DNA of 64,000 nt from Halorientalis regularis (GTDB lineage: Archaea; Halobacteriota; Halobacteria; Halobacteriales; Haloarculaceae): contig NZ_JALJCL010000009.1 of the NCBI RefSeq assembly GCF_023698535.1, positions 1 to 64,000 on the forward strand, given 5' to 3'. The position numbers were made by a program, and so were the translations under genes. Shown piece by piece: positions 1-64,000 of the stretch. Numbering within the stretch: the first letter of the stretch is position 1; every line of letters begins with the position of its first letter. The notes under the pieces were generated by a model. The model saw only the letters and a program-made list of their open reading frames with translations, was not told the origin of the DNA and did not search any database.

Positions 1-539
1 TCGGACTCCACGTCCCGCTTGCAGTGGACGTGAAGCACCCAGTCGCCGTCGTGATAGTGCAGTTCCGCACCCGTTGTTTCATACTTGTCTGAAAAGAGGT
101 ACTCCGAGTGCGGCGTGTCGCTATCCTCGTCGGGCAGTACGTAATCGGCTTCGATGCGACCGTCTGTGGTAGCGAGGCTCACGTAGTCGTCGTGGAACGT
201 CGCGGTGCGGTGGTCGTAGACGACGTGTGAGCTGGTGAACATGGGTTTGGACGCTTTCTTGCCTTGCTTCCAGCGTTCAACGACGCTCTTACAGGCTTCA
301 GCGGCCTTGTTCCGAGCGGCTTGCACCAGTCCACCGTTGAAGCCGTCCGTGGCTTCTCGCACATCGTCGTAGGTCTCGTCATCCAGCGTGGTCTTGCTGG
401 TGGTGACGTACTCGCCTTGGAAAGCGTGGTCTACGACGTACTGAGCGCACCAGAGGAAGGTGTCTACGGTGTCTTCGAGGAGTGCGGCGTCGTCACTGTC
501 TACATCGAGCGCAACGGGGACAGTACGCCGCACCTCCAT
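1..539 (-). CDS. tnpB: TnpB-family RNA-guided nuclease of an IS200/IS605-type element, N-terminal part (runs off window)
   Basis: The minus frame opens with ATG at 539 and stays open to the window edge, giving about 179 residues. The start [12 protein letters not shown] and the stretch [13 protein letters not shown] are typical of the N-terminal half of haloarchaeal TnpB (OrfB) proteins. TnpB is known as an RNA-guided DNA nuclease that keeps IS200/IS605 elements in place. The RuvC and zinc-ribbon parts lie outside the window, so activity cannot be judged. A perfect hairpin at 628-645 upstream looks like the left end of the element, and no tnpA is seen on this side. No premature stop occurs in the visible part. 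Confidence 0.8.
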
Positions 540-627
540 ATCTTATATGTAGCACGGGTAATTCTTAAACATTTGGGAGTCGGCCTGCTACTGGAGCGTG
601 GTTTGATTCCCAGTTGTCGGCTTCATT

Positions 628-645
628 CCACGGCTAAAGCCGTGG
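628..645 (-). repeat. Subterminal hairpin at left end of the first tnpB element
   Basis: CCACGGCT and AGCCGTGG form an 8-bp perfect stem with a 2-nt loop. Closely similar hairpins flank the other tnpB elements at 4753-4774 and 6750-6769. IS200/IS605 transposases recognise such imperfect palindromes near the element ends. Confidence 0.7.
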
Positions 646-1473
646 GTTTTCGCCTCGTGTTTTCTATAATGCTGAGTCGCCGTCATTGTGCCCCCATGTC
701 GCTCTCTCGTCGCCCTTTTCGATACCGTACCGTGGTTGTCGCGCCACTTAGCAGAGAGTGTGCCGCAGTGGGCTCCTCTGAGATCGGGCTGGCATGACGA
801 CAGCGCCACTGCGTAACCAACACGACCACTGACGACGACCCGTCTGATGGGTCCCAGAGTGACGCCGATGGCTGGCAGACGCGCCGGCTCTTCGAGACGC
901 CCGGTGATACCCGGAATAGTGGCTGCGCGTGTGGGCGACGTAGATCTACACGGAGTGGAGACGCAGCTGGTGCAAGCGTATACGCGAGCGTTCGAACCTA
1001 CAATGTGGTATGTTTACACAGGCCGATAGGAACGGGACGCCGAGGCCTCACCGGCACAGGCCAACTGCCTGCAAGCGCGAGGCACAATTAGAGCCAAGTC
1101 GCAAGTGCAACAGGTCCACACCGGTATATATCCACGCACAGGCAGGTGCCAACGCTTATCAGCATCAACTACATTGACTTAGATGGCCAACCTGAGGGTC
1201 GACAGCAGTGTCGGCCCTGTTCTGTCTTTCCTCTTGCTGAGCGCCAGCACTCGCGACAGGCGTGTCCAGCTACACGCGATCGCCACGAGTCGCTGTACTC
1301 GCGTACTGGGTCGGAATTGTCATTCCTGTCCACGCACCGCACTCACGGTTCGGCCTGTCCGCCCAGCAACAGCTCTGTCAGGTGTGCCTACGCCCACTGC
1401 CAGCGCCTCCGACAGCCTCAGCTGCCGCTACTGATGTAGTACGTCGGAGCAGTCGCTCGTGGGCAAGCGATCG
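646..1473. other. Gene-free stretch downstream of the S-layer gene
   Basis: Only short overlapping frames occur here, and none has a recognisable motif, a ribosome-binding site or consistent codon use. A weak TATA-like run (gtatatat) lies near 1123. I see no RNA gene or repeat beyond the element end at 628-645. Confidence 0.4.
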
Positions 1474-1509
1474 AAAAAAAGCGTCAGTTAGGGCCGGAAG
1501 GAGTTCCGG
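1474..1509 (-). terminator. Likely transcription terminator of the S-layer gene
   Basis: Read on the minus strand just after the S-layer stop codon, a perfect 6-bp stem (CCGGAA/TTCCGG, 4-nt loop, 1494-1509) is followed 14 bases on by seven T residues (1480-1474). Archaeal termination depends mainly on the T tract; the stem may stabilise the 3' end of an abundant mRNA. Confidence 0.6.
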
Positions 1510-1512
1510 TAG

Positions 1513-4437
1513 TTAGTCGCGGCGGCGGACTGCCAGCAGCGCAGCGGCGACCAGCGCGACAAGGGCGAGGGCGGCCGTGAAGCCGGGCCCGTCTGCGGTG
1601 GTCGTCTGCTCTTCGGTGTCCGCAGGCGCGTCCGTGGTTTCCACGGGTTCTTCCGTGGTGTCCATCGGCTCTTCCATGGTGTCGGTCGGCTCAGGCTCCG
1701 GCTCCGGCTCCGGCGTTGCCGTCTCGGTCGGCTCCGGTTCCGGTTCCGGTTCCGGTTCCATGAGTTGGTCGCCAGTCACCTGGAAGCTGCGGATGTCGGA
1801 GTTGTCACCGACACTCGCTTCGACCGTGTAGTTGCCCGGTTCGACACCTTCAGTGGGGATCTCGACGCTCCACTGGCCATCAGTACCCCACACGTCCGTC
1901 GACTCGATGTCGAAGGAACTCGAGCTGGGGCCTTCGATGACTTCCACCGTGATGGTGTTGTCGTCAGGCTGGCGGTTGGTCACACCCGAGACCGTCATCG
2001 TGTCGTTGGTCTCGACCGTGAACGCCTGCCCGGCTTCACCGGTCACGGAGTCAACGCTCACGCGGCCTTCCGTGAAGCGGAACTGGAAGACCTCGGAGAT
2101 GTCGTCGCTGCCAGTGTCCTCAACAGTCTCACTGGCGACCGTGTCAATAACCTGCTGCTGGGTGAGCGACTGCGCGTTCAGCCCCTCTGCAAATGCGGGG
2201 AAACTGTTACGCGGGAATTCGCCGTCACCAGCCTGGCCGTCACGACCCGAGGAGAACACGGACATGACGACGTTGCCCTGGCTCAGTTCAGTGTCGACCT
2301 CATCGACTTCGGACAGCCCAAACTGACCCATGTCGATACCGGCGAAGCCAAGCTCGTCATAGATGTTGCCGCCGACATAGACACTCTCAGAGTCGAACGT
2401 ACCGTCCGAATCGACACTGACAGTGGTCCGGTCGTAGGTGCCGCGCGGGCCGTAGAAGCTCACGCTGACAGAGTCTTGACCAGGTGCGGTCCCGTTGATC
2501 GTGATGCCGGTCCCAGCGTCTTCCGTCGCAACCTGGCCGTTGATGACGCTGACGTAGTCAACCGTCAGTTCAGTATCCGTCACGCGCAGTGAGGACTGCT
2601 GGCCAACGGCGCTACTAACCTCAGAGGAAGTCAGCGTCGCGTCAGCCGTTCCGTCATCGTCCGTGTCGACATCCTCGTCGTTGGCGTCCACCGCAGCGAT
2701 CCGGTAGGTGCCGGGGATGCTGAGGACATCAGCGCCGTTGACACTGCTGAGGACGACATCTTCTTCCTCAAAGGTGTCGTCACCGTCAACGTTGTAGGTG
2801 TCCAGATACTCGAAGTCACCTTCGTCGCGAGCGTAGAGTGCGACCTCTTCGATACCCGGAGCGGTCGACCCATTGACAGTGACTTCAGAGCCAACGACGT
2901 AGGTCCCCTGCGGGTTGTCCAGGGTCACAGACCCTTCGTTAACCTCGAAGGAATCATCGTCGATTTCGTTCTGCTCTGCGACATCGATCGTACTCAGGTC
3001 GTCGCCGCTGTTGGCGACACCTGCGGCGTACACCGTGATATCGACGTCGGTCGTATCGAGTTCAGACGTGCTGATACTACCGACACCGACACCGTCGTCA
3101 ATCTCGACCAGCGCGACGGCCTGCTCGTCGTCGGACGTACCGGTGTCAAGCGTGTCGCCGACGTTCCGGAAGACACTCGCGGCGTCGCCAGTGATGTCGC
3201 CGCCCTCGATGGCGACAAGGTGGGTCTCACCTTCGGCGGAGTTGCCGATCTCGAACTGGACGTTCTCACCGCGGGTGACGGAGTCGGCCTGTGCTTCGAT
3301 GGAGGCTTCCTCGCCAGTCGTGACGTCGAACGTCACACTCTGGGTAGCCTCACCGAAGTCAAGGTCTTCGTCACCTTCGACAGTCACGGTGTATTCCTCG
3401 TTGTCGAGGGCGTCCTCATCCAGTGAGAAGGTGAGTTCACCGTTATTCGAACGAACCGGATCGTTCGCAGGGTTTTCCAGCACTTCGTCGGTCACTTCCA
3501 GACCCGAGGAGTCCTCAACAGTAACATCTAGACGCTCAGCATTCTGGAAGTTATATTCGGCGTCGATTGTCAGTTCGGTCTGATCGTCGACGTTGACCGC
3601 ACCACCAGCGATGTCATCACCGTTCTGGTTGGTGACTTCAAGAGTCGTGACGCGCGGAGTCTGAACAGTGACCGTGTCACCGCCGGTTCCGATCTGGTAA
3701 CTACCGGTCGGCTGATCGGTGGGGACAGGGAACACCAACGGCTCGCCTTCAGCACTACCGCCAGTCCGTTCGTAGGAGCTAACAGTGTTGGAGGCGAACT
3801 GGATGTCTTCCTCGCCCTGGAAGATGGTCTGGCCGTTGTCACCGATGGTCCCGCTGCTGTCAGCAATATCGTAGGTACCAGGACCAGCACCACGGTCGAT
3901 GTTCGGACCCTGAATGTCGAGCGTCAGGGTTCTCGAGATGTCCGATACGCCTGCGTCATTGTAGTCAACACCAACTGACACAGAGGTCGGACTTGACGGC
4001 GAGGGGAAATCAACCGTGATCTGACCACTGATGACCAGATTATGGGTTTGAGTGTTTGTGCTATCCCCAGGGCTCAGACTAACCGTCAGCGTGGAGGTGC
4101 CCACACCGGTCACGGAGTCTGGGGTGATCGTTTCTCCAGATGTGGCGTTGACAATGTTGACCGTATTGGGGCCAGCATTGTCGAAGATTGCACTTCCGGG
4201 TAGTGAAACCTTGAAAGTGTCAGTCGCGCCATCAGTCTGGACACTGTCTGCATTTAGTTGATAGTCATGCGTTACAGTCGCATCCGAGTTAACGTTCGTT
4301 GGGTTGAGCGAAAACGAACTACTCGAATTCGCTGCCGCAGTCGCTGTCCCAGCGAACGCGACGGTCCCAGCGAAGACGCTGGTTACCATCAGCGCAGTCA
4401 GGAACAGACTGCGAAGCTTCGTTTTTGTGCTTGTCAT
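1513..4437 (-). CDS. csg: S-layer glycoprotein (major cell surface glycoprotein) with PGF-CTERM anchor
   Basis: This 974-residue secreted protein should form the surface lattice of the cell. The N-terminus (MTSTKTKLRSLFLTALMV, then AGTATAA) is the conserved signal peptide of haloarchaeal surface glycoproteins. The body is acidic, beta-rich and carries Asn-Xaa-Ser/Thr sites. Residues about 890-945 are a Glu-Pro and Thr-rich spacer, typical of the O-glycosylated membrane-proximal stalk. The C-terminus is a PGF-CTERM signal: the PGF motif, a hydrophobic helix, then RRRD. Archaeosortase ArtA is known to process such ends before lipid anchoring. Length and layout match known csg genes. The gene is monocistronic, with a hairpin and T tract after the stop. 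A tnpB element sits only 306 bp upstream, so its distal promoter region may have been altered. Sugar-nucleotide genes near 49-59 kb may supply its glycans (inference). Confidence 0.93.
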   Translation of the reverse strand: MTSTKTKLRSLFLTALMVTSVFAGTVAFAGTATAAANSSSSFSLNPTNVNSDATVTHDYQLNADSVQTDGATDTFKVSLPGSAIFDNAGPNTVNIVNATSGETITPDSVTGVGTSTLTVSLSPGDSTNTQTHNLVISGQITVDFPSPSSPTSVSVGVDYNDAGVSDISRTLTLDIQGPNIDRGAGPGTYDIADSSGTIGDNGQTIFQGEEDIQFASNTVSSYERTGGSAEGEPLVFPVPTDQPTGSYQIGTGGDTVTVQTPRVTTLEVTNQNGDDIAGGAVNVDDQTELTIDAEYNFQNAERLDVTVEDSSGLEVTDEVLENPANDPVRSNNGELTFSLDEDALDNEEYTVTVEGDEDLDFGEATQSVTFDVTTGEEASIEAQADSVTRGENVQFEIGNSAEGETHLVAIEGGDITGDAASVFRNVGDTLDTGTSDDEQAVALVEIDDGVGVGSISTSELDTTDVDITVYAAGVANSGDDLSTIDVAEQNEIDDDSFEVNEGSVTLDNPQGTYVVGSEVTVNGSTAPGIEEVALYARDEGDFEYLDTYNVDGDDTFEEEDVVLSSVNGADVLSIPGTYRIAAVDANDEDVDTDDDGTADATLTSSEVSSAVGQQSSLRVTDTELTVDYVSVINGQVATEDAGTGITINGTAPGQDSVSVSFYGPRGTYDRTTVSVDSDGTFDSESVYVGGNIYDELGFAGIDMGQFGLSEVDEVDTELSQGNVVMSVFSSGRDGQAGDGEFPRNSFPAFAEGLNAQSLTQQQVIDTVASETVEDTGSDDISEVFQFRFTEGRVSVDSVTGEAGQAFTVETNDTMTVSGVTNRQPDDNTITVEVIEGPSSSSFDIESTDVWGTDGQWSVEIPTEGVEPGNYTVEASVGDNSDIRSFQVTGDQLMEPEPEPEPEPTETATPEPEPEPEPTDTMEEPMDTTEEPVETTDAPADTEEQTTTADGPGFTAALALVALVAAALLAVRRRD

Positions 4438-4463
4438 AATTTATGTTGTGTTGCGTTTCGGGC

Positions 4464-4529
4464 GGTGTCACCGACTTTCTGCCCCGAGTCCACGATTGGA
4501 CACGAGTTCTATACTCGTTGGTGTCACCG
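4464..4529 (-). promoter_or_regulatory. Repeated GGTGTCACCG boxes upstream of the S-layer gene
   Basis: The decamer GGTGTCACCG occurs at 4464-4473 and again at 4520-4529, 56 bp apart, 27 to 92 bp upstream of the csg start codon. The near-palindromic form could be a protein-binding site or an RNA structure in the leader. A TATA-like AGTATTTACC lies further upstream near 4570. The role is inferred from position only. Confidence 0.35.
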
Positions 4530-4819
4530 GTGGGTAGGGGTACAGTCGTGTCAAACGCCGGGTGTGGTAAATACTTTGTGTGTTAGACGGGCGTGTGAGA
4601 GCCTCTCGAAAGGATCCAGGTAATCGGCTAGTCCTGTCGTGCGCGCGTGTGAAGTGTTAGGGAGCTGAGCTGCTTTCGGAATGCCTCAATATCCTGTATC
4701 ATCGAAAGGAATGGTACTGGCAAGCGGTGATTCTCAATCTGCATTGACCTCCTCCACGGCCTAAACGCCGTGGAATCCCGCCATGGGATTTCGGGCCAGG
4801 CTACTGGCCCTTCGAGGTT

Positions 4820-6139
4820 TCAAGACGTATGCGTTCCACTCGTCGCCGGGCGGGTTTCGCCCTCGGAGTGGCTGTCTTGTGGCCCGGTCAAAGAGGTCGT
4901 TCGAAAGGCGCTGCGCGCCTTTCGTGATGATGAGAGAGCTCCGCTCTCTCGAACCACCCCATCCGTAGCCGAGTCATCGCCAGCCGTCTTCTGAGCGGAA
5001 TCCTGATCGGTTTGGGGCTGGCTCTCTCCGCTACGGTGGCGGTCTGCGATGTTGAGCGCGGCATTTAGGTCCGCCTGATACTCTCCGACCCAACACTCGT
5101 CGTTCGTGCATCGGAACGTCGCCTGCTGTGGCCGTGTCCCTGTCTCGCCACAGACGTGGCACTCTCTGGACGTGTTCCGGGGATTCACCGTTGCGACGGG
5201 AATCCCGGCTTCTTCGGCCTTGTACCGGATTTGTGCGTGGAGTTTGGCGAACGCCCACCCGTGCAGTCGGCGGTTCATGAACGCGTCGTAGTCCAAGTTC
5301 TCGCGGATGTACCGGAGATTCTCCAGTACCAGCACGGGATTATCGACCTGTTGAGCGCGTTCGGCCACCTGCCGCGAGACACGGTAGATGATGTGGTCGA
5401 TGCGCTCCCAGAGACTGTCACCGTACTCCTCCGCAATCCGTTCGCTCTCGCGCCGCTGGAGGCGGTGGGTGGCCGAGAAGTACGTCTTGCGGAGGTGCCG
5501 TACCTGCGATGCCTCGTCGCTGTAGATGTCGGGAGCGGTCGGGGTGCCGCGCTCGTCACGGTGACACACCGTAGCCAAGGCAGCATCCCCGATGTCCACC
5601 CCGACCGGCGTCCGGTCTGTAGGGTCGGACGCCGACCGCTTCTCGAGATCGCGGGTCGCGGTGACGTGCAGATACCACTTGCCGTCGCGTTCCAGTAGCC
5701 GACACTCACCCATCTCGGCGTCACCCGCGTGCAACGCTTCCAGCCACGGGCGTTGCTCGGGGTTTACGCCGGTGGGGATCCAGAGGTGGTAATCGTCGTG
5801 GTGCGGGATTTTGACGTACCACTCGTAGTGGTTCTGCGGTTGGTGGTCGAGCTGGACGCCCTCGTTGGTGAACTTCACAGGGTGGTCGTTGTGAAGTTCG
5901 TCGGTGTTGTAGCTGCCGCCACAGAGCTGTGGAACGTACTACTTGAGGGCGTTTTTCGCGTACCCGGAGAGTTCGTACTCGACCACCACGTCGTTGGCGG
6001 CGGACTGCGTGGTGCAGTCCGCGTCGAAGGCGGCCTGAAGCGCCTGCTGGTAGGCGTCTCTCGTCTCGCGGAGCTTGCGCTCCTTGTGCGTATTGGGGTT
6101 GACGAGGTGCAACTCCAACGTTTTGGTGAGTTCAAGCAT
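4820..6139 (-). pseudogene. tnpB: tnpB interrupted by an amber codon
   Basis: The frame from ATG 6139 to 4820 would encode 439 residues but has a TAG at 5941-5939, after SGYAKNALK. The sister gene at 14278-15588 reads CAG (Gln) at this position, so one C-to-T change explains the break. The downstream part is intact. It has RuvC-I GVDIGDAAL with Asp, RuvC-II VLENLRYI with Glu, a four-Cys zinc ribbon (CHVCG and its partner pair), and the final Asp in EYQADLNAALN. Re-initiation at an internal ATG (5878) could give a 352-residue protein lacking the N-terminal domain. The start overlaps tnpA by 8 bp, so the genes are translationally coupled. Confidence 0.85.
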
Positions 6140-6518
6140 ATTCCTCTTGGTTCTGGATGTACTGTTCGACGGTTTCTTGCGAGACGTGTGCCGCCGTGCT
6201 CGCGTAATAGCCGCGTGCCCACTGGATTTTCTCGCCGTCGTGGTCGGCGTGACGGTGGTTGTATTTCCGCGAACTGATGCCCTTGAACCAGTTGGCGAGC
6301 AGGGCAGGACTGTGCTTTGGCGGGCTGCTCACGAACAGGTGAACGTGGTCCGGCTGGATGGCGAGGTCTTGGGTGTCAAGTCCTTTGTCGTCGGCTATCT
6401 CGTGGATGATGGATTCCACACGGTCTGCGACCTCTCCCGCGAGTACCGATTGCCGGTACTTCGGTATCCACACTATGTGGTAATTGAGGTTGTAGGTCGC
6501 GTGGCGTGTGGTCTTCAT
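6132..6518 (-). CDS. tnpA: IS200/IS605-family Y1 transposase TnpA
   Basis: This 128-residue protein belongs to the HUH single-strand transposases, which cut and join element ends through a catalytic tyrosine. It starts KTTRHATYNLNYHIVW and carries the HUH metal site in PDHVHLFVSSPP (His-hydrophobic-His variant). The catalytic Tyr is probably in KIQWARGYYAST near residue 100. Length equals the usual 125-150 residues, and no frame break is seen, so it is probably active. It overlaps the following tnpB by 8 bp. The hairpins at 4753-4774 and 6624-6645 are its likely substrates. It may also act on other elements in the window with similar ends. Confidence 0.92.
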   Translation of the reverse strand: MKTTRHATYNLNYHIVWIPKYRQSVLAGEVADRVESIIHEIADDKGLDTQDLAIQPDHVHLFVSSPPKHSPALLANWFKGISSRKYNHRHADHDGEKIQWARGYYASTAAHVSQETVEQYIQNQEEYA

Positions 6519-6740
6519 CCGTACTGCACACTATGTATCTCGGTGGACAAATATCTCGGGTAGACGGTGGGAAATCCGGGGCTGCAACAGAACGGTGGAT
6601 TGGCACACTATGGTGCCCGCTTAACCCCCGCCTGAAGGCAGGGGTATGCGCTCGCTGTCTTTATGACCGTCACACAGAATGAGTTAATCACCCCACTGCG
6701 CACAACCAGAGATGGCTGTAGAATACTTATAGGCGGAACA

Positions 6741-8189
6741 GGCGCAATACCACGGCCTTCAGGCCGTGGATACGCGCCGTCACTCTACCACGCAGACTAC
6801 CAGTTACACCACGGCTGGATATTCCACAGTGCTTAAACAAATCGACTTCATAACAACATATAGCGGATGCCAACAACACGCCGCACATACGTTTGCCGCA
6901 TCCAAAACCACTCGCAAGTGGCTGGTGCGCTGGACAGACACGGCTGGTCGGCATCCAAACTCTGGAACGTCGCCAACTACTACGCCCGTCAGCAGTGGGA
7001 TGAAACCGGGAAAATCCCCGATGAAGGCGAACTCAAACGCGAACTGAAAACCCACCCGAAATACAAAGGACTGCATAGCCAGTCCAGTCAGAAAGTTCTC
7101 GAAGAGTTTTCTGAAGCGTTCAGTTCGTGGTTCGGCTCCGATGACAACCGGGACAACCCACCGGGATACCGTAAAACCAACTACTACGATAGTGACGGCA
7201 ACAGAGTCCACGAAGAACATCCGCGCTCGACGGTGACGTGGAAGAAAAAAGGTATTCGCCACGACACAAAACACGCCAGAATCCGTCTGAGCAAAGGCAA
7301 GAACCACAAAGACGGACGCGATTTCATCCTCTGCGAATACGAGACGCCGCCTGCTGTTGAACTGGAGAATATCCAATAGGTTCGTGCTGTCTACAACAGC
7401 GCCAAGAGTCGCTGGGAGTTGCACGTCGTCTGTGAGACCGAGATCGCCGCAGAGTTACCCGGCGAGAACACAGCTGGCGTCGATTTGGGCATCTGCAACC
7501 CCGCCGCCGTCGCCTTCTCCAACGACGCGTTGCTGTATCCGGGGAACACGTTGCGTGAAGACAAGCACTACTTCCAGCAAGAAGAGTACCAGACGGAGGG
7601 TGATCACGGCCCCAGTCAGAAAGCGCAGTGGGCGCGTGAAAAGCTGTCGCGGCGGAAAGACCACTTCCTGCACGCCCTCTCGAAAGACATCGTTGAACGG
7701 TGTGTCGAGCACAACGTCGGAACACTCGTTGTAGGCGACCCAAGCGGAGTAGACGAAGACAACTGGGGTAGACACGGCAACAAACGCCTCGATAATTGGG
7801 CGTACAAGCGGTTGATGAACATGTTGGACTACAAAGCTCGTGAGCGCGGTATCGAGGTAGAGATGCCGGATGAACGCGGGACATCATCCGCGTGTAGCGT
7901 ATGCGGGCACGAGGATGACGACAATCGTGTTGAGCGTGGATTGTGGAAATGTGACCGGTGCGGAGTGGTCGCGCATGGCGACGTGAACGGAGCCGACAAC
8001 ATCAGGCAAAAAACGCTAAGCGTGACTCCCCCACTCAGGGATAGCGATAACGGCTGTTTGGCCCAGCCTCGTGTCATCCACTTCAGCCGGACTCGCGGAT
8101 TCCAACCGCGAGCACCCGCCGGGTGACGCGCAAACCCTGATATCCCAACACTCGGGATTCCCCCGCGTTCACGCGGGGGAGGAGGTCAA
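6741..8189 (+). mobile_element. tnpB-only IS200/IS605-family element
   Basis: The left end carries a perfect 9-bp hairpin (CCACGGCCT/AGGCCGTGG, 6750-6769). The right end has the hairpin CCCCCGCGT/ACGCGGGGG (8160-8179) and finishes GGAGGTCAA at 8189, as in the elements at 4744 and 14203. There is no tnpA, so mobilisation would need a transposase in trans. The left boundary is approximate. Confidence 0.7.
6867..8126 (+). pseudogene. tnpB: tnpB interrupted by an amber codon (variant RuvC subgroup)
   Basis: ATG 6867 opens a 419-codon frame with a TAG at 7377-7379 after VELENIQ. The homologue at 35170-36423 has a Gln codon there (VEDVQQVRIV), so one C-to-T change explains it. The second part has RuvC-I GVDLGICNPAAV, zinc-ribbon pairs CSVCG and CDRCG, and a last Asp in HGDVNGADN. 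The RuvC-II position reads VVGDPSGV rather than the usual Glu-Asp/Asn. An acidic residue just before the zinc ribbon (MPDERGTS) may take over, as reported for Fanzor-like and some TnpB clades. As it stands, full-length protein needs stop readthrough. Confidence 0.82.
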
Positions 8190-8278
8190 GAGTTCCTGCA
8201 CACTCTGCTGGCGACAGATCACAAACATCGATGTTAGCGCCGCAATTTTTTTATCGCTATCATCGGAGGGATAATTGT

Positions 8279-8944
8279 ATGCAGCGACGTGCCCTCCTCG
8301 GAGCTCTCGTAGCTGCCCTCGGCTTGGCTGGCTGCTCGGGACGATCCACCGAAGGTCAACAAACTCGCCGCCAAACCGTACCAGAAGAGTCGAATTCAAG
8401 CCCTCATCAAACATCGAACACGGATACACCCCGCGAGTCACCAACGCAAATGCGCACATCGGAGACACCGACAACGAACACCAGCACACAAACTGAGACC
8501 GTGACAAGGACACGGACGCCTCACTCAGACCCGGTCAATCTCAGAATCGGTTACGAGGCTCATTTTCGTGATCATTTCGGTGGTGAGGCAGCACCGTCAG
8601 GAAAGCAATGGCTGATTATACGATACAAAGCGTATAATTCCGGCAGTAGTGGCGCTTCACTCGCACCAGCAGACTTTCACTGGATAGGAGATAATGAAAC
8701 CGTTGATACACCAACGGGACCGGTACCGTATACGTTTCTTGGTCGAAGATCGTATACTACCTCAGACGCGATCTACCCAGATCAGTCGGTAATTCGTAGT
8801 ATGACGTTTGCAGTTCCCCAATCAGCTACGAGTCAGCGACTTGACCTTGATTATGCACCACCAGCGACTATTGAAATGTATCCAACAAACTTACCAGACC
8901 AACGGAATTGTCAACTTGAGGAGTTTGACTGTAAGGGGCTTTGA
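8279..8944 (+). CDS. Secreted lipoprotein, Thr/Ser-rich linker and DUF4352-like beta domain
   Basis: The start at ATG 8279 is chosen because a good ribosome-binding site (ggagg, 8266-8270) precedes it and it begins MQRRALLGALVAALGLAGC, a lipoprotein signal with the lipobox LAGC. Cys20 would be lipidated. Residues 25-85 are a low-complexity Thr/Ser/Gln tether. The remaining 140 residues form a beta-rich domain whose pattern (conserved WLIIRYKAYNSG, DFHWIGDNE) resembles the telokin-like DUF4352 fold of cell-surface proteins. No catalytic motif is visible. It is a single gene right after the tnpB element's end. The function is unknown. Confidence 0.8.
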   Translation: MQRRALLGALVAALGLAGCSGRSTEGQQTRRQTVPEESNSSPHQTSNTDTPRESPTQMRTSETPTTNTSTQTETVTRTRTPHSDPVNLRIGYEAHFRDHFGGEAAPSGKQWLIIRYKAYNSGSSGASLAPADFHWIGDNETVDTPTGPVPYTFLGRRSYTTSDAIYPDQSVIRSMTFAVPQSATSQRLDLDYAPPATIEMYPTNLPDQRNCQLEEFDCKGL

Positions 8945-9121
8945 GGAAAGCACAACACTCTCCTATCGAAGGAGTGTTCGATATCGCGGTTCAAGCTATT
9001 CAAAGGAGGACAATATTCAGTAGTAAAGGATTTGATCACGCATCAGTAAGTGTCTTCCAACGGGTTAATTGGAACCTCACGGATTGTTTCCATGTCCTGA
9101 AACACACATGATAAATAAACA

Positions 9122-9820
9122 ATGAAGCGGCGCGAATATCTGCTCACCGCCAGTATAGCTATCGGTTCCGGTGGCTGTATGGAACACGATCCTGTTGCAA
9201 CCCTTCATCCCCAGTCAAATACCGGTGCTGGGCCGACATATGCAAGCCTCGGAACTGAACGTCTGATTACTGCTGGATCACTCATTGGTGAAGTACCGTG
9301 GGCATACATAACAGTCTCAAATAATACCGATTTTGACCAAGGACAACTAGAACTTAGCATAAGCTTCTACGATAGTACCAACTCACTGCTTCAACAGCGC
9401 TCGCATTCGATCGCCATATTTCCAACAACAACAACTTGGACAATATACGACCCAGTTACAACCACCAACAGAGACACCGTAGCATCCGTTGAGGCTCGTA
9501 TCAAACAAGCTGAAACTAATTTAAATATCACCACCCCAGACACTATCCAGGTTGAACAATCTGCGCTAACAGCCGATTCCGGAACAGGTGTTACCGTTAC
9601 TGGCACAATCTCAACAGGAGACTACAGTGGTCAGCTCCAACTGATCGGCTTGGTCTATGATGCAGAGGACCGATTTAGAGGAACAGTTACGACGACATCC
9701 AATCGATTAGATGCCAACGAACAGTGGAACTTCAGCGCATCAAACCCCTCAATACGGACACCGTCGGACCAACCAGATCCAAACAGATGCGAACTACGAA
9801 TAGATAGTATAACAAATTGA
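9122..9820 (+). CDS. Secreted lipoprotein with FxLYD-like repeats
   Basis: The 232-residue protein begins MKRREYLLTASIAIGSGGC, a twin-basic lipoprotein signal with a GSGGC lipobox. Two segments follow the FxLYD pattern: ISFYDSTNSLL near residue 84 and LVYDAEDRFRGTV near residue 178, each followed by a polar stretch and a beta strand. FxLYD domains occur in surface lipoproteins and have no known catalytic role. Low GC and many Thr/Asn codons set it apart from the GC-rich half of the window. A tnpB element was inserted 28 bp after its stop codon. The function is unknown. Confidence 0.78.
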   Translation: MKRREYLLTASIAIGSGGCMEHDPVATLHPQSNTGAGPTYASLGTERLITAGSLIGEVPWAYITVSNNTDFDQGQLELSISFYDSTNSLLQQRSHSIAIFPTTTTWTIYDPVTTTNRDTVASVEARIKQAETNLNITTPDTIQVEQSALTADSGTGVTVTGTISTGDYSGQLQLIGLVYDAEDRFRGTVTTTSNRLDANEQWNFSASNPSIRTPSDQPDPNRCELRIDSITN

Positions 9821-9852
9821 GTACTTTTTGCAGGTGCAATCGAAGAGGTGAA

Positions 9853-11112
9853 CTACCCCTGCCTACTCGCCGCCTTCGGCGGCTCCTTGAGGCAGGGGCT
9901 TCCTGCTTCTACGACGCGCTTTGCAGGAACAACCGCAGTTCCCGTAGGGAGCGCAGTCTCCACAGGCGTTTCTTCGGAGTGACCCACTCCTAGTTCCGAA
10001 AGTCCGCGAGAAAGAATGTTCCACGCTGCGTTTGCGTCTCTATCTGCTTCGATGCCACAGGCCGGACAGGAGTGCTCCCGAACCCACAGCGGCTTGTCTG
10101 TTTTGACGCCACATGACGCACATTCCTTGGTCGTGTCTTCTGGGTCAACCTCCACGAAGTGTGCCCCTTCCCGCTTGCATTTGTATTCGAGCAGATCGGT
10201 GAAGGTGTTCCACGTAGCAGACGCGGTGTTGCGGCTGTTCCCCGCTGATTCCAGCATCCCTTTTACATCGAGGTCCTCGACGGCGACCAGTTCGTACTCC
10301 CGAGCGTAGTAGTTCGAGAGTTTGTGCAGGAAATCGCGCCGCTTGCGCTTGATTTGCTGATGGCACTCAGCAACACGCTGACGTTGCTTCTCCCAGTTGT
10401 TCGACCCATGTTTTTTGCGCGAGAGGTTTCGTTGCTCCCGTTTGAGTCTGTCGCGTTCGTCCGAAAGGTCAAGTGAGCCAGCTGCTGTGCCGTCAGTGTC
10501 GTGAACGTACTTCAGAATCCCCACGTCGATGCCAACCATGTCGTCGGCGTCAATCTCCGCCAGCGACGGTTTGGGCGGTTCCTCTTTATTGTCAACGGCA
10601 AAGGAGGCATACCACTCTCCGGTCGGCTCTTTCTTGAGCGTGACTTCCTTGACTGTTTCATCGTCGGGAATTTTCCGGTGGCACTCTATTGGAATATCCG
10701 CAAGTTTCGACAGCGAGAGTACAGTCTGACCGTTCTTCTTGTCGAACTCGAAGCCAGACTGGACATAGGTGAAACTGCGGAAGTCCCTAGGTGCCTTCCA
10801 GTTGAGACTCCCGACGTTGTAGCCCTTCTCTTTCAGTTCAGACAGGGCTTTGATGCTGTCCTCAATCCGCATGACAGCGGCCTGTGCAACCGTCGAATAC
10901 AGGTCGTTCAACTCCTCCCACCAGTCTTTGAGGTCGGTAAGTTGATTGCGGACCTGTCGCACTCGTTGGTTGAGTGTTCCCGCCGATTCGGGAATCTCGG
11001 TGAATTCTCCAAGGGCGTGGTTGTAGAGTTGCCTACAGGTGTCTCGGTGGTAATCCAACAGCTCACGCTGTTCGGTGGTTGGCTTGAGCCGGAACCTGTA
11101 GGCGTAGTGCAT
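9853..11112 (-). CDS. tnpB: TnpB-family RNA-guided nuclease, intact
   Basis: This 419-residue TnpB is one of two complete copies in the window. It has a helical N-terminus from MHYAYRFRLKPTTEQ, and the three RuvC acidic residues: Asp in MVGIDVGILKY, Glu in VAVEDLDVKGM, Asp in ADRDANAAWN. Its zinc ribbon is CASCG plus CPACG. TnpB uses an omega-RNA made from the element's right end. Here the coding frame runs up to the terminal TTCAC, so that RNA must overlap the 3' end of the gene. Its guide would come from the flank beginning at 9847 and running leftwards. It follows a DUF2080 gene by 3 bp and is probably co-transcribed. All catalytic residues are present, so it is likely active. Confidence 0.93.
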   Translation of the reverse strand: MHYAYRFRLKPTTEQRELLDYHRDTCRQLYNHALGEFTEIPESAGTLNQRVRQVRNQLTDLKDWWEELNDLYSTVAQAAVMRIEDSIKALSELKEKGYNVGSLNWKAPRDFRSFTYVQSGFEFDKKNGQTVLSLSKLADIPIECHRKIPDDETVKEVTLKKEPTGEWYASFAVDNKEEPPKPSLAEIDADDMVGIDVGILKYVHDTDGTAAGSLDLSDERDRLKREQRNLSRKKHGSNNWEKQRQRVAECHQQIKRKRRDFLHKLSNYYAREYELVAVEDLDVKGMLESAGNSRNTASATWNTFTDLLEYKCKREGAHFVEVDPEDTTKECASCGVKTDKPLWVREHSCPACGIEADRDANAAWNILSRGLSELGVGHSEETPVETALPTGTAVVPAKRVVEAGSPCLKEPPKAASRQG

Positions 11113-11115
11113 TGG

Positions 11116-11256
11116 TTACTCGGTTGGGTCTGATGTTCGGACGATTTTCACGTCTGCGCCACGCCACCGTTTTGGGACGAGGACGTGTGCGCCGTTGCCG
11201 GTGGGTTTCACCTCGCCTTCGATGACTTCGTGGCCTTCAATTTCGTGTCTATCCAT
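11116..11256 (-). CDS. DUF2080-type small transposon-encoded protein
   Basis: ATG 11256 opens a 46-residue frame, MDRHEIEGHEVIEGEV onward, with VPKRWRGADVKIV near the end. Short DUF2080 proteins of this kind are known upstream of tnpB in haloarchaeal and methanogen elements. The VPKRW core recalls AbrB/SpoVT-like DNA-binding folds. The identical arrangement at 16425-16565 (nearly the same sequence) shows selection or recent common origin. It ends 3 bp before the tnpB start, so the two form an operon. Its role is unknown; a repressor of element genes or a TnpB partner is possible. Confidence 0.82.
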   Translation of the reverse strand: MDRHEIEGHEVIEGEVKPTGNGAHVLVPKRWRGADVKIVRTSDPTE

Positions 11257-11449
11257 CACCAGTGTTTAAATATTGTTTCAACATAAATGTATCGGTTCGT
11301 GGGCCTGTGGGCCAGCAACAAGAAGGCGTCTGCAAGATGATGACAGCGCTGTATCCCCTCCCTACTGCCCTCCTTGTCCGCTTGCGCGGACTGCGGTGCT
11401 CGTTGAGGAAGGAGGATTAGCGCCTGCAATCTGCTAAATTGTTCTCTCA

Positions 11450-13234
11450 TCAGTTGGCGAGCGTCCTCCGTGCAATAACATAGAGTACCACGGTGCAGAA
11501 GGCACTACCAAGAGTATACGGCAGGATAGATACGAAATACGAGATCAACGACTCAAAAATAGAGAGATTCTGTGTAGCTGTTGCCGTTCTAGTGGACACC
11601 TGTGTTGTCCTCTGCTGTTGTGTGGGCGTCAACGTTGGTGTACTGCCTTTCTTTTCAGTCGTCGTCGGTCGCGACTGGGGCGGTGTCATCACTGTCTCTG
11701 TCGGGACATTTGGTGTCGGTTGTGAGGTCTGCTGTGGATCCGGACGGGTAATTTGGTATCTTTGAATATGTTCTGTACCAGCCACATCCTGAACTCGCAC
11801 TTGGACGGTAACTGGATACGAGTCAACGTAGAGGGATTCGTTAAATTCTAGACGACTGGTCGTTTCATCAGCCTGCAAAATAGCAATATCCGAGAGCGTT
11901 CCATCATCCAATCGTGCTTCGATCTCGGCATTGGAAAATTGCCCCTGGTCAATCGTACCCACAACTCTTGCAGTCTGGTCCCCGAGTCGTTGGGTAGCCT
12001 GCGTGTCGATAACGATATTGGGGGAGACAAAATCCGCATAAGAAATTGAATAATTTAGCGTTGCGTTATTTCCAACAAGGTCAGTTGCCCACAATGAAAT
12101 GCCATTTCTGGCTAGTGAAGCAGGAATCTCAACAGTAGTGGTGTACTTTCTCTGTTGTTTATAGATATTGTTCTCAGAATAATATGAATGAAGGCCCGTG
12201 GTATTGCCGGACCCCAACTGACGACCGAACAAGGAAATCCCGACATTATCTGTCACCTGGATTTTGAGTGCAACTGCTGATTGTTTATGCAGTGGAGTTG
12301 TTTTTAAAATCTCTATATCCGGAGACTCTTGATCGGAGATATTCAGGACAAACGTATACTTGCGGTGGTTATCTTTCGCGTCGGTTGTTTCGACTGTGAC
12401 ATAATTCGTGCCATTCGTCTGGTTTTTTCGATTTGGACCAAGCGTTAGTTGCTGTGTGAATGATTTTCCAGGATCGTCGATAACGTATCGCGATCGTTCT
12501 GTCTGTTCCCCGTTGAATGTGTACTCATAGCGGTGTTTAATTACAACTCGTTGTACAGAACTTCGGTCGGTCAATTCTCCACTGAGCGTGATATTTGAGG
12601 TATTGAGAGTGTAGTTTTGCTCCGGTGGTTGCAGGCCTGTTGTAACGAATGGTTCCTCAAAATTGATCCGGGGTGCAATCGCGTCTTCAACGATGGTTGT
12701 CGAGTGAACTGTAGTTGTATTTCCGACTGCAATCACGGACACACGATGGCCACCATCGCGAAGATTCAGTGTAGTTGTTGTCGAGAATTTTGTATCGTTT
12801 GGAGAGTACGTTCGTTGAGTCCGGCCATCGATACGGACAAGAACCGATTCGAGAGCAGTTGTTGATCGAATTGAGATCCCCAGGCGGGGGTCTTCACCAG
12901 TGGTGATTCGTGATCCATTTTGTAGCACTCCACCATTCACAGTCACAGTAACATCTGTGTTAGAAGGAATCGCCGATTGAGTGGTGTCGTTCGATATCGT
13001 CGAATTGTTTTCGACGAGCATTGGTGTGCCACCGGCACTTCCCATACAGCTTAGAGCGAAACAGAGGAGAATAGTAGTCAGAGTTATACCGCTCAGAATA
13101 CCCGTAATCTGTCTTCGACAGTTGTTTTCACCATTCAGTGACGAGTCAGCATCAGCCACATCTACCACTGATAGTCGACTTGGGAATATAAATCCATGTT
13201 TCAGTTCATCTGTGGACGAGATTCGTTGTGGCAT
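11450..13234 (-). CDS. Large surface protein with Ig-like domains and C-terminal membrane anchor
   Basis: The 594-residue protein has a membrane or signal segment at residues 45-70 (ILSGITLTTILLCFALSCMG). About 400 residues of beta-rich repeats follow, alternating motifs such as VTVQVRVQDVAGTEH and LWATDLVGNNATL, which resemble bacterial Ig-like/cadherin-like repeats. Then come a Thr/Gln/Pro-rich spacer (about 495-560) and a C-terminal transmembrane helix ending ARRTLAN. Many Asn-Xaa-Thr sites suggest N-glycosylation. The layout is that of an outward-facing membrane-anchored adhesin or stalk. The start is uncertain; a start further in would give a shorter signal. The tnpB element ends 24 bp downstream. 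Confidence 0.8.
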   Translation of the reverse strand: MPQRISSTDELKHGFIFPSRLSVVDVADADSSLNGENNCRRQITGILSGITLTTILLCFALSCMGSAGGTPMLVENNSTISNDTTQSAIPSNTDVTVTVNGGVLQNGSRITTGEDPRLGISIRSTTALESVLVRIDGRTQRTYSPNDTKFSTTTTLNLRDGGHRVSVIAVGNTTTVHSTTIVEDAIAPRINFEEPFVTTGLQPPEQNYTLNTSNITLSGELTDRSSVQRVVIKHRYEYTFNGEQTERSRYVIDDPGKSFTQQLTLGPNRKNQTNGTNYVTVETTDAKDNHRKYTFVLNISDQESPDIEILKTTPLHKQSAVALKIQVTDNVGISLFGRQLGSGNTTGLHSYYSENNIYKQQRKYTTTVEIPASLARNGISLWATDLVGNNATLNYSISYADFVSPNIVIDTQATQRLGDQTARVVGTIDQGQFSNAEIEARLDDGTLSDIAILQADETTSRLEFNESLYVDSYPVTVQVRVQDVAGTEHIQRYQITRPDPQQTSQPTPNVPTETVMTPPQSRPTTTEKKGSTPTLTPTQQQRTTQVSTRTATATQNLSIFESLISYFVSILPYTLGSAFCTVVLYVIARRTLAN

Positions 13235-13299
13235 CTCTCGGCTACGTGACTACAGGGCAAGTCACAACACTAATCTGGTACTTCGGTTATAGCGTAGTT

Positions 13300-14100
13300 A
13301 TGGACAAACGTCTAGCCGCCCTCATTGGACTGTCCGTCCTTGTTGTTCTTGCTGGCTGTAATGGCGCAACGGGTCCACAGTCTCCATCGAGTACAACCAC
13401 TGAGCCCGGAGAAAACGAGACAGACCAACCGGAAGTAGTCTATAATGGCGTCCAGTTGCCGGATGGAACAACAGCCACCCACATTAACGAAACGCAGGTC
13501 CTCACAGCGCAGCAATCGCTGTTAGCGAGTCAGGACTACCGTGTTGGGATCAATCTGACGCATGCTGCAGCTGGAGGGGTCGCTAATACGACTACCATCA
13601 TCGCCAGTAACAGAAGTCATCAACAGCTATATCTCCGGAGTGATCTACCCGGTCGAACGCTGGAAGAGTATTATACAGCAAATCGATCACTTTCTCGGAC
13701 TGAGATTGGAAACGAAACTTCCGTTCGCGAAAGTGAGGTAGATTCGTTTGAGGCGATTCATGAACGCGAAGCACAGCCCGGTAGTCTACTGACGGCGCTT
13801 CTGACTGCAGCGGAGTTTACTGCTGTTAATACGACAGCAATTGATGGCCACGATGCAATTGTGTATAATGTAACAGATGTCTCTGGGTCTAACTCTAGTC
13901 GTTTTCCGCCGGTAATCGAACGGTTCAATGGATCAATGACCATTGACGATCGCGGCCTCATTCGAGATATCTCACTTACAACATTAGGCGTCCGGAATGG
14001 GACAGTAGAAGCAATGTTCCAAGAGTATCGAACACTCAGGTATGGTGATGTTCGGGTCCAAGAGCCCGGCTGGGTCCAAAACCAGTCACAAGGAACCTAA
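13300..14100 (+). CDS. Haloarchaeal lipoprotein, DUF7537-like
   Basis: ATG 13300 is the likely start because it gives MDKRLAALIGLSVLVVLAGC, a clean lipoprotein signal with lipobox LAGC. The mature part has an acidic linker (about 25-45) and then a domain with YNGVQLPDGTTATHINETQ. It also has repeated statements of the pattern seen in haloarchaeal lipoproteins annotated DUF7537 (alpha/beta, LolA-like). Several sequons (NLT, NTT, NRS) are present. It is divergent from the large surface protein gene upstream. No enzymatic motif is seen. The family assignment is from memory of the pattern, and the function is unknown. Confidence 0.75.
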   Translation: MDKRLAALIGLSVLVVLAGCNGATGPQSPSSTTTEPGENETDQPEVVYNGVQLPDGTTATHINETQVLTAQQSLLASQDYRVGINLTHAAAGGVANTTTIIASNRSHQQLYLRSDLPGRTLEEYYTANRSLSRTEIGNETSVRESEVDSFEAIHEREAQPGSLLTALLTAAEFTAVNTTAIDGHDAIVYNVTDVSGSNSSRFPPVIERFNGSMTIDDRGLIRDISLTTLGVRNGTVEAMFQEYRTLRYGDVRVQEPGWVQNQSQGT

Positions 14101-14202
14101 CAAAATTCGCGAAGAGAGAGAAAGTGCGTACACAAATTTTCTGTGGCTGTCGAATCTTCGGTGGGCGAATTAGTTGTTAAGTCGCGGTCCGCACAGCCAG
14201 TC

Positions 14203-15791
14203 TTGACCTCCTTCTCCGCGTGAACGCGGAGGAATCCCACCACGGGATTTCAGGCCGAGTGTAGCGGCCTGTTGGTTTCAAGACGCATACGTTCCACACG
14301 TCTCTTGCTGGGTTTCAGCATCGGCGTGGCTGTCTTGTGACCCGGTCAAAGAGGTCGTTCGGAAATCGGAGATTTCTGTGATCACGAGAATCTTCGATTC
14401 TCCGACAACCCCATCCGTAGCCGAGTCATCGTCACCGGCCTTCTGCCGGGAAGCCCGGTCGCTTCGGTCGTGACTCTCTCCACTACGGTAGCGGTCTGCA
14501 ATGTTTATCGCCCCGTTCACGTCGGCTTGGTACTCACTGACCCAACAGTCGTCGTTCGAGCATCTGAACGTCGCCTGTCGTGGCCGGGAGCCATGTTCAC
14601 CGCAGGCGTAGCACGCCGTCGACGTATTCCGGGGATTCACCGTTGCGACGGGAATCCCCTGCTCGGCGGCTTTGTAGCGAATCTGTGCGTGAAGGTTGGC
14701 AAAGCCCCACCCGTGCAACCGCCGATTCATGTACTCACCGTAGTCCATGTTCTCGCGGATGTACGTCAGGTCTTCCAGTACCAGTACCGGGTTCTCGATA
14801 GACTCAGCGTACTCAACGACTTCACGGGTCACACGGTGGAACACGTCGTTAATCTGGTCTCACAGCGCGTCACCGTAGGATTCTGCGATTCGCTTACTGC
14901 CGCGCTACTGAAGCCGTCGCTTGGCGGTGAAGTAGGTTTTGCGGAGTCGACGAACGGCTTTGCCGTCATCGGCCCACAGTTCGGGGCGAACAGGAGAGCC
15001 AGAGTCGTCGCGGTGACACACCGTGACGAGACTCGCTTCTCCAATGTCCACGCCGATGGGCGTCCGCTCGTCGGTGGACGCCGCAGATTTGTCCTCCACG
15101 TCGCGGGTCGCGGTGATGTGAAGATACCACATTCCGTCCCGCTCAAACAACCGACTTTCACCCATCTCGGCGTCGTCTGCGTACAGTGCTTCAAGCCACT
15201 CCCGCTGGTCGGGATTGGCCCGAGCCGGAATCCAGAGGTGGTAATCCTCGTGGTGCGGGATTTTGGCGTACCACTCGATCGCGTTCTGTGGCTGATGGTC
15301 GAGTTGCAGGCCTTCGTTGGTGAACCGTACCGGGTGGTTGTCGTGAGGCTCGTCGGCGTCGTAGCTGTTGTGGAGTTGTGGGACGTACTGCTTGAGGGCG
15401 TTTTTCGCGTAGCCGCTCAGGTCGTACTTGACAACCACGTCGTTGGCCGCTGACTGTGTGTCACAGCCAGCGGCGAAGGCGGCCTGAAGCGCCTGCTGGT
15501 ACGCATCCCGTGTCTCGCGAAGCTTCTGTCGCTTGTGGACGGTCGGGTCCACAAGCTTCAGTTCGAGCGTTTTCGTGACCTCGCCCATCGTCGCCGTACT
15601 CCATCTGTGAGTTGTGAGAGACATATACCTGGGCCATCCAGGGTGAAAGTGAAACGGTGGGAAATCCGGCACTGCAATAGAACGGTGTATTGTCACACCC
15701 TGCTGTCCGCTCGACCCCGCCTGTTCGCTTCTCGGTTCCCACAGAGCGTCGGAACACCCGTCACTCACGGGAAGGCGGGGGGTATGCGCTC
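14203..15791 (-). mobile_element. tnpB-only IS200/IS605-family element, disrupts a small membrane gene
   Basis: The right end has the hairpin TCCGCGT/ACGCGGA and ends TCAA at 14206-14203. The left end begins GAGCGCATACC at 15791, as in the tnpA-bearing element at 4744-6653. The left hairpin (CCCGCC...GGCGGGG, about 15715-15780) has an enlarged loop of about 50 bases compared with that relative. There is no tnpA between tnpB and the left end. Joining the flanks restores an open frame (see 15792-15999), which supports both boundaries. Confidence 0.75.
14278..15588 (-). pseudogene. tnpB: tnpB with two in-frame stop codons
   Basis: From ATG 15588 (MGEVTKTLELKLV) to 14278 the frame would give 436 residues, but it has TAG after AKRRLQ and TGA after ESYGDAL (near 14904 and 14860). 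The sister gene at 4820-6139 has CGG (Arg) and TGG (Trp) at these places, so all changes are transitions. RuvC-I (GVDIGEASL), RuvC-II (VLEDLTYI), the zinc ribbon (CYACG) and the last Asp (EYQADVNGAIN) are preserved. Loss of function therefore looks recent. A 188-residue C-terminal piece could still be made from ATG 14844. Confidence 0.85.
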
Positions 15792-15999
15792 TTATCTCTA
15801 TCAGCACACAAATCCCGAGCAGTACTGGTAGCCATCGCATGGCGGGCCCTGCCCCGAGGACGAGCATTAGGATACCGGCCACGTGGTTCTCAACGGAGAC
15901 AGTACTGATTGCTCGGATCCCATGTGGAACCTCTTTGATCCGCTCACCGAGAAAGTCCAGTTCGTCGATCATGGACAGTACCTCAATCAGAGGGTACAT
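15792..15999 (-). pseudogene. Small membrane protein gene cut by the tnpB element at 14203-15791
   Basis: ATG 15999 opens a frame (MYPLIEVLSMIDELDFLGER) with a hydrophobic helix pair (VAGILMLVLGAG and LPVLLGICVLI). The frame meets the element at 15791. Removing the element joins GAGATAA to GACTGGC at 14202 and continues in frame for eight codons to TAA, giving a protein of about 78 residues. The fusion frame that now runs into the element is an accident. I do not recognise the protein. The restored frame is what I see; that it was a real gene is inferred. Confidence 0.5.
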
Positions 16000-16098
16000 T
16001 CGGTGCGATTTGACTGTCGTAGCAGCGGGGTAGCAGAGCGATTTCCCACATCGTCTTTGGCACAGTTATTAGGATATCCGAAATGAACGAGCGAGTAG

Positions 16099-16251
16099 AT
16101 GTGGGGAGATTTAGTGTTAGGAAGCGGATTGGCAGTGATTGGGGTTGCCATCGGACTCATCTATACGGGCCCCGGAGTATGGTTGGGTGCCACTATGGTG
16201 GTTGCTGGTATCATTGTCATCCTGGGACCGATTTGGGCGGAGATTAGCTGA
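16099..16251 (+). CDS. 50-residue membrane protein
   Basis: ATG 16099 gives MWGDLVLGSGLAVIGVAIGL followed by a glycine turn and a second helix, MVVAGIIVILGPIW. It is a two-helix hairpin typical of tiny haloarchaeal membrane proteins. The upstream sequence gives no strong ribosome-binding site. The next tnpB element begins 4 bp after its TGA, so the gene survived insertion intact. No family is recognised. It could be a real small gene or chance; the clean two-helix pattern favours a gene. Confidence 0.5.
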   Translation: MWGDLVLGSGLAVIGVAIGLIYTGPGVWLGATMVVAGIIVILGPIWAEIS

Positions 16252-16424
16252 ACGCAGGCGCTAAGCCCCCTCCCTCACGAAGCACCGCAGTCCGCGTCAG
16301 CGGACAAGGAGCGCAGTAGGGAGGGGATACAGCGCCGTCATCGACTCTCTCACACAGTCTTGTTGCTGGCCCATAGGCCCATGCACCGACACACTTATGT
16401 TTAAACCGTGTATACACTGTGGTG

Positions 16425-16565
16425 ATGGATAGGCACGGAATCGAAGGCCACGAAGTCATCGAAGGCGAAGTGAAAGCCACTGGCAACGGCGCACACGTCC
16501 TCGTCCCGAAACGGTGGCGTGGCGCAGACGTGAAAATCGTCCGAACCTCCGATCACGACGGCTAA
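16425..16565 (+). CDS. DUF2080-type small transposon-encoded protein (second copy)
   Basis: The 46-residue protein MDRHGIEGHEVIEGEV... differs from the copy at 11116-11256 at only a few positions (Glu5 to Gly, Pro18 to Ala, and the last residues). The tnpB start codon follows the stop codon by 4 bp. The conserved core VPKRWRGADVKIV is unchanged, while the partner tnpB has a stop codon. The small protein has therefore stayed intact after loss of full-length TnpB. The function is unknown; it may bind DNA. Confidence 0.8.
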   Translation: MDRHGIEGHEVIEGEVKATGNGAHVLVPKRWRGADVKIVRTSDHDG

Positions 16566-16569
16566 CACG

Positions 16570-17814
16570 ATGAACTACAACTACAGGTATTGCCTCAAGC
16601 CGACCGATAGCCAGCGAGATACGCTGGACTACCACCGCGATACCTGTAGACAACTCTACAACCACGCCCTGTACCGCTTCAGCCAGATTCCAGAAGACGA
16701 AGGCACCGTCGAACAGCGGGTTCGAAAAATCCGTGACGAGCTTCCCGCCCTCAAAGACTGGTGAGACGCACTCACCGACGTGTACTCGAAAGTGCTTCAG
16801 CCCACTGTCATGCGGATTGCGAAAAACATCAACCGACTCGGCCAACTCAAAGAACAGGGTTACAACGTTGGGGAGCTTCGGTGGAAGTCACCTCGGGAGT
16901 TTCGCAGTTTCACCTACAACCAGTCTGGCTTCGAGTTCGACAAGAAGAGTGGTCAGACCGTGTTGTCACTCTCGAAACTCGCGGACATTCCCATCGAACT
17001 CCACCGACCACTACCCGACGATGCCACAGTCAAAGAAGTCACGCTCAAAAAAGAGAAAACCGGTGAGTGGTTCGCCATCTTCGGCATCGAGATGGACACA
17101 GAACAGCCAGCCAAGCCACCGCTGGAAGATATTGACACTGACGAGATGGTCGGCATCGACGTGGGCATCCTGAAATATGCCCACGACACAGACGGCACTG
17201 CGGTCGAATCACTCGACCTCTCGGAAGAACGCAACAGGCTCGGACGAGAGCAACGGAAGCTCTCCCGGAAAGCATACAACTCGAACAACTGGGAGAAGCA
17301 ACGTCAGCGTGTCGCTGAGTGTCACCAACAAATCAAGCGCAAGCGGCGCGATTTCCTGCATAAACTCTCGAACTATTACGCTCGGGAGTACGAGCTGGTT
17401 GCCGTCGAAGATCTCGACGTGAAGGGGATGCTGGAATCGCCGCGCAACAGCCGCAACACGGCGTCGGCAGCATGGAATATCTTCACCGATATGCTCGAAA
17501 CGAAGTGTGAGCGGGAAGGCACACACTTCGTGGAAGTTGACCCCGAAGGCACCACCAAAGAGTGCGCTCAGTGTGGCGTCGAAACCGAGAAGCCGCTGTG
17601 GGTGCGTGAGCACTCCTGTCCTGCCTGTGGCTTCGAGGCTGACAGAGACGCAAACGCAGCGTGGAACGTCCTTTCTCGCGGACTCATCAAACTAGGACTG
17701 GGTCACTCCAAAGGAACGCCTGTGGAGACTGCGGTTGTGTCTGCAAAGCGCGTCGTGGAGGCAGGAAGCCCCTGCCTCAAGGAGCCGCCGAAGACGGCGA
17801 GTAGGCAGGGGTAG
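16570..17814 (+). pseudogene. tnpB: tnpB interrupted by an opal codon
   Basis: ATG 16570 opens a 414-codon frame with TGA at 16762-16764 after ELPALKDW. The intact copy at 9853-11112 reads TGG (Trp) there, so one G-to-A change is enough. The rest is complete: Asp in MVGIDVGILKY, Glu in VAVEDLDVKGM, zinc ribbon CAQCG/CPACG, last Asp in ADRDANAAWN. A 344-residue N-terminally truncated protein could start at ATG 16780. The right-end sequence from which the omega-RNA would be made is intact. Confidence 0.85.
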
Positions 17815-17819
17815 TTCAC

Positions 17820-18366
17820 TGATTGTGGACTAAGCGATCTCCCGAAGTTTCAAGCCAGGTATTTTGTGCGAGTATTACCGTGGGGAAAACAGTGTCGTAC
17901 GCTCGGTCGATATCAGCCGAATGGGCTAGCCGATGAAAACGGGTGATCTGCCGGCACCCACAATCAGCCGCCGCTCTGGTTGAGAGTGCACTTGAGAAGC
18001 CAGCACGTAGCAGTGTTGCACCCACTGCAGGTCTATTACCCGAAGTCATAGTAACGGGCGTGATGCTTTTCAAGAATTTTGATATCAACCATAACCCCCT
18101 ATTCAGTGTTCCGTCTTGGCCCGATTTCGCCGGTGGCTTCGATGTCAAACTGTTCAATGACGAGAGAAAATATAATTTAATATGTTTACCACTGAATCAA
18201 TGAAAGTGCATCAAGATAACCAAAAGTATATCACTTTGAGATGCAGAGAAGAAACTGAATAAATGGTTAGTCACAATCCTGTGAGAGCAAAATCAGTCTG
18301 CAAACAAAATGTCGCAGACAATGCATTCTATAACAGAGTGCGCCCATCTACAGTGTTTAACAGCCA
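17820..18366. other. Gene-free stretch before the surface-protein/RND operon
   Basis: No frame here has a recognisable motif. The last 200 bases are AT-rich (for example near 18170-18190 and 18250-18360), and the promoter of the operon starting at 18367 should lie there. No convincing single TATA box or operator palindrome could be picked out. Confidence 0.4.
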
Positions 18367-20028
18367 ATGAGAAAGATCATAATTTCACTTGTAACGTTTT
18401 CTGTACTCATATCGACCGTCGGAATTGCGCCCACAGCCGGTGCTAATACCAACTCGAGTCCTCAGGAAGCCAGTGTAGCTCAGATTAGTCAATCTTCCGG
18501 ACAAGTGATCGGTGAGCCCGATATTTCGATTAGTTCAACAGTCGAAGAATTTAGTCCAGGGACATCATCACAATTCCGACTATCGTTGACGAACCGGGGT
18601 GAAATCAAGCGTGCCGGCCCCTCACGATATCAAAACCGCGTCACTACTGCTCGGGGTGTCACTATCGAAATTAAAGATGGTAACACACCGTTTGATGTTT
18701 CAACTGGAACAGTTACAGCAGGAAACGTTCCAACAGGAACGGTCCAGACAGATCCGATCTCGATAACTGTACCTGAAAAAGTAGATCCCGGAACGTATAC
18801 GATACCAGTCGAATACGAGTACGAGTACACCCGAATCGTCTCATACGACAGCTATGGCGCTGAATACAATGACTTCACTGAAAGCGTCAGTAGTTCCATT
18901 ACGATTCGTGTCCGTAATCAGGCACAGTTCGAGGTCGTAGAGCAGGAGACGACAGCACAGATTGGCGACACAAGCGATATCAGTCTCACCTTAGAAAACA
19001 CGGGGACCCGTCCTGCTAGTGACGCGAGTGTGAGTGCCTCTTCCCGGAGCGACGAACTCACCTTTGGGACTGGTTCGGGAAGTTCAACCGCATACGCCGG
19101 CAGTACATGGGAACCGAACGAACGCAAAACCGTGAATTACAGTGTTGCGCTCGCTGATGATGCAACACAACGAGCCTATACACTCGATCTGAACGTCGAT
19201 TACACTGATACGGATGGAATTGGTCAGACCTCCCGCACATTGAAAGCGGGAGTGCCGACGGTCTCGGCACAGGAATTCGACGTCGAAAATGTTGAATCTA
19301 CACTCCGTGTTGCCAGAGAAGGGCGGTTAGAAGCGACGATTGTAAACCAAGGACCCCAAACTATCAGTGCTCCTATTGCTACTCTTCGATCGAACAATCA
19401 GAACCTCAACATCAATAATCCAGAGTTTGCACTCCCCGATCTTGCGCCTGGGGAACAGGCACGCGTGAATTACACGGTTGATGTGAGCAGTGCAGCCGAT
19501 GCTGCTGTCCAGCAATTCAATTTCGAGATTGCATACGACAACCAAAACGGTGAGCGGCGGACGAGTAACCTAATCCTAGCAAACGCCCGTATTAAGCAGC
19601 AGCAAGACCAATTCATTGTCGAACCCGTCAACCAGACAGCAATAGCTGGAAAAGAAACCACTCTGGAACTCAGGGTGACCAACAATGGCGAGAAGCCTCT
19701 GCGTAGTATCGAAGGGAAAGCGTTCCTTGATGATCCACTGAGCAGTAGTGATGATGAAGTGTTCATTGATCGGTTAGGGCCTGGAGAAACCACAAATGTT
19801 TCAGTTGCGCTCAGTGTTGGTAGCGGAGCTCTCGAAAAAACCTATCCGTTCTCGATTGACTTCCAGTATGAAATGCCAGATGGCGATACCGAAGTCTCGA
19901 AAACGTACAACGTCCCGATCCAGGTTGAGCAAATCGAAGAGGACGGAGGGCTTCCACTCCCACTGATTGGCGGCGTTGCTGTTCTTGTCTTCGGTGCTGG
20001 TATTGTTTGGTATGCGCGGCGGGAGTAG
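18367..20028 (+). CDS. COG1361-type surface protein, partner of the downstream RND transporter
   Basis: The 553-residue protein has a signal peptide (MRKIIISLVTFSVLISTVGI, then PTAGAN). About 480 residues of tandem Ig-like/CARDB-NEW3-like beta domains follow (motifs such as LTLENTGTRPA, LRVTNNGEKPL). A C-terminal helix (LPLPLIGGVAVLVFGAGIVW) ends in ARRE, so it is anchored with the domains outside. Haloarchaea commonly encode such a protein directly before an MMPL/RND transporter. By analogy with periplasmic adaptors it may couple the pump to the exterior (inference). The transporter starts 27 bp downstream and a TetR gene overlaps that, so one operon is likely. Confidence 0.85.
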   Translation: MRKIIISLVTFSVLISTVGIAPTAGANTNSSPQEASVAQISQSSGQVIGEPDISISSTVEEFSPGTSSQFRLSLTNRGEIKRAGPSRYQNRVTTARGVTIEIKDGNTPFDVSTGTVTAGNVPTGTVQTDPISITVPEKVDPGTYTIPVEYEYEYTRIVSYDSYGAEYNDFTESVSSSITIRVRNQAQFEVVEQETTAQIGDTSDISLTLENTGTRPASDASVSASSRSDELTFGTGSGSSTAYAGSTWEPNERKTVNYSVALADDATQRAYTLDLNVDYTDTDGIGQTSRTLKAGVPTVSAQEFDVENVESTLRVAREGRLEATIVNQGPQTISAPIATLRSNNQNLNINNPEFALPDLAPGEQARVNYTVDVSSAADAAVQQFNFEIAYDNQNGERRTSNLILANARIKQQQDQFIVEPVNQTAIAGKETTLELRVTNNGEKPLRSIEGKAFLDDPLSSSDDEVFIDRLGPGETTNVSVALSVGSGALEKTYPFSIDFQYEMPDGDTEVSKTYNVPIQVEQIEEDGGLPLPLIGGVAVLVFGAGIVWYARRE

Positions 20029-20055
20029 AATCAAATAAACTCCATCATAGAATAT

Positions 20056-22515
20056 ATGATTGATTATCAGAAATATATTGAAATAATCGACGACTGGATC
20101 GTCAATCGCGATACCACAGTCGTTGGTATCTTCCTGATTGTGACGCTGCTGCTCTCGGGAGGCCTCGGGATGACGGCTACTGATTCGGGAACGTCACAAT
20201 TCACGGAGAATGTTCCAGCACAAGAAGCATTCGATAACGTGAATGATAATTTTGAGCGGCAGCCCTTCGAACGTGGGACTGGGAGTACAACCCTCATACA
20301 TAGGAGTAGCAATGTCCTCTCGAAGTCCTCTATTCTCGAAATGCTACGGGCCCAGCACCGGCTCAAAGAAGATGACTCTCAGGACGTTGTCGGAACGAAC
20401 AGTGTTGCACAGTCAGTTGCGCTAACCGTTGATCCAAACGCCACAACGTTATCTGCTCAAATCGACGCAGTTGAATCTGCTCCGGCATCAGTGGTGAAAC
20501 AAGCAGCCCAGCAGACACTCGAAGAGCGGCCGAGTATCGCTGGATTGCTTAGTAAGGATCTCAATCGACGAGAACCCTCCGCATCAGCAACTATTGCGAC
20601 CGTTAGTCACCGCGTTGGGGGGACTTCTGATTCTGCAGGTACACAGGGAACATCACCACTAACACCGATTCAGCAAGAGGCTGTATTCATTGTTGGATCA
20701 ACAGGCGCTGATATTACGGTCTTTGGCAGTGGGTTGATTTCTGCCGAACTGCAGAGTGTCATCAGTGACTCACTGATTCTCGTAATTCCTGCCGCTGTAA
20801 TTCTCATTCTGTTTTTCCTGATCGTCTCCTATCGCGACCCATTTGATCTGTTGATCGGATTGATATGTCTTGGAATGACGATACTGTGGACATTTGGGTT
20901 CATGGGCTGGGCAGGAATCCCATTTACTCAGATGTTGATCGCCGTTCCACCGCTTTTGCTTGCAGTGGGTATTGACTTTGGAATCCATGCCGTCAATCGC
21001 TACCGCGAAGAACGCGTTCAGGGAACAGAAGTCTCGACATCCATGCGCTTGACGACTGACCAGCTTCTCCCGGCTTTCTTCATCGTAACCGGGACGACGG
21101 TCCTCGGATTCGCTGCCAATGGTGCGAGCGATCTCGCCCCGATCCGTGATTTTGGACTGGTCGCTGCGGTTGGTATCGTCTTTACATTCTTGATCTTTGG
21201 TATTTTCCTGCCGTCGCTGAAACACTTTATCGACCGCAAACGCGAGAAATACAACCTGCCGACATTCAGTATCGCACCGATCGGGTCTGAAGATTCGGCC
21301 GTCGGACGTGTCTTGACTGTTGGTGTGGGTATTGCTCGGCGAACCCCACATACGTTCTTCGTTATTGTGTTGCTCTCGACAGCCGTGATGGGTGCCTACG
21401 GAACAGGCGTCGATACCCGCTTCACCACGGAAGACTTCCTACCACCAGAAGAGAATCCCGAATACTTCGAGGAGTTACCAGCATCACTCGCACCTGGCGA
21501 GTACACTGTGACAGATACAATAAACTTCTTGGAAGAGAACTTCGAGAGCAGTGAATCGGATTCTGTCACAATATATATGGAAGGTCCGATGCAGCGAGAC
21601 TACGCATTAGAATCCATATACAAAGCAAACCAAAACCCACCGGATTCCTTCGTGAGTAATGGCCGACGCGCCAGCGCCACAAGCATTCTGGGTGTCATTA
21701 ACCAGTACGAACGACAGTCGCCGAAATTCCGACAACTCGTTCAGGCGAACGACATTGATAACAATGGAATCCCGGACAAGAATTTGCCAGCGATCTACGA
21801 CGAACTCTATGCATCACCGTATGGAGACGAAGCTCGTTCGTATCTGACAGATGATTACTCGAAAGCCCGGATCGTGTATTCAGTCAAATCCGATGCGTCA
21901 CAGGCAGAAGTCACCGCGGATACACGAGAGCTAGCAAACGATATGCGGTTTGAAGCAACAGCAACTGGCAGCGTGGTTGTTCTGAAGGCAGTCTCAGATG
22001 TCATTGCTGAATCCGCGTATATCAGCTTGGCGCTGGCGATACTCGCTTCGGCTGTCTTCCTCGTAATCGCCTATTGGATCATAGAACAGCGGCCTAGCCT
22101 CGGGATTGCAAATCTAGTGCCGATTCTTGTCACTATTGCAGCACTGGCAGCTACAATGCGGTACCTCGATATTCCATTCAACGTGCTAACTGGAACGACA
22201 CTGTCAATCGGTATCGGACTGGGTATTGACTACTCAGCACACCTCGTCCATCGATTCTCTGAGGAGTTCCGAGAATCGACAACTCTCTTTGAGGCCCTCT
22301 CAATTGCAGTAAGCGGGACTGGGGGAGCGCTAGCTGGAAGTATGCTCACAACAACTACGGGTACTGGTGTACTCGTACTCGCAATTACACCAATTCTCGG
22401 GCAATTCGGCCTTCTCATTGCCTTGAGTGTCCTGTACTCGTTTGTCGCTTCGGTCGTCATTCTGCCCACAACATTAGTGATGTGGGATGAGGCACGAGAG
22501 GTGAGTCCGATATGA
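20056..22515 (+). CDS. RND-superfamily MMPL-type transporter
   Basis: This 819-residue membrane protein has the two-fold MMPL layout. TM1 is at 20-40 (VVGIFLIVTLLLSGGLGM), followed by an external domain to about 230 and five helices at 235-390. TM7 is near 425-445, followed by a second external domain. The last five helices start near 655. The motifs GIDFGIHAVNR and GIDYSAHLVHR carry the Asp of the proton path in each half (GxDY-like). Archaeal members are thought to export lipids or hydrophobic compounds. It sits between the surface protein and a TetR regulator, a typical drug- or lipid-responsive arrangement. The stop overlaps the TetR start by 4 bp. Confidence 0.9.
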   Translation: MIDYQKYIEIIDDWIVNRDTTVVGIFLIVTLLLSGGLGMTATDSGTSQFTENVPAQEAFDNVNDNFERQPFERGTGSTTLIHRSSNVLSKSSILEMLRAQHRLKEDDSQDVVGTNSVAQSVALTVDPNATTLSAQIDAVESAPASVVKQAAQQTLEERPSIAGLLSKDLNRREPSASATIATVSHRVGGTSDSAGTQGTSPLTPIQQEAVFIVGSTGADITVFGSGLISAELQSVISDSLILVIPAAVILILFFLIVSYRDPFDLLIGLICLGMTILWTFGFMGWAGIPFTQMLIAVPPLLLAVGIDFGIHAVNRYREERVQGTEVSTSMRLTTDQLLPAFFIVTGTTVLGFAANGASDLAPIRDFGLVAAVGIVFTFLIFGIFLPSLKHFIDRKREKYNLPTFSIAPIGSEDSAVGRVLTVGVGIARRTPHTFFVIVLLSTAVMGAYGTGVDTRFTTEDFLPPEENPEYFEELPASLAPGEYTVTDTINFLEENFESSESDSVTIYMEGPMQRDYALESIYKANQNPPDSFVSNGRRASATSILGVINQYERQSPKFRQLVQANDIDNNGIPDKNLPAIYDELYASPYGDEARSYLTDDYSKARIVYSVKSDASQAEVTADTRELANDMRFEATATGSVVVLKAVSDVIAESAYISLALAILASAVFLVIAYWIIEQRPSLGIANLVPILVTIAALAATMRYLDIPFNVLTGTTLSIGIGLGIDYSAHLVHRFSEEFRESTTLFEALSIAVSGTGGALAGSMLTTTTGTGVLVLAITPILGQFGLLIALSVLYSFVASVVILPTTLVMWDEAREVSPI

Positions 22516-23117
22516 ATGACGACATTCCATTCGAGATTAAATCGACCGGGACAAAAGGACTCATTATAGAATCGGCCTATCGAGCGTTGTTAGAACATGG
22601 CTATGCTGATCTCACCATGCAACAAATTGGCGAGAAATTACCGAGAAGCACATCCATTATATACACATATTATGACGGGAAAGAGCATCTTCTCTTCGAT
22701 CTGCTCCGACATCTGCTGCAATGGCTTGAGCCAAAAGAACCCGTTACAGATGCAGACCCACATGAGCAATTACTCTCACAGATTGATGGTTTGTTGAATC
22801 TCCCAAATAAAAAAGTGGATAGAAACGGACTGGTTACCATTGCTGTACTGCGGGCGAATACACAGCAGAACGTTCGCTTTCAGGAGGAGTTTGAGCGGAT
22901 AGATTCGGTGTATAAAAGCCACTTTTCGACACTCATTGAGTTGGGAATCGAAAACGATCGATACTGTACGGTTGATCCAGAGACAGTCGCATCGTACCTC
23001 TATTCGACAATTCTGGGACAGATCGTGTTATCAGTCACAACTCACGAGAGTGGAGACGCTGCCAGTATTGAACACGAAATAAAGGAGTATATTCGGTCGC
23101 GGTTGCTTAGGAATTGA
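22512..23117 (+). CDS. TetR/AcrR-family regulator of the RND operon
   Basis: The 201-residue protein has an N-terminal TetR helix-turn-helix: ESAYRALLEHGYADLTMQQI followed by STSIIYTYYDGKEHLL, where Tyr-Tyr contacts the backbone. A helical ligand domain completes it. ATG overlaps the transporter stop (ATGA), so it is translated from the same mRNA and probably represses the operon from 18367 until a transported compound binds. It converges with a second TetR gene (23158-23763), only 40 bp apart. No operator palindrome was located with confidence. Confidence 0.88.
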   Translation: MNDDIPFEIKSTGTKGLIIESAYRALLEHGYADLTMQQIGEKLPRSTSIIYTYYDGKEHLLFDLLRHLLQWLEPKEPVTDADPHEQLLSQIDGLLNLPNKKVDRNGLVTIAVLRANTQQNVRFQEEFERIDSVYKSHFSTLIELGIENDRYCTVDPETVASYLYSTILGQIVLSVTTHESGDAASIEHEIKEYIRSRLLRN

Positions 23118-23157
23118 AGAGAACTACCAGTGATACCGTATATTTGCAGACTTGAAG

Positions 23158-23763
23158 TCATTTTTTGAGACAGGGTAGGAACTGGGTTGTCACGATTTCT
23201 CGAATCTGGTCGGGGTTCATCTCTGAGTTTGTAGTGTGTCTATTCAGTATTCCACCAACAATTATCAACAGGAGGTGTTGTGCTGTCAGATGAGTATTTA
23301 CGTCTCGGAATACATTCTCTGCTATTCCATTATTGATGATCTCGACGAACAGATTCCCCAACCAGCGATAGATTTGAGTGAACTGATCGCGGTATAATTG
23401 CTTGTGTGGAGATTGAGACTGGATTTCCAGCAGAGCGGTCTGCATCTGGAAAATCTCTTCGCTAGAAGAATCATCGGGCCCATATAATAGCACATCTACA
23501 AGATCCAACAATTGTTGCTCTGGAGATGAATCTTCGTCGATCTGAATCGTCTCTCTAAATTCAGAGAGAAGATAATTCAAAAATGCTGCGAGAAGATCTT
23601 CCTTCGTGTCATAATGGTAATGCAATACTGCCTTCGATTTACCAAAGTTATCGGCTATTGATTGTATCGTGAGTCCTGCATATCCATGCTGCTGGATTGC
23701 ATCATACGTTGCCTGCATGATCTCCTGTTTAGTGTCGCTAAACTTATTATTATTATCGATCAT
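23158..23763 (-). CDS. TetR/AcrR-family transcriptional regulator
   Basis: The 201-residue protein carries a standard TetR DNA-binding head: IMQATYDAIQQHGYAGLTI and KSKAVLHYHYDTKEDLL, with recognition-helix Tyr-His-Tyr. The rest is helical with no similarity I can name. It is the same length as the TetR encoded at 22512 but clearly divergent, so it is not a recent duplicate. It is transcribed away from the LAGLIDADG-like gene's end and towards the RND operon. It may regulate itself or that operon. The target is unknown. Confidence 0.85.
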   Translation of the reverse strand: MIDNNNKFSDTKQEIMQATYDAIQQHGYAGLTIQSIADNFGKSKAVLHYHYDTKEDLLAAFLNYLLSEFRETIQIDEDSSPEQQLLDLVDVLLYGPDDSSSEEIFQMQTALLEIQSQSPHKQLYRDQFTQIYRWLGNLFVEIINNGIAENVFRDVNTHLTAQHLLLIIVGGILNRHTTNSEMNPDQIREIVTTQFLPCLKK

Positions 23764-23835
23764 AGAACTCTATCTTACCATTCATTTGTGGTCGCCCTGA
23801 GTGCATTCCATTTTGAAAATAGCCAGATAAGAATA

Positions 23836-24330
23836 TTAGGAAATGTCACCCCATTCCTTTTGGAAGAATTCTAGATCGTATTTTGCTCGATTAGCGCGCC
23901 CAACCCGTTCCCGGAATGTCTCAATGTCTTCCATCAAAGAGAGGAACGATTGTTTTTCACGATGATCCCCGTCGTTGAGACGGGGAATAATAGTCTCACA
24001 GAGGAGATCAACTGCATCATCTCGGACGACGAGATACGGAACGACAAATTGAAGAAAGGTCTGAAGACTATCTCTACGGCTAACAATAAGCTGATACGAA
24101 TCATAGGTTGTCTCCCGGTCAGAGTCGACACGATATGCGATATCGTGATCCTCACAAAAGCTAGTTAATAAGTCGAGACTCTCTTTTGCAGAAAGCTTGA
24201 TTCGACATTGTGTTTGGATCCCAAAGCCGATGCGACTGTCTGACCTCTTCGCTACCGTAATCACAATGCCAGCGTGATTGTCAACAAGCCCAGCAATATA
24301 CGGTGTCCGCCAGTCCGAACATTCAACCAT
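23836..24330 (-). CDS. Stand-alone LAGLIDADG-fold protein with altered active site
   Basis: The 164-residue protein opens with PYIAGLVDNHAGIVITV, the first helix of a LAGLIDADG homing-endonuclease fold. The strand-turn pattern of that fold follows (RIGFGIQTQCRIKLSAKE, later TTYDSYQLIV) and the usual distal helices. In the motif the eighth residue, the metal-binding Asp of active enzymes, is His, and the ninth Gly is Ala. It is therefore probably a DNA-binding relative without nuclease activity. It is not inside an intein or intron. A single motif means it would act as a dimer. The role is unknown; a regulator is possible. Confidence 0.65.
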   Translation of the reverse strand: MVECSDWRTPYIAGLVDNHAGIVITVAKRSDSRIGFGIQTQCRIKLSAKESLDLLTSFCEDHDIAYRVDSDRETTYDSYQLIVSRRDSLQTFLQFVVPYLVVRDDAVDLLCETIIPRLNDGDHREKQSFLSLMEDIETFRERVGRANRAKYDLEFFQKEWGDIS

Positions 24331-24438
24331 CAGTGCTAAACCAATGCGCCCTTCTGTTTAACTCTTACAGGAGATCGACGTCGCAAACAACGACCCGGTA
24401 GCAAGAAAATTGTTCAGCGTATCTGATGGCCGTTTGTA

Positions 24439-24597
24439 TCAATCAGAAATATGAACAGCCAGCACTTGGAGATCCATTGTACGTAGCGTCCGTTCTGTGA
24501 CGCTCCCAAGAGGTGTCGTTGAAGACCAGCACGGCCGTGGGTCTATTACTATTGGATCGGCACCGGTTTCAACTGCGTATATGTCGATTTCCTCGTG
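24439..24597 (-). pseudogene. Remnant of a universal stress protein (UspA) C-terminus
   Basis: The minus frame reads HEEIDIYAVETGADPIVI, a short scrambled piece, then LGSVTERTLRTMDLQVLAVH. This is the end of the UspA fold, in which AVETGAD and the LGSV(T/S)ERV motif line the nucleotide site. The Gly-rich loop between them is damaged and the N-terminal 90 residues are missing. The remnant sits in a stretch of broken genes. Confidence 0.6.
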
Positions 24598-24641
24598 GGG
24601 CGACCGCTCACGACGGCAGCCGTCGGTTGTTGGCCGTAGTG

Positions 24642-24846
24642 TCACGAACCTGAACAGTGGCGTCTTCGATCTGGTACTTCAAATTTGAACCACACAGTCG
24701 AGGACTCGCCCGGTTCAAGCGTCCTGAGGCTCAAACCATTCGAAAGCAACACGAATGGTTCCATCGAGTGTAGATGGGGCCGAGCATTTGCCGCTGGTTG
24801 ACTGCTCGTATTCGTTACTGACAATTCAACGACTCCAGTCGAGTTT
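24642..24846 (-). pseudogene. COG1361-type surface-protein pseudogene, 3' piece
   Basis: After the ISH3-type insertion the frame continues as TGVVELSVTNTSSQPAANA and LSLRTLEPGESSTVWFKFEV, a CARDB/NEW3-like beta domain. It then loses the frame near 24660 and stops. It is the last of three pieces (27810-27985, 26238-26469, this one) of one gene cut by two elements. The protein resembled the surface protein encoded at 18367. Confidence 0.7.
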
Positions 24847-26237
24847 CAGTACCTCACAAAGCATCGGCAGTTAACCTGAGCTGAGTCACCTCTTCTGTTT
24901 GGATGAGTCGTCGATAGCGGTCGAAGAACGTTGATCGAGGGCGGAGCTGTCGCTGTCGGCGGCGACCAGCCGCCGACGCGACAGCGTTGCCACTCACGAA
25001 GCGGCGTCCTCGGTCGGTGACTAGCGGTGAAACCGGTCGTCAGGTGGCCGGTTCGCGGGGACGGCCCGACGCACCGCGAGGGCCGTCCACGCAGCCCGTC
25101 GAACCATATTCACGAACTCCTTGTACAGCCACCACCAGAGGCGACGCCCGCCTCGGCGGGGCGTCGCCACGTATTCGTAATGGATATACCGCCACGCGTT
25201 CTGCAACAGCAGACTCACCACGACGTACAGCAGTCTCACCGTCGCATCACGCGTCGTTGTCGTCGCTATCGCTGCTCGGACAAGCGATAGCTTGACTCGA
25301 TACCGAAGCGTTTGCTGTAGTGGTATCGGGCCTGGCGTGGTGTTTCGACGAACGGCGCGTCAGCGGCGTAGCCGTGACGCGCCACACCGTTCTCATCATA
25401 CCGTCCATTCAGGTATATACAGTCGATGTAGACGGGAAACTCGACGGTCACGGCTGTGACCGTCGAGTTTCCCTGTCAGGTCATGTTGAATGACGCGGCT
25501 CCATCCTTCCGAGAGTTCCTGCTGAATCGTCTCACCCCACCGAATGATCGGCATTACGTAGGCGTAGTTGTGTGCCTGTAGTAGTGTGAGACACTTGCTG
25601 TCGAAGAAGCCGCGATCAAGGTAGACGGCCTTGACCTCCACCTCAAGGCCGTCGAGCACTCCGAAGAACTCGGCAAGGACGCTGCTGGCGGTGTCGCCGT
25701 CCTCGAGACGGCGCACCGCCAGCGTGTACCGTTTGTTCTTCACGCGTGCGTAGAGCGTGGCGTAGGCGTGGAACGCAGTAGTTCCGCGCTTGGCCTCGGA
25801 ATGATAGAGGCCGTCTGTGTCGTCTTCATCACCGTAGTAGGGTCGCAGGTGGAGGTCTGCGCAGACCTCCACCTGCTCGGGGAGTAGTTCGACGATGTCT
25901 CGTCGAAGAAGGGCGTTAGCGACTCGTTCGAGCCGTTCCGGCTCGAACTTCGTCCGCAGATGGTAGAGGATCGCGTTTGCTGATGGTGAGTCTTCGCTGG
26001 AGTTGCAAAGCGTAGAGATCGAGGTCCCGTCGGCAGTCGCGCCGACGAGGACCTCGTAGATGTCCTCAGCGTTGAGTTCAGCGTTGTTCGCAAGCCCGAG
26101 AGAAACTTCCTCGTCAAGCCGGTTGACGAGGAAGTTAAGGAGTTGGTCCTCGTGGATTTTACTGTCTGCTTGCTGCTGTTTGCTAGGCACATTCGCAGCA
26201 AGCAGACCTCTCAACTAACCGGCTTTGTGAGGTACTG
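24847..26237 (-). mobile_element. ISH3-family insertion sequence, copy 1
   Basis: The 1391-bp element has inverted ends beginning CAGTACCTCACAAAGC on one side and the matching CAGTACCTCACAAAGCC on the other. It is flanked by the 5-bp target duplication AGTTT (24842-24846 and 26238-26242). The intact duplication implies a fairly recent insertion, although its transposase is frameshifted. It interrupts a COG1361-type gene. Confidence 0.9.
25021..26190 (-). pseudogene. ISH3-family transposase, two frameshifts
   Basis: The protein would be about 388 residues. The start is taken at GTG 26190, which aligns with the start of copy 2. The catalytic region includes ADLHLRPYYGDEDDTDGLY and KAVYLDRGFFDS, which carry acidic residues expected of the DDE fold. 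Compared with copy 2 (30991-32159), the frame is lost near 25445, where one base differs in the GKLDGHS segment, and again near 25268 (missing base in SEQAIA). The two copies break at different sites. Each might be complemented in trans by an intact copy elsewhere. Confidence 0.85.
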
Positions 26238-26469
26238 AGTTTACCTGCAGTGCTGACGTTGATATCATAGGATCAAATTGAGGGCCAGCAGTGACCGTAA
26301 TGTCATTCATGCGATTTATCAACTGTCGCGGATTGTCGTTCTCGTCTTCGTGACGCAGTCTGAAGTCAACGACATAAGAGTTCGGCACCCGTAACCTTTG
26401 TCTGGAATGTCGCTGTTGTCGTCTCGCCTCGAGCAAAACGGCCCAGTGCGACCCCGTTGTTTTGGGGCG
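26238..26469 (-). pseudogene. COG1361-type surface-protein pseudogene, middle piece
   Basis: Reading down from 26469: PQNNGVALGRFARGETTTA, then TFQTKVTG. A frame change near 26395 follows, then YVVDFRLRHEDENDNPRQ and PQFDPMISTSALQVN up to the ISH3 target duplication. Across both element junctions the frame is continuous when the insertions are removed; the internal frameshift is a separate lesion. Confidence 0.7.
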
Positions 26470-27809
26470 TGAATAGCCTCGGGGTCAAGCCCTGAGGCTT
26501 CCTGCTTCGATGACGCGCTTTGCAGACACCGTAGTGGTGTCCGTAGGGAGCGCAGTCTCCACAGACGTGTCTTCGGGCCATCCCAGCCCTAATTCAGAAA
26601 AACCGCGTTGCAGGACATTCATCGCCGCATTCGCGTCACGGTCACACTCAAACCCACACGCCGGGCAAGAATGTTCCCGAACCCAGATGGGCTTCGCCGT
26701 CTCCACACCGCACGACGCACACTCTTTGGTTGTCCCTTCGGGTTCAACCTGCTTGACGTGACAGCCGTACAGGTCGGCCTTGTATTCAAGGAGTATGATG
26801 AATTGTCGCCACGCCGCGTCCTGCTTGCTTCGAGCGTTGTGCGACTGTTCAAGCATCCCCTTTACGTTCAATTCCTTGACGAATACGGCGTCGTACTCGC
26901 GGACGAGCCACGTCGTAATCTTGTGCTGGTAATCCAGCACCTTCCGACGGATGTGGCGCTTCACCTTCGCCACTTCTCGACGCTGTTTCTCGTAGTTGTT
27001 CGACCCTTCTTCCTTCCGCGACAACATGCGTTGTTCTCGTTGGAGTCGTTCGTACTCGTCTTCGGGGTCGAGCCAATCCACAGTATGGCCGTCGGAAGTG
27101 TGGATATAGTTCAGGATGCCGAGGTCAACGCCAACGCTATTGCTCGCGTCCAGCGAGTCAACGTCGGGTTTCTCGGGGAGGCTGGCGTCGTCGGTTTCGA
27201 GGGCGAAGGAGACGAACCACTTGCCGGTCGCCTCCTTCTTGACCGTGACTTCCTTGATGTCGGCTTCGTCTGGGATGTCGCGGTGGTAGCGGATGGGGAT
27301 GTCACCGATTTTGGAGAGCCAGAGCGTTGCACGTCGGCCACTCGTGTTTTTGAGTTCGAAGCCAGACTGCGAAAACGTCATACTCTGGAACTCCCTTAGT
27401 GACTTTCACCTGAGTTTGCCGACCTTACGCCCGTTCTGTTTCTGCTCGGAGAGTCCGTCAAGGTTGTCGTAGAACCGCGTGACGGTTCGTTGCAGGGCCT
27501 TCGAGTTGACTTCCGAGGAGACGAACTGGTCTTTCCAGTCGGGAAGTCGGTAGTGGTGTTTGTACGTGGAGCCGATGTTGTCGGCGTCCACGTTTTCGTA
27601 CTCGTACCGGGTGTAGTTGTACGCTTGGCGATGAATGTCGATGTGACGTTCCAGTTCACCGGCTACCTCTTGTGTCGGGTATGCGGGGTAGCGGTGACCG
27701 TACTCCATCGCTTTCTCTTGATTAGAGACGTGTTCACTTAATGGTTTGTATCACAGGTTGTCGGCTTCAACCTCGGGGTCAAGCCTCGGGGCATTCGCCT
27801 CAACCGCCT
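26470..27809 (-). mobile_element. tnpB element inserted in a surface-protein gene, ends mapped to the base
   Basis: On the minus strand it begins AGGCG at 27809, right after the target TTTTAC, and ends TTCAC at 26474-26470. Joining ...CATTTTAC to GCCCCAAAAC rebuilds the codons S-P-H-F-T-P-Q-N-N of the host gene. Insertion 3' of TTAC without target duplication is the known behaviour of IS605-type elements. A hairpin lies at 26476-26500. No tnpA or DUF2080 gene is present. Confidence 0.85.
26485..27708 (-). pseudogene. tnpB: tnpB interrupted by an opal codon
   Basis: ATG 27708 (MEYGHRYPAYPTQEV) opens a 407-codon frame with TGA near 27406 after RKVGKLR. The intact homologue at 9853 has Trp in GSLNWKAPRDF at this point, so TGG to TGA explains it. 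The remaining 298 residues, from MTFSQSGFEL, have Asp in SVGVDLGILNY, Glu in VFVKELNVKGM, zinc ribbon CASCG/CPACG and the last Asp in CDRDANAAMN. The break separates the N-terminal recognition domain from the nuclease part. Confidence 0.85.
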
Positions 27810-27985
27810 GTAAAATGTGGAGACTCGACCATGCTGAGTTCAGTGTTCCGGGCGACTTCCGTCCCACCATTTGTGACTGTTATCGAGATACTTCCAGCAG
27901 CACCATCGGAGAGTTGCTTACCAGTCGCGTCGGCAATGTCGAGACGAACCGACTCCTCGATCCGGACAGTCACATAGCCTGTAAG
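27810..27985 (-). pseudogene. COG1361-type surface-protein pseudogene, 5' piece
   Basis: The minus frame reads VTVRIEESVRLDIADATGK, then AAGSISITVTNGGTEVARNT and ELSMVESPHFT. This is an Ig-like CARDB/NEW3-like domain that meets the tnpB element at 27809. Upstream of 27985 the frame has stops and no start codon or signal peptide, so the 5' end of the gene is lost. The sequence 27986-28188 holds nothing else recognisable. Confidence 0.7.
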
Positions 27986-28188
27986 ATTCTAGACCGTCGC
28001 CAGGGGGATCGACCGATTCCACTCGTTCTGACGTGGTATTGTATTAAGTGCAAAATAGGGCTAGAGGGTTCAACCACGACTACAACCGATACCGACCGGA
28101 TCAAGCGTTAGATGACCGCACTTCTAGCGAAGAGGTTCAGAGACGGATAGCTCCTGATATACCCCAACTGTCCACCAAATCAGGTATG

Positions 28189-29454
28189 TTATCGATTTTC
28201 ACGAGATAAGCCTGTAGGTAATTGACGTCTGGTGTATACGCTCCGACCCAGTCGGTTCCGGTTGTAATCAAGAACATTTATAAACAGTACATCTGATTTC
28301 AATAATTCATTTGGCAGCGTTATGTTGACTGATAGAGACTGTGGTCCGTCCACAGTTACTGTTTTTTCTCGAAGCCTACCCATATCATATACCTGCACAG
28401 CGATTATGGAGCCAGGTGCAACATTTGTATACCCTTGTATTCTAATTGTGTCATTTTTTATTTTTGGATTTGAGAATACATAAGCAAACCTTCCGAATAC
28501 GGTAAAGCTCGTCACAGCACCCTGGGAGTGGCTGAGAGTAGACGCATTAGATCGTTGTTCATCACCGACAGTTAGTGAATATGTATTCCTTCGGTCAATA
28601 TTGGGTTGGGTGGGAAGGAAGAGATACACAGAGTCGTTAGTAATCGCAGTCTTAGAGGGGCGCAAAGTTACTAAGCGAGAGGCATCTCTACTAATCGATA
28701 GTTCAGTCCCATGTCCGAGTAGTCCAGTTAGATTTGTACTATATTTTATTTCCCCACGATCAGTTTCTGTCCGGTTCCCTACTATCGTCGTGTTTACCGT
28801 ATGAGTATCAGGATATTCAGGATTAGATATACCTTCATACCGAACAACAAGATAGCTATCAGAGGGGATAGTTGCGTTTCCGTCTATCGAGAATTGGATA
28901 GTGTTTGAATCAGGCGCAGATACATATTCAATAGAATCATTCAATGATTTCTCAATGAATCCATCCTGATTCTCATCAACACCGAACAGTGTTATATTAT
29001 TTTTATACAATATATTATTTAAATGAGGCCGGATCTCATATTTAATCGAAATTTGTTGTATTTCAGTAATTGATTTATTAAGCTCGGGGACGACCGTGTG
29101 GGTCGTATTTGCGCCAGGGGTTGCTGGGGAGGCATATGCTATGTTACTACCAACAGATCTGTTATACAAGCAACTTGTGTTACTCGATTTTGGAAATTGA
29201 ATGGACAACCAGTCTTCACTCGCGACGTGGTTGAAATCACTATATTGAATTTTGTTTACCAGTTTTGCCGGATTTGAGAATTGTGCTGGTGCCCTTCCGA
29301 CCCTGATGTTTGAATTATTATAATTGCAGGTATGAAATTTGTCACTTCTGCCATCGGAGTTAGTCTCGGCAACAGCTGTGCCGGTCCACACTAACGTAGT
29401 TAACAAAAATATAGTAAGAGTGAACCAAAAAATTCGCTGAGCGTAGCGTTTCAT
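28189..29454 (-). CDS. Secreted glycoprotein-like protein of unknown function
   Basis: The 421-residue protein has a signal peptide (MKRYAQRIFWFTLTIFLLTT, cleavage after TAVA). More than 15 Asn-Xaa-Ser/Thr sites suggest heavy N-glycosylation outside the cell. Five Cys (three in the mature N-terminal region) are unusual for a haloarchaeal surface protein. Two beta-rich halves are visible; VDENQDGFIEKSLND looks like a single calcium-type DxNxDG loop near 157. There is no C-terminal anchor, so it is probably released. Base composition is far more AT-rich than the rest, which suggests a foreign origin. I recognise no family. Confidence 0.72.
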   Translation of the reverse strand: MKRYAQRIFWFTLTIFLLTTLVWTGTAVAETNSDGRSDKFHTCNYNNSNIRVGRAPAQFSNPAKLVNKIQYSDFNHVASEDWLSIQFPKSSNTSCLYNRSVGSNIAYASPATPGANTTHTVVPELNKSITEIQQISIKYEIRPHLNNILYKNNITLFGVDENQDGFIEKSLNDSIEYVSAPDSNTIQFSIDGNATIPSDSYLVVRYEGISNPEYPDTHTVNTTIVGNRTETDRGEIKYSTNLTGLLGHGTELSISRDASRLVTLRPSKTAITNDSVYLFLPTQPNIDRRNTYSLTVGDEQRSNASTLSHSQGAVTSFTVFGRFAYVFSNPKIKNDTIRIQGYTNVAPGSIIAVQVYDMGRLREKTVTVDGPQSLSVNITLPNELLKSDVLFINVLDYNRNRLGRSVYTRRQLPTGLSRENR

Positions 29455-29839
29455 GCACCGATTCGTTACTTGTTTACTGTAATAAGCCTTGTGTGGCGGG
29501 TTAAGAGAGTGCTCTAGTTTGCTATGTCATGCCCGGCTTATTACTACTCACGGATGCAGGGCTATGTAATCACAGCCGGGCACTCAACGGGCGACTTGTG
29601 TATGGGCCCATGTACTGATACGTGGATGTCCAGGACAGCGGATATCTATGGTGTCCCGAATTTTAGGAGAAATCAGACTGTGTGGAAACGACAGACAAGA
29701 TCTCAACCGACACCATACAGAGCGCACGAAACACGTTTAATCAGAGGGTATGGCCGCTACCCGTGAGCCGCTCGGCTTGTCCCGCCTGTAGGGATGGTTG
29801 GAAGAAAACTTGATACGGATCCAATATTGATGTTACAAC
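29455..29839. other. Intergenic stretch between divergent secreted-protein genes
   Basis: It contains only short frames without motifs. It should hold the promoters of the genes starting at 29454 (minus) and 29840 (plus). I see no clear TATA box, RNA gene or repeat. Confidence 0.4.
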
Positions 29840-30546
29840 ATGACAAGAAGTGTCTTACTTGTTCTGGGAATGCTCATTTTAGCTTCAATGAGCGTTGGAA
29901 TTCTAATTGGGATTCAGTTCAGTAACGGAACTGATTCTCCGGTTTCCAACCAGACAAAAAAAATCCACCAGACAATCCAACACCGACCCCCATTTCAGGT
30001 CCAAACCAGACACCATATGAAAACACGCAGACGACATCACCACAATCACCCAACCGTCAATTACAGGATGTCCTACTAAATACGATTAACAGTTATCGGA
30101 TTCAACATGGTCGTAGCCCGTTAGATAATACAGGACCACCAACAAATCGGCTCAGACAAATAGCGACAAACCATAGCCAAGATATGGCTACAGTCGGTGT
30201 TGCTAGAATCTCTTTGCGCGGAAGTACCAGTTCTGATCGCTATAGCGAGGCTGGGCTAAATAAGAGGTGTTCATTTCCATCCAACAGTGGTTATTCAACT
30301 ATTGATCCTTCTATCGGGAAGTTAGAACTGGTGGCCACCCCAGTTAGAGTACCACCATACGAAAACGTTGAAGCAGGATATAATGGAGATCCGTCTACAG
30401 TGGCAGAAACTGCATTAAATACATGGACAAATTCGAACCAGGATCGTCGGAAGTTATTATACAAGAATGCAGAACAAGTTGGAATTGGTGTTGTAATCAC
30501 TAATCGTGGCAGCGTATATCTGACAGTTTCTTTATGTGGTGCCTGA
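29840..30546 (+). pseudogene. CAP-domain (SCP/PR1-like) secreted protein gene with frameshift in an A8 tract
   Basis: ATG 29840 gives a membrane or signal segment (VLLVLGMLILASMSVGILIG) and then reaches a run of eight A at 29956-29963. Past it the sensible frame changes: a Pro/Thr/Asn linker (NPPDNPTPTPISGPN) and a CAP domain follow. Its marks are INSYRIQHGRSPLD, NHSQDMA, PYENVEAGYNGDP, TWTNSNQDRRKLL and VGIGVVI, ending at 30546. CAP proteins of prokaryotes are secreted and mostly of unknown function. A tract of nine or six A would restore one frame of about 235 residues. It could be a true mutation, slippage expression, or a sequencing error. Confidence 0.75.
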
Positions 30547-30608
30547 CATGCCCATCTATACTATCGCACTCCGTGAGACACACCGTGTTTACGAGACGTT
30601 GTTTTTCG

Positions 30609-30816
30609 TCAAGTATGCAGCGCCGAAAAAACGACCGCCAACGACACGGCCTCGATTTCAGATACGAACGCGACGGAAATCGGAACAGTGTCGAACGTAT
30701 CTTTCGTGAGGTAAAACGCCGTACCTTTTCGTTCTCAAATTGTTTCAGCAACGCCGAGCGAGACACAGTTGACGACTGGCTCCAATCGTTCGCCTTCGCA
30801 TGGAATCAGCTAGTCT
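30609..30816 (+). pseudogene. C-terminal remnant of an IS6-family transposase
   Basis: The frame reads RHGLDFRYERDGNRNSVERI, REVKRRTFSFSNCFSNAE, FAFAWNQLV. This matches the end of haloarchaeal IS6-family (ISH15/ISH29-like) transposases, including the final acidic-residue helix with Asn-Ser-Val-Glu. The N-terminal two thirds are gone. ISH3 copy 2 entered at the last codon. Joining the flanks gives Val-TGA, the natural end of the gene. Confidence 0.75.
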
Positions 30817-32206
30817 CAGTACCTCACAAAGCATCGTCGGTTAGCCTGACCTGAGCCACATATTCTGTCGTGATGAGTCGTCGATAGCGGTTGAACAACA
30901 CTGACTGATGGCGGAGCTGTCGCTGTCGGCGGCGATCAGCCGCCGACGCGACAGCGTTGCCACTTCCGAAGACGCTCGATCGGTCAGTGGCTACCGGTAG
31001 AACCGGTCGTCAGGTGGCCGGTTCGCGGGGACGGCCCGACGCACCGCGAGGGCCGTCCACACAGCCCGCCGAATCATATTCACGAACCCCTTGTACGGCC
31101 ACCACCAGAGGCGACGCCCGCCCCAGCGGGGCGTCGCCACGTATTCGTAGTGCAGATGCCGCCACGCGTTCTGCAACAGCAAACTCACCACGACGTACAG
31201 CAGTCTCACCGTTGCGTCTCGTGTCGTTGTCGTCGCTATCGCTTGCTCGGACAAGCGATAGCTCGACTCGATACCGAAGCGTTTCGAGTAGTGGTATCGA
31301 GCGTCGCGTGGAGTCTCGATGAACGGCGCGTCAGCGGCGTAGCCGTGACGCGCCACGCCGTTCTCGTCATACCGTCCATTCAGGTACGTACAGTCGATGT
31401 GGACGGGAAACTCGACGGTCCAGCTATGACCGTCGAGTTTCCCTGTCAAGTCGTGTTGAATGACGCGGCTCCAGCCTTCCGAGAGTTCCTGCTGAATCGC
31501 CCCACCCCACCGGATGATCGGGACCACGTAGGCGTAGTTGTGCGCCTGAAGCAGCGTGAGACACTTGCTGTCGTAGAATCCGCGATCGAGGTAGACGGCC
31601 TTGACCTCGGTGTCAAGGCCATCGAGTATTCCAAAAAAAACTCGGCGAGGACACTGCTGGCGGTGTCGCCGTCTTCGAGACGGCGCACCGCCAGCGTGTA
31701 GCGTTTGTTCTTCACACGCGCGTAGAGTGTCGCGTAAGCGTGGAACGCGGTGGTTCCCCGCTTCGCTTCCGAGTGGTAGAGGCCGTCTGTGTCGTCTTCG
31801 TCACCGTAGTAGGGCCGCAGGTGGAGGTCTGCGCAGACCTCCACCTGCTCGGGGAGCAGTTCGACGATGTCTCGTCGAAGAAGCGTGTTAGCGACTCGTT
31901 CGAGCCGTTCCGGCTCGAACTTCGTCCGCAGATGGTAGAGAATCGTGTTCGCAGGCGGTGAATCCTCGCTGGAGCCACAGAGCGTAGAGACCGAGGTCCC
32001 GTCGGCGCACGCGCCGACGAGGACCTCATAGATGTCCTCAGCATTGATTTCAGCGTTGTTCGCAAGGCCGAGAGAAACTTCCTCGTCAAGCGTGTTGACG
32101 AGAAAGTTAAGAAGCTGGTTTTCGTGGATTTCACTGTCTGCTTGCTTGGTCCTAGACACACCATCAGCAAGCAGACGTTCTAACTAACCAGCTTTGTGAG
32201 GTGCTG
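30817..32206 (-). mobile_element. ISH3-family insertion sequence, copy 2
   Basis: The 1390-bp element has the same ends as copy 1 (CAGTACCTCACAAAGC outward) and a 5-bp target duplication AGTCT at 30812-30816 and 32207-32211. It is closely related to copy 1 through its whole length but carries a different frameshift. It lies inside an IS6-family remnant, so the order of events is IS6, then ISH3. Confidence 0.9.
30991..32159 (-). pseudogene. ISH3-family transposase with frameshift in a T8 tract
   Basis: GTG 32159 (MSRTKQADSEIHENQ) opens the frame. It is correct until ASSVLAEFF, where the minus strand has eight T (31640-31633) in place of the six-base TTCTTC of copy 1, and the frame shifts. The second part, from about 31630 to 30991, is fully open (VVPIIRWGG, TVEFPVHIDCTYLNGRYDEN, SYRLSEQAIATTTT). 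One frameshift is thus the only lesion. Slippage on the homopolymer, programmed or accidental, could still yield full-length enzyme. Confidence 0.85.
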
Positions 32207-32211
32207 AGTCT

Positions 32212-33021
32212 GAACACTACCCGCGTCTATGCACAAACGTTTATAACGCCAGTCTTAATACTAGTTTCCGGGGCAGGGTCGTCGTACCATACCATCCCTT
32301 CCCCGACTCCCATCTCAGCTTGACCGGCAGTGGAGCTGGGACCAGCACATAGTGGCACACAGTACGTCTGCCACGCCTGACAGGTGATTTTTGCCTGCGG
32401 TTGTTGTATGCCAAGGTCGGTATCCAGCTAAATTTGAGTTAGCCATGTTTTTGCCATACAAATGTAACATCATCTTGAAGTTATGGGGACAATTTGATGA
32501 GCAGTACCATTTTAATGGTCTGTGCAAAGGGTAATGTGGGCAGGGCGTTGGGGACCATCGACGCCTCTGCCCAATTCTGTAGAACAGCTGTCTCAATTGG
32601 TTTGAAACGCTCAGTACAGTACATCAAGACATTAGTCAAGTCAGATACGACAGGTTTGCTAGGATGAACTATCAGTAGACCGTAAAATATATTCTGTCTC
32701 TATTTGTTCTACTCATCGGTATAATAATCCTCACTAACCCATTATTAGGCTACTCACAGTTACTTCCGGCCGGTATATTTGAATTGATATTTGGAGGGCT
32801 TCTTTTAGCTAGCGGCCTGTTGCTATACCAGATCGGAACTAGTACGGAGTAAACTGCGCAGGCCTACCGAGCAGGCTCTCCACCTATTTAGTGGTGAAAG
32901 TAACTCTGAGAGCGTAATTACGACTTATACAATAAGTCGTGATCTGGCCAGTACACATCACTCAAAGACAGAACCGTACCGAAAGACAAATCATCCAATT
33001 CAGTCGTTGTATTAGAGAGCA
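32212..33021. other. Mostly gene-free stretch after ISH3 copy 2
   Basis: Its first bases are the 3' flank of the IS6 remnant. Apart from the small interrupted membrane frame at 32664-32852, no frame longer than 90 codons has a motif. AT-rich parts near 32690-32800 and 32880-33010 may hold promoters. Confidence 0.35.
32664..32852 (+). pseudogene. Small two-helix membrane protein with an amber codon at position 5
   Basis: ATG 32664 reads Met-Asn-Tyr-Gln, then TAG (32676-32678), then TVKYILSLFVLLIGIIIL. A loop and a second helix (IFELIFGGLLLASGLLLYQI) follow, ending at TAA 32852. There is no other start codon between the TAG and the first helix, so translation would need readthrough or an unusual start. 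The two hydrophobic helices make a chance frame unlikely. No family is recognised. Confidence 0.4.
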
Positions 33022-33470
33022 ATGACCCTGCCCTCTGAGTTTACTCAAAAGAGTACTGACGCGGTGGATCAGTTCCCCTTTCGGGGCATCGCAACGGGTG
33101 TAACCGGTGCATTAGCGATGGCTATGATTCTGCCACTGATGCTGGCTGTGTCTCCCAAGGAGTTCGTCAATGGTATCAGCATACAAAGTTTCGCTATCGG
33201 CTTCGTGTTGGCAATCATTACCGATTATTTATTTGGCCACCTCACCGACAATGGCAGCCATTGGCCAATCCTGCCAGCGTGGGCTAGTGAACCGAGGTAT
33301 GGGTTTGTACTAGCATTTGTATCCGGTATCGTCGCGTTTAGCATATCCCTGCTACCTGCTCCATCATGGCACCTGTTGTGGCTATCGGCGGGATGCACGC
33401 GTTTGCGACTGCAGGTGTTACCGCACTCATCCTGGGGGCGGCTCGCAGTGCGGTATGTCTGATACGTTAG
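33022..33470 (+). pseudogene. Four-helix membrane protein gene with a frameshift
   Basis: ATG 33022 gives a short soluble start and helices at GVTGALAMAMILPLMLAV, SFAIGFVLAIITDYLFG and YGFVLAFVSGIVAFSISLL. The annotated frame then turns into a polar, Cys/Arg-rich tail. The next frame reads IMAPVVAIGGMHAFATAGVT and ALILGAAR up to TAG 33470, a natural fourth helix. A one-base change near 33355-33365 therefore seems to have shifted the frame. The protein resembles no family I know; it may be one of the many small haloarchaeal membrane proteins. Confidence 0.55.
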
Positions 33471-34268
33471 ATAGCCTGAAAACACCAGTCAGTACGCATA
33501 TCTACTTGCCAGCGAATTCGGTGATTCCTACGGCGAAAATAGCCACCCCGTAAACAGTTCTTTGACACCTCAAATAGAGCCCTCCCAGTCGAGGGTGAGC
33601 ACCCACGACGTGCAGCCGACTGGCTTACAGCGGTAGCGAGGCGAAAACCCACCTGTTCACAGTAGTTGCTGAAGTAGGGTTATTGATATTTTCTGCTCCG
33701 GCTCTTACTGGTTCTGAGTGCCGTGCACCAGATGCACGGAGATCTCGAGTTCTCAGAGGTCGCTCGTCAAAAGCGATATCTGTCGAATGAGCGACTACTG
33801 TTTAGCCATGGGAGGAGGTCAACTGCTGGCGCACCGGGAAGGTGCGAGCGACGCGCGCGAACGGCTCCGTGAACCGTGAGCGCTGTCCCGGGCGGCTGGC
33901 CGCTGAGCGCGGCGAGCCAGTACCAGCCACTGAGCAGCCACATCCAGTAGCCCACCGACCTCCACGTCGGGATGAGACCGAACACAGCCCCGAGGGCGGC
34001 CCGTACCGACTACACCCCCGAACACACCTCAGTAAGACAACCAAACTACCCAACAACAACCGAGACGATAGGGACAGCCACTCGGCCGAAAGCCACCAGA
34101 CAGAACGGCTGTGGTGCTGGTCACGGACGTTGTGGACTGTCAACCCCGGGAGTAGCAGCAGCGTCGAACTATTCGCTCTCGTCCCGATCAAGAACAGTCA
34201 GAGCAGCCGCGGACAGCGCAGTACACGAACTGATCTCTACGACACCAACCAGTTACGGACGATCGCGG
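33471..34268. other. Gene-free stretch
   Basis: About 800 bases with many overlapping short frames on both strands, none with a credible start, motif or protein-like composition. It borders the conjugation-type module and might contain an element boundary. I could not find a direct repeat that would prove it. Confidence 0.35.
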
Positions 34269-34742
34269 TCAGTCCGAGTTTTCGTCACGTCGGAAGGCTA
34301 CACGAACTGGCTCTGGGAGGGCGGGTCGCGGGGCCGTCTCGTGCCGGTCGATCTTTTCGGGCTTGCGCGTTTTCCGATGCACCGCTCGCGCCATCGGGAC
34401 ACCCTTGAGGTAATTGAAATCGCCGATGATCTCGACACCGTGTTCGGTGAACCCGTAGAATTTCCACGGCAGCCCGCGCTTCTCTTTGTTTGGCGGATAC
34501 TCGTAGATCCCAAGGATCTCCGCGTCCACGAGGACCTCCAGTTGCTCGTCCACCGTCTTCTTCGATTTGCTCGGGATGAAGTGATTGATCTCGTCTGCCG
34601 ACGCCAGAACTTCTGGATGCCCTAAGAGAGCCTGAATGATACTGTGCCGGGTTTCCTGCGACAGCAGCTCCATCAACTCCCGCTGCCGTTCTAACGGGTT
34701 TTCCTCCCTGTCAGAGTTTGAGTGTGCGGAGATATCAGCCAT
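34269..34742 (-). CDS. Winged helix-turn-helix transcriptional regulator
   Basis: The start at ATG 34742 (MADISAHSNSDREENPL) is preferred to one 12 codons upstream because it begins the conserved acidic head. The 157-residue protein has an ArsR/MarR-like wHTH. Its helices are RQRELMELLSQETRHSIIQA, ADEINHFIP, and the recognition helix KSKKTVDEQLEVLVDAEIL; the wing contains KRGLPWKFYGFTEHG. Such regulators are common on haloarchaeal plasmids and integrated elements. It is divergent from the split gene that starts at 34843, with 100 bp between them, so it may control that gene and itself. Confidence 0.82.
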   Translation of the reverse strand: MADISAHSNSDREENPLERQRELMELLSQETRHSIIQALLGHPEVLASADEINHFIPSKSKKTVDEQLEVLVDAEILGIYEYPPNKEKRGLPWKFYGFTEHGVEIIGDFNYLKGVPMARAVHRKTRKPEKIDRHETAPRPALPEPVRVAFRRDENSD

Positions 34743-34842
34743 TGTATCTAGACGTACAGTCCCAGCCCGCATAAGCATATGGGGCAGACTTCACTAAGTT
34801 AGACCAGTATGGTTAAACATCTATATTACCATATCAGTCGGC

Positions 34843-34978
34843 ATGACGAAGATACCGGAAAACACCGACGAACTCACGGACCTCATTCTAGACGACGTTC
34901 TCTACGGCTTGGAACTCGACCCAGTGGACAGTGAACAACTCCTCTCGTATATGCGCGACCGCCACGAACACCTATCTT
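34843..34978 (+). pseudogene. 5' piece of a gene split by a tnpB element
   Basis: ATG 34843 opens MTKIPENTDELTDLILDDVL and LDPVDSEQLLSYMRDRHEHLS, an acidic helical head, and would stop at 34980 with the first bases of the element. Its frame fits the piece at 36495-37108: with the junction after 34978 the join reads ...HLS-F-GPHSTYFVLG. The two pieces together make about 250 residues. The small frame taken alone (45 residues) could also be a separate gene. Confidence 0.5.
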
Positions 34979-36494
34979 GATTCAGCGAGAGAATCCCGTC
35001 CTTTCCGTGAGGGGCGAGTGTTCCGACACTTGTTGTCGGAACCGAAGACCGAATAGGGCGGGAGTGAATCGCGCAAGCTCCGGTGAGGGGCCGTCACTGC
35101 TTCGCTCGGCTGGATATTCAACGTCGACACGGAATCATTAAGTAATTGTACTGTCATTGTCTATGTATAGTGAATCTGGTCACCACACGCACCATTACAG
35201 CGGCGCTCACAAACGACCGTGAGGGTGTCATACAAGACCTAGATTCACTCACCCGTTCCGGCAGTAAAATTTGGAACGTTGCTCGGTGGACTGCTGGCCG
35301 CATCTGGGACGCAACCGGTGAAATACCCGAGGAAGGACCGCTCAAGTCCTACATGACAAACCAACCGTGCTGGAAAGATTTGAACGCCCAATCAAGTCAG
35401 GCAATCGTCGAAGAATTGGCTGGCGCTTTCCAGTCCTGGTTCGAACAAGACAACCCAGACGCCAACCCACCGGGCTACCGCAAAGACGGCGACGAACGAC
35501 CACGTTCAACAATCACGTTCAAAGAAGACGGATTCAAACTCGACACGAAACACCAGCAAGTCCGCCTCTCCAAAGGCAAAAACCTGAAAGACGGGTGGAG
35601 CGACTTCATCCTTTGCGAATACGACACCGGGCCAGACGCAGACCTGACTGCTGTCGAAGACGTACAACAGGTCCGCATCGTCTGGAACGGCGACCACTGG
35701 GAACTCCACTTCGTCTGCAAAGTCGCCATCAACGCCGCCGACTCGTCTGGCGAGAAGACGGCTGGTGTTGACCTCGGCATCTGCAACACTGCCGCTGTCT
35801 CTGTCGGTGACGAAACCGTGTTGTATCCGGGGAACGCTCTGAAAGAAGACGCCCACTACTTCCGCCAGGAAGAATACAATACAGAAGGGGAAAACGGCCC
35901 CAGCACACATGCTGAGTGGGCACGCCAGAAGAAATCTCGGCGGCAGACCCACTACCTGCACGCACTCTCGAAAGACATCGTGGACCAATGTGCAGATCGT
36001 GGTGTGGAGACGATAGCGGTCGGGCATCCAAAGGACATTCGTGCGGATGAAGACTGGGGGCGGCACGGGAACAAGCGCCTGCACGACTGGGCGTTTGATA
36101 CGCTGATTCAGCACATCGAGTACAAGGCTGAAGAACGTGGTATCGAGGTGGAACAAGTTGATGAGTACGAATTGGCTACGTCGATAACGTGCTGTGCGTG
36201 TGGGGCGAAAGCGGATTCAAACCGTGTTGAACGTGGCTTGTACGTGTGTGAGAACTGCGAACTGGTCGCTAACAGCGACCTGAATGCGGCGGAGAATATG
36301 CGAGCAACGGTAACTCCGAATCCAGAGATGGATAGGAGTAACGGCTGTCTGGCCCAGCCATCGGTGCGACTGTTCGACAAGTCAACGGGGCGAATCGCCC
36401 CACAAGAACAGGTCTACCCGTAGACCAGCAAATATCCCAACGCTTGCGGTGCGGTTTCGGGAAGCCTCGCCGTTTACCGCGGGGAGGAGGTCAC
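34979..36494 (+). mobile_element. tnpB-only IS200/IS605-family element, intact tnpB
   Basis: The right end has the hairpin CCTCGCCGT...GCGGGGAGG and ends TCAC at 36491-36494. The left end contains hairpins near 35020-35045 (GTTCCGACA/TGTCGGAAC) and GGCTGGATATTC near 35110, a string shared with the left end of the element at 6741. The left boundary is set by the restored host frame and is uncertain by a few bases. Confidence 0.7.
35170..36423 (+). CDS. tnpB: TnpB-family RNA-guided nuclease, variant RuvC subgroup, intact
   Basis: GTG 35170 is chosen because the residues after it (NLVTTRTITAALTND) align with the start of the homologue at 6867; a TTG at 35146 is the longest alternative. The protein has about 417 residues. 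Visible marks are RuvC-I GVDLGICNTAAV, zinc ribbon CCACG/CENCE and last Asp in NSDLNAAENM. The RuvC-II position has Gly-His (IAVGHPKDI) where most TnpB have Glu-Asp/Asn. An acidic pair before the zinc ribbon (QVDEYELATS) may supply the glutamate. Reported Fanzor-like proteins show such a shift. It is the only open member of this subgroup here. The right end downstream should give its omega-RNA. Confidence 0.9.
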   Translation: MNLVTTRTITAALTNDREGVIQDLDSLTRSGSKIWNVARWTAGRIWDATGEIPEEGPLKSYMTNQPCWKDLNAQSSQAIVEELAGAFQSWFEQDNPDANPPGYRKDGDERPRSTITFKEDGFKLDTKHQQVRLSKGKNLKDGWSDFILCEYDTGPDADLTAVEDVQQVRIVWNGDHWELHFVCKVAINAADSSGEKTAGVDLGICNTAAVSVGDETVLYPGNALKEDAHYFRQEEYNTEGENGPSTHAEWARQKKSRRQTHYLHALSKDIVDQCADRGVETIAVGHPKDIRADEDWGRHGNKRLHDWAFDTLIQHIEYKAEERGIEVEQVDEYELATSITCCACGAKADSNRVERGLYVCENCELVANSDLNAAENMRATVTPNPEMDRSNGCLAQPSVRLFDKSTGRIAPQEQVYP

Positions 36495-37108
36495 TCGGCC
36501 CGCATTCGACGTATTTCGTTCTGGGAAGCTACGAACCGCCGTTCAAATACCGACTCGATGAAGCGCTCGACGTGCTGAACCACCGGCACGATGCCTACGC
36601 GTATCTCCTCGCCACGCAACCCGATCTCAACGTATCGAATGACGTTCCAGATCTCAAAGTGAAGTTCTTTCTCCACGCCCTCTACGCGGATGCGATTCCA
36701 CTCATCCTCGAACACGACACTGGCGGTGCTGTCGCCGAATTTGGGCGCGTTGAACGGCCGACGCTGCTCGATCGCACGTATCTCTTCCCTCGAGCACTGG
36801 AGGAACGCTACGATGACGAGTCTCGATTCACGACACGGGATGCGGTCTGTGCTCGGGCCGTCGAACTAGCATATCACGCTGATAACCTCGACGAGAGACT
36901 TGCCGCGCTCGCTGAACACGCTCGTGACCACGGATTGGATATCTCGACACAGGATCTTGACTCGTACCTGGACTCCGAACTTGACGGTCGGACACCGTCG
37001 TACAGCGGCGTAATTACTGACTCGCTCGCCCACCTCGACTCACTGAATCAGTGCTTTTCGTGGACGAGAACGACAGAACTCGAAAAGCAATTGTCGCACG
37101 TTCCATAG
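36495..37108 (+). pseudogene. 3' piece of a gene split by a tnpB element (DUF7509-like?)
   Basis: The piece starts GPHSTYFVLGSYEPPFKYRL and holds about 204 residues: an alpha/beta start, then VKFFLHALYADAIPLILEHD, and a helical C-terminus (LAALAEHARDHGLDISTQDL). The pattern Phe-Val-Leu-Gly-x-Tyr and the following layout remind me of haloarchaeal DUF7509 proteins, which start FVYLMGPY and occur near plasmid-type genes; this is a weak match. There is no good start codon after the element. The long hairpin 37201-37283 and the VirD4-like gene follow. Confidence 0.5.
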
Positions 37109-37200
37109 AGATGCTATAGGCAGTACACTCACACCTGCACCGCCACTCGGAACCGAAGACGACCGACTGGTCTTGCCACGTCCTGGCGGACTGTGAGGGC

Positions 37201-37283
37201 GAGCCCGGGTCGCGCCCGCGTGGTCGCCTGCGCGGCCCCTCTCTTTAGATGCCGCGCAGCGACCGCGAGCCGGGCGAGGGCTC
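37201..37283. repeat. 83-nt long hairpin before the VirD4/TraG-like gene
   Basis: The inner stem pairs 37222-37236 (GGTCGCCTGCGCGGC) with 37251-37264 (GCCGCGCAGCGACC), 14 bp with one bulge, around a 14-nt pyrimidine-rich loop. The outer stem pairs GAGCCC (37201-37206) with GGGCTC (37278-37283), with further GC pairs between. It is not followed by a T tract in either direction. Position suggests an origin of transfer, a recombination site or a regulatory RNA. Confidence 0.6.
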
Positions 37284-37348
37284 ACTGACCGACCCCAAAT
37301 CTGTTCAAATCCACAACACATAAATGTCAGCCAGAGAGGTAGTCTCGC

Positions 37349-40300
37349 ATGGATCCGGACGAGCTACCGGTGAAAAAAGACAGACAGCAACCGGACGCGA
37401 TCCAGGTTCGCCCCGCTGAAACCGCCCTCTCACCACGCGCCGCCAGCAACCAAGCCAAGCAGTTCCACGGCCTGAGCAAGGGCCGTCTCCCGGATGGGAT
37501 CACCCACAAACTCGCCCGGGCGCTCGACATGGGCGAGGCTCCGCCGTGGATCGAATGCCAGATCCGCTCCCGGGGAACCGACGCACTCGAATACTGCTTT
37601 AGCATCGAAGATGTCGACGACAGCGGGCTCGATGTACTCGAAACCAGCCTCCGGACGCTGTTTCCGGACGAGTACGAACTCAGGCGCACGTATCGGGAGA
37701 ATCTCGGTGTCACCCATCTGCCGCAGGACGCCGGTGACGATTGGTACGTCGCCGGCGTCGAGTACGTCGGGGAAGCCGACCGCCGCCGGGACTGGCAAAC
37801 CCGACTGGAACCGTTCGCGACGAGTGACCGGACCCACCAGCAGACACAGGACTACAACAGCCACCACACGGGTCAGAACGACCACGAACACAGCCCGCTC
37901 ACGACGATCATCGAGACGATGGCGAGGAGTTCCCTGCCAATGGTCTATCAGGTCCTCTTTCGCCCCCTCGACAACTGGCACCGGGCAGCCGACGGCCGGA
38001 TCGAAGCCATCGAAACCGGGACCGATACGCTCTGGGGCCAGCTCAGCAAGTTCCGCGAAGTCGACCTCGACCGAGTGGATCTCTCCCAGTCCGACCGGCA
38101 ACGCCGGGCCGATATCCAGACCCGGGCGTCGGCCCACTCCTTCGCCGTCAATGCCCGGGCAGCCGCCTTCGCCCCGGCCGACGGGTCCCACCGTGCCGAC
38201 CACGTCGCCACCCAGTTGCAGTCGGCCTTCAGTCACATCAGTGGCGAGTTCCACACCGTCACCGGTCGTGTCCGGACCGACGACGACGGGCATCTGGTCC
38301 CTGCCGGCCGGGAACTGCTCGGTGCCATCCACAAACGCGCGTTCTACGAACCGACCTACCAGCGCCCAGAGACGGCAGTGCCGCTCACGGCCAACGACAG
38401 CCGTGGGATCGTCGTCGACCACCAGGAACTCCCCCACTTCTTCGCGGTCGACGGTAACCAGCTCACGCCGGACGCGCGCCGTGCACTCGAAACGATCCCC
38501 GAAGACCAGACCTCGATTACGCTTCCGCCCAAATCGGTATTAGCCCAGTACCGCCAGCCCGGCCTCGCCATCGGTGCACCCCAAACCAACGACGGGACGA
38601 CGGCCGACCCGATCGCCCTGCCACCCAGGGTGCAGACCCGCAACGTGGCGTGGGTCGGACAGACCGGGACCGGAAAGTCGACGAGCCTCATCACCGCGGC
38701 CCTGGAAAACCACCAGGCGACTGACGGCCCGGAGATTGTCTTTGACCCGAAGGGTGGGCGGATGACCGACGAGTATCTCCGCTGTCACTACGCCAAATTC
38801 GGGGACCTGGAGGATGTCATCTACTTCGACTGTGCGGAGTGGCTGCCTGCCATCTCGTTTTTCGATGTCAAACCCGACCTCGAGGCTGGTGTCCCCCGCA
38901 ACGTCGCCGTCCAGGACCGGATCGGGCACTACCAGGAGATCCTCCGCCAGCTCATGGGTGCCGAGCAGTACGATAACGCCGTGGAGTCGACGGATATGAT
39001 AGAGGACATGCTCCGCGCCTTGTACGATCCGATCCACGGGCGCGATGTCGTCACGAACCGGGGCCTAAGACAGGCACTCGAACGGTTCCGGGGTCGCAAA
39101 TCGCCGCCCGCCGTCAGCAATCCCGACCTTCGAGACCGTCTCCAGGGCGCGATCGAAAACGACGACAAAGACATATTCAAGAAGGTCATGAGCGGCGCGG
39201 TGAATCGCGTGGATGAGGTGGCCACATCGCCCCATCTCAGCCGCGTGTTCAATCACCGACCGAGCGGCATCGAGGCCGACCAGCCAACCTTCGACTTCGC
39301 CGACTGGCTCGACGAGGACGTGATTATTCTCTTCGATACCGGACGGCTCCAGTCCGAGGCCAAGCGCGGCCTGACGCTCGTCTTGCTGTCGAATCTCTGG
39401 TCTGCGCTTCGGCGGCGTCGTCGCCGGAACGTCGACGTCACCCTCCCGCTCGTCAATGTGTATCTGGAGGAGGCCGCCGACGTTGCAAACGGGGATTTGC
39501 TCGCCGAACTGCTCGCCCAGAGCCGCTCGTTTGGCTGTGCGCTGGTCCTGGCGATGCAATTCCCCGGTCAGCTCGAAGCTACTGATTCGGAACTGTATCA
39601 GGAACTGTTGAACAACGTCGGCACGTACGTCACCGGCAAGATCGGTGTCGATCACGATCTCGCACATCGCTACGCCACCGAAGCGATGGGGCGGGAGTCG
39701 ATAGCGAACCGCCTGCGCGGACTCTCGGCCGGTCAGTGGCTCGTCGATCTTCCCGGTGTATTTCAGGGTCGCAATCCACGGCCACTGATGGCCGAGTCAC
39801 TCCCCCTTCCGGAAGGCCATCCCGACCGTTCGGATGGTGGACCGGACCCTGAATTCACTGCGGCACACGACGACCTGCTCGAATGGACGAAACGGGACTT
39901 CGGCCTGTCGGTCGATGCGACTGCCACGGAGTCAGCCGAGGGATCGACGGCGGGGGACGTTGGTGATCCGTGGCAATCAGAGGATGGACCAATCGGTGCC
40001 GAAGTCGACCGCGAGCGAGCGGGCGGTCCGGCCGGTGAGACAGCTCCCGAGGAGCAGGGCGAGATGCCACCGATCCTCGCTACCACCAGCCGGATGCCCT
40101 CGTTTCTCAGGTACACCGCCGACAGTGACGCCCTGGAGTGTACGACCTGTAACAGCCGATTCGATTCCACAGCCGACGGGCTGCGGACGGCGATCCAGTG
40201 CTGTCACGATCTCGACAGCGTGGATCTGGACGACGTGCCCATCTGTAGCTGCAACGTGACGCTGAGTCCCGAGGAGGTCCAGGCCAGCAAGTGGTCACGG

Positions 40301-41092
40301 CGACAGCTCACGTTTCTACAGGCAGTCCACAACGCCCAGCAGCGGCGGTACGATCGGATCGAATACGACATCGTCCACGACAGTATGGTCCGGCTGAAAG
40401 AAGACGTCGGGATCGACCAGGAGGAAATCGACGACCTCCTCGATGCCGGGTTACTCCGCCACGACGGCGACCATCCCCAACGGTACTACACAGTGACGCC
40501 AGCGGGCCGTGACGCGATCGGCGAGGAGTTCCAGGCGGGCGTCGATTTCGGCCACGGGAAAGGCGACCTCGACGAGTCCAGCCAACACGTCGCGATGATC
40601 GAGGTGAGTGCCCGGTGGCTCCGACAGGAGCGCGTCGCCGACCCCGACTGTCCCGATGTCGAGGTCGTCACCTACTACGAAGTCCGCGAAGGGAGTGCCG
40701 ACGCTGCCGCGTTCATGGGTGGTGATGATGACACGACCGTCGAGAATCTCGAACAGCGTCGACTGGACTGTGTGACTCTCGACGAGACCGGTGACGTCGT
40801 CGTGGCTGTCGAGGCCGAGCGGATCAACCACGATGTCACCCGTGCTGTTCCGGAGGACTACGACAAGATGGCTGCCTGTGATCCCGAGGAGGCCATCTGG
40901 GTTGTTCTGAGCCAGGCCGATGGACACGACATTCTCGAAGCACTCAACGACCCACCGGAGGGAGAGCCCCGCGTCGGGAAGACGTACAGCTCGACCACGC
41001 CACCACAGCAGTTCCGGATCGACCAACCCGGACTCACCGCGATCTATCCGATGACCTGGCTCCAGCGACAGGTGCAAGACGATTCCCGATAG
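37349..41092 (+). CDS. VirD4/TraG-like conjugation ATPase (HerA/FtsK superfamily) with zinc and winged-helix tail
   Basis: This 1247-residue ATPase probably pumps or couples DNA for transfer. An N-terminal region of about 430 residues has no motif I know. Walker A (VAWVGQTGTGKST) is near residues 434-446, followed by EIVFDPKGGRMTDEYL. Walker B (VNVYLEEAADV) is near 702-712 and the sensor-like QSRSFGCALVLAMQFP near 730. The C-terminal part has Cys pairs (CTTC, CCHD, CSC; about 930-970) that could bind zinc, a winged-helix segment near 990-1060 and an acidic end domain. The family resembles archaeal T4SS coupling ATPases on plasmids and integrated elements. It follows a long hairpin and precedes MazEF. 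No relaxase or VirB4 gene is in view. Confidence 0.82.
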   Translation: MDPDELPVKKDRQQPDAIQVRPAETALSPRAASNQAKQFHGLSKGRLPDGITHKLARALDMGEAPPWIECQIRSRGTDALEYCFSIEDVDDSGLDVLETSLRTLFPDEYELRRTYRENLGVTHLPQDAGDDWYVAGVEYVGEADRRRDWQTRLEPFATSDRTHQQTQDYNSHHTGQNDHEHSPLTTIIETMARSSLPMVYQVLFRPLDNWHRAADGRIEAIETGTDTLWGQLSKFREVDLDRVDLSQSDRQRRADIQTRASAHSFAVNARAAAFAPADGSHRADHVATQLQSAFSHISGEFHTVTGRVRTDDDGHLVPAGRELLGAIHKRAFYEPTYQRPETAVPLTANDSRGIVVDHQELPHFFAVDGNQLTPDARRALETIPEDQTSITLPPKSVLAQYRQPGLAIGAPQTNDGTTADPIALPPRVQTRNVAWVGQTGTGKSTSLITAALENHQATDGPEIVFDPKGGRMTDEYLRCHYAKFGDLEDVIYFDCAEWLPAISFFDVKPDLEAGVPRNVAVQDRIGHYQEILRQLMGAEQYDNAVESTDMIEDMLRALYDPIHGRDVVTNRGLRQALERFRGRKSPPAVSNPDLRDRLQGAIENDDKDIFKKVMSGAVNRVDEVATSPHLSRVFNHRPSGIEADQPTFDFADWLDEDVIILFDTGRLQSEAKRGLTLVLLSNLWSALRRRRRRNVDVTLPLVNVYLEEAADVANGDLLAELLAQSRSFGCALVLAMQFPGQLEATDSELYQELLNNVGTYVTGKIGVDHDLAHRYATEAMGRESIANRLRGLSAGQWLVDLPGVFQGRNPRPLMAESLPLPEGHPDRSDGGPDPEFTAAHDDLLEWTKRDFGLSVDATATESAEGSTAGDVGDPWQSEDGPIGAEVDRERAGGPAGETAPEEQGEMPPILATTSRMPSFLRYTADSDALECTTCNSRFDSTADGLRTAIQCCHDLDSVDLDDVPICSCNVTLSPEEVQASKWSRRQLTFLQAVHNAQQRRYDRIEYDIVHDSMVRLKEDVGIDQEEIDDLLDAGLLRHDGDHPQRYYTVTPAGRDAIGEEFQAGVDFGHGKGDLDESSQHVAMIEVSARWLRQERVADPDCPDVEVVTYYEVREGSADAAAFMGGDDDTTVENLEQRRLDCVTLDETGDVVVAVEAERINHDVTRAVPEDYDKMAACDPEEAIWVVLSQADGHDILEALNDPPEGEPRVGKTYSSTTPPQQFRIDQPGLTAIYPMTWLQRQVQDDSR

Positions 41093-41231
41093 AGCCTGAT
41101 GCTGGATTCAGAGGATCAAGTCAGCAGTGGTTCCATCGTCATCTTTGGGAAAAGCAGACGAAGAGTGATTTCAGGATTTTCACCCGACACCTGTGGTGTT
41201 GCCGCTCAGCAGATCGTGTGACAGTAGTAAT

Positions 41232-41582
41232 TCACAGACCGAGACTGTTTTTGATCGCAGCATCGATCTTCGCCATTCGCGTCGCCGGCACCGACCCGAT
41301 ATTCTTCGTGACACGGTTGCTAATATCGACAACACAGATCTGACTGAGATCGGCCACCGAATCGTGGTTGAGAGTAGTGTTCGAGGCAAGGACTTCCACC
41401 TCGAACGGGTAGATGTCAGTGGGATCGTACTGCTTCGTGAGGGGGGCGACGATCGTCGTTGGGGAGTACTGGTTGCCAACGTCGTTTTGAATAACGACAC
41501 AGGGCCGATTCGAACCCTGTTGCTCACTCCCCTTTGTTGGATTCAATTCGACAGTGACGATGTCTCCGCGACGCACCTTCAC
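41232..41582 (-). CDS. mazF: MazF/PemK-type toxin (mRNA interferase)
   Basis: The 116-residue protein starts KVRRGDIVTVELNPTKGSEQ, the family's conserved first strand. RPCVVIQND follows, then the loop YSPTTIVAPLT and the C-terminal helix RMAKIDAAI. MazF enzymes cut mRNA at short sites and are held inactive by MazE. The gene lies 3 bp after the AbrB-type antitoxin gene at 41586-41855 in the same direction, the usual order. It probably stabilises the neighbouring conjugation-type module (inference). Confidence 0.9.
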   Translation of the reverse strand: MKVRRGDIVTVELNPTKGSEQQGSNRPCVVIQNDVGNQYSPTTIVAPLTKQYDPTDIYPFEVEVLASNTTLNHDSVADLSQICVVDISNRVTKNIGSVPATRMAKIDAAIKNSLGL

Positions 41583-41585
41583 AGG

Positions 41586-41855
41586 TCACTCGCCCCACTC
41601 CGGAGCATCCCCCAGTCGCTCGGTTGCTTCTGCTGACGTTCCGTCCATCTCTTCGACCAGCTGCCGAGACCGGTCTGCTCGTTTCTTGTATCCTTCCGCT
41701 AAGCGCTCTTCGTCCGTCGGTGGCTTGATCACGATCTCGTCGTTAACCTCGACGAACCTGATCTCGTCGCCACCTTCGATCCCGCGGCGGTCGCGGAGTT
41801 CTTTCGGGATGGTGACTTGCCCCCGCTCACCGACTTTCCGGGTATGTTCTGCCAT
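41586..41855 (-). CDS. mazE: AbrB/MazE-type antitoxin
   Basis: The 89-residue protein starts with the SpoVT/AbrB swapped-hairpin DNA-binding fold (RKVGERGQVTIPKELRDRRG, then DEIRFVEVNDEIVI). It ends in a flexible acidic helix (SRQLVEEMDGTSAEATERLG) that should wrap the toxin. It would bind its own promoter upstream of 41855 and neutralise the MazF encoded 3 bp downstream. Both genes look intact. Confidence 0.88.
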   Translation of the reverse strand: MAEHTRKVGERGQVTIPKELRDRRGIEGGDEIRFVEVNDEIVIKPPTDEERLAEGYKKRADRSRQLVEEMDGTSAEATERLGDAPEWGE

Positions 41856-42602
41856 ACGAGTTCATACTTTTTTCATACTGTTAGTGTTGTCGGTGCCTGC
41901 CGACTTGGAGAACCAGTCACGTCCAAGATACGCGCCTTGTATCCAGCGTGGATTGATTTCCCTCAGAATCATAACCAGCAAGACCAGCCTCCCGCTGCCA
42001 AGAGCACCGCTTAGCCCCCTGCGCCGCTCAGGGAGTGTCCATAATCGGGTCGCAGGCCCGCAAGATAAAATAACAATACCCTATGAAATGGGTGACCCCC
42101 CGACAGACGAGACCACGACTGGCCCCACGTTGCTAAAGCAAGTAGAGCGGTCAGAGCACGACCGAATCCGAACCGTGGGGTGCCGATATATCGACAGTCA
42201 TACCAGAGTCATAATCGGACTAAACCACCATACGTGGGCCGATTATGAAAATCTGGCTTGCCAAAATACTCCAATCACTCGTTATGAAAATCTGTCGCCG
42301 GAGCCACATACGGGTATACAAGGCCGCTACCGGCCGAATCGGCCCATTGATTCGACAGTCCGCCCAGTCCTAGTTCGTTTTCCAGTTCTCATTCTCTTAT
42401 CTTGCGGGCTGTGGGGCCTGTTTATGAGTCTCAACGATGGTCCTAACTGCCCCAAAATCGCCTATACTCGTCACTCAGTAGCTGAAACCGGTTATGAACC
42501 GGTGCCGGTAGCGGAGTTTTATCGCCAGTATAGGGCGTACATCTGCAACGCCAACCTGCTGAATCACGTCTGATTAAGGAACGACGTGAGAGACACAAGC
42601 GT
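41856..42602. other. Gene-free stretch rich in palindromes and short repeats
   Basis: It holds ACCGGTTATGAACCGGT (perfect, near 42487-42503) and CATAATCGG...CCGATTATG (about 42209-42248). A longer pair, CGCCTATACT (about 42460) with AGTATAGGGCG (about 42528), has one bulge. The string TTATGAAAATCTG occurs twice near 42244 and 42280. The frames crossing it look non-coding. It sits at the border between the conjugation-type module and core genes, so an integration site, replication origin or operator array are all possible. Confidence 0.45.
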
Positions 42603-43169
42603 ATGCCCCAGTCCTGGGACGAATTTCGCGACGACATCGCGTCCGGTGATGCAGAGCGTGTCAACCCCGTCATCGAGGAGATTAGTGCGTGGGACATCGA
42701 CGAGCGCGTTCGATCGTTCGAGGACTTGTTCGACGGTCTGACGACGCTGTACGGGGCGAGTGAAGACGGCTACGTGCGACAGTCCTGTGTCCGCGTCGCG
42801 TCCGAACTCGCGCCCGGACTCGCGGCCGCGGTCAACCTGCAAGACGAGCAGACAGCGAGCCCGGATCGAGAGACCGTCGTGGACCAGACGGATGCGCTGT
42901 GTGGGTTCTTTCTCGAAGCGGTGACCGACGAGGACGGCCGGGTCCGACAGTCGGCCAAGCAGGGACTGCAGGACGTCTTCCGGACCTACGACACACTCGA
43001 CGAGCGCGACACGATCGAAGCGGTTCGGGCAGAGCTGGACGAGATGGCCACACGATACGACGGCAAACGGCGGGAGCATCTCGAAGAAGCCAGGCGGACC
43101 GCAAACGCCAGCCTCGACTCGCCCCTCACGCGGATGGTTCAGGATGTTGCCGAACAACTCGACAAGTGA
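42603..43169 (+). CDS. HEAT-repeat-like helical protein of unknown function
   Basis: The 188-residue, strongly acidic protein is all-helical. Repeats of the form EDGYVRQSCVRVASELAPGL and EDGRVRQSAKQGLQDVF about 70 residues apart look like HEAT units. The C-terminus (REHLEEARRTANASL) is a single helix. HEAT proteins act as scaffolds. It has its own start after the palindrome-rich region. The next gene lies about 200 bp on, behind a separate TATA box. I know no characterised relative. Confidence 0.7.
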   Translation: MPQSWDEFRDDIASGDAERVNPVIEEISAWDIDERVRSFEDLFDGLTTLYGASEDGYVRQSCVRVASELAPGLAAAVNLQDEQTASPDRETVVDQTDALCGFFLEAVTDEDGRVRQSAKQGLQDVFRTYDTLDERDTIEAVRAELDEMATRYDGKRREHLEEARRTANASLDSPLTRMVQDVAEQLDK

Positions 43170-43236
43170 ACCGGCAGCAGTGTCCCACGGGAGTACAGTT
43201 CCCCTCGTGAGCGAGGACCGCACCGGCAGAAAGCAC

Positions 43237-43242
43237 TTATAA
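43237..43242 (+). promoter_or_regulatory. TATA box of the RNA-ligase operon
   Basis: TTATAA stands out in a GC-rich context. Transcription should begin about 25 bases on, near 43264-43268, which leaves a leader of about 100 nt before the first start codon at 43365. Confidence 0.6.
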
Positions 43243-43263
43243 CCGTGACGGAAATCCGAAGAC

Positions 43264-43364
43264 ATGTCTCGGCCGCTGGTCGGACACCCACGCGTCCGGT
43301 GAGCGGTTCGCGCGACCGCCTTCCCGGGCCGTAGCGGGCTGCGTCTCCGGACGCGTGGATCACT
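43264..43364 (+). ncRNA. Candidate structured leader RNA (three-way junction) of the RNA-ligase operon
   Basis: A perfect 12-bp stem pairs CCACGCGTCCGG (43288-43299) with CCGGACGCGTGG (43347-43358). It encloses two small hairpins, GCGGT/ACCGC (43303-43319) and CCCG/CGGG (43323-43338). The long stem ends 6 nt before the ATG at 43365, so it should affect ribosome access. It could be a regulatory leader, a separately processed RNA, or a substrate of the ligase encoded downstream. The fold is seen by eye; no known RNA family is recognised. Confidence 0.5.
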
Positions 43365-43604
43365 ATGAACGAGGAAGATCGCCTTCGACGGGAGTTGCGC
43401 GCAGCGCGCGAGGAACTGGTCCGCAAGCAGTCCCGCAGCGCTGGCCCGGACGAATCCGAGAGCCGGCTGCCGCTGATGCCCGATCGGGACGAGCAGTTCC
43501 TCCGGCTGGCGTTGATGTCCGTCGACGAACTCGAAACGCACGTCGAACGACTGGAGCGAGACCGCGAGGACCTGCAGAGCGGTCTCGACCACCCGGAGGA
43601 GTAG
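43365..43604 (+). CDS. Short coiled-coil protein encoded with an RNA ligase
   Basis: The 79-residue protein begins with a charged helix (MNEEDRLRRELRAAREELVR) and ends in a second one (VDELETHVERLERDREDLQS), joined by a Pro-rich turn (SRLPLMPDRDE). Heptad spacing in both suggests a coiled coil. ATG 43365 follows the structured leader by 6 nt. The ligase start codon lies one base after its stop, so the two are translated together. It may be a partner or dimerisation factor of the ligase; this is inferred from gene order only. Confidence 0.7.
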   Translation: MNEEDRLRRELRAAREELVRKQSRSAGPDESESRLPLMPDRDEQFLRLALMSVDELETHVERLERDREDLQSGLDHPEE

Positions 43605-43605
43605 C

Positions 43606-44469
43606 ATGAAACAGTTCCCGTCGATCCCACGAGTCGCGAACGCCCCGGACGGCCTCTTCGACAGCGGTCACCTCTGGCTGCTCGAAAAGGTCGACGGGGC
43701 GAATTTCCGGTTTCAGCTCCGCCAGTCCGGCCAGTTGCGGTTCGGCGATCGGAGTCGCGTCTACGAGACGCCGGACGACGTTCCCGACCCGTACCAGCAC
43801 GCCGTTCGGCACGTCCGGGCGGAACTGGACCGACACGCGCTCCGGGAAGCAGTCGACGAGGTCGAAACGGTCGTGTTCTTCGGCGAAGCGATGCATCAGC
43901 ACGCGATCGACTACGACTGGGAGTGGGCGCCGTCGTTTCTCGGCTTCGATGTCTGGTCGGCAACCGACGAGCAGTTCCTCCCACCGGACACGGTCGAACA
44001 GATCTTCGAGCGCCTGGGGCTCCAGCCGGTGAACGCCGTCGAGCGCGAACGCAACGCGCGGGATTTCGACCCCGAATCGTACACCGTCCCGCAATCGGCG
44101 TGGTACGACGGTCCTGCGGAGGGTGTCGTCGTCCGGAACAAGCAGGGCCAACGCGCGAAACTCGTCCACCCGAACTTCCGGGAGGTCGACGACACGGTTC
44201 CCGTCGACGGGTCGGCGTCGGAACTGGCAGAGAAGTACGCGACTCGACGCCGGTTCGAGAAACTCGCGGCCAAGTTCGAGGACCGAGAGCAGACGGTGAC
44301 GTTCCAGCCCTTCTACGAGCAGGTCCTCGAGGACATCGTTCGGGAGGAGCACAGACGGCTCTACCACGGCGAGCAGTCCGTGGATACGAGCGAGCTCCGC
44401 TCCGAGGTGGCCGCGCGGACGCGAGCCTTCCTCAACGACAGGCGCGACCAGGGAGAGACCGACTCATAA
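43606..44469 (+). CDS. ATP-dependent RNA ligase, Rnl2-like
   Basis: The 287-residue protein has the nucleotidyltransferase motifs of the T4 Rnl2 branch. Motif I is EKVDGAN with Lys28 as the AMP acceptor, and Arg lies nearby. Motif III is VVFFGEAM, motif IV EGVVVRN and motif V RAKLVHPNF. The C-terminal 90 residues form a small helical domain. Such enzymes seal nicked or broken RNA. It is shorter than the archaeal Rnl3 type (about 380 residues), so it is a different class. It follows a coiled-coil protein and a structured leader. Substrate is unknown; repair of tRNA or of the leader itself are possibilities. Confidence 0.85.
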   Translation: MKQFPSIPRVANAPDGLFDSGHLWLLEKVDGANFRFQLRQSGQLRFGDRSRVYETPDDVPDPYQHAVRHVRAELDRHALREAVDEVETVVFFGEAMHQHAIDYDWEWAPSFLGFDVWSATDEQFLPPDTVEQIFERLGLQPVNAVERERNARDFDPESYTVPQSAWYDGPAEGVVVRNKQGQRAKLVHPNFREVDDTVPVDGSASELAEKYATRRRFEKLAAKFEDREQTVTFQPFYEQVLEDIVREEHRRLYHGEQSVDTSELRSEVAARTRAFLNDRRDQGETDS

Positions 44470-44493
44470 AAGCAGCGGCAGTATCGGACCGCA

Positions 44494-44685
44494 CTCTTCT
44501 CACGCAGCGGGTTCACACCCCCGGTCGACGCAGTCGCAAGCGAACGCGACGATCTGGGGCTGTTCACGGTCGAAGATGTCGTCGAAGCCCTGCGGAGCAA
44601 GTCCGACGCGAGCAACCATCAGGCAGTCGAGACGGCACTCACCGCCGCCTGCGGTTTTACATGTAAATCTCGGGTTCTATGGTAG
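44494..44685 (+). pseudogene. C-terminal remnant of a DUF234-type ATPase
   Basis: The frame reads LFSRSGFTPPVDAVASERDD, LGLFTVEDVVEALRS and a degenerate end stopping at 44685. The string Phe-Ser-Arg-Ser-Gly-Phe, then a helix and Asp-Asp-Leu-x-Leu-hydrophobic, is the end of archaeal AAA ATPase/DUF234 proteins, whose C-terminal domain resembles restriction nucleases. The rest of the gene is absent. The assignment rests on one motif. Confidence 0.45.
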
Positions 44686-44705
44686 TAGCCCCCGGACCGT
44701 CCGTC

Positions 44706-46376
44706 ATGACTTGGCATATCACACCCGAGTACGAGACCTACGAACGGGCCCACGAGAACTTCGAGTGGGAGTTTCCGGACGGATACAACCTCGCCTGGGA
44801 CTTGCTTCGCAAACACGACGACCCCGAGCGTCCGCTGCTCCACCAGGCGTATCCGGACGGGCGACGGGAGACCTACAGCGTTCGGGACCTGGACGAGCTG
44901 TCGAATCAGGTCGCCAACGCACTCGCTGCGCGTGGCGTCGAGCGTGGCGACCGCGTCGCGATCGTCGTCCCGCAGAAGCCGGCGAACCCCCTGACGCATC
45001 TCGCGTGCTGGAAGCTCGGCGCGATCTCGCTACCCCTGTCGGTACTCTTCGGAACTGAAGCACTCCGGTACCGCCTGCAGGACAGCGGGGCGAAAGCCGT
45101 CGTCGCCGACCACTCGATCCTCGATACCGTCGCCGACGTCCGCGAGGAGTGTCCGGATCTGGACCACGTCGTCGCCGTCGATGCCGACGAAACAGCCGAC
45201 AACACGGCCAACGACGTGGAGCGGTTCGAGGAGTTCTACGCCGGGCACGACACCGACTTCGAAATCGTCGACACAACCGAGGAGACGCCGGCGATCATCA
45301 TCTACACGAGCGGCTCCACCGGCCCGCCCAAGGGCGTCCTCCACGGCCACGGCCTCTGGGCTGGCCACTGCCCGTCGTTCTACATGTACTTCGAGCAGGA
45401 CGTCTTCGACTCGACCTACTGGACGCCGGCCGACTGGGCGTGGATCGGCGCGCTCGGCGACGTGGTCTTCCCGGCGTGGCACTACGGCCAGCCCGTCGTC
45501 GGCTATCCGATGGGGGAGTTCGACGCCGCGACGGCCTTCGAGATCTGTGAGGAGTTCGGCGTCACCCACAGTTTCCTGCCGCCGACGGCGATCCGCATGA
45601 TGATGACCATCGACGAGCCCACGGAGCAGTACGACCTCGCGCTCGAGGCGATCGGCTCGGGCGGCGAGCCGCTGACGCCGGAGATCCTCGAGTGGGCCGA
45701 CGAGGAACTCGGCGGCGTTCCCGTCAACGAACTCTACGGGCAGACGGAAGCCAACCTCCTCGTGACGAACTGCCGGGAGTGGTTCCCGGCACGGGCCGGC
45801 AGCATGGGCAAACCGGTCCCCGGTCACGACGTGGCGATCGTCGACCAGGAGACGGGCGAGCGACTCCCCGACGGCGAGGTGGGGATGATCGCGGTGCGTC
45901 GCGACGACGATCCGGTCATATTCCAGGAGTACTGGAACCAACCCGAGAAGACCGACGCGGCGACCCTCGAAGGCCCCGACGGCGCTCGCTGGCACCTCAC
46001 CGAGGACCTTGGCTACCGTGACGAGGAGGGCTACTTTTGGTTCAAATCGCGCGACGACGATATCATCATCACGGCCGGATATCGCGTCGGCCCCGGGGAA
46101 GTGGAGAGCGCGATTCTCGAACATCCGGACGTCGAACAGGTCGGTGTCGTCGGCCTCCCCGACGACACGCGTGGCGAGATCATCAAGGCGTTCGTCCAAC
46201 CCGTCGCCGGCGTCGACGGAGACGACGCCCTCCGCGACGGGATCCGGCAGCTGGTCAAGGACGCCCTCGCGAAATACGAGTACCCGCGCGAGGTCGAGTT
46301 CGTCGACGCTCTGCCGACGACGACGACCGGGAAGATCCAGCGCCGGAAGCTTCGTGAGCGCGCGGACGAGGGGTGA
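44706..46376 (+). CDS. Acyl-CoA synthetase (AMP-forming), medium-chain type
   Basis: ATG 44706 is chosen because TWHITPEYETYERAHENFEW is the conserved start of the family; an upstream ATG would add nine unrelated residues. The 556-residue enzyme activates a carboxylic acid to its acyl-CoA via an acyl-AMP. It has the P-loop-like IIYTSGSTGPPKGVLHGH, the A4 segment SGGEPLTPEI and the A5 NELYGQTEANL. A7 (HLTEDLGYRDEEGY) and the catalytic Lys near the end (PTTTTGKIQRRKL) are also present. It resembles acetate/medium-chain CoA ligases (AcsM type). A TATA-like TTTACATG at about 44656 may start it. It is convergent with the BCCT transporter gene. Confidence 0.92.
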   Translation: MTWHITPEYETYERAHENFEWEFPDGYNLAWDLLRKHDDPERPLLHQAYPDGRRETYSVRDLDELSNQVANALAARGVERGDRVAIVVPQKPANPLTHLACWKLGAISLPLSVLFGTEALRYRLQDSGAKAVVADHSILDTVADVREECPDLDHVVAVDADETADNTANDVERFEEFYAGHDTDFEIVDTTEETPAIIIYTSGSTGPPKGVLHGHGLWAGHCPSFYMYFEQDVFDSTYWTPADWAWIGALGDVVFPAWHYGQPVVGYPMGEFDAATAFEICEEFGVTHSFLPPTAIRMMMTIDEPTEQYDLALEAIGSGGEPLTPEILEWADEELGGVPVNELYGQTEANLLVTNCREWFPARAGSMGKPVPGHDVAIVDQETGERLPDGEVGMIAVRRDDDPVIFQEYWNQPEKTDAATLEGPDGARWHLTEDLGYRDEEGYFWFKSRDDDIIITAGYRVGPGEVESAILEHPDVEQVGVVGLPDDTRGEIIKAFVQPVAGVDGDDALRDGIRQLVKDALAKYEYPREVEFVDALPTTTTGKIQRRKLRERADEG

Positions 46377-46439
46377 CCGGAACGGTCCCGGCCCCGTTCA
46401 CAGGACCCGGCGATCGGACGGTGCTGTCCGGGTCCTTCG

Positions 46440-48056
46440 TCAATCGTCCGTCGGTTGGTTCTCCGCCACCCGGTCCGGTAATTTCCGTCGAACGCTCGAC
46501 GCGATGTCGGTGTCCGTGTACTTGGATTCACTCAGCAACACGGGGGCGTGACGTTCGAGTTGCACGACCATGCCGACCAGCGCGATCAGACACAGTATCG
46601 CGGCCGGGATGCCGGCGAGGACGGTGAACGAGCGGAGAACGGAGATCCCACCGGCGAGGGTGAGCGCGACGGTCAGGAATCCCAGAACCAGCCCCCAGGT
46701 GATCCGGTTGAGGGTCGACGGCGACGGTTCGCCCTTGTTCGCGATCATGGAGAAGCTAAAGGTCGCCGAATCGAGCGTGGTAATGAGGAAGCTCAACACG
46801 AGTCCCAGCAGGATCGCGGAGAACAGATCGGCGAACGGCAACAGTTGGTCGAATAGGGCGAAGCTGACGCCAGCGAGGCCGACATCCGAATACACGGCCA
46901 GCAGGTCGGCCTGCCCGGTCGTCTGTAGCCAGAGTGCCGAGCCGCCGGTCGCGACGTACCAGGGGACGGTGAGTGCGAACGAGCCGAGAATGCCGGCGAA
47001 CACGAGCTGGCGAAGTGTCCGGCCGCGGGAGATCCGGGCCATGAACACGCCGACCATGGGCGCGAACGTGAGCCACCACGCCCAGAAGAACACCGTCCAG
47101 GAGCCGAACCAGCCGCTGGCCTCCGGCGTGAAGTAGAGGCTCATCCCGACGAAGTCGGTCACGTACCCCCGGAGCGCCTGCGTCCCCAGATTCAGCAGGA
47201 AGGACAGCGGGCCAAAGACCAGCGCCGCCGACATGAGGACCAGTAGGAGGACCACGTTCAGGTTCGCGAACCGCTGGATCCCCTCCTGGATCCCGGCCGT
47301 AACGGACAGCAGGAACAGGCCCGTGATGAGGAGGATGAACAGGACCTCCCCGAGTGCGCCGACCTGGACGCCCCAGTTGTAGGAGAGGCCGGCGAAGAAC
47401 TGGTCGACACCGAGTCCGAAGGAGATAGTGATTCCACTCACCGAGACGACCACGGCCAGCGTATCGACCGCCTTGCCCAGCCAGCCGTCGACGTTGTCGG
47501 TGCCGACGAACGGAGCGAGGATGACGGCGGGACGGAACGGCATATCTTTGCGATACGCGAAGTACGAGACGGCGATGCCGAAGACCACGTACCCGGCCCA
47601 CGCCGAAGTTCCGTAGTGGAAGATCGCGTACTGGAGTGCACTCACCATCCCCGCCCAGCCCCCCGAACTGGACCCGACGAACGGCGGGGCGGTCTGGTAG
47701 TGGACCAGCGGCTCCACCGGCCCCCAGTACTCGAGACCGCCGGACGACAGCCCTGCAGTGAAGATCATCACGAGGTAGCCGAGATAGGAGAACGCCGGCT
47801 CCTCGTCGGGGTCACCCAGCTTGATGTTCCCCCACGGGCCGAGTAATACGTACAGCAGAAATACGAAGGAGAGAAAGACGAGCCAGAGGAACAACCAGCT
47901 GAAGTTCGAGACGACGTAAGCGTTGACGGTCGCCAGCTGTGTGGCAGTCGCGTCCGGCCAGACGATGATCACTGCCGTTATCGCGAGGAGGAGTGAGAGC
48001 GAGCCGACGAATATCGTCGAGTCCGTCCCCTCCAGGGCCTGCTGTACCAGGCTCAT
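46440..48056 (-). CDS. BCCT-family (betaine/carnitine/choline) transporter
   Basis: The 538-residue protein has 12 transmembrane helices and the marks of the BCCT family: GLEYWGPVEPLVHYQTAPP, IFHYGTSAWAGYVVFG, and FFWAWWLTFAPMVGVFMARI with its Trp box, followed by SRGRT. These proteins import trimethylammonium compounds with Na+ or H+. In haloarchaea they serve osmoprotection or choline use. It lacks the long regulatory tail of osmosensing BetP. The aldehyde dehydrogenase cut by the window end (63829) could be a betaine-aldehyde enzyme, but it is far away. Confidence 0.92.
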   Translation of the reverse strand: MSLVQQALEGTDSTIFVGSLSLLLAITAVIIVWPDATATQLATVNAYVVSNFSWLFLWLVFLSFVFLLYVLLGPWGNIKLGDPDEEPAFSYLGYLVMIFTAGLSSGGLEYWGPVEPLVHYQTAPPFVGSSSGGWAGMVSALQYAIFHYGTSAWAGYVVFGIAVSYFAYRKDMPFRPAVILAPFVGTDNVDGWLGKAVDTLAVVVSVSGITISFGLGVDQFFAGLSYNWGVQVGALGEVLFILLITGLFLLSVTAGIQEGIQRFANLNVVLLLVLMSAALVFGPLSFLLNLGTQALRGYVTDFVGMSLYFTPEASGWFGSWTVFFWAWWLTFAPMVGVFMARISRGRTLRQLVFAGILGSFALTVPWYVATGGSALWLQTTGQADLLAVYSDVGLAGVSFALFDQLLPFADLFSAILLGLVLSFLITTLDSATFSFSMIANKGEPSPSTLNRITWGLVLGFLTVALTLAGGISVLRSFTVLAGIPAAILCLIALVGMVVQLERHAPVLLSESKYTDTDIASSVRRKLPDRVAENQPTDD

Positions 48057-48243
48057 GGATTCAGCGGAACGGTTCGGCCGGCGTGGTGCTCTGTTGCGAC
48101 GGTGTCATCATCTAGTCGGTACCCCACCCCTAGCGAGGGTTCAATGTTGGGACTCGACCCTCGATCCGGGAGAGGATCACACACGTCCGCCATCGTGACT
48201 CGCGGGCCATCATTGTGTCTATCGTTGACGTACCTCACAGACG

Positions 48244-48364
48244 ATGTCCGAACAGATCGAACGCGAACTGGAGGTCGACGAGTACACCCTCGGGCTGGTC
48301 GGGCCAGAACAGGCGTGGGTAGGGACCGTCGCGGACGGCGGTCGCGTCAGGACGCACATTCGAC
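48244..48364 (+). pseudogene. N-terminal remnant of an acetamidase/formamidase gene
   Basis: ATG 48244 gives MSEQIERELEVDEYTLGLVG and PEQAWVGTVADGGRVRTH. This matches the start of haloarchaeal acetamidase/formamidase proteins, where a PPGCWGP motif should follow. Here the similarity ends at about codon 40, and the sequence runs into an unrelated frame starting at 48368. A deletion seems to have removed about 270 codons. The match is from memory of the family start. Confidence 0.5.
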
Positions 48365-48367
48365 GAA

Positions 48368-48625
48368 ATGGAGGTCCATCGCTTCGGCCAGACCGAGACC
48401 GAGTACAAGGACTGGGCGGTCGAACGCATCCGCGAGCGACGGACGACGACCGTCGAGTACACGGGCGACAACAACGTCACCTACACCAAGACCTGTGAGC
48501 CGAACCGCTCGGCTGTCTCGATCCAGTCGACCGACCCGGTGTATCTCCCCCAGATCCGCCAGCTCACGACGCTCCAGCAGTACAGCCACCCGCTCGAATA
48601 CTACACGCGGGTCCGTCCCGGGTGA
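48368..48625 (+). CDS. Unknown 85-residue protein, possibly a truncated gene
   Basis: ATG 48368 gives MEVHRFGQTETEYKDWAVER with an alpha/beta pattern (TTTVEYTGDNNVTYTKT and VYLPQIRQLTTLQQYSH). The preceding bases belong to the amidase remnant, so the 5' end may be missing. The stop codon overlaps the GTG of the next gene by 3 bp (48622 start, 48625 stop), so the two are coupled and may have been one functional unit. No family is recognised. Confidence 0.5.
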   Translation: MEVHRFGQTETEYKDWAVERIRERRTTTVEYTGDNNVTYTKTCEPNRSAVSIQSTDPVYLPQIRQLTTLQQYSHPLEYYTRVRPG

Positions 48626-48963
48626 CGCTGGAAAACGGGATTCACCGGTGTGTCCACTGTGAGAGCGCCGGCGAGGGGACCTACAGCTACTGTGAGAACT
48701 GCGGGAGCATCAACTGCGACTCGCACACGAAGACCGAGCGGCTCGAAGGCGAGCCGATCTGTACGGGCTGTGCCGTCACGGAGCGGTTCATGCTCTCACG
48801 GAAGTACTTCTACGATCAGGAGAACCTCGAACAGTTCCGTACCGAGTACGAGGAAATGCCGGTCCACGAGAAACTCATGGAGAACACGCCACTGACCGCG
48901 GGTATGATACTGGGTGTTCTCGGCGTCCTCGTTTTCGTCCTCAGTTCCGCGGGGTTCATTTGA
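48622..48963 (+). CDS. Zinc-ribbon membrane protein of unknown function
   Basis: GTG 48622 is taken as the start because it overlaps the preceding stop. The 113-residue protein has eight Cys in the first 55 residues: CVHC, CENC, one Cys in SINCDSH, and CTGC. This is enough for two zinc sites, with His in CDSHTKT a possible ligand. A charged helix (NLEQFRTEYEEMPVHEKLM) follows, then one C-terminal transmembrane helix (AGMILGVLGVLVFVLSSAGF). It resembles a small membrane-tethered RING/double-zinc-ribbon protein, but I know no specific family. Confidence 0.65.
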   Translation: MTLENGIHRCVHCESAGEGTYSYCENCGSINCDSHTKTERLEGEPICTGCAVTERFMLSRKYFYDQENLEQFRTEYEEMPVHEKLMENTPLTAGMILGVLGVLVFVLSSAGFI

Positions 48964-48991
48964 GCGGCCCCCTCACCAGTACGTCGGAGAG

Positions 48992-49972
48992 TCAGTCCGA
49001 TTCCGACAGCAGCCCACGAATCGACGCCTCCACAGATTCGGCCGGTTCCCACCCCAGTCGATCCTGCGCCGTGGCCGTCTCCACGCCGAACTCGTCGACC
49101 AGCGTCTCCCCGCTGCGGGGGTTCTCGACCAGTTCCACGTCGGCGTCGATGCCACGCTCTTCTCGCGCAATCGACTGCACCAGTTCCGCCACCGCCATCA
49201 CGCCGGGGTCCTCGTCGCTGGCGATCTCGTACTTCTCGACGCCGGTCTCGCCCGCCCGAGATTGCTCGACCAGCCGCTCGGCGCTCTTGACGAACGCATT
49301 GGCCACGTCCTTGACGTGAATGAAGTTTCTCGATTGGCTGCCCGGTTCGTAGACCGTCAGCGTCTCCCCCGCCAGCGCGCGGTTCACGAAGAAGTTGATG
49401 ACGGTGCCTTTCGAGACCTCCCGCCCGCCGACCTCGTGACGGCCGTACAGGTTGGAGATCATGAACTGGTGGGCCGGGAAACTCCCGTCGGCGAACGTGT
49501 CGATAGCGCGCTCGCCGAGCACTTTCGTCCGGCCGTACCAGTTCAGCGGGTCCCGCGGGAGGTCGACGGTGATCGGGAACGTCTCCGGGTCGCCGATGAC
49601 GGCCATCGAGAAGGGGAAGCACAGCGCCGCGCCGGTCTTCCGGCAGAACCAGGCGACGTTGCTCGTCCCGGTGACGTTGACCTCGTAAGCCAGGTCGGGC
49701 TTCTCGTCGCAGTCGTCGACGCCCGAGATGGCCGCCAGGTGCAAGACCACGTCCGCGCCGTCGAGGGCCGCCTCCAGCCGGTCGCGGTTGCGGATGTCGA
49801 CGTGCTCGACGGGTACATCGCCGACTTCGCGGAGGTCGCCCAGGTAGAAGTTGTCGAGTGCGGTAATCTGCCAGTCGGGGTGGTCCCGCTGGAGCTGTGT
49901 GACGACGCGGCTGCCGATGTAGCCCGCCGCGCCGGTGACGGCGACGTGGACGGACTCGGCGGTGTCGCTCAT
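48992..49972 (-). CDS. NAD-dependent epimerase/dehydratase (nucleotide-sugar type)
   Basis: ATG 49972 (MSDTAESVHVAVTGAAGYIG) is preferred to a start five codons upstream. The 326-residue enzyme is an extended SDR. It has the NAD motif GAAGYIGS near 15-22, a conserved Asp after beta-2 (LDNFYLG), HLAAISG, and the catalytic Tyr-x-x-x-Lys as YGRTK. The active-site Ser is in FPFSMAVIG and the substrate loop in SNLYGRHEVGG. It would change a nucleotide-activated sugar for surface glycans. It is encoded near two more SDR genes (52112, 53060), separated from them by a guaB-like gene and a toxin-antitoxin pair. Confidence 0.85.
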   Translation of the reverse strand: MSDTAESVHVAVTGAAGYIGSRVVTQLQRDHPDWQITALDNFYLGDLREVGDVPVEHVDIRNRDRLEAALDGADVVLHLAAISGVDDCDEKPDLAYEVNVTGTSNVAWFCRKTGAALCFPFSMAVIGDPETFPITVDLPRDPLNWYGRTKVLGERAIDTFADGSFPAHQFMISNLYGRHEVGGREVSKGTVINFFVNRALAGETLTVYEPGSQSRNFIHVKDVANAFVKSAERLVEQSRAGETGVEKYEIASDEDPGVMAVAELVQSIAREERGIDADVELVENPRSGETLVDEFGVETATAQDRLGWEPAESVEASIRGLLSESD

Positions 49973-50097
49973 GTGCTGGGTGTCCACGCGAGGGGTTACA
50001 AACTTCGTGGTCCACAGGTGTCACGTCTTGACGTCGAAAAACGATAGTTGACACGACCAGCGGATTTATCCGCTCGAAGCGACTGGGCTTGTGCGGC

Positions 50098-51183
50098 ATG
50101 AACGAACCGCGAACAGGACTGAGCTACGGGGACGTGTTACTGGTGCCACAGCGCTCGCCGGTCGACAGCCGGAGCGACGTGGACCTCACCACCGACCTGA
50201 CGCCCGGCATCGAACTGGACACGCCGCTGGTCTCGGCGGCGATGGACACCGTCACGGAAGCCGAACTCGCCATCGCCCTCGGCGAGGCCGGCGGCCTCGG
50301 GACGATCCACCGGTTTCTGACCGTCGACGAACAGGCGAGCGAAGTCGCGGCCGTCGCCGACGCCGGCCAGCCGGTCGGGGCCGCCGTCGGGATCGACGAG
50401 GACTCGGTGGGCCGTGCCGAAGCACTCGTGACTGCCGGCGTCGACGCCGTCGTCGTCGACGTGGCCCACGGGCACATGGAACGGACGCTCGACACCGTCG
50501 CCGCGATCCGGGAGGCCTACCCCGACCTCGAACTCGTCGCGGGCAACGTCGCCACGCCCGCAGGCGTCGAAGATCTCTACGCGGCCGGCGCGGACTGCGT
50601 GAAGGTCGGGATCGGGCCCGGTTCGCACTGCACGACCCGCAAAGTCGCCGGCGCTGGCGTGCCCCAACTCACGGCAGTCGACGACTGCGCCGAGGCCGCG
50701 GCGGATCTGGACGTGACGATCTGTGCCGACGGCGGGATCCGGACCTCCGGCGACGCCGTGAAGGCGCTGATGGCCGGCGCGGACACCGTGATGCTGGGCA
50801 GTCTCTTCGCCGGCACCGCCGAGGCCCCCGGCGAGACCGTCGAGGTCGACGGCGTGCGCTACAAGCGCTCCCGTGGGATGGCCACGACCGCGGCCGCCGA
50901 GGACCGCTCGGACAAAGAGGAGGACGTAACGCAAGACGAGGGCGTCGAGGGGCTGACTCCCTACAAGGGACCGGTCGCCGACGTGGCCGAGGAGTTCTGT
51001 GCAGGCATCAAGTCCGGCCTCTCCTACTGTGGCGGTCACACCATCTCCGACGCCCGCGAGAAGGCCGAGTTCATCCGCGTCGCCGCCAGCGCCCGCGAAC
51101 GTGAGGGGGCTCACACCGATCAGGAGTGGGAGACCGTCAGCGTCGACAGCACGAAACACGCGCAGGTCGAGGGCGACGACTGA
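50098..51183 (+). CDS. IMP dehydrogenase / GMP reductase family protein without CBS domains
   Basis: ATG 50098 is chosen over a TTG three codons earlier. The 361-residue TIM barrel begins with [20 protein letters not shown] and SAAMDTVTE, as in IMPDH. The catalytic loop is [11 protein letters not shown] with Cys178. The phosphate site is [10 protein letters not shown] and MLGSLFAGT, and the flap region ends [11 protein letters not shown]. The CBS pair that regulates most IMPDHs is absent; the barrel runs straight through. GMP reductases also lack CBS, and the loop KVAGAGVPQ leaves IMPDH against GMPR open. It would act in guanine nucleotide synthesis or salvage. Confidence 0.85.
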
Positions 51184-51225
51184 GTCGGCGGAACAGTTTT
51201 GCGAGCAAACACCCACACACAGAGT

Positions 51226-51399
51226 ATGAGTAAGACCATCACGATCTCCGACGAAGTGTACTGGAAGCTGAAACGGGAGAAAGGAGATCGAAGTTTCAGC
51301 GAGGTCATCGAGGCTCGACTCGAGGCCGGCGGAAAACTGGCCGACGTGACCGGGCAGGGAATCTTCGAGTCCGGGACAGTCGACCAAATCGAAGACTGA
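51226..51399 (+). CDS. VapB-type antitoxin without an adjacent toxin in the same direction
   Basis: ATG 51226 gives a 57-residue ribbon-helix-helix-like protein, SKTITISDEVYWKLKREKGD with SFSEVIEARLEAG. It is related to the VapB at 63200, which has the same layout (ITxxVYxxLKxEK...SFSExIxRL). Normally a PIN-domain toxin follows; here the next gene is on the opposite strand and encodes a DUF5615 protein. The two genes meet tail to tail with 4 bp between the antitoxin stop and the toxin core's estimated end. It may be an orphan. Confidence 0.7.
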   Translation: MSKTITISDEVYWKLKREKGDRSFSEVIEARLEAGGKLADVTGQGIFESGTVDQIED

Positions 51400-51402
51400 A
51401 AA

Positions 51403-51771
51403 GGAAGCGTCGGGACAGGTTCCGAACTGCCACAGCCACTGATCGAGCCACACCAGAACGTCCCGCATCTCTGTCGGTCCGAATTGACGGTCGACACGTC
51501 TGATAGCTCTCGCAAAATCGCTGGGGGAAATCGCTTGTGACGTGTATATTACGAGGCCGGCGTGGTCGACCCGCTCGTCGAGTTCGACGAAATCCCGGTC
51601 GTTCGTGACCAGAACGCGGTCCGAACCACCACACCACTTCAGTAGTTCCTCGTCGACGGTATCTTGTCCGTGTTCGGACGCGGCAGTGATAACCGAGAAC
51701 CCGTTTGATTCGAGTGCCGTCACGAACGCGTGTGGAACGTGTTCGTCAGTACAGAAGGACAACCCCGCCAT
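51403..51771 (-). CDS. DUF5615 PIN-like toxin, natural stop codon apparently lost
   Basis: ATG 51771 opens AGLSFCTDEHVPHAFVTALE, and RVLVTNDRDFVELDERVDHA with the Asp residues of the PIN-like fold, then LVWLDQWL near residue 113. DUF5615 proteins usually end near here (110-125 residues). In this genome the frame stays open to 50137, 544 codons in all, antisense to the neighbouring antitoxin and guaB-like genes. The end given is therefore an estimate. It follows the DUF433 gene by 3 bp; DUF433 and DUF5615 are a known toxin-antitoxin pairing. Confidence 0.65.
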
Positions 51772-51774
51772 CGG

Positions 51775-52053
51775 CTACTGCTCGACGTGGTCCGGCGTCG
51801 CCGCTCGTTCGGCGAGTGACGTTTCGAGCCGGTCGTGACGGTCACGGATCGCCTCTATCTCGTCGAGATGGTCGTAGTAGTACGCCAGAGCGGTGTGTAC
51901 TTCGGCGAGAGAAATGTCGAGCTGGTCGGCCACGTACTCCGGTGATCGGTCCGCTTCGAGAACCATCTCGGCAACCTGGAGAACGGAGATACGGCGACCG
52001 TCGAGACGAGGATCACCGCCGAGCACGTCGTCCGTCCGCACGATTTCGGTCAT
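51775..52053 (-). CDS. DUF433 antitoxin
   Basis: ATG 52053 gives MTEIVRTDDVLGGDPRLDGR, then RISVLQVAEMVLEADRSPEYVADQL with the helix-turn-helix of DUF433. This is the standard beginning of the family, so the 14-codon upstream extension (ATG 52095) is less likely. A C-terminal helix (YYYDHLDEIEAIRDRHDRLE) should bind the DUF5615 toxin encoded 3 bp downstream. The pair lies between the guaB-like gene and the sugar-nucleotide genes and may protect this region against loss (inference). Confidence 0.8.
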   Translation of the reverse strand: MTEIVRTDDVLGGDPRLDGRRISVLQVAEMVLEADRSPEYVADQLDISLAEVHTALAYYYDHLDEIEAIRDRHDRLETSLAERAATPDHVEQ

Positions 52054-52111
52054 ACCCGGTAGTTGGGCGTTTTCCCGGATAAACTTGCGTGTCATCTGGA
52101 CCGCGAAGCGC

Positions 52112-53056
52112 TCACTCCGCGCCAGTGAACCGGTCGGCCAGGTCCCGCACGCCTTCCCGGAGCGACCACTCCGGTTCGAACCCGGTCTCGCCCAGTCTAT
52201 CGAAGTTGACGTGATACGATGGACCGGGATGTTCGTCTTCGAGGTAGGTCACGTCGACGGGGCCCACCTCGTCGCGCACGAGGTCGGCGATCTCGCTGAT
52301 CCGGTAGTTGCCGTCGTTGGTGCCGACGTTGTACACGTCGTGACTCCAGTCCTCGGGGTTGCAGGCGGCGTGTTTGTACGCCGCGGCAGCGTCCTCGACG
52401 TGGATGAAGGGCCGCCAGTTCGACCCGTCGCCGTAGACCGTCAGCGAGCGGCCGGTCAGCGCGCGGAAGACGAAGTGGTTGACGACGAGGTTGAAGCGCA
52501 CGCCCGGCGAGTAGCCGTAGTTCGTGCTCATCCGCAGCGCGGTCCCGGCCATGTCGTGGTCCTCGCAGTAGTCGGCCAGCAGCGATTCGGCCTCGTACTT
52601 GGCCTCGGCGTAGGGGTTGATCGGGTCGGGTTCGACCGACTCGTCGATGTCGCGACTCATCGCCCGGCCGTAGATGTTACAGGAAGAGGCCGAGACGACG
52701 TTCTCGACGCCGAGTTTCCCCGCCGCCTTGAGGACGTTCTCGGTGCCGTCGTAGTTGACCGCCATCGTCTCCGCGCGGCGGTCGTGGGTGCTGGCCGCGC
52801 CGGTGATGGCCGCGAGGTGGATCACGGTGTCCACCTCCCGCATGGCGTTCTCCACGTCGCCGTACTCGCGCACGTCGCCCCGTCGGAAGTCGACGCCGTC
52901 GTCGGGATCAGTGGCGAGCGTCCCCAGGAGCGCGCGGGGCGAGCCGCTGGAGAGCGAATCGAGGACGACCACGCGATCGACGGCGTCGTCGGCCCGGAGC
53001 ATCGGAATCAGCGCGCTCCCGATGTACCCACAGCCGCCGGTGACCAGCACGTCCAC
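52112..53056 (-). CDS. NAD-dependent epimerase/dehydratase (UDP-glucose 4-epimerase-like)
   Basis: The 314-residue extended SDR has the NAD motif TGGCGYIGS at 6-14, VVLDSLSSGS after beta-2 and HLAAITG. Ser in ASSCNIYG and the catalytic Tyr-Lys in YAEAKYEAE complete the active site. The C-terminal part carries substrate motifs YGDGSNWRPFIHVEDAAAA and YNVGTND. It would convert one nucleotide sugar to another. It starts 3 bp after the UDP-sulfoquinovose-synthase homologue ends (53060), so the two form an operon and likely act on the same surface glycan or glycolipid. Confidence 0.87.
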   Translation of the reverse strand: MDVLVTGGCGYIGSALIPMLRADDAVDRVVVLDSLSSGSPRALLGTLATDPDDGVDFRRGDVREYGDVENAMREVDTVIHLAAITGAASTHDRRAETMAVNYDGTENVLKAAGKLGVENVVSASSCNIYGRAMSRDIDESVEPDPINPYAEAKYEAESLLADYCEDHDMAGTALRMSTNYGYSPGVRFNLVVNHFVFRALTGRSLTVYGDGSNWRPFIHVEDAAAAYKHAACNPEDWSHDVYNVGTNDGNYRISEIADLVRDEVGPVDVTYLEDEHPGPSYHVNFDRLGETGFEPEWSLREGVRDLADRFTGAE

Positions 53057-53059
53057 GGC

Positions 53060-54247
53060 TCAGTCCTCCGAGTCTTCCAGCACGCCCGGGAGGAACCGGT
53101 CCTCGTGGGCCTCGATGGTCTCGGTGTAGCGGGTCAGCGTCTCGAAGATGTCCCGCACGCCGCCCTCGAAGTCCTGTTCCTGCTCGCCGATCACGTTCAT
53201 ATAGCGGTCGTTCTCGATCTCCATCTTGTGGGTCTCGTCCTCGTTGCGCGGGTTCTCGAAGTGTTCGACGGCCACGTCGAGGTCGAACTCGTCGCCCACA
53301 TCGGCGATGGTCTCGGCGATCTCGACGATGCTGATGGCGCGGGTGACCTGGTTGTAGACGGTGACGCCGTCGTCCCCGTCCGGCCGTTCGTCGGGCTCGG
53401 TCAGCGCCAGTTGAGCCAGTCCCTCGACGGTGTCTTCAAGCGAGATGAAGGGCTTGCGCTGTTCGCCCTTGCCGTAGACCGTGACGGGGTAGCCGGCGAC
53501 GGCCTGGGCGGCGAAGCGGTGCCCGACGGTCCCGAAGTAGTAGTCGAAGTCGAAGCGCGTTTTGAGGCGGTCGTCCGCGCGGGTCTCGTCGGTCTCGGTG
53601 CCGTAGACGATCGCCGTCCGCACGTCCGAGATCGGGATGTCGAACTGCGACTGCGCGAGCCGGAGATTGGCGGCGTCGTGGGACTTGGTGAGGTGATACC
53701 AGCTCCCCGCCATCGCCGGGAAGGGGACCTCGTCTCGTTCGCCCTGGTTCTCCATCACCGCGCCGCCCTCAGGGATGGGGAACTCCGGCGCGCCGTAGAC
53801 GCCGGTCGTCGTGGTCTCGATGAAGTGCGTGTCGGTGAGATCGTGTTCCTCGAGCCCCCAGAGCAGGTTCCGGGTGGCCTGCATGTTGTTGTGCTGGGTG
53901 TAGTTGGCCCGCTCGCCGTTGATCTGGGAGTAGGGCGCGGAGGGCTGGGCCGCGGTGTGGACGATCACGTCCGGTTCGTGGACGGTGAGGAGTTCGTCGA
54001 CGAAGTCCTTCTCGACGAGATCTCCCTGGACGAAGGAGAGGTTGTGCACGTCGTGGGCCTCCCGTGCTGCGGCGAGGCGCTCGTCCATCCAGCCGATGGG
54101 GACGGCGCTGGTCGAGCCGACTTCCTCGACCCAGTCCCGGCGCGCGAAGTTGTCCACGGCCAGCACTCGGTCATCGGTTCTGGTCGCGATCCGGAGCGCG
54201 GTGGGCCACCCGACGTAGCCGTCACCGCCAGTGACGAGTATCGTCAT
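53060..54247 (-). CDS. UDP-sulfoquinovose synthase homologue (SQD1/Agl3-like)
   Basis: The 395-residue extended SDR shares motifs specific to SQD1 and archaeal Agl3. These are TGGDGYVGWPTAL for NAD, AAQPSAPYSQINGERAN, TTTTGVYGAPEFPIPEG, and Tyr-Lys as WYHLTKSHD. Further ones are VYGTETDETR, RFDFDYYFGTVGHRFAAQA, VTVYGKGEQRKPFISLEDTV and NPRNEDETHKME. The known enzyme adds sulfite to UDP-glucose to make UDP-sulfoquinovose, the donor for sulfolipid and for the Sulfolobus S-layer N-glycan. Here it is co-encoded with another epimerase. A sulfonated surface sugar is the likely product (inference); a related dehydratase activity cannot be ruled out. Confidence 0.87.
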   Translation of the reverse strand: MTILVTGGDGYVGWPTALRIATRTDDRVLAVDNFARRDWVEEVGSTSAVPIGWMDERLAAAREAHDVHNLSFVQGDLVEKDFVDELLTVHEPDVIVHTAAQPSAPYSQINGERANYTQHNNMQATRNLLWGLEEHDLTDTHFIETTTTGVYGAPEFPIPEGGAVMENQGERDEVPFPAMAGSWYHLTKSHDAANLRLAQSQFDIPISDVRTAIVYGTETDETRADDRLKTRFDFDYYFGTVGHRFAAQAVAGYPVTVYGKGEQRKPFISLEDTVEGLAQLALTEPDERPDGDDGVTVYNQVTRAISIVEIAETIADVGDEFDLDVAVEHFENPRNEDETHKMEIENDRYMNVIGEQEQDFEGGVRDIFETLTRYTETIEAHEDRFLPGVLEDSED

Positions 54248-54396
54248 TAGTTACTCACCTCGCGAGTAACCGCCTGTGGCTAAATAGTTTGTGATCTGTC
54301 ACGGCGGGTGACCGTCGGGACGGCCGACACGGGGGCGTCGGCCGGCGAACCTGTCGAAACCACTATACCCGCGGGGGGCGACGCGAGTGACAACCG

Positions 54397-55509
54397 ATGG
54401 AGTTGATCGACGAGGAGGGACGGTTGTTCGGTCGCGTCAACGTGGTCGACGCGCTCGTCGTACTGGTCGTCCTCGCGGTGGTCGCCGCGGGCGTCGCGCT
54501 GGTGACCGGCGGCGGTGGTCCGTTGGGCTCCGACGGGACCAGCGAGGACGTGGAGACTCGCTACGCGACGCTCGCACTCGGTCAGCAACCGGCCTCGTCC
54601 GCGTCGAACATCGAGGTCGGACAGAATGTCACGCTCGCCGGATCGAGCGCGACGATGAACGTCACCGACGTATTCCTGACCGGCGCGTCGAACGGACAGG
54701 TCCGCGTGTTCGCCCGGGTCGCCTACCCGAACGGAACGGTCGTCGGGAGCGGACCGATCCGGGCCGGACGGAGCGTGACAATCGTAGGCGACGACTACCA
54801 GACGGACGCAGCGGTCCAATCCGTAAATGACAGCAGGTCGATGTTCCGAACCGAGCGAACGCCAGTCTCGGTCACGACGACGGTCGAGTCCGAGGTCGCC
54901 ACGGCGGTCAACGCAGGTGACCGACTTACCGTCGGCGACCACACCCTCGCGACTGTCGAATCCGTCGCCTCGCTACCGACGAACGAGAGCGGTCTCCGTC
55001 GACTTCACCTCGGCGTCACGCTCGCGACCCGTACCGTCGACGGTGAGCCGAAGTTCGCCGACCGAACCCTCCGGATCGGGACAGCGATACCGCTCCGGAC
55101 GAACGGCGTCGAGGGGCTCAACGGCACGATCGAAACCGTCGGCTCGGTCGAACCTGCAGGCGATCCGACGAACGTCACGATGACGGTCGCCTGGGAGGGC
55201 GTCCGGTCCGAAGTCGCCGAGGCCGTCACCGAGGGACTGGAAGAGCGGCATCCCGGGGCGACGGCGCGGATCGTCGACGTGACGGCCGGTCCAGCACAGG
55301 TCGTTGTCCCGACCGACAGCGGCGAGCTGGTCGTCAGCGAGCACCCAGGCGAGCGCGACGTGACGCTGACCGTCGAGGCAACCGCCAGACAAACAGGGTC
55401 GGAACTCGGGTTCCACGGCCGACCGCTCTCGGAAGGCCGAACGGTCACGCTCGAGTTCGACACCGTGACTCTCCAGGGAACCGTCCTCGATTTCGAGGCG
55501 AATGAGTGA
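54397..55509 (+). CDS. DUF4330-family membrane-anchored protein
   Basis: The 370-residue protein begins MELIDEEGRLFGRVNVVDAL, the signature start of DUF4330, followed by one membrane helix (VVLVVLAVVAAGVALVTGG). Two or three similar extracellular beta domains follow, each with a phrase like VRVFARVAYPNGTVVGSGPI and a Gly-Asp loop. No catalytic motif is known for the family. It overlaps the next gene by 8 bp (55502-55509), so they form an operon. Such proteins are common in haloarchaea near glycan or envelope genes. The role is unknown. Confidence 0.85.
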   Translation: MELIDEEGRLFGRVNVVDALVVLVVLAVVAAGVALVTGGGGPLGSDGTSEDVETRYATLALGQQPASSASNIEVGQNVTLAGSSATMNVTDVFLTGASNGQVRVFARVAYPNGTVVGSGPIRAGRSVTIVGDDYQTDAAVQSVNDSRSMFRTERTPVSVTTTVESEVATAVNAGDRLTVGDHTLATVESVASLPTNESGLRRLHLGVTLATRTVDGEPKFADRTLRIGTAIPLRTNGVEGLNGTIETVGSVEPAGDPTNVTMTVAWEGVRSEVAEAVTEGLEERHPGATARIVDVTAGPAQVVVPTDSGELVVSEHPGERDVTLTVEATARQTGSELGFHGRPLSEGRTVTLEFDTVTLQGTVLDFEANE

Positions 55510-56128
55510 GTCGTCGATCCGTGACGGATCAGTCGTCGTGCGCCGCTGTCGTTCCGTGAGCGACTGGGCCGCAAACACCCGGATGGCCCGATCCCTCGAC
55601 CGGCTTTCCGACAGGTTCGCGGTCGCGACCGCCAAGTCCAGAGTCAGCGGTGCCGCAGCCACCGTCGGCGACTGGGTCCGTGCCTCCTGGTGTTATCGCT
55701 GGCTGACCGCCGAACCCGATCCCGAGGTGATCGTCATCGACCTGCGGGAGACCTACACCGTCGGCCCGATCATCCGCGTGCTGGACCGCGTCGTCGACCC
55801 GCTCGCCGAGTCCTGGGACGGCTCTGCAGTCGAAGCGACGCTGTCGGGGTTCGCGGACGCACCGGTCCGTGCCCTGGGAATCGTCGTGGCGGTCGCGGTA
55901 CTGGTCGAGACGGCGCTCTCGCTGGCCCTCGGCGATTTTACGCAGTCCGGCCTCCTCATTCGGGCGGTCGTGTTCGGGTTCGCCGCGCTGGCGATCCAGG
56001 TGCCGCTGTCGGCTTCGGAGCTCGCGGAGACCCGCACCGGCCGACTCCTCCGGGCGGTTCTGGAACCACCGGAGCCACGCGACGACGACGGCGACCGCAG
56101 AAACAGCGACGACGGCGACCGCGACTGA
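55502..56128 (+). CDS. Haloarchaeal membrane protein of unknown function
   Basis: The 208-residue protein has an N-terminal basic soluble half (residues 1-115) and two membrane helices. These are VRALGIVVAVAVLVETALSL and FTQSGLLIRAVVFGFAALAI, and the acidic tail is DDDGDRRNSDDGDRD. The phrase WLTAEPDPEVIVIDLRETYT is typical of a haloarchaea-specific family found beside DUF4330. Its start overlaps the DUF4330 gene; translation is coupled. It converges with glmS, with no gap between the stops. The function is unknown. Confidence 0.75.
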   Translation: MSESSIRDGSVVVRRCRSVSDWAANTRMARSLDRLSDRFAVATAKSRVSGAAATVGDWVRASWCYRWLTAEPDPEVIVIDLRETYTVGPIIRVLDRVVDPLAESWDGSAVEATLSGFADAPVRALGIVVAVAVLVETALSLALGDFTQSGLLIRAVVFGFAALAIQVPLSASELAETRTGRLLRAVLEPPEPRDDDGDRRNSDDGDRD

Positions 56129-57919
56129 CTACTCGACGGTGACGCTTTTCGCCAGGTTTCGCGGTTTGTCGATGGACCGACCGAGCATGTCCGCGGTGTG
56201 GTAGGCGACCAGTTGGAGCTGGACGTTCGCGACGACCGCGGCCACGCGGCGGTGGGTGTCGGGCACTTCGAGGACGTGATCGGCGTACCGCTCCACGTCG
56301 CTCGCGCCGTCGGTGACCGCCACGACCGGCGCGTCGCGGGCTTCGACCTCCTTGACGTTGCCCACGGTCTTGGTCGCCATCTCGTCGTCGCCGGTGACGA
56401 CGGCGAACACGGGCGTGTCACTCGTGACCAGCGCCAGCGGCCCGTGTTTGAGTTCGCCCGCCGCGAAGCCCTCGGCGTGTTTGTAGGTGATCTCCTTCAT
56501 CTTCAGCGCGCCCTCCAGCGCGACGGGGTAGTGCAGACCCCGGCCGATGAAGAAGTAGGACTCGGCGTCGCGGTAGGTCTCGGCGATCTCCTGTGCGGTG
56601 GAGGTGTCGAGGATCTCCTGGACCGCCCCCGGAAGGTCGCGCAGGCCGCTGATGACCTCGCGGGCGTCGCCGACGCTCGTGATCGCCAGCGCCAGCAGGT
56701 TCAGCGCCGCGATCTGGCTGGAGAAGGTCTTGGTCGCGGCGACACCGATCTCCGGTCCGGCCCGGATGTACATGGCGTGATCGCACTCCCGGGCGACCGT
56801 CGAACCCACCGTGTTGGTCACCGCGAGCGTCCGCGCGCCGCGCTTGCGGGCCTCCCGAAGCGCACTCAAGGTATCGGCGGTCTCCCCGCTCTGCGTGACG
56901 CCGATCACCAGCGCGTCCCCGATGGGCGGCGGACTGGTGGCGTACTCGCTGGCGAGGAACGCCTGCGCGGGAATCCCGGCCTGCTGGAACAGCTGGGCGG
57001 CGTAGACGGCCGCGTGGTAGCTCGTCCCGCAGGCGACGAGCTGGACGCCACGGGGCGAGAGGTCGCCCAGGTCGGCGAGGTCCACGGTTCCGGACAGTTC
57101 GTCGACGCGTCCCCGGAAGCACTGCCGGAGCGCGCGGGGTTGCTCGTGGATCTCCTTGAGCATGAAGTGGTCGTACCCGCTCTTGCCGGTCTCCTCGGGG
57201 TCCCAGTCGACGGTGTCCTCGGTCTTCTCGACAGGCTCGCCGTCGAGGGTGGTCACCCGGTAGCCGTCGGCGTCGAGGACGGCGAACTCGCCGTCGTCGA
57301 GGTAGACGACCCGGTCGGTGTGGTCCCGGAACGCGGGCACGTCGCTCGCGAGGTAGTAGGCGTCGCTGTCGATTCCCAGCACCAGCGGCGAGTCGTTGCG
57401 CGCCGCGAAGATACGGTCGACGCCCGACATCACGACCGAGACGGCGTAGCTTCCATCCAGCCGTGCGATGGCCTGCCGGACCGCGTCCTCGGGGTCAGCG
57501 CCGTCCGCGAGTTCGTCCTCGATCAGGTGCGGCACGACCTCGGTGTCGGTGTCGCTCCGGAACTCGTGGCCGGCCGTCGAGAGTTCGTCGCGGAGTTCCT
57601 GGTAGTTCTCGATGATGCCGTTGTGGACGACCGCGACCTCGCGGTTGCAGTCGAGGTGCGGGTGAGCGTTCTCGTCGGTCGGCGGCCCGTGGGTACTCCA
57701 GCGGGTGTGACCGATCCCGACCGATCCCGAGGGACTGCGTTCCTCCAGCGCCGCCCGGAGGTCGTCGATCTCGCCGGCGGTCTTGCACACGTCCAACCCC
57801 TCGCCGGCCAGCGCGACACCCGCCGAATCGTAGCCCCGGTATTCGAGTTTCGAGAGCCCGTGGACCAGCACATCGAGAGTCTCACTCTCGCGGCCGGCAC
57901 AGCCGATGATCCCGCACAT
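56129..57919 (-). CDS. glmS: Glutamine:fructose-6-phosphate aminotransferase (isomerizing)
   Basis: The 596-residue enzyme makes glucosamine-6-phosphate, the entry to UDP-GlcNAc. The N-terminal Ntn amidase starts MCGIIGCAG, whose Cys1 attacks glutamine after Met removal. IGHTRWSTHG and HNGIIENY follow. Two SIS domains bind the sugar: CGTSYHAAVYA and TQSGETADTLSAL in the first, and FFIGRGLHYPVALEGALKMK plus HAEGFAAGELKHGPLAL in the second. The C-terminus ends LAKSVTVE, as in the family. Its ATG touches the stop of the GlmU-like gene upstream, so both are one operon feeding amino-sugar synthesis for surface glycans. Confidence 0.95.
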   Translation of the reverse strand: MCGIIGCAGRESETLDVLVHGLSKLEYRGYDSAGVALAGEGLDVCKTAGEIDDLRAALEERSPSGSVGIGHTRWSTHGPPTDENAHPHLDCNREVAVVHNGIIENYQELRDELSTAGHEFRSDTDTEVVPHLIEDELADGADPEDAVRQAIARLDGSYAVSVVMSGVDRIFAARNDSPLVLGIDSDAYYLASDVPAFRDHTDRVVYLDDGEFAVLDADGYRVTTLDGEPVEKTEDTVDWDPEETGKSGYDHFMLKEIHEQPRALRQCFRGRVDELSGTVDLADLGDLSPRGVQLVACGTSYHAAVYAAQLFQQAGIPAQAFLASEYATSPPPIGDALVIGVTQSGETADTLSALREARKRGARTLAVTNTVGSTVARECDHAMYIRAGPEIGVAATKTFSSQIAALNLLALAITSVGDAREVISGLRDLPGAVQEILDTSTAQEIAETYRDAESYFFIGRGLHYPVALEGALKMKEITYKHAEGFAAGELKHGPLALVTSDTPVFAVVTGDDEMATKTVGNVKEVEARDAPVVAVTDGASDVERYADHVLEVPDTHRRVAAVVANVQLQLVAYHTADMLGRSIDKPRNLAKSVTVE

Positions 57920-59112
57920 CAGCGCATCACCTCCGCGCCGTCGGGGATCTGGCCGCGGGCGTGTGCGCCGGTGTGGAGGTGTGCCGACGGCCCCACGAGC
58001 GTCCCGGGGTCGAAGCTCACGTCGCCCTCCGCCGTCACGCGGTCCGCGAGGACTGCACCGAGGCGCTGGTCCTCGAACACCTCGTTGCCCACGCGCACGT
58101 CGGCCTGCCCGCCGGGGACGACCGAGCCCGCACCAACGTCCACGTCCTGGCCGGTCACGGTGTCGACGAGGACGCTCCCGGCGTCGACGCGCGCGTCGGC
58201 GTCTAATACTGTGCGCTCGACGGTCACGTTCGCGCCGACGGTGACGTTGTACCCCAGCGCGGCGTCGGGACCGACGACCGCACCCGGTCCGATCTCCGAG
58301 TCCGGCCCGACGACGACGGGCGGACGAAGCGTCGCGGCGTCGTGGACGCGAGCCTCGTCGTGGATCCAGACGCCCTCCTCGCGCTCGGTCACGTCGACTT
58401 TCCCTCGCGCCAGCACCGTCCGGGCGACGGTCAGCAGGTCCCAGGGGTAGGTCGCGTCAACCCACATCCCCTCACAGCGAACCCCGCGGACCTGCTCGCG
58501 CTCGGCCAGACGGGCGATGGTATCGGTCAGGGCGAGTTCCCCCGCGGATCGGGGCGTGTCGGCGATCTCGTCGAAGATGCTCGCGTCGAAGGCGTAGATG
58601 CCGGCGTTGATCAGCCGGTACTCTCCGGTCGTGGGTTTCTCGATGATCTCGGTGAGTTCGTCGTTTTCGAGGACGACCGCACCGTACTGGCCGGCGTCGG
58701 GATGTTCCATCACCGCGAGGGCGGCGCTGGGGTCGTGACGCTCGAACCCCTCGGCGACGGCCTCGACCATCGAGGACTCGATGAGTCGGTCGCCGTTGAC
58801 GACCAGCGGGGGGCCGTCCACGGCCGCGCGGGCCTGCAGGAGGGCGTGGCCGCTCCCCAGCTGTTTGTGCTGGCGGACGTACTGGACGGGCACGTCCCGG
58901 TAGCTCGGGCCGAAGTGGTCCTGCACCCGGTCGTGTTTGTAGCCGACGACACAGACGAGTTCGTCCATGCCGGCGTCGACCAGGGCGTCGAACACGTGTT
59001 CGAGGATCGGGCGATTCGCGGCGGGCAACATCGGTTTCGGGCGGTTGCGCGTCAGCGGACGCAACCGAGTTCCTTCACCGGCAGCGAGGACGACCGCCGT
59101 GCTGACGCTCAT
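57919..59112 (-). CDS. glmU: GlmU-like bifunctional sugar-1-phosphate nucleotidylyltransferase/acetyltransferase
   Basis: ATG 59112 is chosen because MSVSTAVVLAAGEGTRLRPL carries the nucleotidyltransferase signature at the very start; the longer frame adds 23 unrelated residues. The 397-residue protein has KPMLPAANRP, GDRLI and IEKPTTGEYRLINAGIYAF in the pyrophosphorylase half. A left-handed beta-helix of hexapeptide repeats (about 255-390, for example IGPGAVVGPDAALGYNVTVG) makes the acyltransferase half. Archaeal relatives act on glucosamine-1-phosphate and GlcNAc-1-phosphate or on glucose-1-phosphate. Coupling to glmS (one-base overlap) favours the UDP-GlcNAc pathway. Confidence 0.88.
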   Translation of the reverse strand: MSVSTAVVLAAGEGTRLRPLTRNRPKPMLPAANRPILEHVFDALVDAGMDELVCVVGYKHDRVQDHFGPSYRDVPVQYVRQHKQLGSGHALLQARAAVDGPPLVVNGDRLIESSMVEAVAEGFERHDPSAALAVMEHPDAGQYGAVVLENDELTEIIEKPTTGEYRLINAGIYAFDASIFDEIADTPRSAGELALTDTIARLAEREQVRGVRCEGMWVDATYPWDLLTVARTVLARGKVDVTEREEGVWIHDEARVHDAATLRPPVVVGPDSEIGPGAVVGPDAALGYNVTVGANVTVERTVLDADARVDAGSVLVDTVTGQDVDVGAGSVVPGGQADVRVGNEVFEDQRLGAVLADRVTAEGDVSFDPGTLVGPSAHLHTGAHARGQIPDGAEVMR

Positions 59113-59225
59113 ACAAATTGGTTGCCGGCGGCCCGTTTCAAGCTTCCGGCTGGCGACCCCTATTTCCCCACTAATCCACACGTTAGTCGATTTATTACGG
59201 GAATTCGGGCACGGGTAACGGCCGA

Positions 59226-60083
59226 CTACTCGTCACTCATGGCATCACTGGCCAGATTTCTCCCACGTGCGTTCAGTGCGACCTCCGTTCGAACCCGGAC
59301 CTCGTCGACCGCGCCGATGTCGAGCAGTCGCTGGTAGATCTCCTCGACCTCGTCCGGTGGGATGCCGACGAAGTCGGACATCTCGAACGGCGAGACGCCC
59401 GAATACAGCGCCATCAGCACCTGACTCTCCATGTCGTCGAGTTCGTCCACGTCACCCTCGTTGCGCTCGACGGCGCTGGAAAACAGCGAGGTCAGCGCTC
59501 GCGTGTGGCGTTCGGTGCCCGTCAGGTGGGTCTCGACGCTGAGATCGTCCTCGGTGTGCTCGACCGAGATGACGGTGCGGTCGGTGCCCCGCACCGTCGA
59601 CTGGCTCGTGTCGATGGTCCCGACGTTGTCCATGTCGATGGCGACCCGCCCGTCCGAGAGCGCCATCTTGATCGTGTCGTCGACGTAGCGGAACTTCGCT
59701 TTCTCCCACTCGGTGTCCTGGACGACACCGCCCTCGACGGCCGGGTGTTTGACGAGGACGATCTCGTCGTGCAGCGTCGCCCGACAGATCGTCTCCTCCA
59801 GCTGGGCGTCGGGCAGCGTCAGGAAGATGACCGCGCTCCCGACCTGGATGGCGGTGAAGCTGGCGACGTATTCGGTCGCCTCGATCTCCGGCGGGTCGTC
59901 GACCAGCGAGAGCTTCGCCAGCGGCACCGTCTGTTTGTTCCCGCCGGTCGCCAACACCAGCCGCTTGTTCGTCACGATCAGGCGACAGGACTGCCAGTCC
60001 GCACCCTCGTCGACTTCCCCGCCCCGAACGGCATAGAGGAAATCCCCCTGCGCGTCCAGCAGCTTCTGCTCGGCGTCACTCAC
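59226..60083 (-). CDS. cheF: CheF-type archaeal taxis protein
   Basis: GTG 60083 starts SDAEQKLLDAQGDFLYAVRG. The 285-residue protein has the CheF pattern: two PH-like beta halves (CRLIVTNKRLVLATGGNKQT and ISVEHTEDDLSVETHLTG). A C-terminal winged helix (DDMESQVLMALYSGVSPFEM, then IPPDEVEEIYQRLLDIGAV) completes it. CheF links CheY, CheC3 and CheD to the archaellum in haloarchaea. It is usually found among che genes, but none is next to it here, so it may be a secondary paralogue or a separated gene. Confidence 0.85.
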   Translation of the reverse strand: MSDAEQKLLDAQGDFLYAVRGGEVDEGADWQSCRLIVTNKRLVLATGGNKQTVPLAKLSLVDDPPEIEATEYVASFTAIQVGSAVIFLTLPDAQLEETICRATLHDEIVLVKHPAVEGGVVQDTEWEKAKFRYVDDTIKMALSDGRVAIDMDNVGTIDTSQSTVRGTDRTVISVEHTEDDLSVETHLTGTERHTRALTSLFSSAVERNEGDVDELDDMESQVLMALYSGVSPFEMSDFVGIPPDEVEEIYQRLLDIGAVDEVRVRTEVALNARGRNLASDAMSDE

Positions 60084-60298
60084 AGGCGATCACCTCGGCG
60101 AATGTCCTGTCTCCGGTCCATGCGTGCCTGGCGTGACCAGCCGTCGCGCGCGGTCGGCCGACCGCCGCCGACCCCGCCGAACTGGTCGAACTCGTCGGTA
60201 CCTACCCCGTTCTGAAAGATAAACGTTGTCGGGTCGTTCTCAGATATTGTACGCGACTGGCGGGACCACGGGCGATTTCGACCGGAAACGACGGTCGG

Positions 60299-61108
60299 TC
60301 AAAGCAACAGGAGGCCACCGCCGACCAGGGCCAGCGTGCCGAAGCCCACACAGACGCCCCAGAAGGCGACCCGGCGGACCAGCGCGACCAGCGCGCCCAC
60401 GGTGAGATAGCCGACGACAGCGCTCACCGCGAGCGCCGTCACCGCCGCGGTCGGTGCCATCCCGAGTCCCCCGAAGGAGAGCAGTCCCGCACCGAGCGAC
60501 GCAGGGATGGCGAGCAGGAAGGAGAGCCGGAGGGACTCGACGCCCTCGTGGCCCCGCAGGAGGAGCGCGCTGACGGTCGTTCCCGACCGGGAAACGCCGG
60601 GGAGGATCGCCAGTCCCTGCAGGACGCCGACCGCCAGCGCGTCGACGAGGTCCGGTTCGGTCCGGCGGTCGACGCCGCCCCGGGACTCGGCGACCTTCTG
60701 GACGACGCCCGTCACGACCAGCAGACCGCCGATCAACGCCACGAACGCGCCGCCGGCCAGCTCCGACACCAGCGCTTCCAGCGCGGTGTAGGCGGCCAGC
60801 CCCACGGCCATCGAGGACACCGTGGCGACGAGCAGGAAGGACACGTCGGCGGTCCCTTCGCCGAAGGGATCGTCCGCCGAGAGATCGGGCAGTGTCTCCA
60901 GCACGTCCCGGATCTCGTCGCGGTAGTAAACCGTCGCCGCCAGCGCCGTCCCGGCGTGGAGAAAGAGCGCGAACTGGACCGCCGCGCCCGGATCGGCGTT
61001 CCCGAGCAGGTTCAACACCAGCGCGACCGACCCCTCGCTGGAGACTGGCAACCACTCCAGCACGCCCTGCACGATCCCGACGATCACGGCGAGCAACTGC
61101 TCGTCCAT
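60299..61108 (-). CDS. uppP: Undecaprenyl-diphosphatase family protein (UppP/BacA)
   Basis: The 269-residue membrane protein has about eight helices and the UppP motifs: GIVQGVLEWLPVSSEGSV with the Glu-rich catalytic loop, and ILPGVSRSGTT with the conserved Ser-Arg-Ser-Gly. FLLAIPASLGAGLL follows. The enzyme dephosphorylates polyprenyl diphosphate to recycle lipid carriers. In haloarchaea the carrier is dolichol-like and serves S-layer N-glycosylation, which agrees with the sugar genes nearby (inference). Start and length are normal. Confidence 0.9.
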   Translation of the reverse strand: MDEQLLAVIVGIVQGVLEWLPVSSEGSVALVLNLLGNADPGAAVQFALFLHAGTALAATVYYRDEIRDVLETLPDLSADDPFGEGTADVSFLLVATVSSMAVGLAAYTALEALVSELAGGAFVALIGGLLVVTGVVQKVAESRGGVDRRTEPDLVDALAVGVLQGLAILPGVSRSGTTVSALLLRGHEGVESLRLSFLLAIPASLGAGLLSFGGLGMAPTAAVTALAVSAVVGYLTVGALVALVRRVAFWGVCVGFGTLALVGGGLLLL

Positions 61109-61403
61109 ACACCGGGGCCGGCGTCACGCGGCAAATATGGTTCGATACTGTGGTGGCGAACCCGCGACTTGTCGTCACCGAGTCGAGAAAACGCGTGGAC
61201 CCGCGAGGGGGCGCGGGCCCGACGGAGAGTGAGTGGGTCCCGGAGTGTGGGGAGCGGGACCCGGATCACGCGCAGTTGGGGGGTCGCGTCGTGGTGTTGG
61301 GGAGCGTGCGTTGGGATTCGCAATCGGGGTGGCGGAAACGGAGTGGCTCAGTCCCCATCCTGTCGCGCGCACGGGACGGGGCTCGATTGACGAGCGGAGT
61401 GAG

Positions 61404-62339
61404 TCAATCGGCGGCGGCGGCGTCGTCGCTGCCGAGTTCGACGAGTTCGTCCACGTCTGGGACCTCGGCCTCGGCGTCGGTGATGATCTCGATCCTGCGG
61501 GTGAGTTTGTCCCGGGAGTAGGCCACGAGCGGCCCGGGGTTGAGGCTCTCGGTGAGGTCGCTGAACGTGCCCGCGACGTGGGGCATCAGACTCTGGAGCG
61601 TCTCCTGGACCACGTCCTCGCTGACCTCGCCGGACTGGACGTAGCCACGGACCTTGTTCATCCCGAAGCCGACGTGGCGACCCTCGTCCGAGCGGACCTT
61701 GGCGATCCCCCCGACCAGTCCCTCGGAGTTGGGGAAGTCCTCGTCGGTGACCTCGTCGGAGCCCTGGTCGGAGAAGGCCGACTGGAAGCCGTAGTAGCCG
61801 GTCTGGGCGAGGACGGACTCGACGACCAGATGGTAGTGGCAGTACGCCCGGACGCGGTTCTCGGGCGTGTCGTCGGTCAGGAGTCGTTCCATCGCGTCCT
61901 CGGTCTTGTCGAACAGCGCGATGTAGTCGTCGTTGAAGTAGCGCTGGTCGGTCGGGTTCGTGACCTCGTAGCCCATCTCCTCGGCGACCGGGTTGATGAC
62001 CTCACGCCAGAACCGGTCGAAAAACTGCGTGTGCTTGGCTTCCTCGTAGATCTGGCTGGAGAGGAACATCTGGTCGTTGATATCCTCCAGCACCATCGCC
62101 AGCGGCATCAGGTCTTCCGTGACGGCCTCCTCGCCCGCACCGAAGCGCGCGATGGCGGTCCGGAGTTCGTCGAATTCATCCTCGCCCGGGCCGTACTCGA
62201 CCATCTTTCGTTTGTCGTCGTCCAGCCCCTCGATCTCGTAGGGGTCCCAGTGCCGGTAGACGGCGTTTTTGAAGTAGCCCTGTGCGAACGAGTCGGAGTC
62301 GAGTCGCATCTCGCGGCTGTGGTCTTCTACCTGTGTCAT
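61404..62339 (-). CDS. R2-like ligand-binding oxidase (R2lox)
   Basis: The 311-residue four-helix-bundle protein has all metal ligands of the ribonucleotide-reductase R2-like oxidases: Glu70, Glu100 with His103 (EEAKH), Glu174, Glu219 with His222 (DEGRHVG). Val73 and Tyr169 sit at the spacing of the Val-Tyr ether cross-link of R2lox (three after the first Glu, five before the third). This separates it from true class I R2 subunits, which use a Tyr radical. R2lox proteins bind a Mn/Fe centre and a fatty acid; their substrate is unknown. The gene is divergent from a Bat-like regulator, with a TATA box near 62399 between them. Confidence 0.87.
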   Translation of the reverse strand: MTQVEDHSREMRLDSDSFAQGYFKNAVYRHWDPYEIEGLDDDKRKMVEYGPGEDEFDELRTAIARFGAGEEAVTEDLMPLAMVLEDINDQMFLSSQIYEEAKHTQFFDRFWREVINPVAEEMGYEVTNPTDQRYFNDDYIALFDKTEDAMERLLTDDTPENRVRAYCHYHLVVESVLAQTGYYGFQSAFSDQGSDEVTDEDFPNSEGLVGGIAKVRSDEGRHVGFGMNKVRGYVQSGEVSEDVVQETLQSLMPHVAGTFSDLTESLNPGPLVAYSRDKLTRRIEIITDAEAEVPDVDELVELGSDDAAAAD

Positions 62340-62398
62340 CGTACACCCAACTGTTCGGTAGGAGTCCCCTATCCGTGGTGCAAATCATCAGTGGGTCG

Positions 62399-62407
62399 TT
62401 TATATGG
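62399..62407 (+). promoter_or_regulatory. TATA box between the R2lox and Bat-like genes
   Basis: TTTATATGG in GC-rich surroundings, 100 bp before the gene at 62507 and, read on the other strand (CCATATAAA), 60 bp before the R2lox start. It may serve either direction. Confidence 0.5.
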
Positions 62408-62506
62408 CCCCAATAGCACGGGTCCGAATGCGGGGATCGATCGAGCCGGGACTCGCGAGCCGCGGCAACCGCCGCACCCATATGGGATCGGCCGTTAGCG
62501 AGGGGC

Positions 62507-63160
62507 ATGCGTTACGTGGAGATGGTGTTGCGGCCGGACCGGGAGGGTTTCCACCCGGCCGAGCAGGCGATCGTGGACGATCCGGACCTCCAGCGGGTCG
62601 CGATCCACCACCTCAACCAGCTCGACGACGGGACCATCGTCTTCCTCTACGAGGCCCGGGGGGCCCTCGACCGCGCCCGGGAGTTGATGGACGGCCACGA
62701 GGACGTACTGGAGTACAGCGTCTCCCGCGAGGGCTCGAAGCTCCACGCGTACATCCACTTCGAGCCCAACGACCTGGTCGACGCGCTGTTCCGAGCGATG
62801 CAGGAGTACAGCATCGTCGTCGACACGCCCGTCGAGTGTCTGGCCGACGGCGGCATCCGGATCACCGGCATGGGCGATCAGGAGACGATCACCGAGGCGC
62901 TCGCGGTCGTCCCCGACAGCGTCGACGTGGAACTGGAGGCGATGCGCGAGTACCACCCCGACGACCGCCAGCTGTTCTCGATGCTCACCGACCGCCAGCA
63001 GGAGATTCTGCGCACGGCGGCCGAACTGGGCTACTACGACGTGCCCCGCGATGCCACCTACGAGGACATCGCCGCCGAACTGGACCTGGCCCCCGTGACG
63101 GTCGGCGAACACCTCCGGAAGATCGAGTCGCGGGTACTCACCGAGATTCTGCCGGGATAG
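62507..63160 (+). CDS. Bat-like (bacterioopsin activator) HTH regulator
   Basis: The 217-residue protein has an N-terminal ligand-like domain (RYVEMVLRPDREGFHPAEQA onward). A C-terminal HTH_10 domain of haloarchaeal Bat proteins follows: SMLTDRQQEILRTAAELGYY, PRDATYEDIAAELDLAP and TVGEHLRKIESRVL. No GAF or PAS sensor is present, so it is a short form. It would bind DNA and control nearby or distant genes. The adjacent, divergent R2lox gene is a natural candidate target. The start MRYVEM follows GAGGGGC, which may be the ribosome-binding site. Confidence 0.85.
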   Translation: MRYVEMVLRPDREGFHPAEQAIVDDPDLQRVAIHHLNQLDDGTIVFLYEARGALDRARELMDGHEDVLEYSVSREGSKLHAYIHFEPNDLVDALFRAMQEYSIVVDTPVECLADGGIRITGMGDQETITEALAVVPDSVDVELEAMREYHPDDRQLFSMLTDRQQEILRTAAELGYYDVPRDATYEDIAAELDLAPVTVGEHLRKIESRVLTEILPG

Positions 63161-63199
63161 GAGTAAGCTTCTTGTTTTCTCGTATACGACCGTATACAC

Positions 63200-63433
63200 A
63201 TGGGGACGAAGACGATCCGGCTCGACGAGGATGTGTATGATCGGGTCCGGGCAGAGAAGCGCGACGACGAGACGTTTTCGGAGGCCATCGACCGATTGAT
63301 CGGTGGTCCCTCACTGCTGGAATTGACCGGAATACTCTCTCCGGAGGAAGCTGACGAGTTCCAAGAAGTGATCGACGATGTCGACACCGATGCGCGAGAC
63401 GACATCGACGAACTCGTAGATCGGTTCGAATGA
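63200..63433 (+). CDS. vapB: VapB-family antitoxin
   Basis: The 77-residue protein opens with GTKTIRLDEDVYDRVRAEKR and TFSEAIDRLIGG, a ribbon-helix-helix-like antitoxin fold. An acidic C-terminal tail (EVIDDVDTDARDDIDELVDR) should cover the toxin's active site. Its stop overlaps the start of the PIN-domain gene by 4 bp (ATGA). ATACGACCGTATAC (near 63182-63195), a near-palindrome just before the start, could be its operator. Confidence 0.88.
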   Translation: MGTKTIRLDEDVYDRVRAEKRDDETFSEAIDRLIGGPSLLELTGILSPEEADEFQEVIDDVDTDARDDIDELVDRFE

Positions 63434-63828
63434 TTCTGGATTCGTCGTTCCTCATCGACCTGATGGAGAATAGTGCGAGCGCCATCGAGTTCGCAAAAGA
63501 ACTCGAATCGGGCGGCGCGACGCAACGAGTCCCTGCGCAGGTCGTGTACGAACTGTTCGTCGGTGTCGGCTACACGGAAATGGCTGAACAAGAGATCTCG
63601 AAGGTTCAGTCAGTCCTCGACGCACGTCCAACCGTGAAAACGACGCCGGAGATAGCTCGCCTGGCTGGACGAATGGACGGACAACTCCGACGCGAAGGCA
63701 ACCGAGTATCCGAGAGCGATATCATCATCGGGGCAACAGGGCGTCATTTCGGTGAGCCAGTCGTAGCGAACAACGAAGCGGATTTCGAGAGACTGCCCGA
63801 CGTAGATGTCGTCAGCTACGACTCCTGA
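63430..63828 (+). CDS. vapC: VapC-family PIN-domain toxin
   Basis: The 132-residue ribonuclease toxin has the PIN acidic residues: Asp3 in MILDSSFLID, Glu in VVYELFVGV, Asp in SESDIIIGATG and Asp in NNEADFERL. VapC toxins cleave tRNA or rRNA and are held by VapB. The start overlaps the VapB stop, so synthesis is coupled. Length is normal, and no residue is missing. Confidence 0.9.
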   Translation: MILDSSFLIDLMENSASAIEFAKELESGGATQRVPAQVVYELFVGVGYTEMAEQEISKVQSVLDARPTVKTTPEIARLAGRMDGQLRREGNRVSESDIIIGATGRHFGEPVVANNEADFERLPDVDVVSYDS

Positions 63829-64000
63829 TCACATATCCGGCAGGCCGCCGAAGTTCATCGTCACCGACTTCTGCTGGGTGTAATCATCGAGCGTCGACTC
63901 GTCGAGTTCGCGACCGATGCCGGACTGCTTGTAGCCGCCGTAGGGGCTGGGCTCGAACATGTCGTTGTAGGTGTTGACCCAGACCGTCCCGGCTTCCAGG
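63829..64000 (-). CDS. Aldehyde dehydrogenase, C-terminal part (runs off window)
   Basis: The minus frame enters at the window edge and reads [40 protein letters not shown] and [10 protein letters not shown], ending GGLPDM with TGA at 63831-63829. GTVWVNTYN and P(Y/F)[11 protein letters not shown] are the substrate-channel and C-terminal motifs of the NAD(P)-dependent ALDH superfamily, closest in style to betaine-aldehyde dehydrogenases. The catalytic Cys lies outside the window, so the substrate cannot be assigned. Confidence 0.88.

Follow-up and report, generated by a model that had tools for sequence, protein, structure and literature searches.

Two decayed insertions in an old remnant of a COG1361/NEW3-type gene of Halorientalis regularis

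The stretch of DNA analysed here (the window, 64,000 nucleotides, contig C45 of the Halorientalis regularis draft genome, which totals 4.03 Mb in 45 contigs) very probably holds an old pseudogene remnant, that is, a truncated gene fragment with two standard haloarchaeal insertions, both of which have decayed too. Pieces of one coding sequence run on the reverse strand from 27985 down to 24642, on both sides of a tnpB element and of an ISH3-family element. The first-pass annotation had read this arrangement as a single COG1361-type gene cut by the two elements. Indeed, both were inserted into one coding sequence, but the host is a truncated and frameshifted fragment rather than a gene; the name COG1361 is the one given by that annotation. 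The features of the locus are as follows.

24439–24663, reverse strand: C-terminal part of a gene of the universal stress protein (USP) family, syntenic with H. persicus locus L024 up to L024 6868, inside the USP gene at 6639–7460.
24667–24841, reverse strand: last piece of the COG1361/NEW3-type gene remnant, 84.8% identical to L024 10386–10563 and ending at a deletion breakpoint.
24842–24846: AGTTT target-site duplication, copy 2, at the ISH3 edge.
24847–26237, reverse strand: ISH3-family insertion sequence of 1391 bp with a frameshifted transposase, recognized from its terminal inverted repeats (TIRs), its target-site duplication, NF033541 and comparison of copies.
26238–26242: AGTTT target-site duplication, copy 1, at the ISH3 edge.
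26238–26468, reverse strand: middle piece of the remnant, placed by DNA alignment, with an 8-bp deletion at about 26380/26381.
26469–27809, reverse strand: IS200/IS605-type (IS1341-type) tnpB element of 1341 bp, whose right end is shared by copies in the same genome and in relatives.
26485–27708, reverse strand: tnpB coding sequence, a single frame but for one in-frame TGA (27406–27408).
27810–27814, read on the reverse strand: TTTAC target and presumed TnpB TAM, from comparison of copies.
27810–27984, reverse strand: first piece of the remnant (upstream side), 84% identical to L024 10801–10974 and to L025 11730–11903.

Two uninterrupted genes served as DNA references for the junctions: a paralogue in the same genome, with an open frame of 581 codons (contig C14, locus L025), and the syntenic gene of a second species of the genus, Halorientalis persicus IBRC-M 10043 (G004, contig C65, NZ_FOCX01000014.1, locus L024), with an open frame of 518 codons. 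The latter frame starts late owing to a one-base gap near the 5′ end of the gene, as seen against C14 (L024 about 11180–11300). Once the flanks are joined, the reading frame is restored locally at each joint, giving SPHFT|PQNN at the tnpB element and VNS|TGVVEL at the ISH3 element, and the joined DNA is approximately 80% identical over 590 nt to both references. One base has to be corrected. The tnpB element had been placed at 26470–27809, the removal of which leaves an extra C; its true extent is 26469–27809, and only with this extent is the proposed join CATTTTAC-GCCCC obtained. With the correction applied, both joints are ungapped in the DNA alignments to C14 and to H. persicus.

The same holds at the protein level, where neither the remnant nor any of 12 intact homologues (12/12) shows a gap at either joint; these comprise C14, H. 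persicus and ten more from the same order (the best ten with loci fetched), the last ten being 38–53% identical to the C14 protein. The comparison with uninterrupted orthologues that the first-pass annotation had proposed thus bears out both junctions. It had also named an orthologue differing at a junction as evidence against its reading, and such a difference does exist at base level: at the tnpB joint the remnant has TTTACG, but TTTAGA stands in both of the uninterrupted DNA relatives. We do not count this as a refutation, since the relatives are only approximately 81% identical there and the length is kept. Consequently no empty allele shows the exact target, and a pre-insertion TTTAC was seen in none of the uninterrupted genes compared.

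What remains of the host gene is delimited by synteny. Window positions 17820–24663 match L024 23–6868 at 95.9%, and 27985–30816 match L024 11826–14642 at 91.5%. Missing from the window are L024 6869–10385 (approx. 3.5 kb), which holds most of the USP gene (PF00582), a whole MMPL gene of 788 codons and the 3′ part of the COG1361-like gene, and L024 10975–11825 (approx. 0.85 kb), which holds the 5′ part of the COG1361-like gene and upstream DNA; the block between the two matches the remnant. The latter is therefore 581 aligned columns (approx. 580 bp) from the middle of the gene, and both gene ends are gone. On the upstream side the breakpoint lies at 27984/27985, DNA past 27985 matching L024 from 11826 on. 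On the other side, the 3′ deletion has fused the last remnant piece to the C-terminal part of the USP gene, with a possible 5-bp microhomology (CGATC) between the parent sequences, and a stop codon follows the breakpoint. In addition, the reading frame is shifted between the tnpB element and ISH3 through the 8-bp deletion. We infer that the H. persicus arrangement is the ancestral one, so that these differences would be losses in the window lineage.

The elements might themselves have caused the flanking deletions, for instance by recombination between copies, instead of landing in an already dead fragment. The synteny with H. persicus ends at 30816, at the left edge of a second ISH3-family copy (30817–32206), which is consistent with such events. 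However, the breakpoints at 24664 and 27985 lie about 175–180 bp from either element and the target duplication of the ISH3 copy is intact, so that we regard this origin of the deletions as unlikely.

The ISH3 element is bounded as the first-pass annotation had it, from 24847 to 26237: its 15-bp terminal repeats are perfect (CAGTACCTCACAAAG/CTTTGTGAGGTACTG) and both AGTTT copies are in place. Its first ORF contains the transposase domain (NF033541, 242.5 bits for a cut-off of 225), but the transposase frame is not intact, as single-base gaps appear in comparison with the second copy. The element nevertheless belongs to the ISH3 family as a decayed copy, because an intact frame is needed for activity and not for descent. 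The second copy lies within 30812–32211, is flanked twice by AGTCT and is 89% identical to the first; its transposase is also broken, by a 2-base gap of its own. Rfam matches in the ISH3 region (P37 and two microRNA families) were rejected as RNA genes, all being under the gathering scores.

The tnpB element shows the features of its class: insertion 3′ of a short motif without target duplication, and palindromic ends, palindromes similar to GGGGCTTGACCCC occurring close to both ends in many copies. Its product carries the OrfB_IS605 and TNB domains (PF01385 and PF07282 in a profile search), and NF040570 (guided_TnpB) matches both halves of tnpB; a frameshift was ruled out, the gene being one frame with a single TGA. 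No Y1 TnpA is present on the element, the five best Y1_Tnp hits of the genome all falling outside 26469–27809, and no omega-RNA family of Rfam was found at the locus up to an E-value of 1. Just outside the left end stands TTTAC, and the right end reads ...ATTCAC. As AC is common to both edges (TTTAC, TTCAC), the window copy alone fixes the ends only within 2 bp. Both elements had been described as fixed to the base; this holds for ISH3, whereas for the tnpB element other copies were needed to settle the ends. Where the blast match of a copy extends to the right end, it breaks off at query positions 1372–1376, which corresponds to 26469 or slightly beyond it; on the left, close copies carry TTTAC too.

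We then compared 32 copies of the tnpB element, window included, over a range from 25 nt upstream to 15 nt downstream of the projected left edge. TTTAC stands exactly at this edge in nine of the 31 other copies (10/32 with the window copy) and TTTAT in five; 10 of the 31 have one of the two motifs elsewhere in the range and seven have neither. By chance, either motif is expected in 2.3% of random 40-nt stretches. The right tail TTCAC is found in all 14 copies, among the 32, whose alignment reaches the right end. Two exceptions to TTTAC occur in the same genome, namely a tnpB copy on C14 with TTTTC and a tnpA-bearing element on C18 with TTCTAC. A related group of tnpB elements (L068–L072, in genomes G153, G155, G144, G001 and G079) has TTTAT at the left edge, and four of its five members have the right tail GATTCAC, the fifth being unaligned there. 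Judging from these copies, the target is better read as TTTAC than as the TTAC of the first-pass annotation, and it is not invariant. TTTAC did not occur among the papers listed in a literature search on TnpB, TAMs and IS1341; the motif may already be published.

Changes found only in the remnant are distributed over the three codon positions as 29:22:48 (of 99; chi-square p 0.004 against equal), and third-position divergence from H. persicus is 53/194, against 5–12% in five flanking genes. Being more diverged than the flanking genes and leaning towards third-position changes, the remnant is not simply a direct allele of the H. persicus gene that has been decaying since the species split. From this pattern of substitutions, it is probably a diverged copy that still coded for a while after its split from the C14/H. 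persicus type, and that has decayed as well. In the protein tree it groups with C14 and H. persicus (99/97) on a long branch of 0.34.

The genome also holds an intact COG1361–MMPL2 pair on C14 (L025:11129–15240), 92.6% identical to that of H. persicus, the COG1361-like gene of which (L025:11129–12871) displays NEW3/CARDB repeat domains (PF10633 in three stretches, PF07705 in two), as fits an NPCBM-associated NEW3 surface protein. Between C14 and H. persicus this gene is a mosaic, approximately 94–99% alike in the middle and 80–85% at the ends, which suggests past exchange between copies, as after gene conversion. It is conceivable, though very improbable, that the C14 copy was kept because it escapes cutting by TnpB. 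On this reading, the omega-RNA guide of the tnpB element would be the sequence on its right flank, and the target would be the remnant's own lost allele. The C14 paralogue reads TTTAG-ACCCCAAAGCAACGGGG and the predicted empty site of the remnant TTTAC-GCCCCAAAACAACGGGG, so that in the C14 site the final base of the motif is missing and two positions of the guide differ; C14 also encodes a full-frame TnpB of this type (L025:16216–17442).

The locus could alternatively be a full surface-protein gene disrupted by the two insertions only, whose function would return on removal of both. The frame restored at each joint is what this account predicts. The claim of a restored frame holds only locally, however: with the frameshifting 8-bp deletion, the missing 5′ and 3′ parts and the stop after the breakpoint, the whole gene is not restored, and the account is hardly tenable. 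A reversible insertion, in which some members of the population would regain an active gene by precise exit of the elements, is almost certainly wrong. ISH3 does keep its target duplication undamaged, and the ends of both elements are clean, but the TnpB and ISH3 transposase frames are broken, and excision could not yield a working gene as its ends are missing and the 8-bp deletion remains.

The history that we propose for the remnant begins with an ancestor that would have carried, at this place, the cluster of USP, MMPL2 transporter and COG1361/NEW3-domain gene still seen in H. persicus. The window lineage would have lost two flanking stretches, of approximately 3.5 kb and 0.85 kb, as well as 8 bp inside, leaving some 580 bp. 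An ISH3-family (ISH27-like) element inserted by cut-and-paste, most likely, and duplicated 5 bp of its target. The tnpB-only element inserted 3′ of TTTAC, without duplication, most likely via single-strand transposition and probably mobilized in trans by a Y1 transposase; both have decayed since. The order of insertions and deletions cannot be read from the sequence. The intact pair on C14 could supply the function. As for the Y1 transposase, the genome has five Y1_Tnp hits. An internal TAG interrupts one of these, the tnpA hit of an element on C18 bearing tnpA and tnpB (L047:266–2239), the ends of which resemble those of the tnpB-only element in the window. Since the latter has no tnpA and the C18 tnpA has an internal TAG, mobilization in trans is something that we can only infer.

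For one type of haloarchaeal tnpB element, this locus fixes the ends and suggests TTTAC (TTTAT in the related group) as the target and likely TAM, which gives work on haloarchaeal TnpB a starting point open to test. Otherwise it shows the ordinary decay of a gene in a genome rich in insertions. The closest counterpart of the host is the COG1361/NEW3 gene beside the MMPL transporter of H. persicus (NZ_FOCX01000014.1), which belongs to the same gene family at a syntenic locus and stands there without the two elements. The ISH3 element is approximately 88% identical in nucleotides, over approximately 1390 bp, to ISH27 of the same family on Halobacterium salinarum plasmids, where the matches are annotated ISH27-2; it differs in that its transposase frame is broken. 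ISH3 and tnpB elements are also neighbours on a Halorubrum ezzemoulense megaplasmid, but we rejected this pair as the same composite, as neither remnant DNA nor a homologous protein lies between them.

For haloarchaeal IS605-type elements, the relevant passages of PMC3119063 describe a conserved targeting oligonucleotide outside the element, tnpB on its own, as is usual in haloarchaea, decay, and terminal-only forms of 52 bp; single-strand transposition of IS200/IS605 elements is cited there as established for ISHp608. A sequence of approximately 50 bp elsewhere in the genome (L036, about C43:230024–230076), in which the left and right ends of the tnpB element are fused at their shared palindrome, resembles the terminal-only PATEs of Haloquadratum. 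With the IS605/IS1341-type transposons and PATEs of that account, which come from another genus, the tnpB element of the window shares near-terminal palindromes, a targeting oligonucleotide outside the element, the lack of a target duplication, a tnpB without tnpA and frequent decay. The locus is one more example of these known haloarchaeal elements, in a common kind of gene wreck.

Follow-up and report, generated by a model that had tools for sequence, protein, structure and literature searches.

A hairpin leader overlapping a tiny upstream reading frame in haloarchaea resembles a switch that reads ribosome state

A 79-aa coiled-coil gene (cc) and an RNA ligase gene of Halorientalis regularis are preceded by a structured leader whose hairpin overlaps a tiny upstream open reading frame (uORF), which gives it the look of a switch that senses the state of the ribosome. 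Comparison of haloarchaeal sequences shows that promoter, uORF, hairpin and cc gene constitute a conserved unit, and, judged from covariation, the leader fold is one long hairpin, P1-P2-P3. We lean towards reading this leader as a cis-acting leader-peptide translational attenuator that governs the cc protein and any RNA ligase encoded behind it. To our knowledge, structured leaders in salt-loving archaea rarely read ribosome state. The stretch analysed (the window) comprises 64,000 nucleotides, positions 1 to 64,000 of contig NZ_JALJCL010000009.1, and the elements of the locus in it are the following.

43227-43242, forward strand: BRE and TATA-like promoter motif CAGAAAGCACTTATAA, conserved
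43264-43302, forward strand: leader-peptide uORF, ATG to TGA, encoding MSRPLVGHPRVR before the stop; start and stop kept across leaders
43288-43299, forward strand: P1 helix, 5' strand, covariation
43303-43311, forward strand: P2 helix, 5' strand, immediately after the uORF stop, covariation
43312-43332, forward strand: P3, with GCG/CGU pairs, an ACC bulge at 43315-43317, GCC/GGC pairs and a variable apical loop
43334-43342, forward strand: P2 helix, 3' strand, preceded by bulged A43333, covariation
43347-43358, forward strand: P1 helix, 3' strand, ending 6 nt before the cc AUG, covariation
43365-43604, forward strand: cc gene for a 79-aa coiled-coil/helical protein, always directly behind the hairpin
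43606-44469, forward strand: 287-aa ATP-dependent RNA ligase (PF09414) with an intact EKVDG motif

The first-pass annotation had described a TATA box, a structured leader in which a perfect 12-bp stem closes two hairpins in a three-way junction, and a coiled-coil gene and a ligase gene in tight order. The stem is present (43288-43299 with 43347-43358), as is the gene order, with the 79-aa ORF at 43365-43604 followed by the 287-aa ligase at 43606-44469. A BRE/TATA-like motif is likewise found at 43227-43242, while the conserved uORF at 43264-43302 that overlaps P1 had been overlooked. The three-way junction is not borne out, as the two inner hairpins pair in 77.3% of cases against 77.5% in shuffles and lack covariation. 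The 144-nt leader has a predicted energy of −67.3 kcal/mol compared to a shuffle mean of −54.4 (z −3.3), and none of 200 dinucleotide shuffles was as good. Relative to Halorientalis persicus and H. salina, which are among the nearest same-genus relatives of the window genome, the leader is nearly invariant from about position 43264, whereas the sequence immediately before the promoter has diverged. The cc homologues in eight family genomes have the same hairpin upstream with different stem sequences. In a sequence-only MAFFT alignment of eight sequences, 97.2% of the P1 and P2 cells were paired, with seven double-change pairs and 0/500 shuffles as good; with 29 sequences the long hairpin reached 98.7% paired cells and 56 double-change cells (again 0/500 shuffles as good), compared to 22-48% in slide controls. 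RNAalifold predicts P1 and P2 unprompted from the 29 sequences. The covariance check suggested for the leader has hence been run, and its strong covariation confirms a real and conserved structured element.

Conservation is unevenly distributed along the hairpin. The sequence of P2-P3 is conserved, with that of P3 recognisable from Halorientalis through Haloferax, while P1 varies freely through compensatory change. Across the family, about 5-10 nt separate the end of P1 from the cc AUG wherever the fold leaves this stretch unpaired, and the cc start codon itself lies outside P1. The conserved bulges within the helices (ACC and A) would suit a small-molecule or ion riboswitch with its pocket in P2-P3. 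As the leader has no match to a known RNA family in Rfam at or above the gathering score, the genes downstream have no metabolic theme and the uORF would go unexplained, we find a riboswitch barely credible. Two further candidates were rejected: a pseudoknot between GGUCG in the uORF and CGACC in P3 (89% paired, no covariation, 205/500 shuffles as good), and rRNA mimicry, for which only chance-level short matches were seen to the contig with the window genome's partial rRNA operon.

The promoter motif stands upstream of every strong covariance-model match, and the exact pattern CAGAAAGYAYTTAY, present at the promoter described here, has no second occurrence anywhere in the genome. In nearly all leaders 24-25 nt separate the TATA core from the uORF AUG that follows it, suggesting that the transcript is probably leaderless. 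Among 30 non-identical leaders, the uORF ATG is kept in 28 within variable flanks; its three columns are identical in 30, 28 and 29 leaders, and the column entropy is 0-0.42 at the ATG compared to mostly 1.2-1.9 on either side. The stop occupies the same site in 27 of the 30 (TGA 23, TAA 3, TAG 1), the single TAG being created by a 1-nt deletion through which the stop would otherwise have been lost. This stop falls exactly between P1 and P2, and the last four sense codons are the 5' strand of P1. The uORF has 12-13 codons across the family; in Halorientalis and genome G073 it is exactly one codon shorter, with the TATA motif shifted along. The canonical uORF is missing in 6/30 close leaders, with the start lost in H. 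marina and G306, an early stop in G241, and the stop lost in Salinibaculum, G142 and Halospeciosus. In the stop-less leaders L154, L041 and L165 the frame extends to a conserved CCG-TAG at P3, which reads as if it were a second uORF stop.

The uORF dN/dS is about 0.8-1.0, and three genomes of other families with divergent cc homologues (G156, G430 and G417), whose RNA copies match the covariance model weakly (31.2, 26.9 and 21.6 bits), keep the AUG, the stop at the P1/P2 junction and the hairpin while encoding unrelated peptides of 11-13 codons (MVVTPVAPSLF, MQIRTTVVPLSP and MRSQMTMDLSSGD, respectively). Thus, it is the uORF frame and its position relative to P1 that are conserved, not the peptide. 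A nascent-chain arrest peptide was therefore rejected, as purifying selection on the peptide was not found, and the dN/dS values likewise leave a specific arrest peptide or codon sensor unsupported.

Two structural features of a leader-peptide attenuator are present: a short ORF ahead of the gene, its start and stop both conserved, and an mRNA stem, supported by covariation, whose 5' strand makes it incompatible with a ribosome on the uORF. Because the 5' strand of P1 consists of the last uORF codons, a ribosome there and a closed P1 are mutually exclusive. In the mechanism that we propose, the uORF would be translated from a leaderless message whose transcription begins at its AUG or right beside it. 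P1 would be kept open by a ribosome that has reached the second half of the uORF or its stop, allowing translation or reinitiation at the cc AUG and then at the coupled ligase AUG, which in the window starts 1 nt after the cc stop codon. With the ribosome absent or held at the beginning of the uORF, P1 would close beside the cc AUG and translation would be reduced. The conserved P2-P3 is probably a protein-binding site, perhaps for the cc protein itself. Known properties of Haloferax volcanii provide a setting for such steps, with 72% of its protein-coding transcripts leaderless (PMC4983044), termination-reinitiation coupling documented for haloarchaeal gene pairs (PMC6728339) and Shine-Dalgarno motifs not needed (PMC3986360). 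When the last uORF codons were blocked in silico, accessibility of the cc start rose in 18 of 30 leaders and fell in one, lending the mechanism moderate support across the family; the mean was 0.31 for the free leader, 0.30 with the uORF start blocked, which gave no rise, and 0.45 with the stop blocked. The window's own leader gave no such support, being unchanged (0.38 to 0.38) since its released GC-rich strands re-pair in silico.

The closest known devices are bacterial leader-peptide attenuators such as the erm leaders and toiL-topAI (PMC12121999), in which a short translated ORF likewise overlaps an mRNA stem, the stem closes beside the start of the next gene, and ribosome position would set the stem. 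In contrast to these, the element described here is archaeal, lacks Shine-Dalgarno masking and has a probably leaderless uORF, whose stop lies exactly between two helices and whose peptide is not conserved, and its output is often an RNA ligase. On the two structural features given above, the leader can be likened to bacterial uORF attenuators such as toiL, rather than being an established member of their class. For H. volcanii, uORFs of 15-31 codons in long leaders have been listed with no mechanism given (PMC4983044). No comparable system was found in Rfam or in the literature searched; as most subscription journals lay outside that search, this is weak evidence.

The partner of the leader is the cc gene. 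The leader was found by covariance model in 22 of 391 class genomes (a count that includes a degenerate copy in G271), and a cc alignment search of the same 391 genomes returned close cc homologues (E below 1e-30) in these 22 and no others. The co-occurrence of RNA and cc gene proposed as a check is thus perfect, 22/22. A protein search found close cc homologues in 8 of 146 family genomes. Carriers include Halorientalis, Halorubrum, Natronococcus, Salinibaculum, Haloferax, Halarchaeum, Halospeciosus, Saliphagus and a Halocatena plasmid. Among the 391 genomes there is no confident leader copy away from a cis cc gene; weak model matches in G447, G130, G087, G137 and G110 were dropped, as they come without promoter, uORF or cc gene. 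Viral carriage of the unit was rejected on searches of viral contigs, which held no cc homologue and 64 core-pattern matches, none a convincing match to the model. A known anti-phage defence system was likewise rejected, as PADLOC-DB gave no match. At a second locus of Halarchaeum acidiphilum (L168, about 3900-4010) the promoter and the uORF start are left while the whole hairpin and the cc start codon are deleted; the deletion is followed by the cc frame and then by a 356-aa ligase.

The perfect co-occurrence and the fixed adjacency would also be expected of a protein-binding autoregulatory leader, in which the cc protein (or the ligase) would bind P2-P3, make P1 more stable and repress the mRNA that encodes it, with the uORF merely delivering ribosomes. 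A P2-P3 sequence that is kept while P1 varies is what a recognition site on a mere stem should look like. However, autoregulation leaves the retention of uORF start, stop and frame unexplained, and the cc protein has an overall acidic composition and shows no known RNA-binding fold; its model is helical and of low confidence (pLDDT 73.8), and it matches no family in Pfam, NCBIfam or PADLOC. We therefore hold autoregulation to be unlikely, albeit the strongest of the rivals to the attenuator.

The gene behind the unit is often an RNA ligase, of more than one kind. The 287-aa ligase belongs to the RNA ligase superfamily by its sequence, matching PF09414 with E 3.5e-19 and 70 bits against a gathering score of 27 and carrying the KxDG motif; it follows cc in the window, H. 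persicus, H. salina, Natronococcus and G336. A ligase of about 356 aa (lig356), also PF09414, takes this place in many Halorubrum and others, and the two stand in tandem in H. salina and G336, and in H. persicus with a broken second copy. In G073 cc is directly followed by an RtcB paralogue; G077 and G142 also have one, in convergent orientation to lig356. The association that had been supposed between leader, cc and ligase is far above chance: lig356 occurs in 11 of the 22 genomes with the element compared to 21 of 369 without it (Fisher p 7e-8). In several Halorubrum loci (e.g. L108 and L121) an extra ORF of about 89 aa (MxLTxNTIYRHDE...), with no family known, sits between cc and lig356.

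Neither the 287-aa nor the 356-aa ligase matches TIGR01209, the model of Rnl3 and the HARP partner ligase, consistent with the first-pass view that the ligase is not Rnl3. Its label "Rnl2-type" stands at the level of fold and not of sequence, with 18.9 bits against the TIGR02307 cut-off of 197.15, far below what that equivalog demands. In the AlphaFold model (pLDDT 85.7), residues 1-197 best match T4 Rnl2 and nick-sealing ligases (Z about 17, rmsd 2.6-2.8 over about 180 residues), with archaeal Rnl3 scoring lower (Z about 12-14). The ligase shares the adenylation domain fold (Z about 15-17 over about 180 residues) and the KxDG motif with the T4 Rnl2, Naegleria and trypanosome nick-sealing enzymes, but differs from them in its 13-22% identity, 287-aa length, helical C-terminal part and score below TIGR02307. 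The HARP-Rnl3 pairing (PMC12153264) likewise joins a patchy, salt-associated RNA ligase to a partner gene; here neither ligase matches TIGR01209 and the partner is an unrelated helical protein. In five orthologues of the 287-aa ligase (L020, L022, L024, L026 and L027) the catalytic lysine of KxDG is replaced (TELIDGA, LEYVDGA, QELLDGA), and these are apparently inactive ligases in genes that are still open.

The first-pass annotation had offered two roles for the leader, a substrate of the neighbouring ligase or a feedback switch, and the second fits a cis-acting leader. Adjacency in Halorientalis and at many Halorubrum loci would favour the substrate role. Yet G253 and G373 keep the leader and cc gene with neither ATP-dependent ligase matching anywhere in the genome, which weakens it, and lig356 has decayed behind an intact leader in G078, G152, G327 and G434; other genes stand behind the distant copies. 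G043 also lacks a match to either ligase anywhere in its genome, and carries RtcB paralogues elsewhere. The divergent members (G156, G430 and G417) precede other proteins or ones that we take, from our own reading of the sequence, to be PQQ-repeat-like, and none of the three ligases was matched near them. The ligase is thus a frequent passenger rather than an obligate partner of the leader/cc unit. The earlier idea had been staked on covariation in the stem and on the leader standing beside orthologous ligases: the covariation is strong, whereas the leader is missing beside most orthologues of the 287-aa ligase, which matches in 73 of the 146 family genomes against 8 for the leader. The other lig356 loci have neither leader nor cc gene upstream. 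The substrate role is unsupported, and we judge it very improbable.

A related reading has the leader released as a discrete, possibly circular, non-coding RNA working with the cc protein and the ligase, whereby a cut at the foot of P1 would free a cc mRNA with almost no leader. Ro/Y-RNA modules sit beside RtcB in bacteria, and the compact conserved structure, the short distance from P1 to the cc AUG and the presence behind the module of RNA ligases of three kinds, the RtcB paralogue among them, would be in keeping with it. It would be strange for such an RNA to carry a translated AUG at its 5' end and a stop between P1 and P2; the lack of a confident copy apart from a cis cc gene and the absence of the ATP-dependent ligases in G253 and G373 also count against release, which we consider improbable.

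For the attenuator, translation stress such as cleaved or scarce tRNA would be the natural candidate signal, because devices of this class read ribosome position, RNA ligases are a frequent output here, and broken tRNAs elicit a response from bacterial Rtc operons (PMC7790460); this is the least certain step, drawn by analogy. A tRNA-damage signal would suit an output of RNA-joining enzymes. The RtcR-controlled rsr-yrlBA-rtcBA RNA repair operon (PMC7790460) similarly brings an RNA ligase together with structured RNA, but induction by broken tRNAs, shown there, is only conjectured for the present leader. There, a CARF-domain activator senses tRNA ends and the Y RNAs are separate products, whereas here the RNA is an mRNA leader and no such regulator or Y RNA is seen beside the locus. 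That a leaderless uORF threaded through the hairpin senses ribosome stalling brought on by tRNA damage or shortage, and turns on RNA-repair ligases along with their helical partner, is accordingly put forward as a tentative possibility. If true, it would define a new class of archaeal regulatory leader and a post-transcriptional counterpart of the bacterial RtcR tRNA-damage response. The element combines a structure backed by covariation with a conserved uORF and a defined partner gene, and it occurs in several haloarchaeal families, among them species of Haloferax, to which the genetic model H. volcanii belongs. This allows direct tests of uORF-dependent regulation in archaea and of how haloarchaeal RNA ligases are regulated and what purpose they serve.

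The surroundings of the locus hold several other features. Directly upstream of the leader is a gene for a 188-aa HEAT-repeat-like protein (42603-43169, forward strand), whose place is conserved in the two nearest species. A MazF-like toxin (PF02452, 108.7 bits) and a MazE-type antitoxin (PF04014) are encoded on the reverse strand at 41232-41855, about 1.4 kb before the leader; that a toxin which cuts mRNA lies next to an RNA ligase operon may be coincidence. A 1247-aa protein with a TrwB/TraG-type coupling-protein domain (37349-41092, forward strand) hints that the ligase operon lies in or near an integrated mobile element. Finally, the Rfam family sot0042 (RF02656) matches at 36308-36485 on the forward strand with 88.6 bits, compared to a gathering score of 88.
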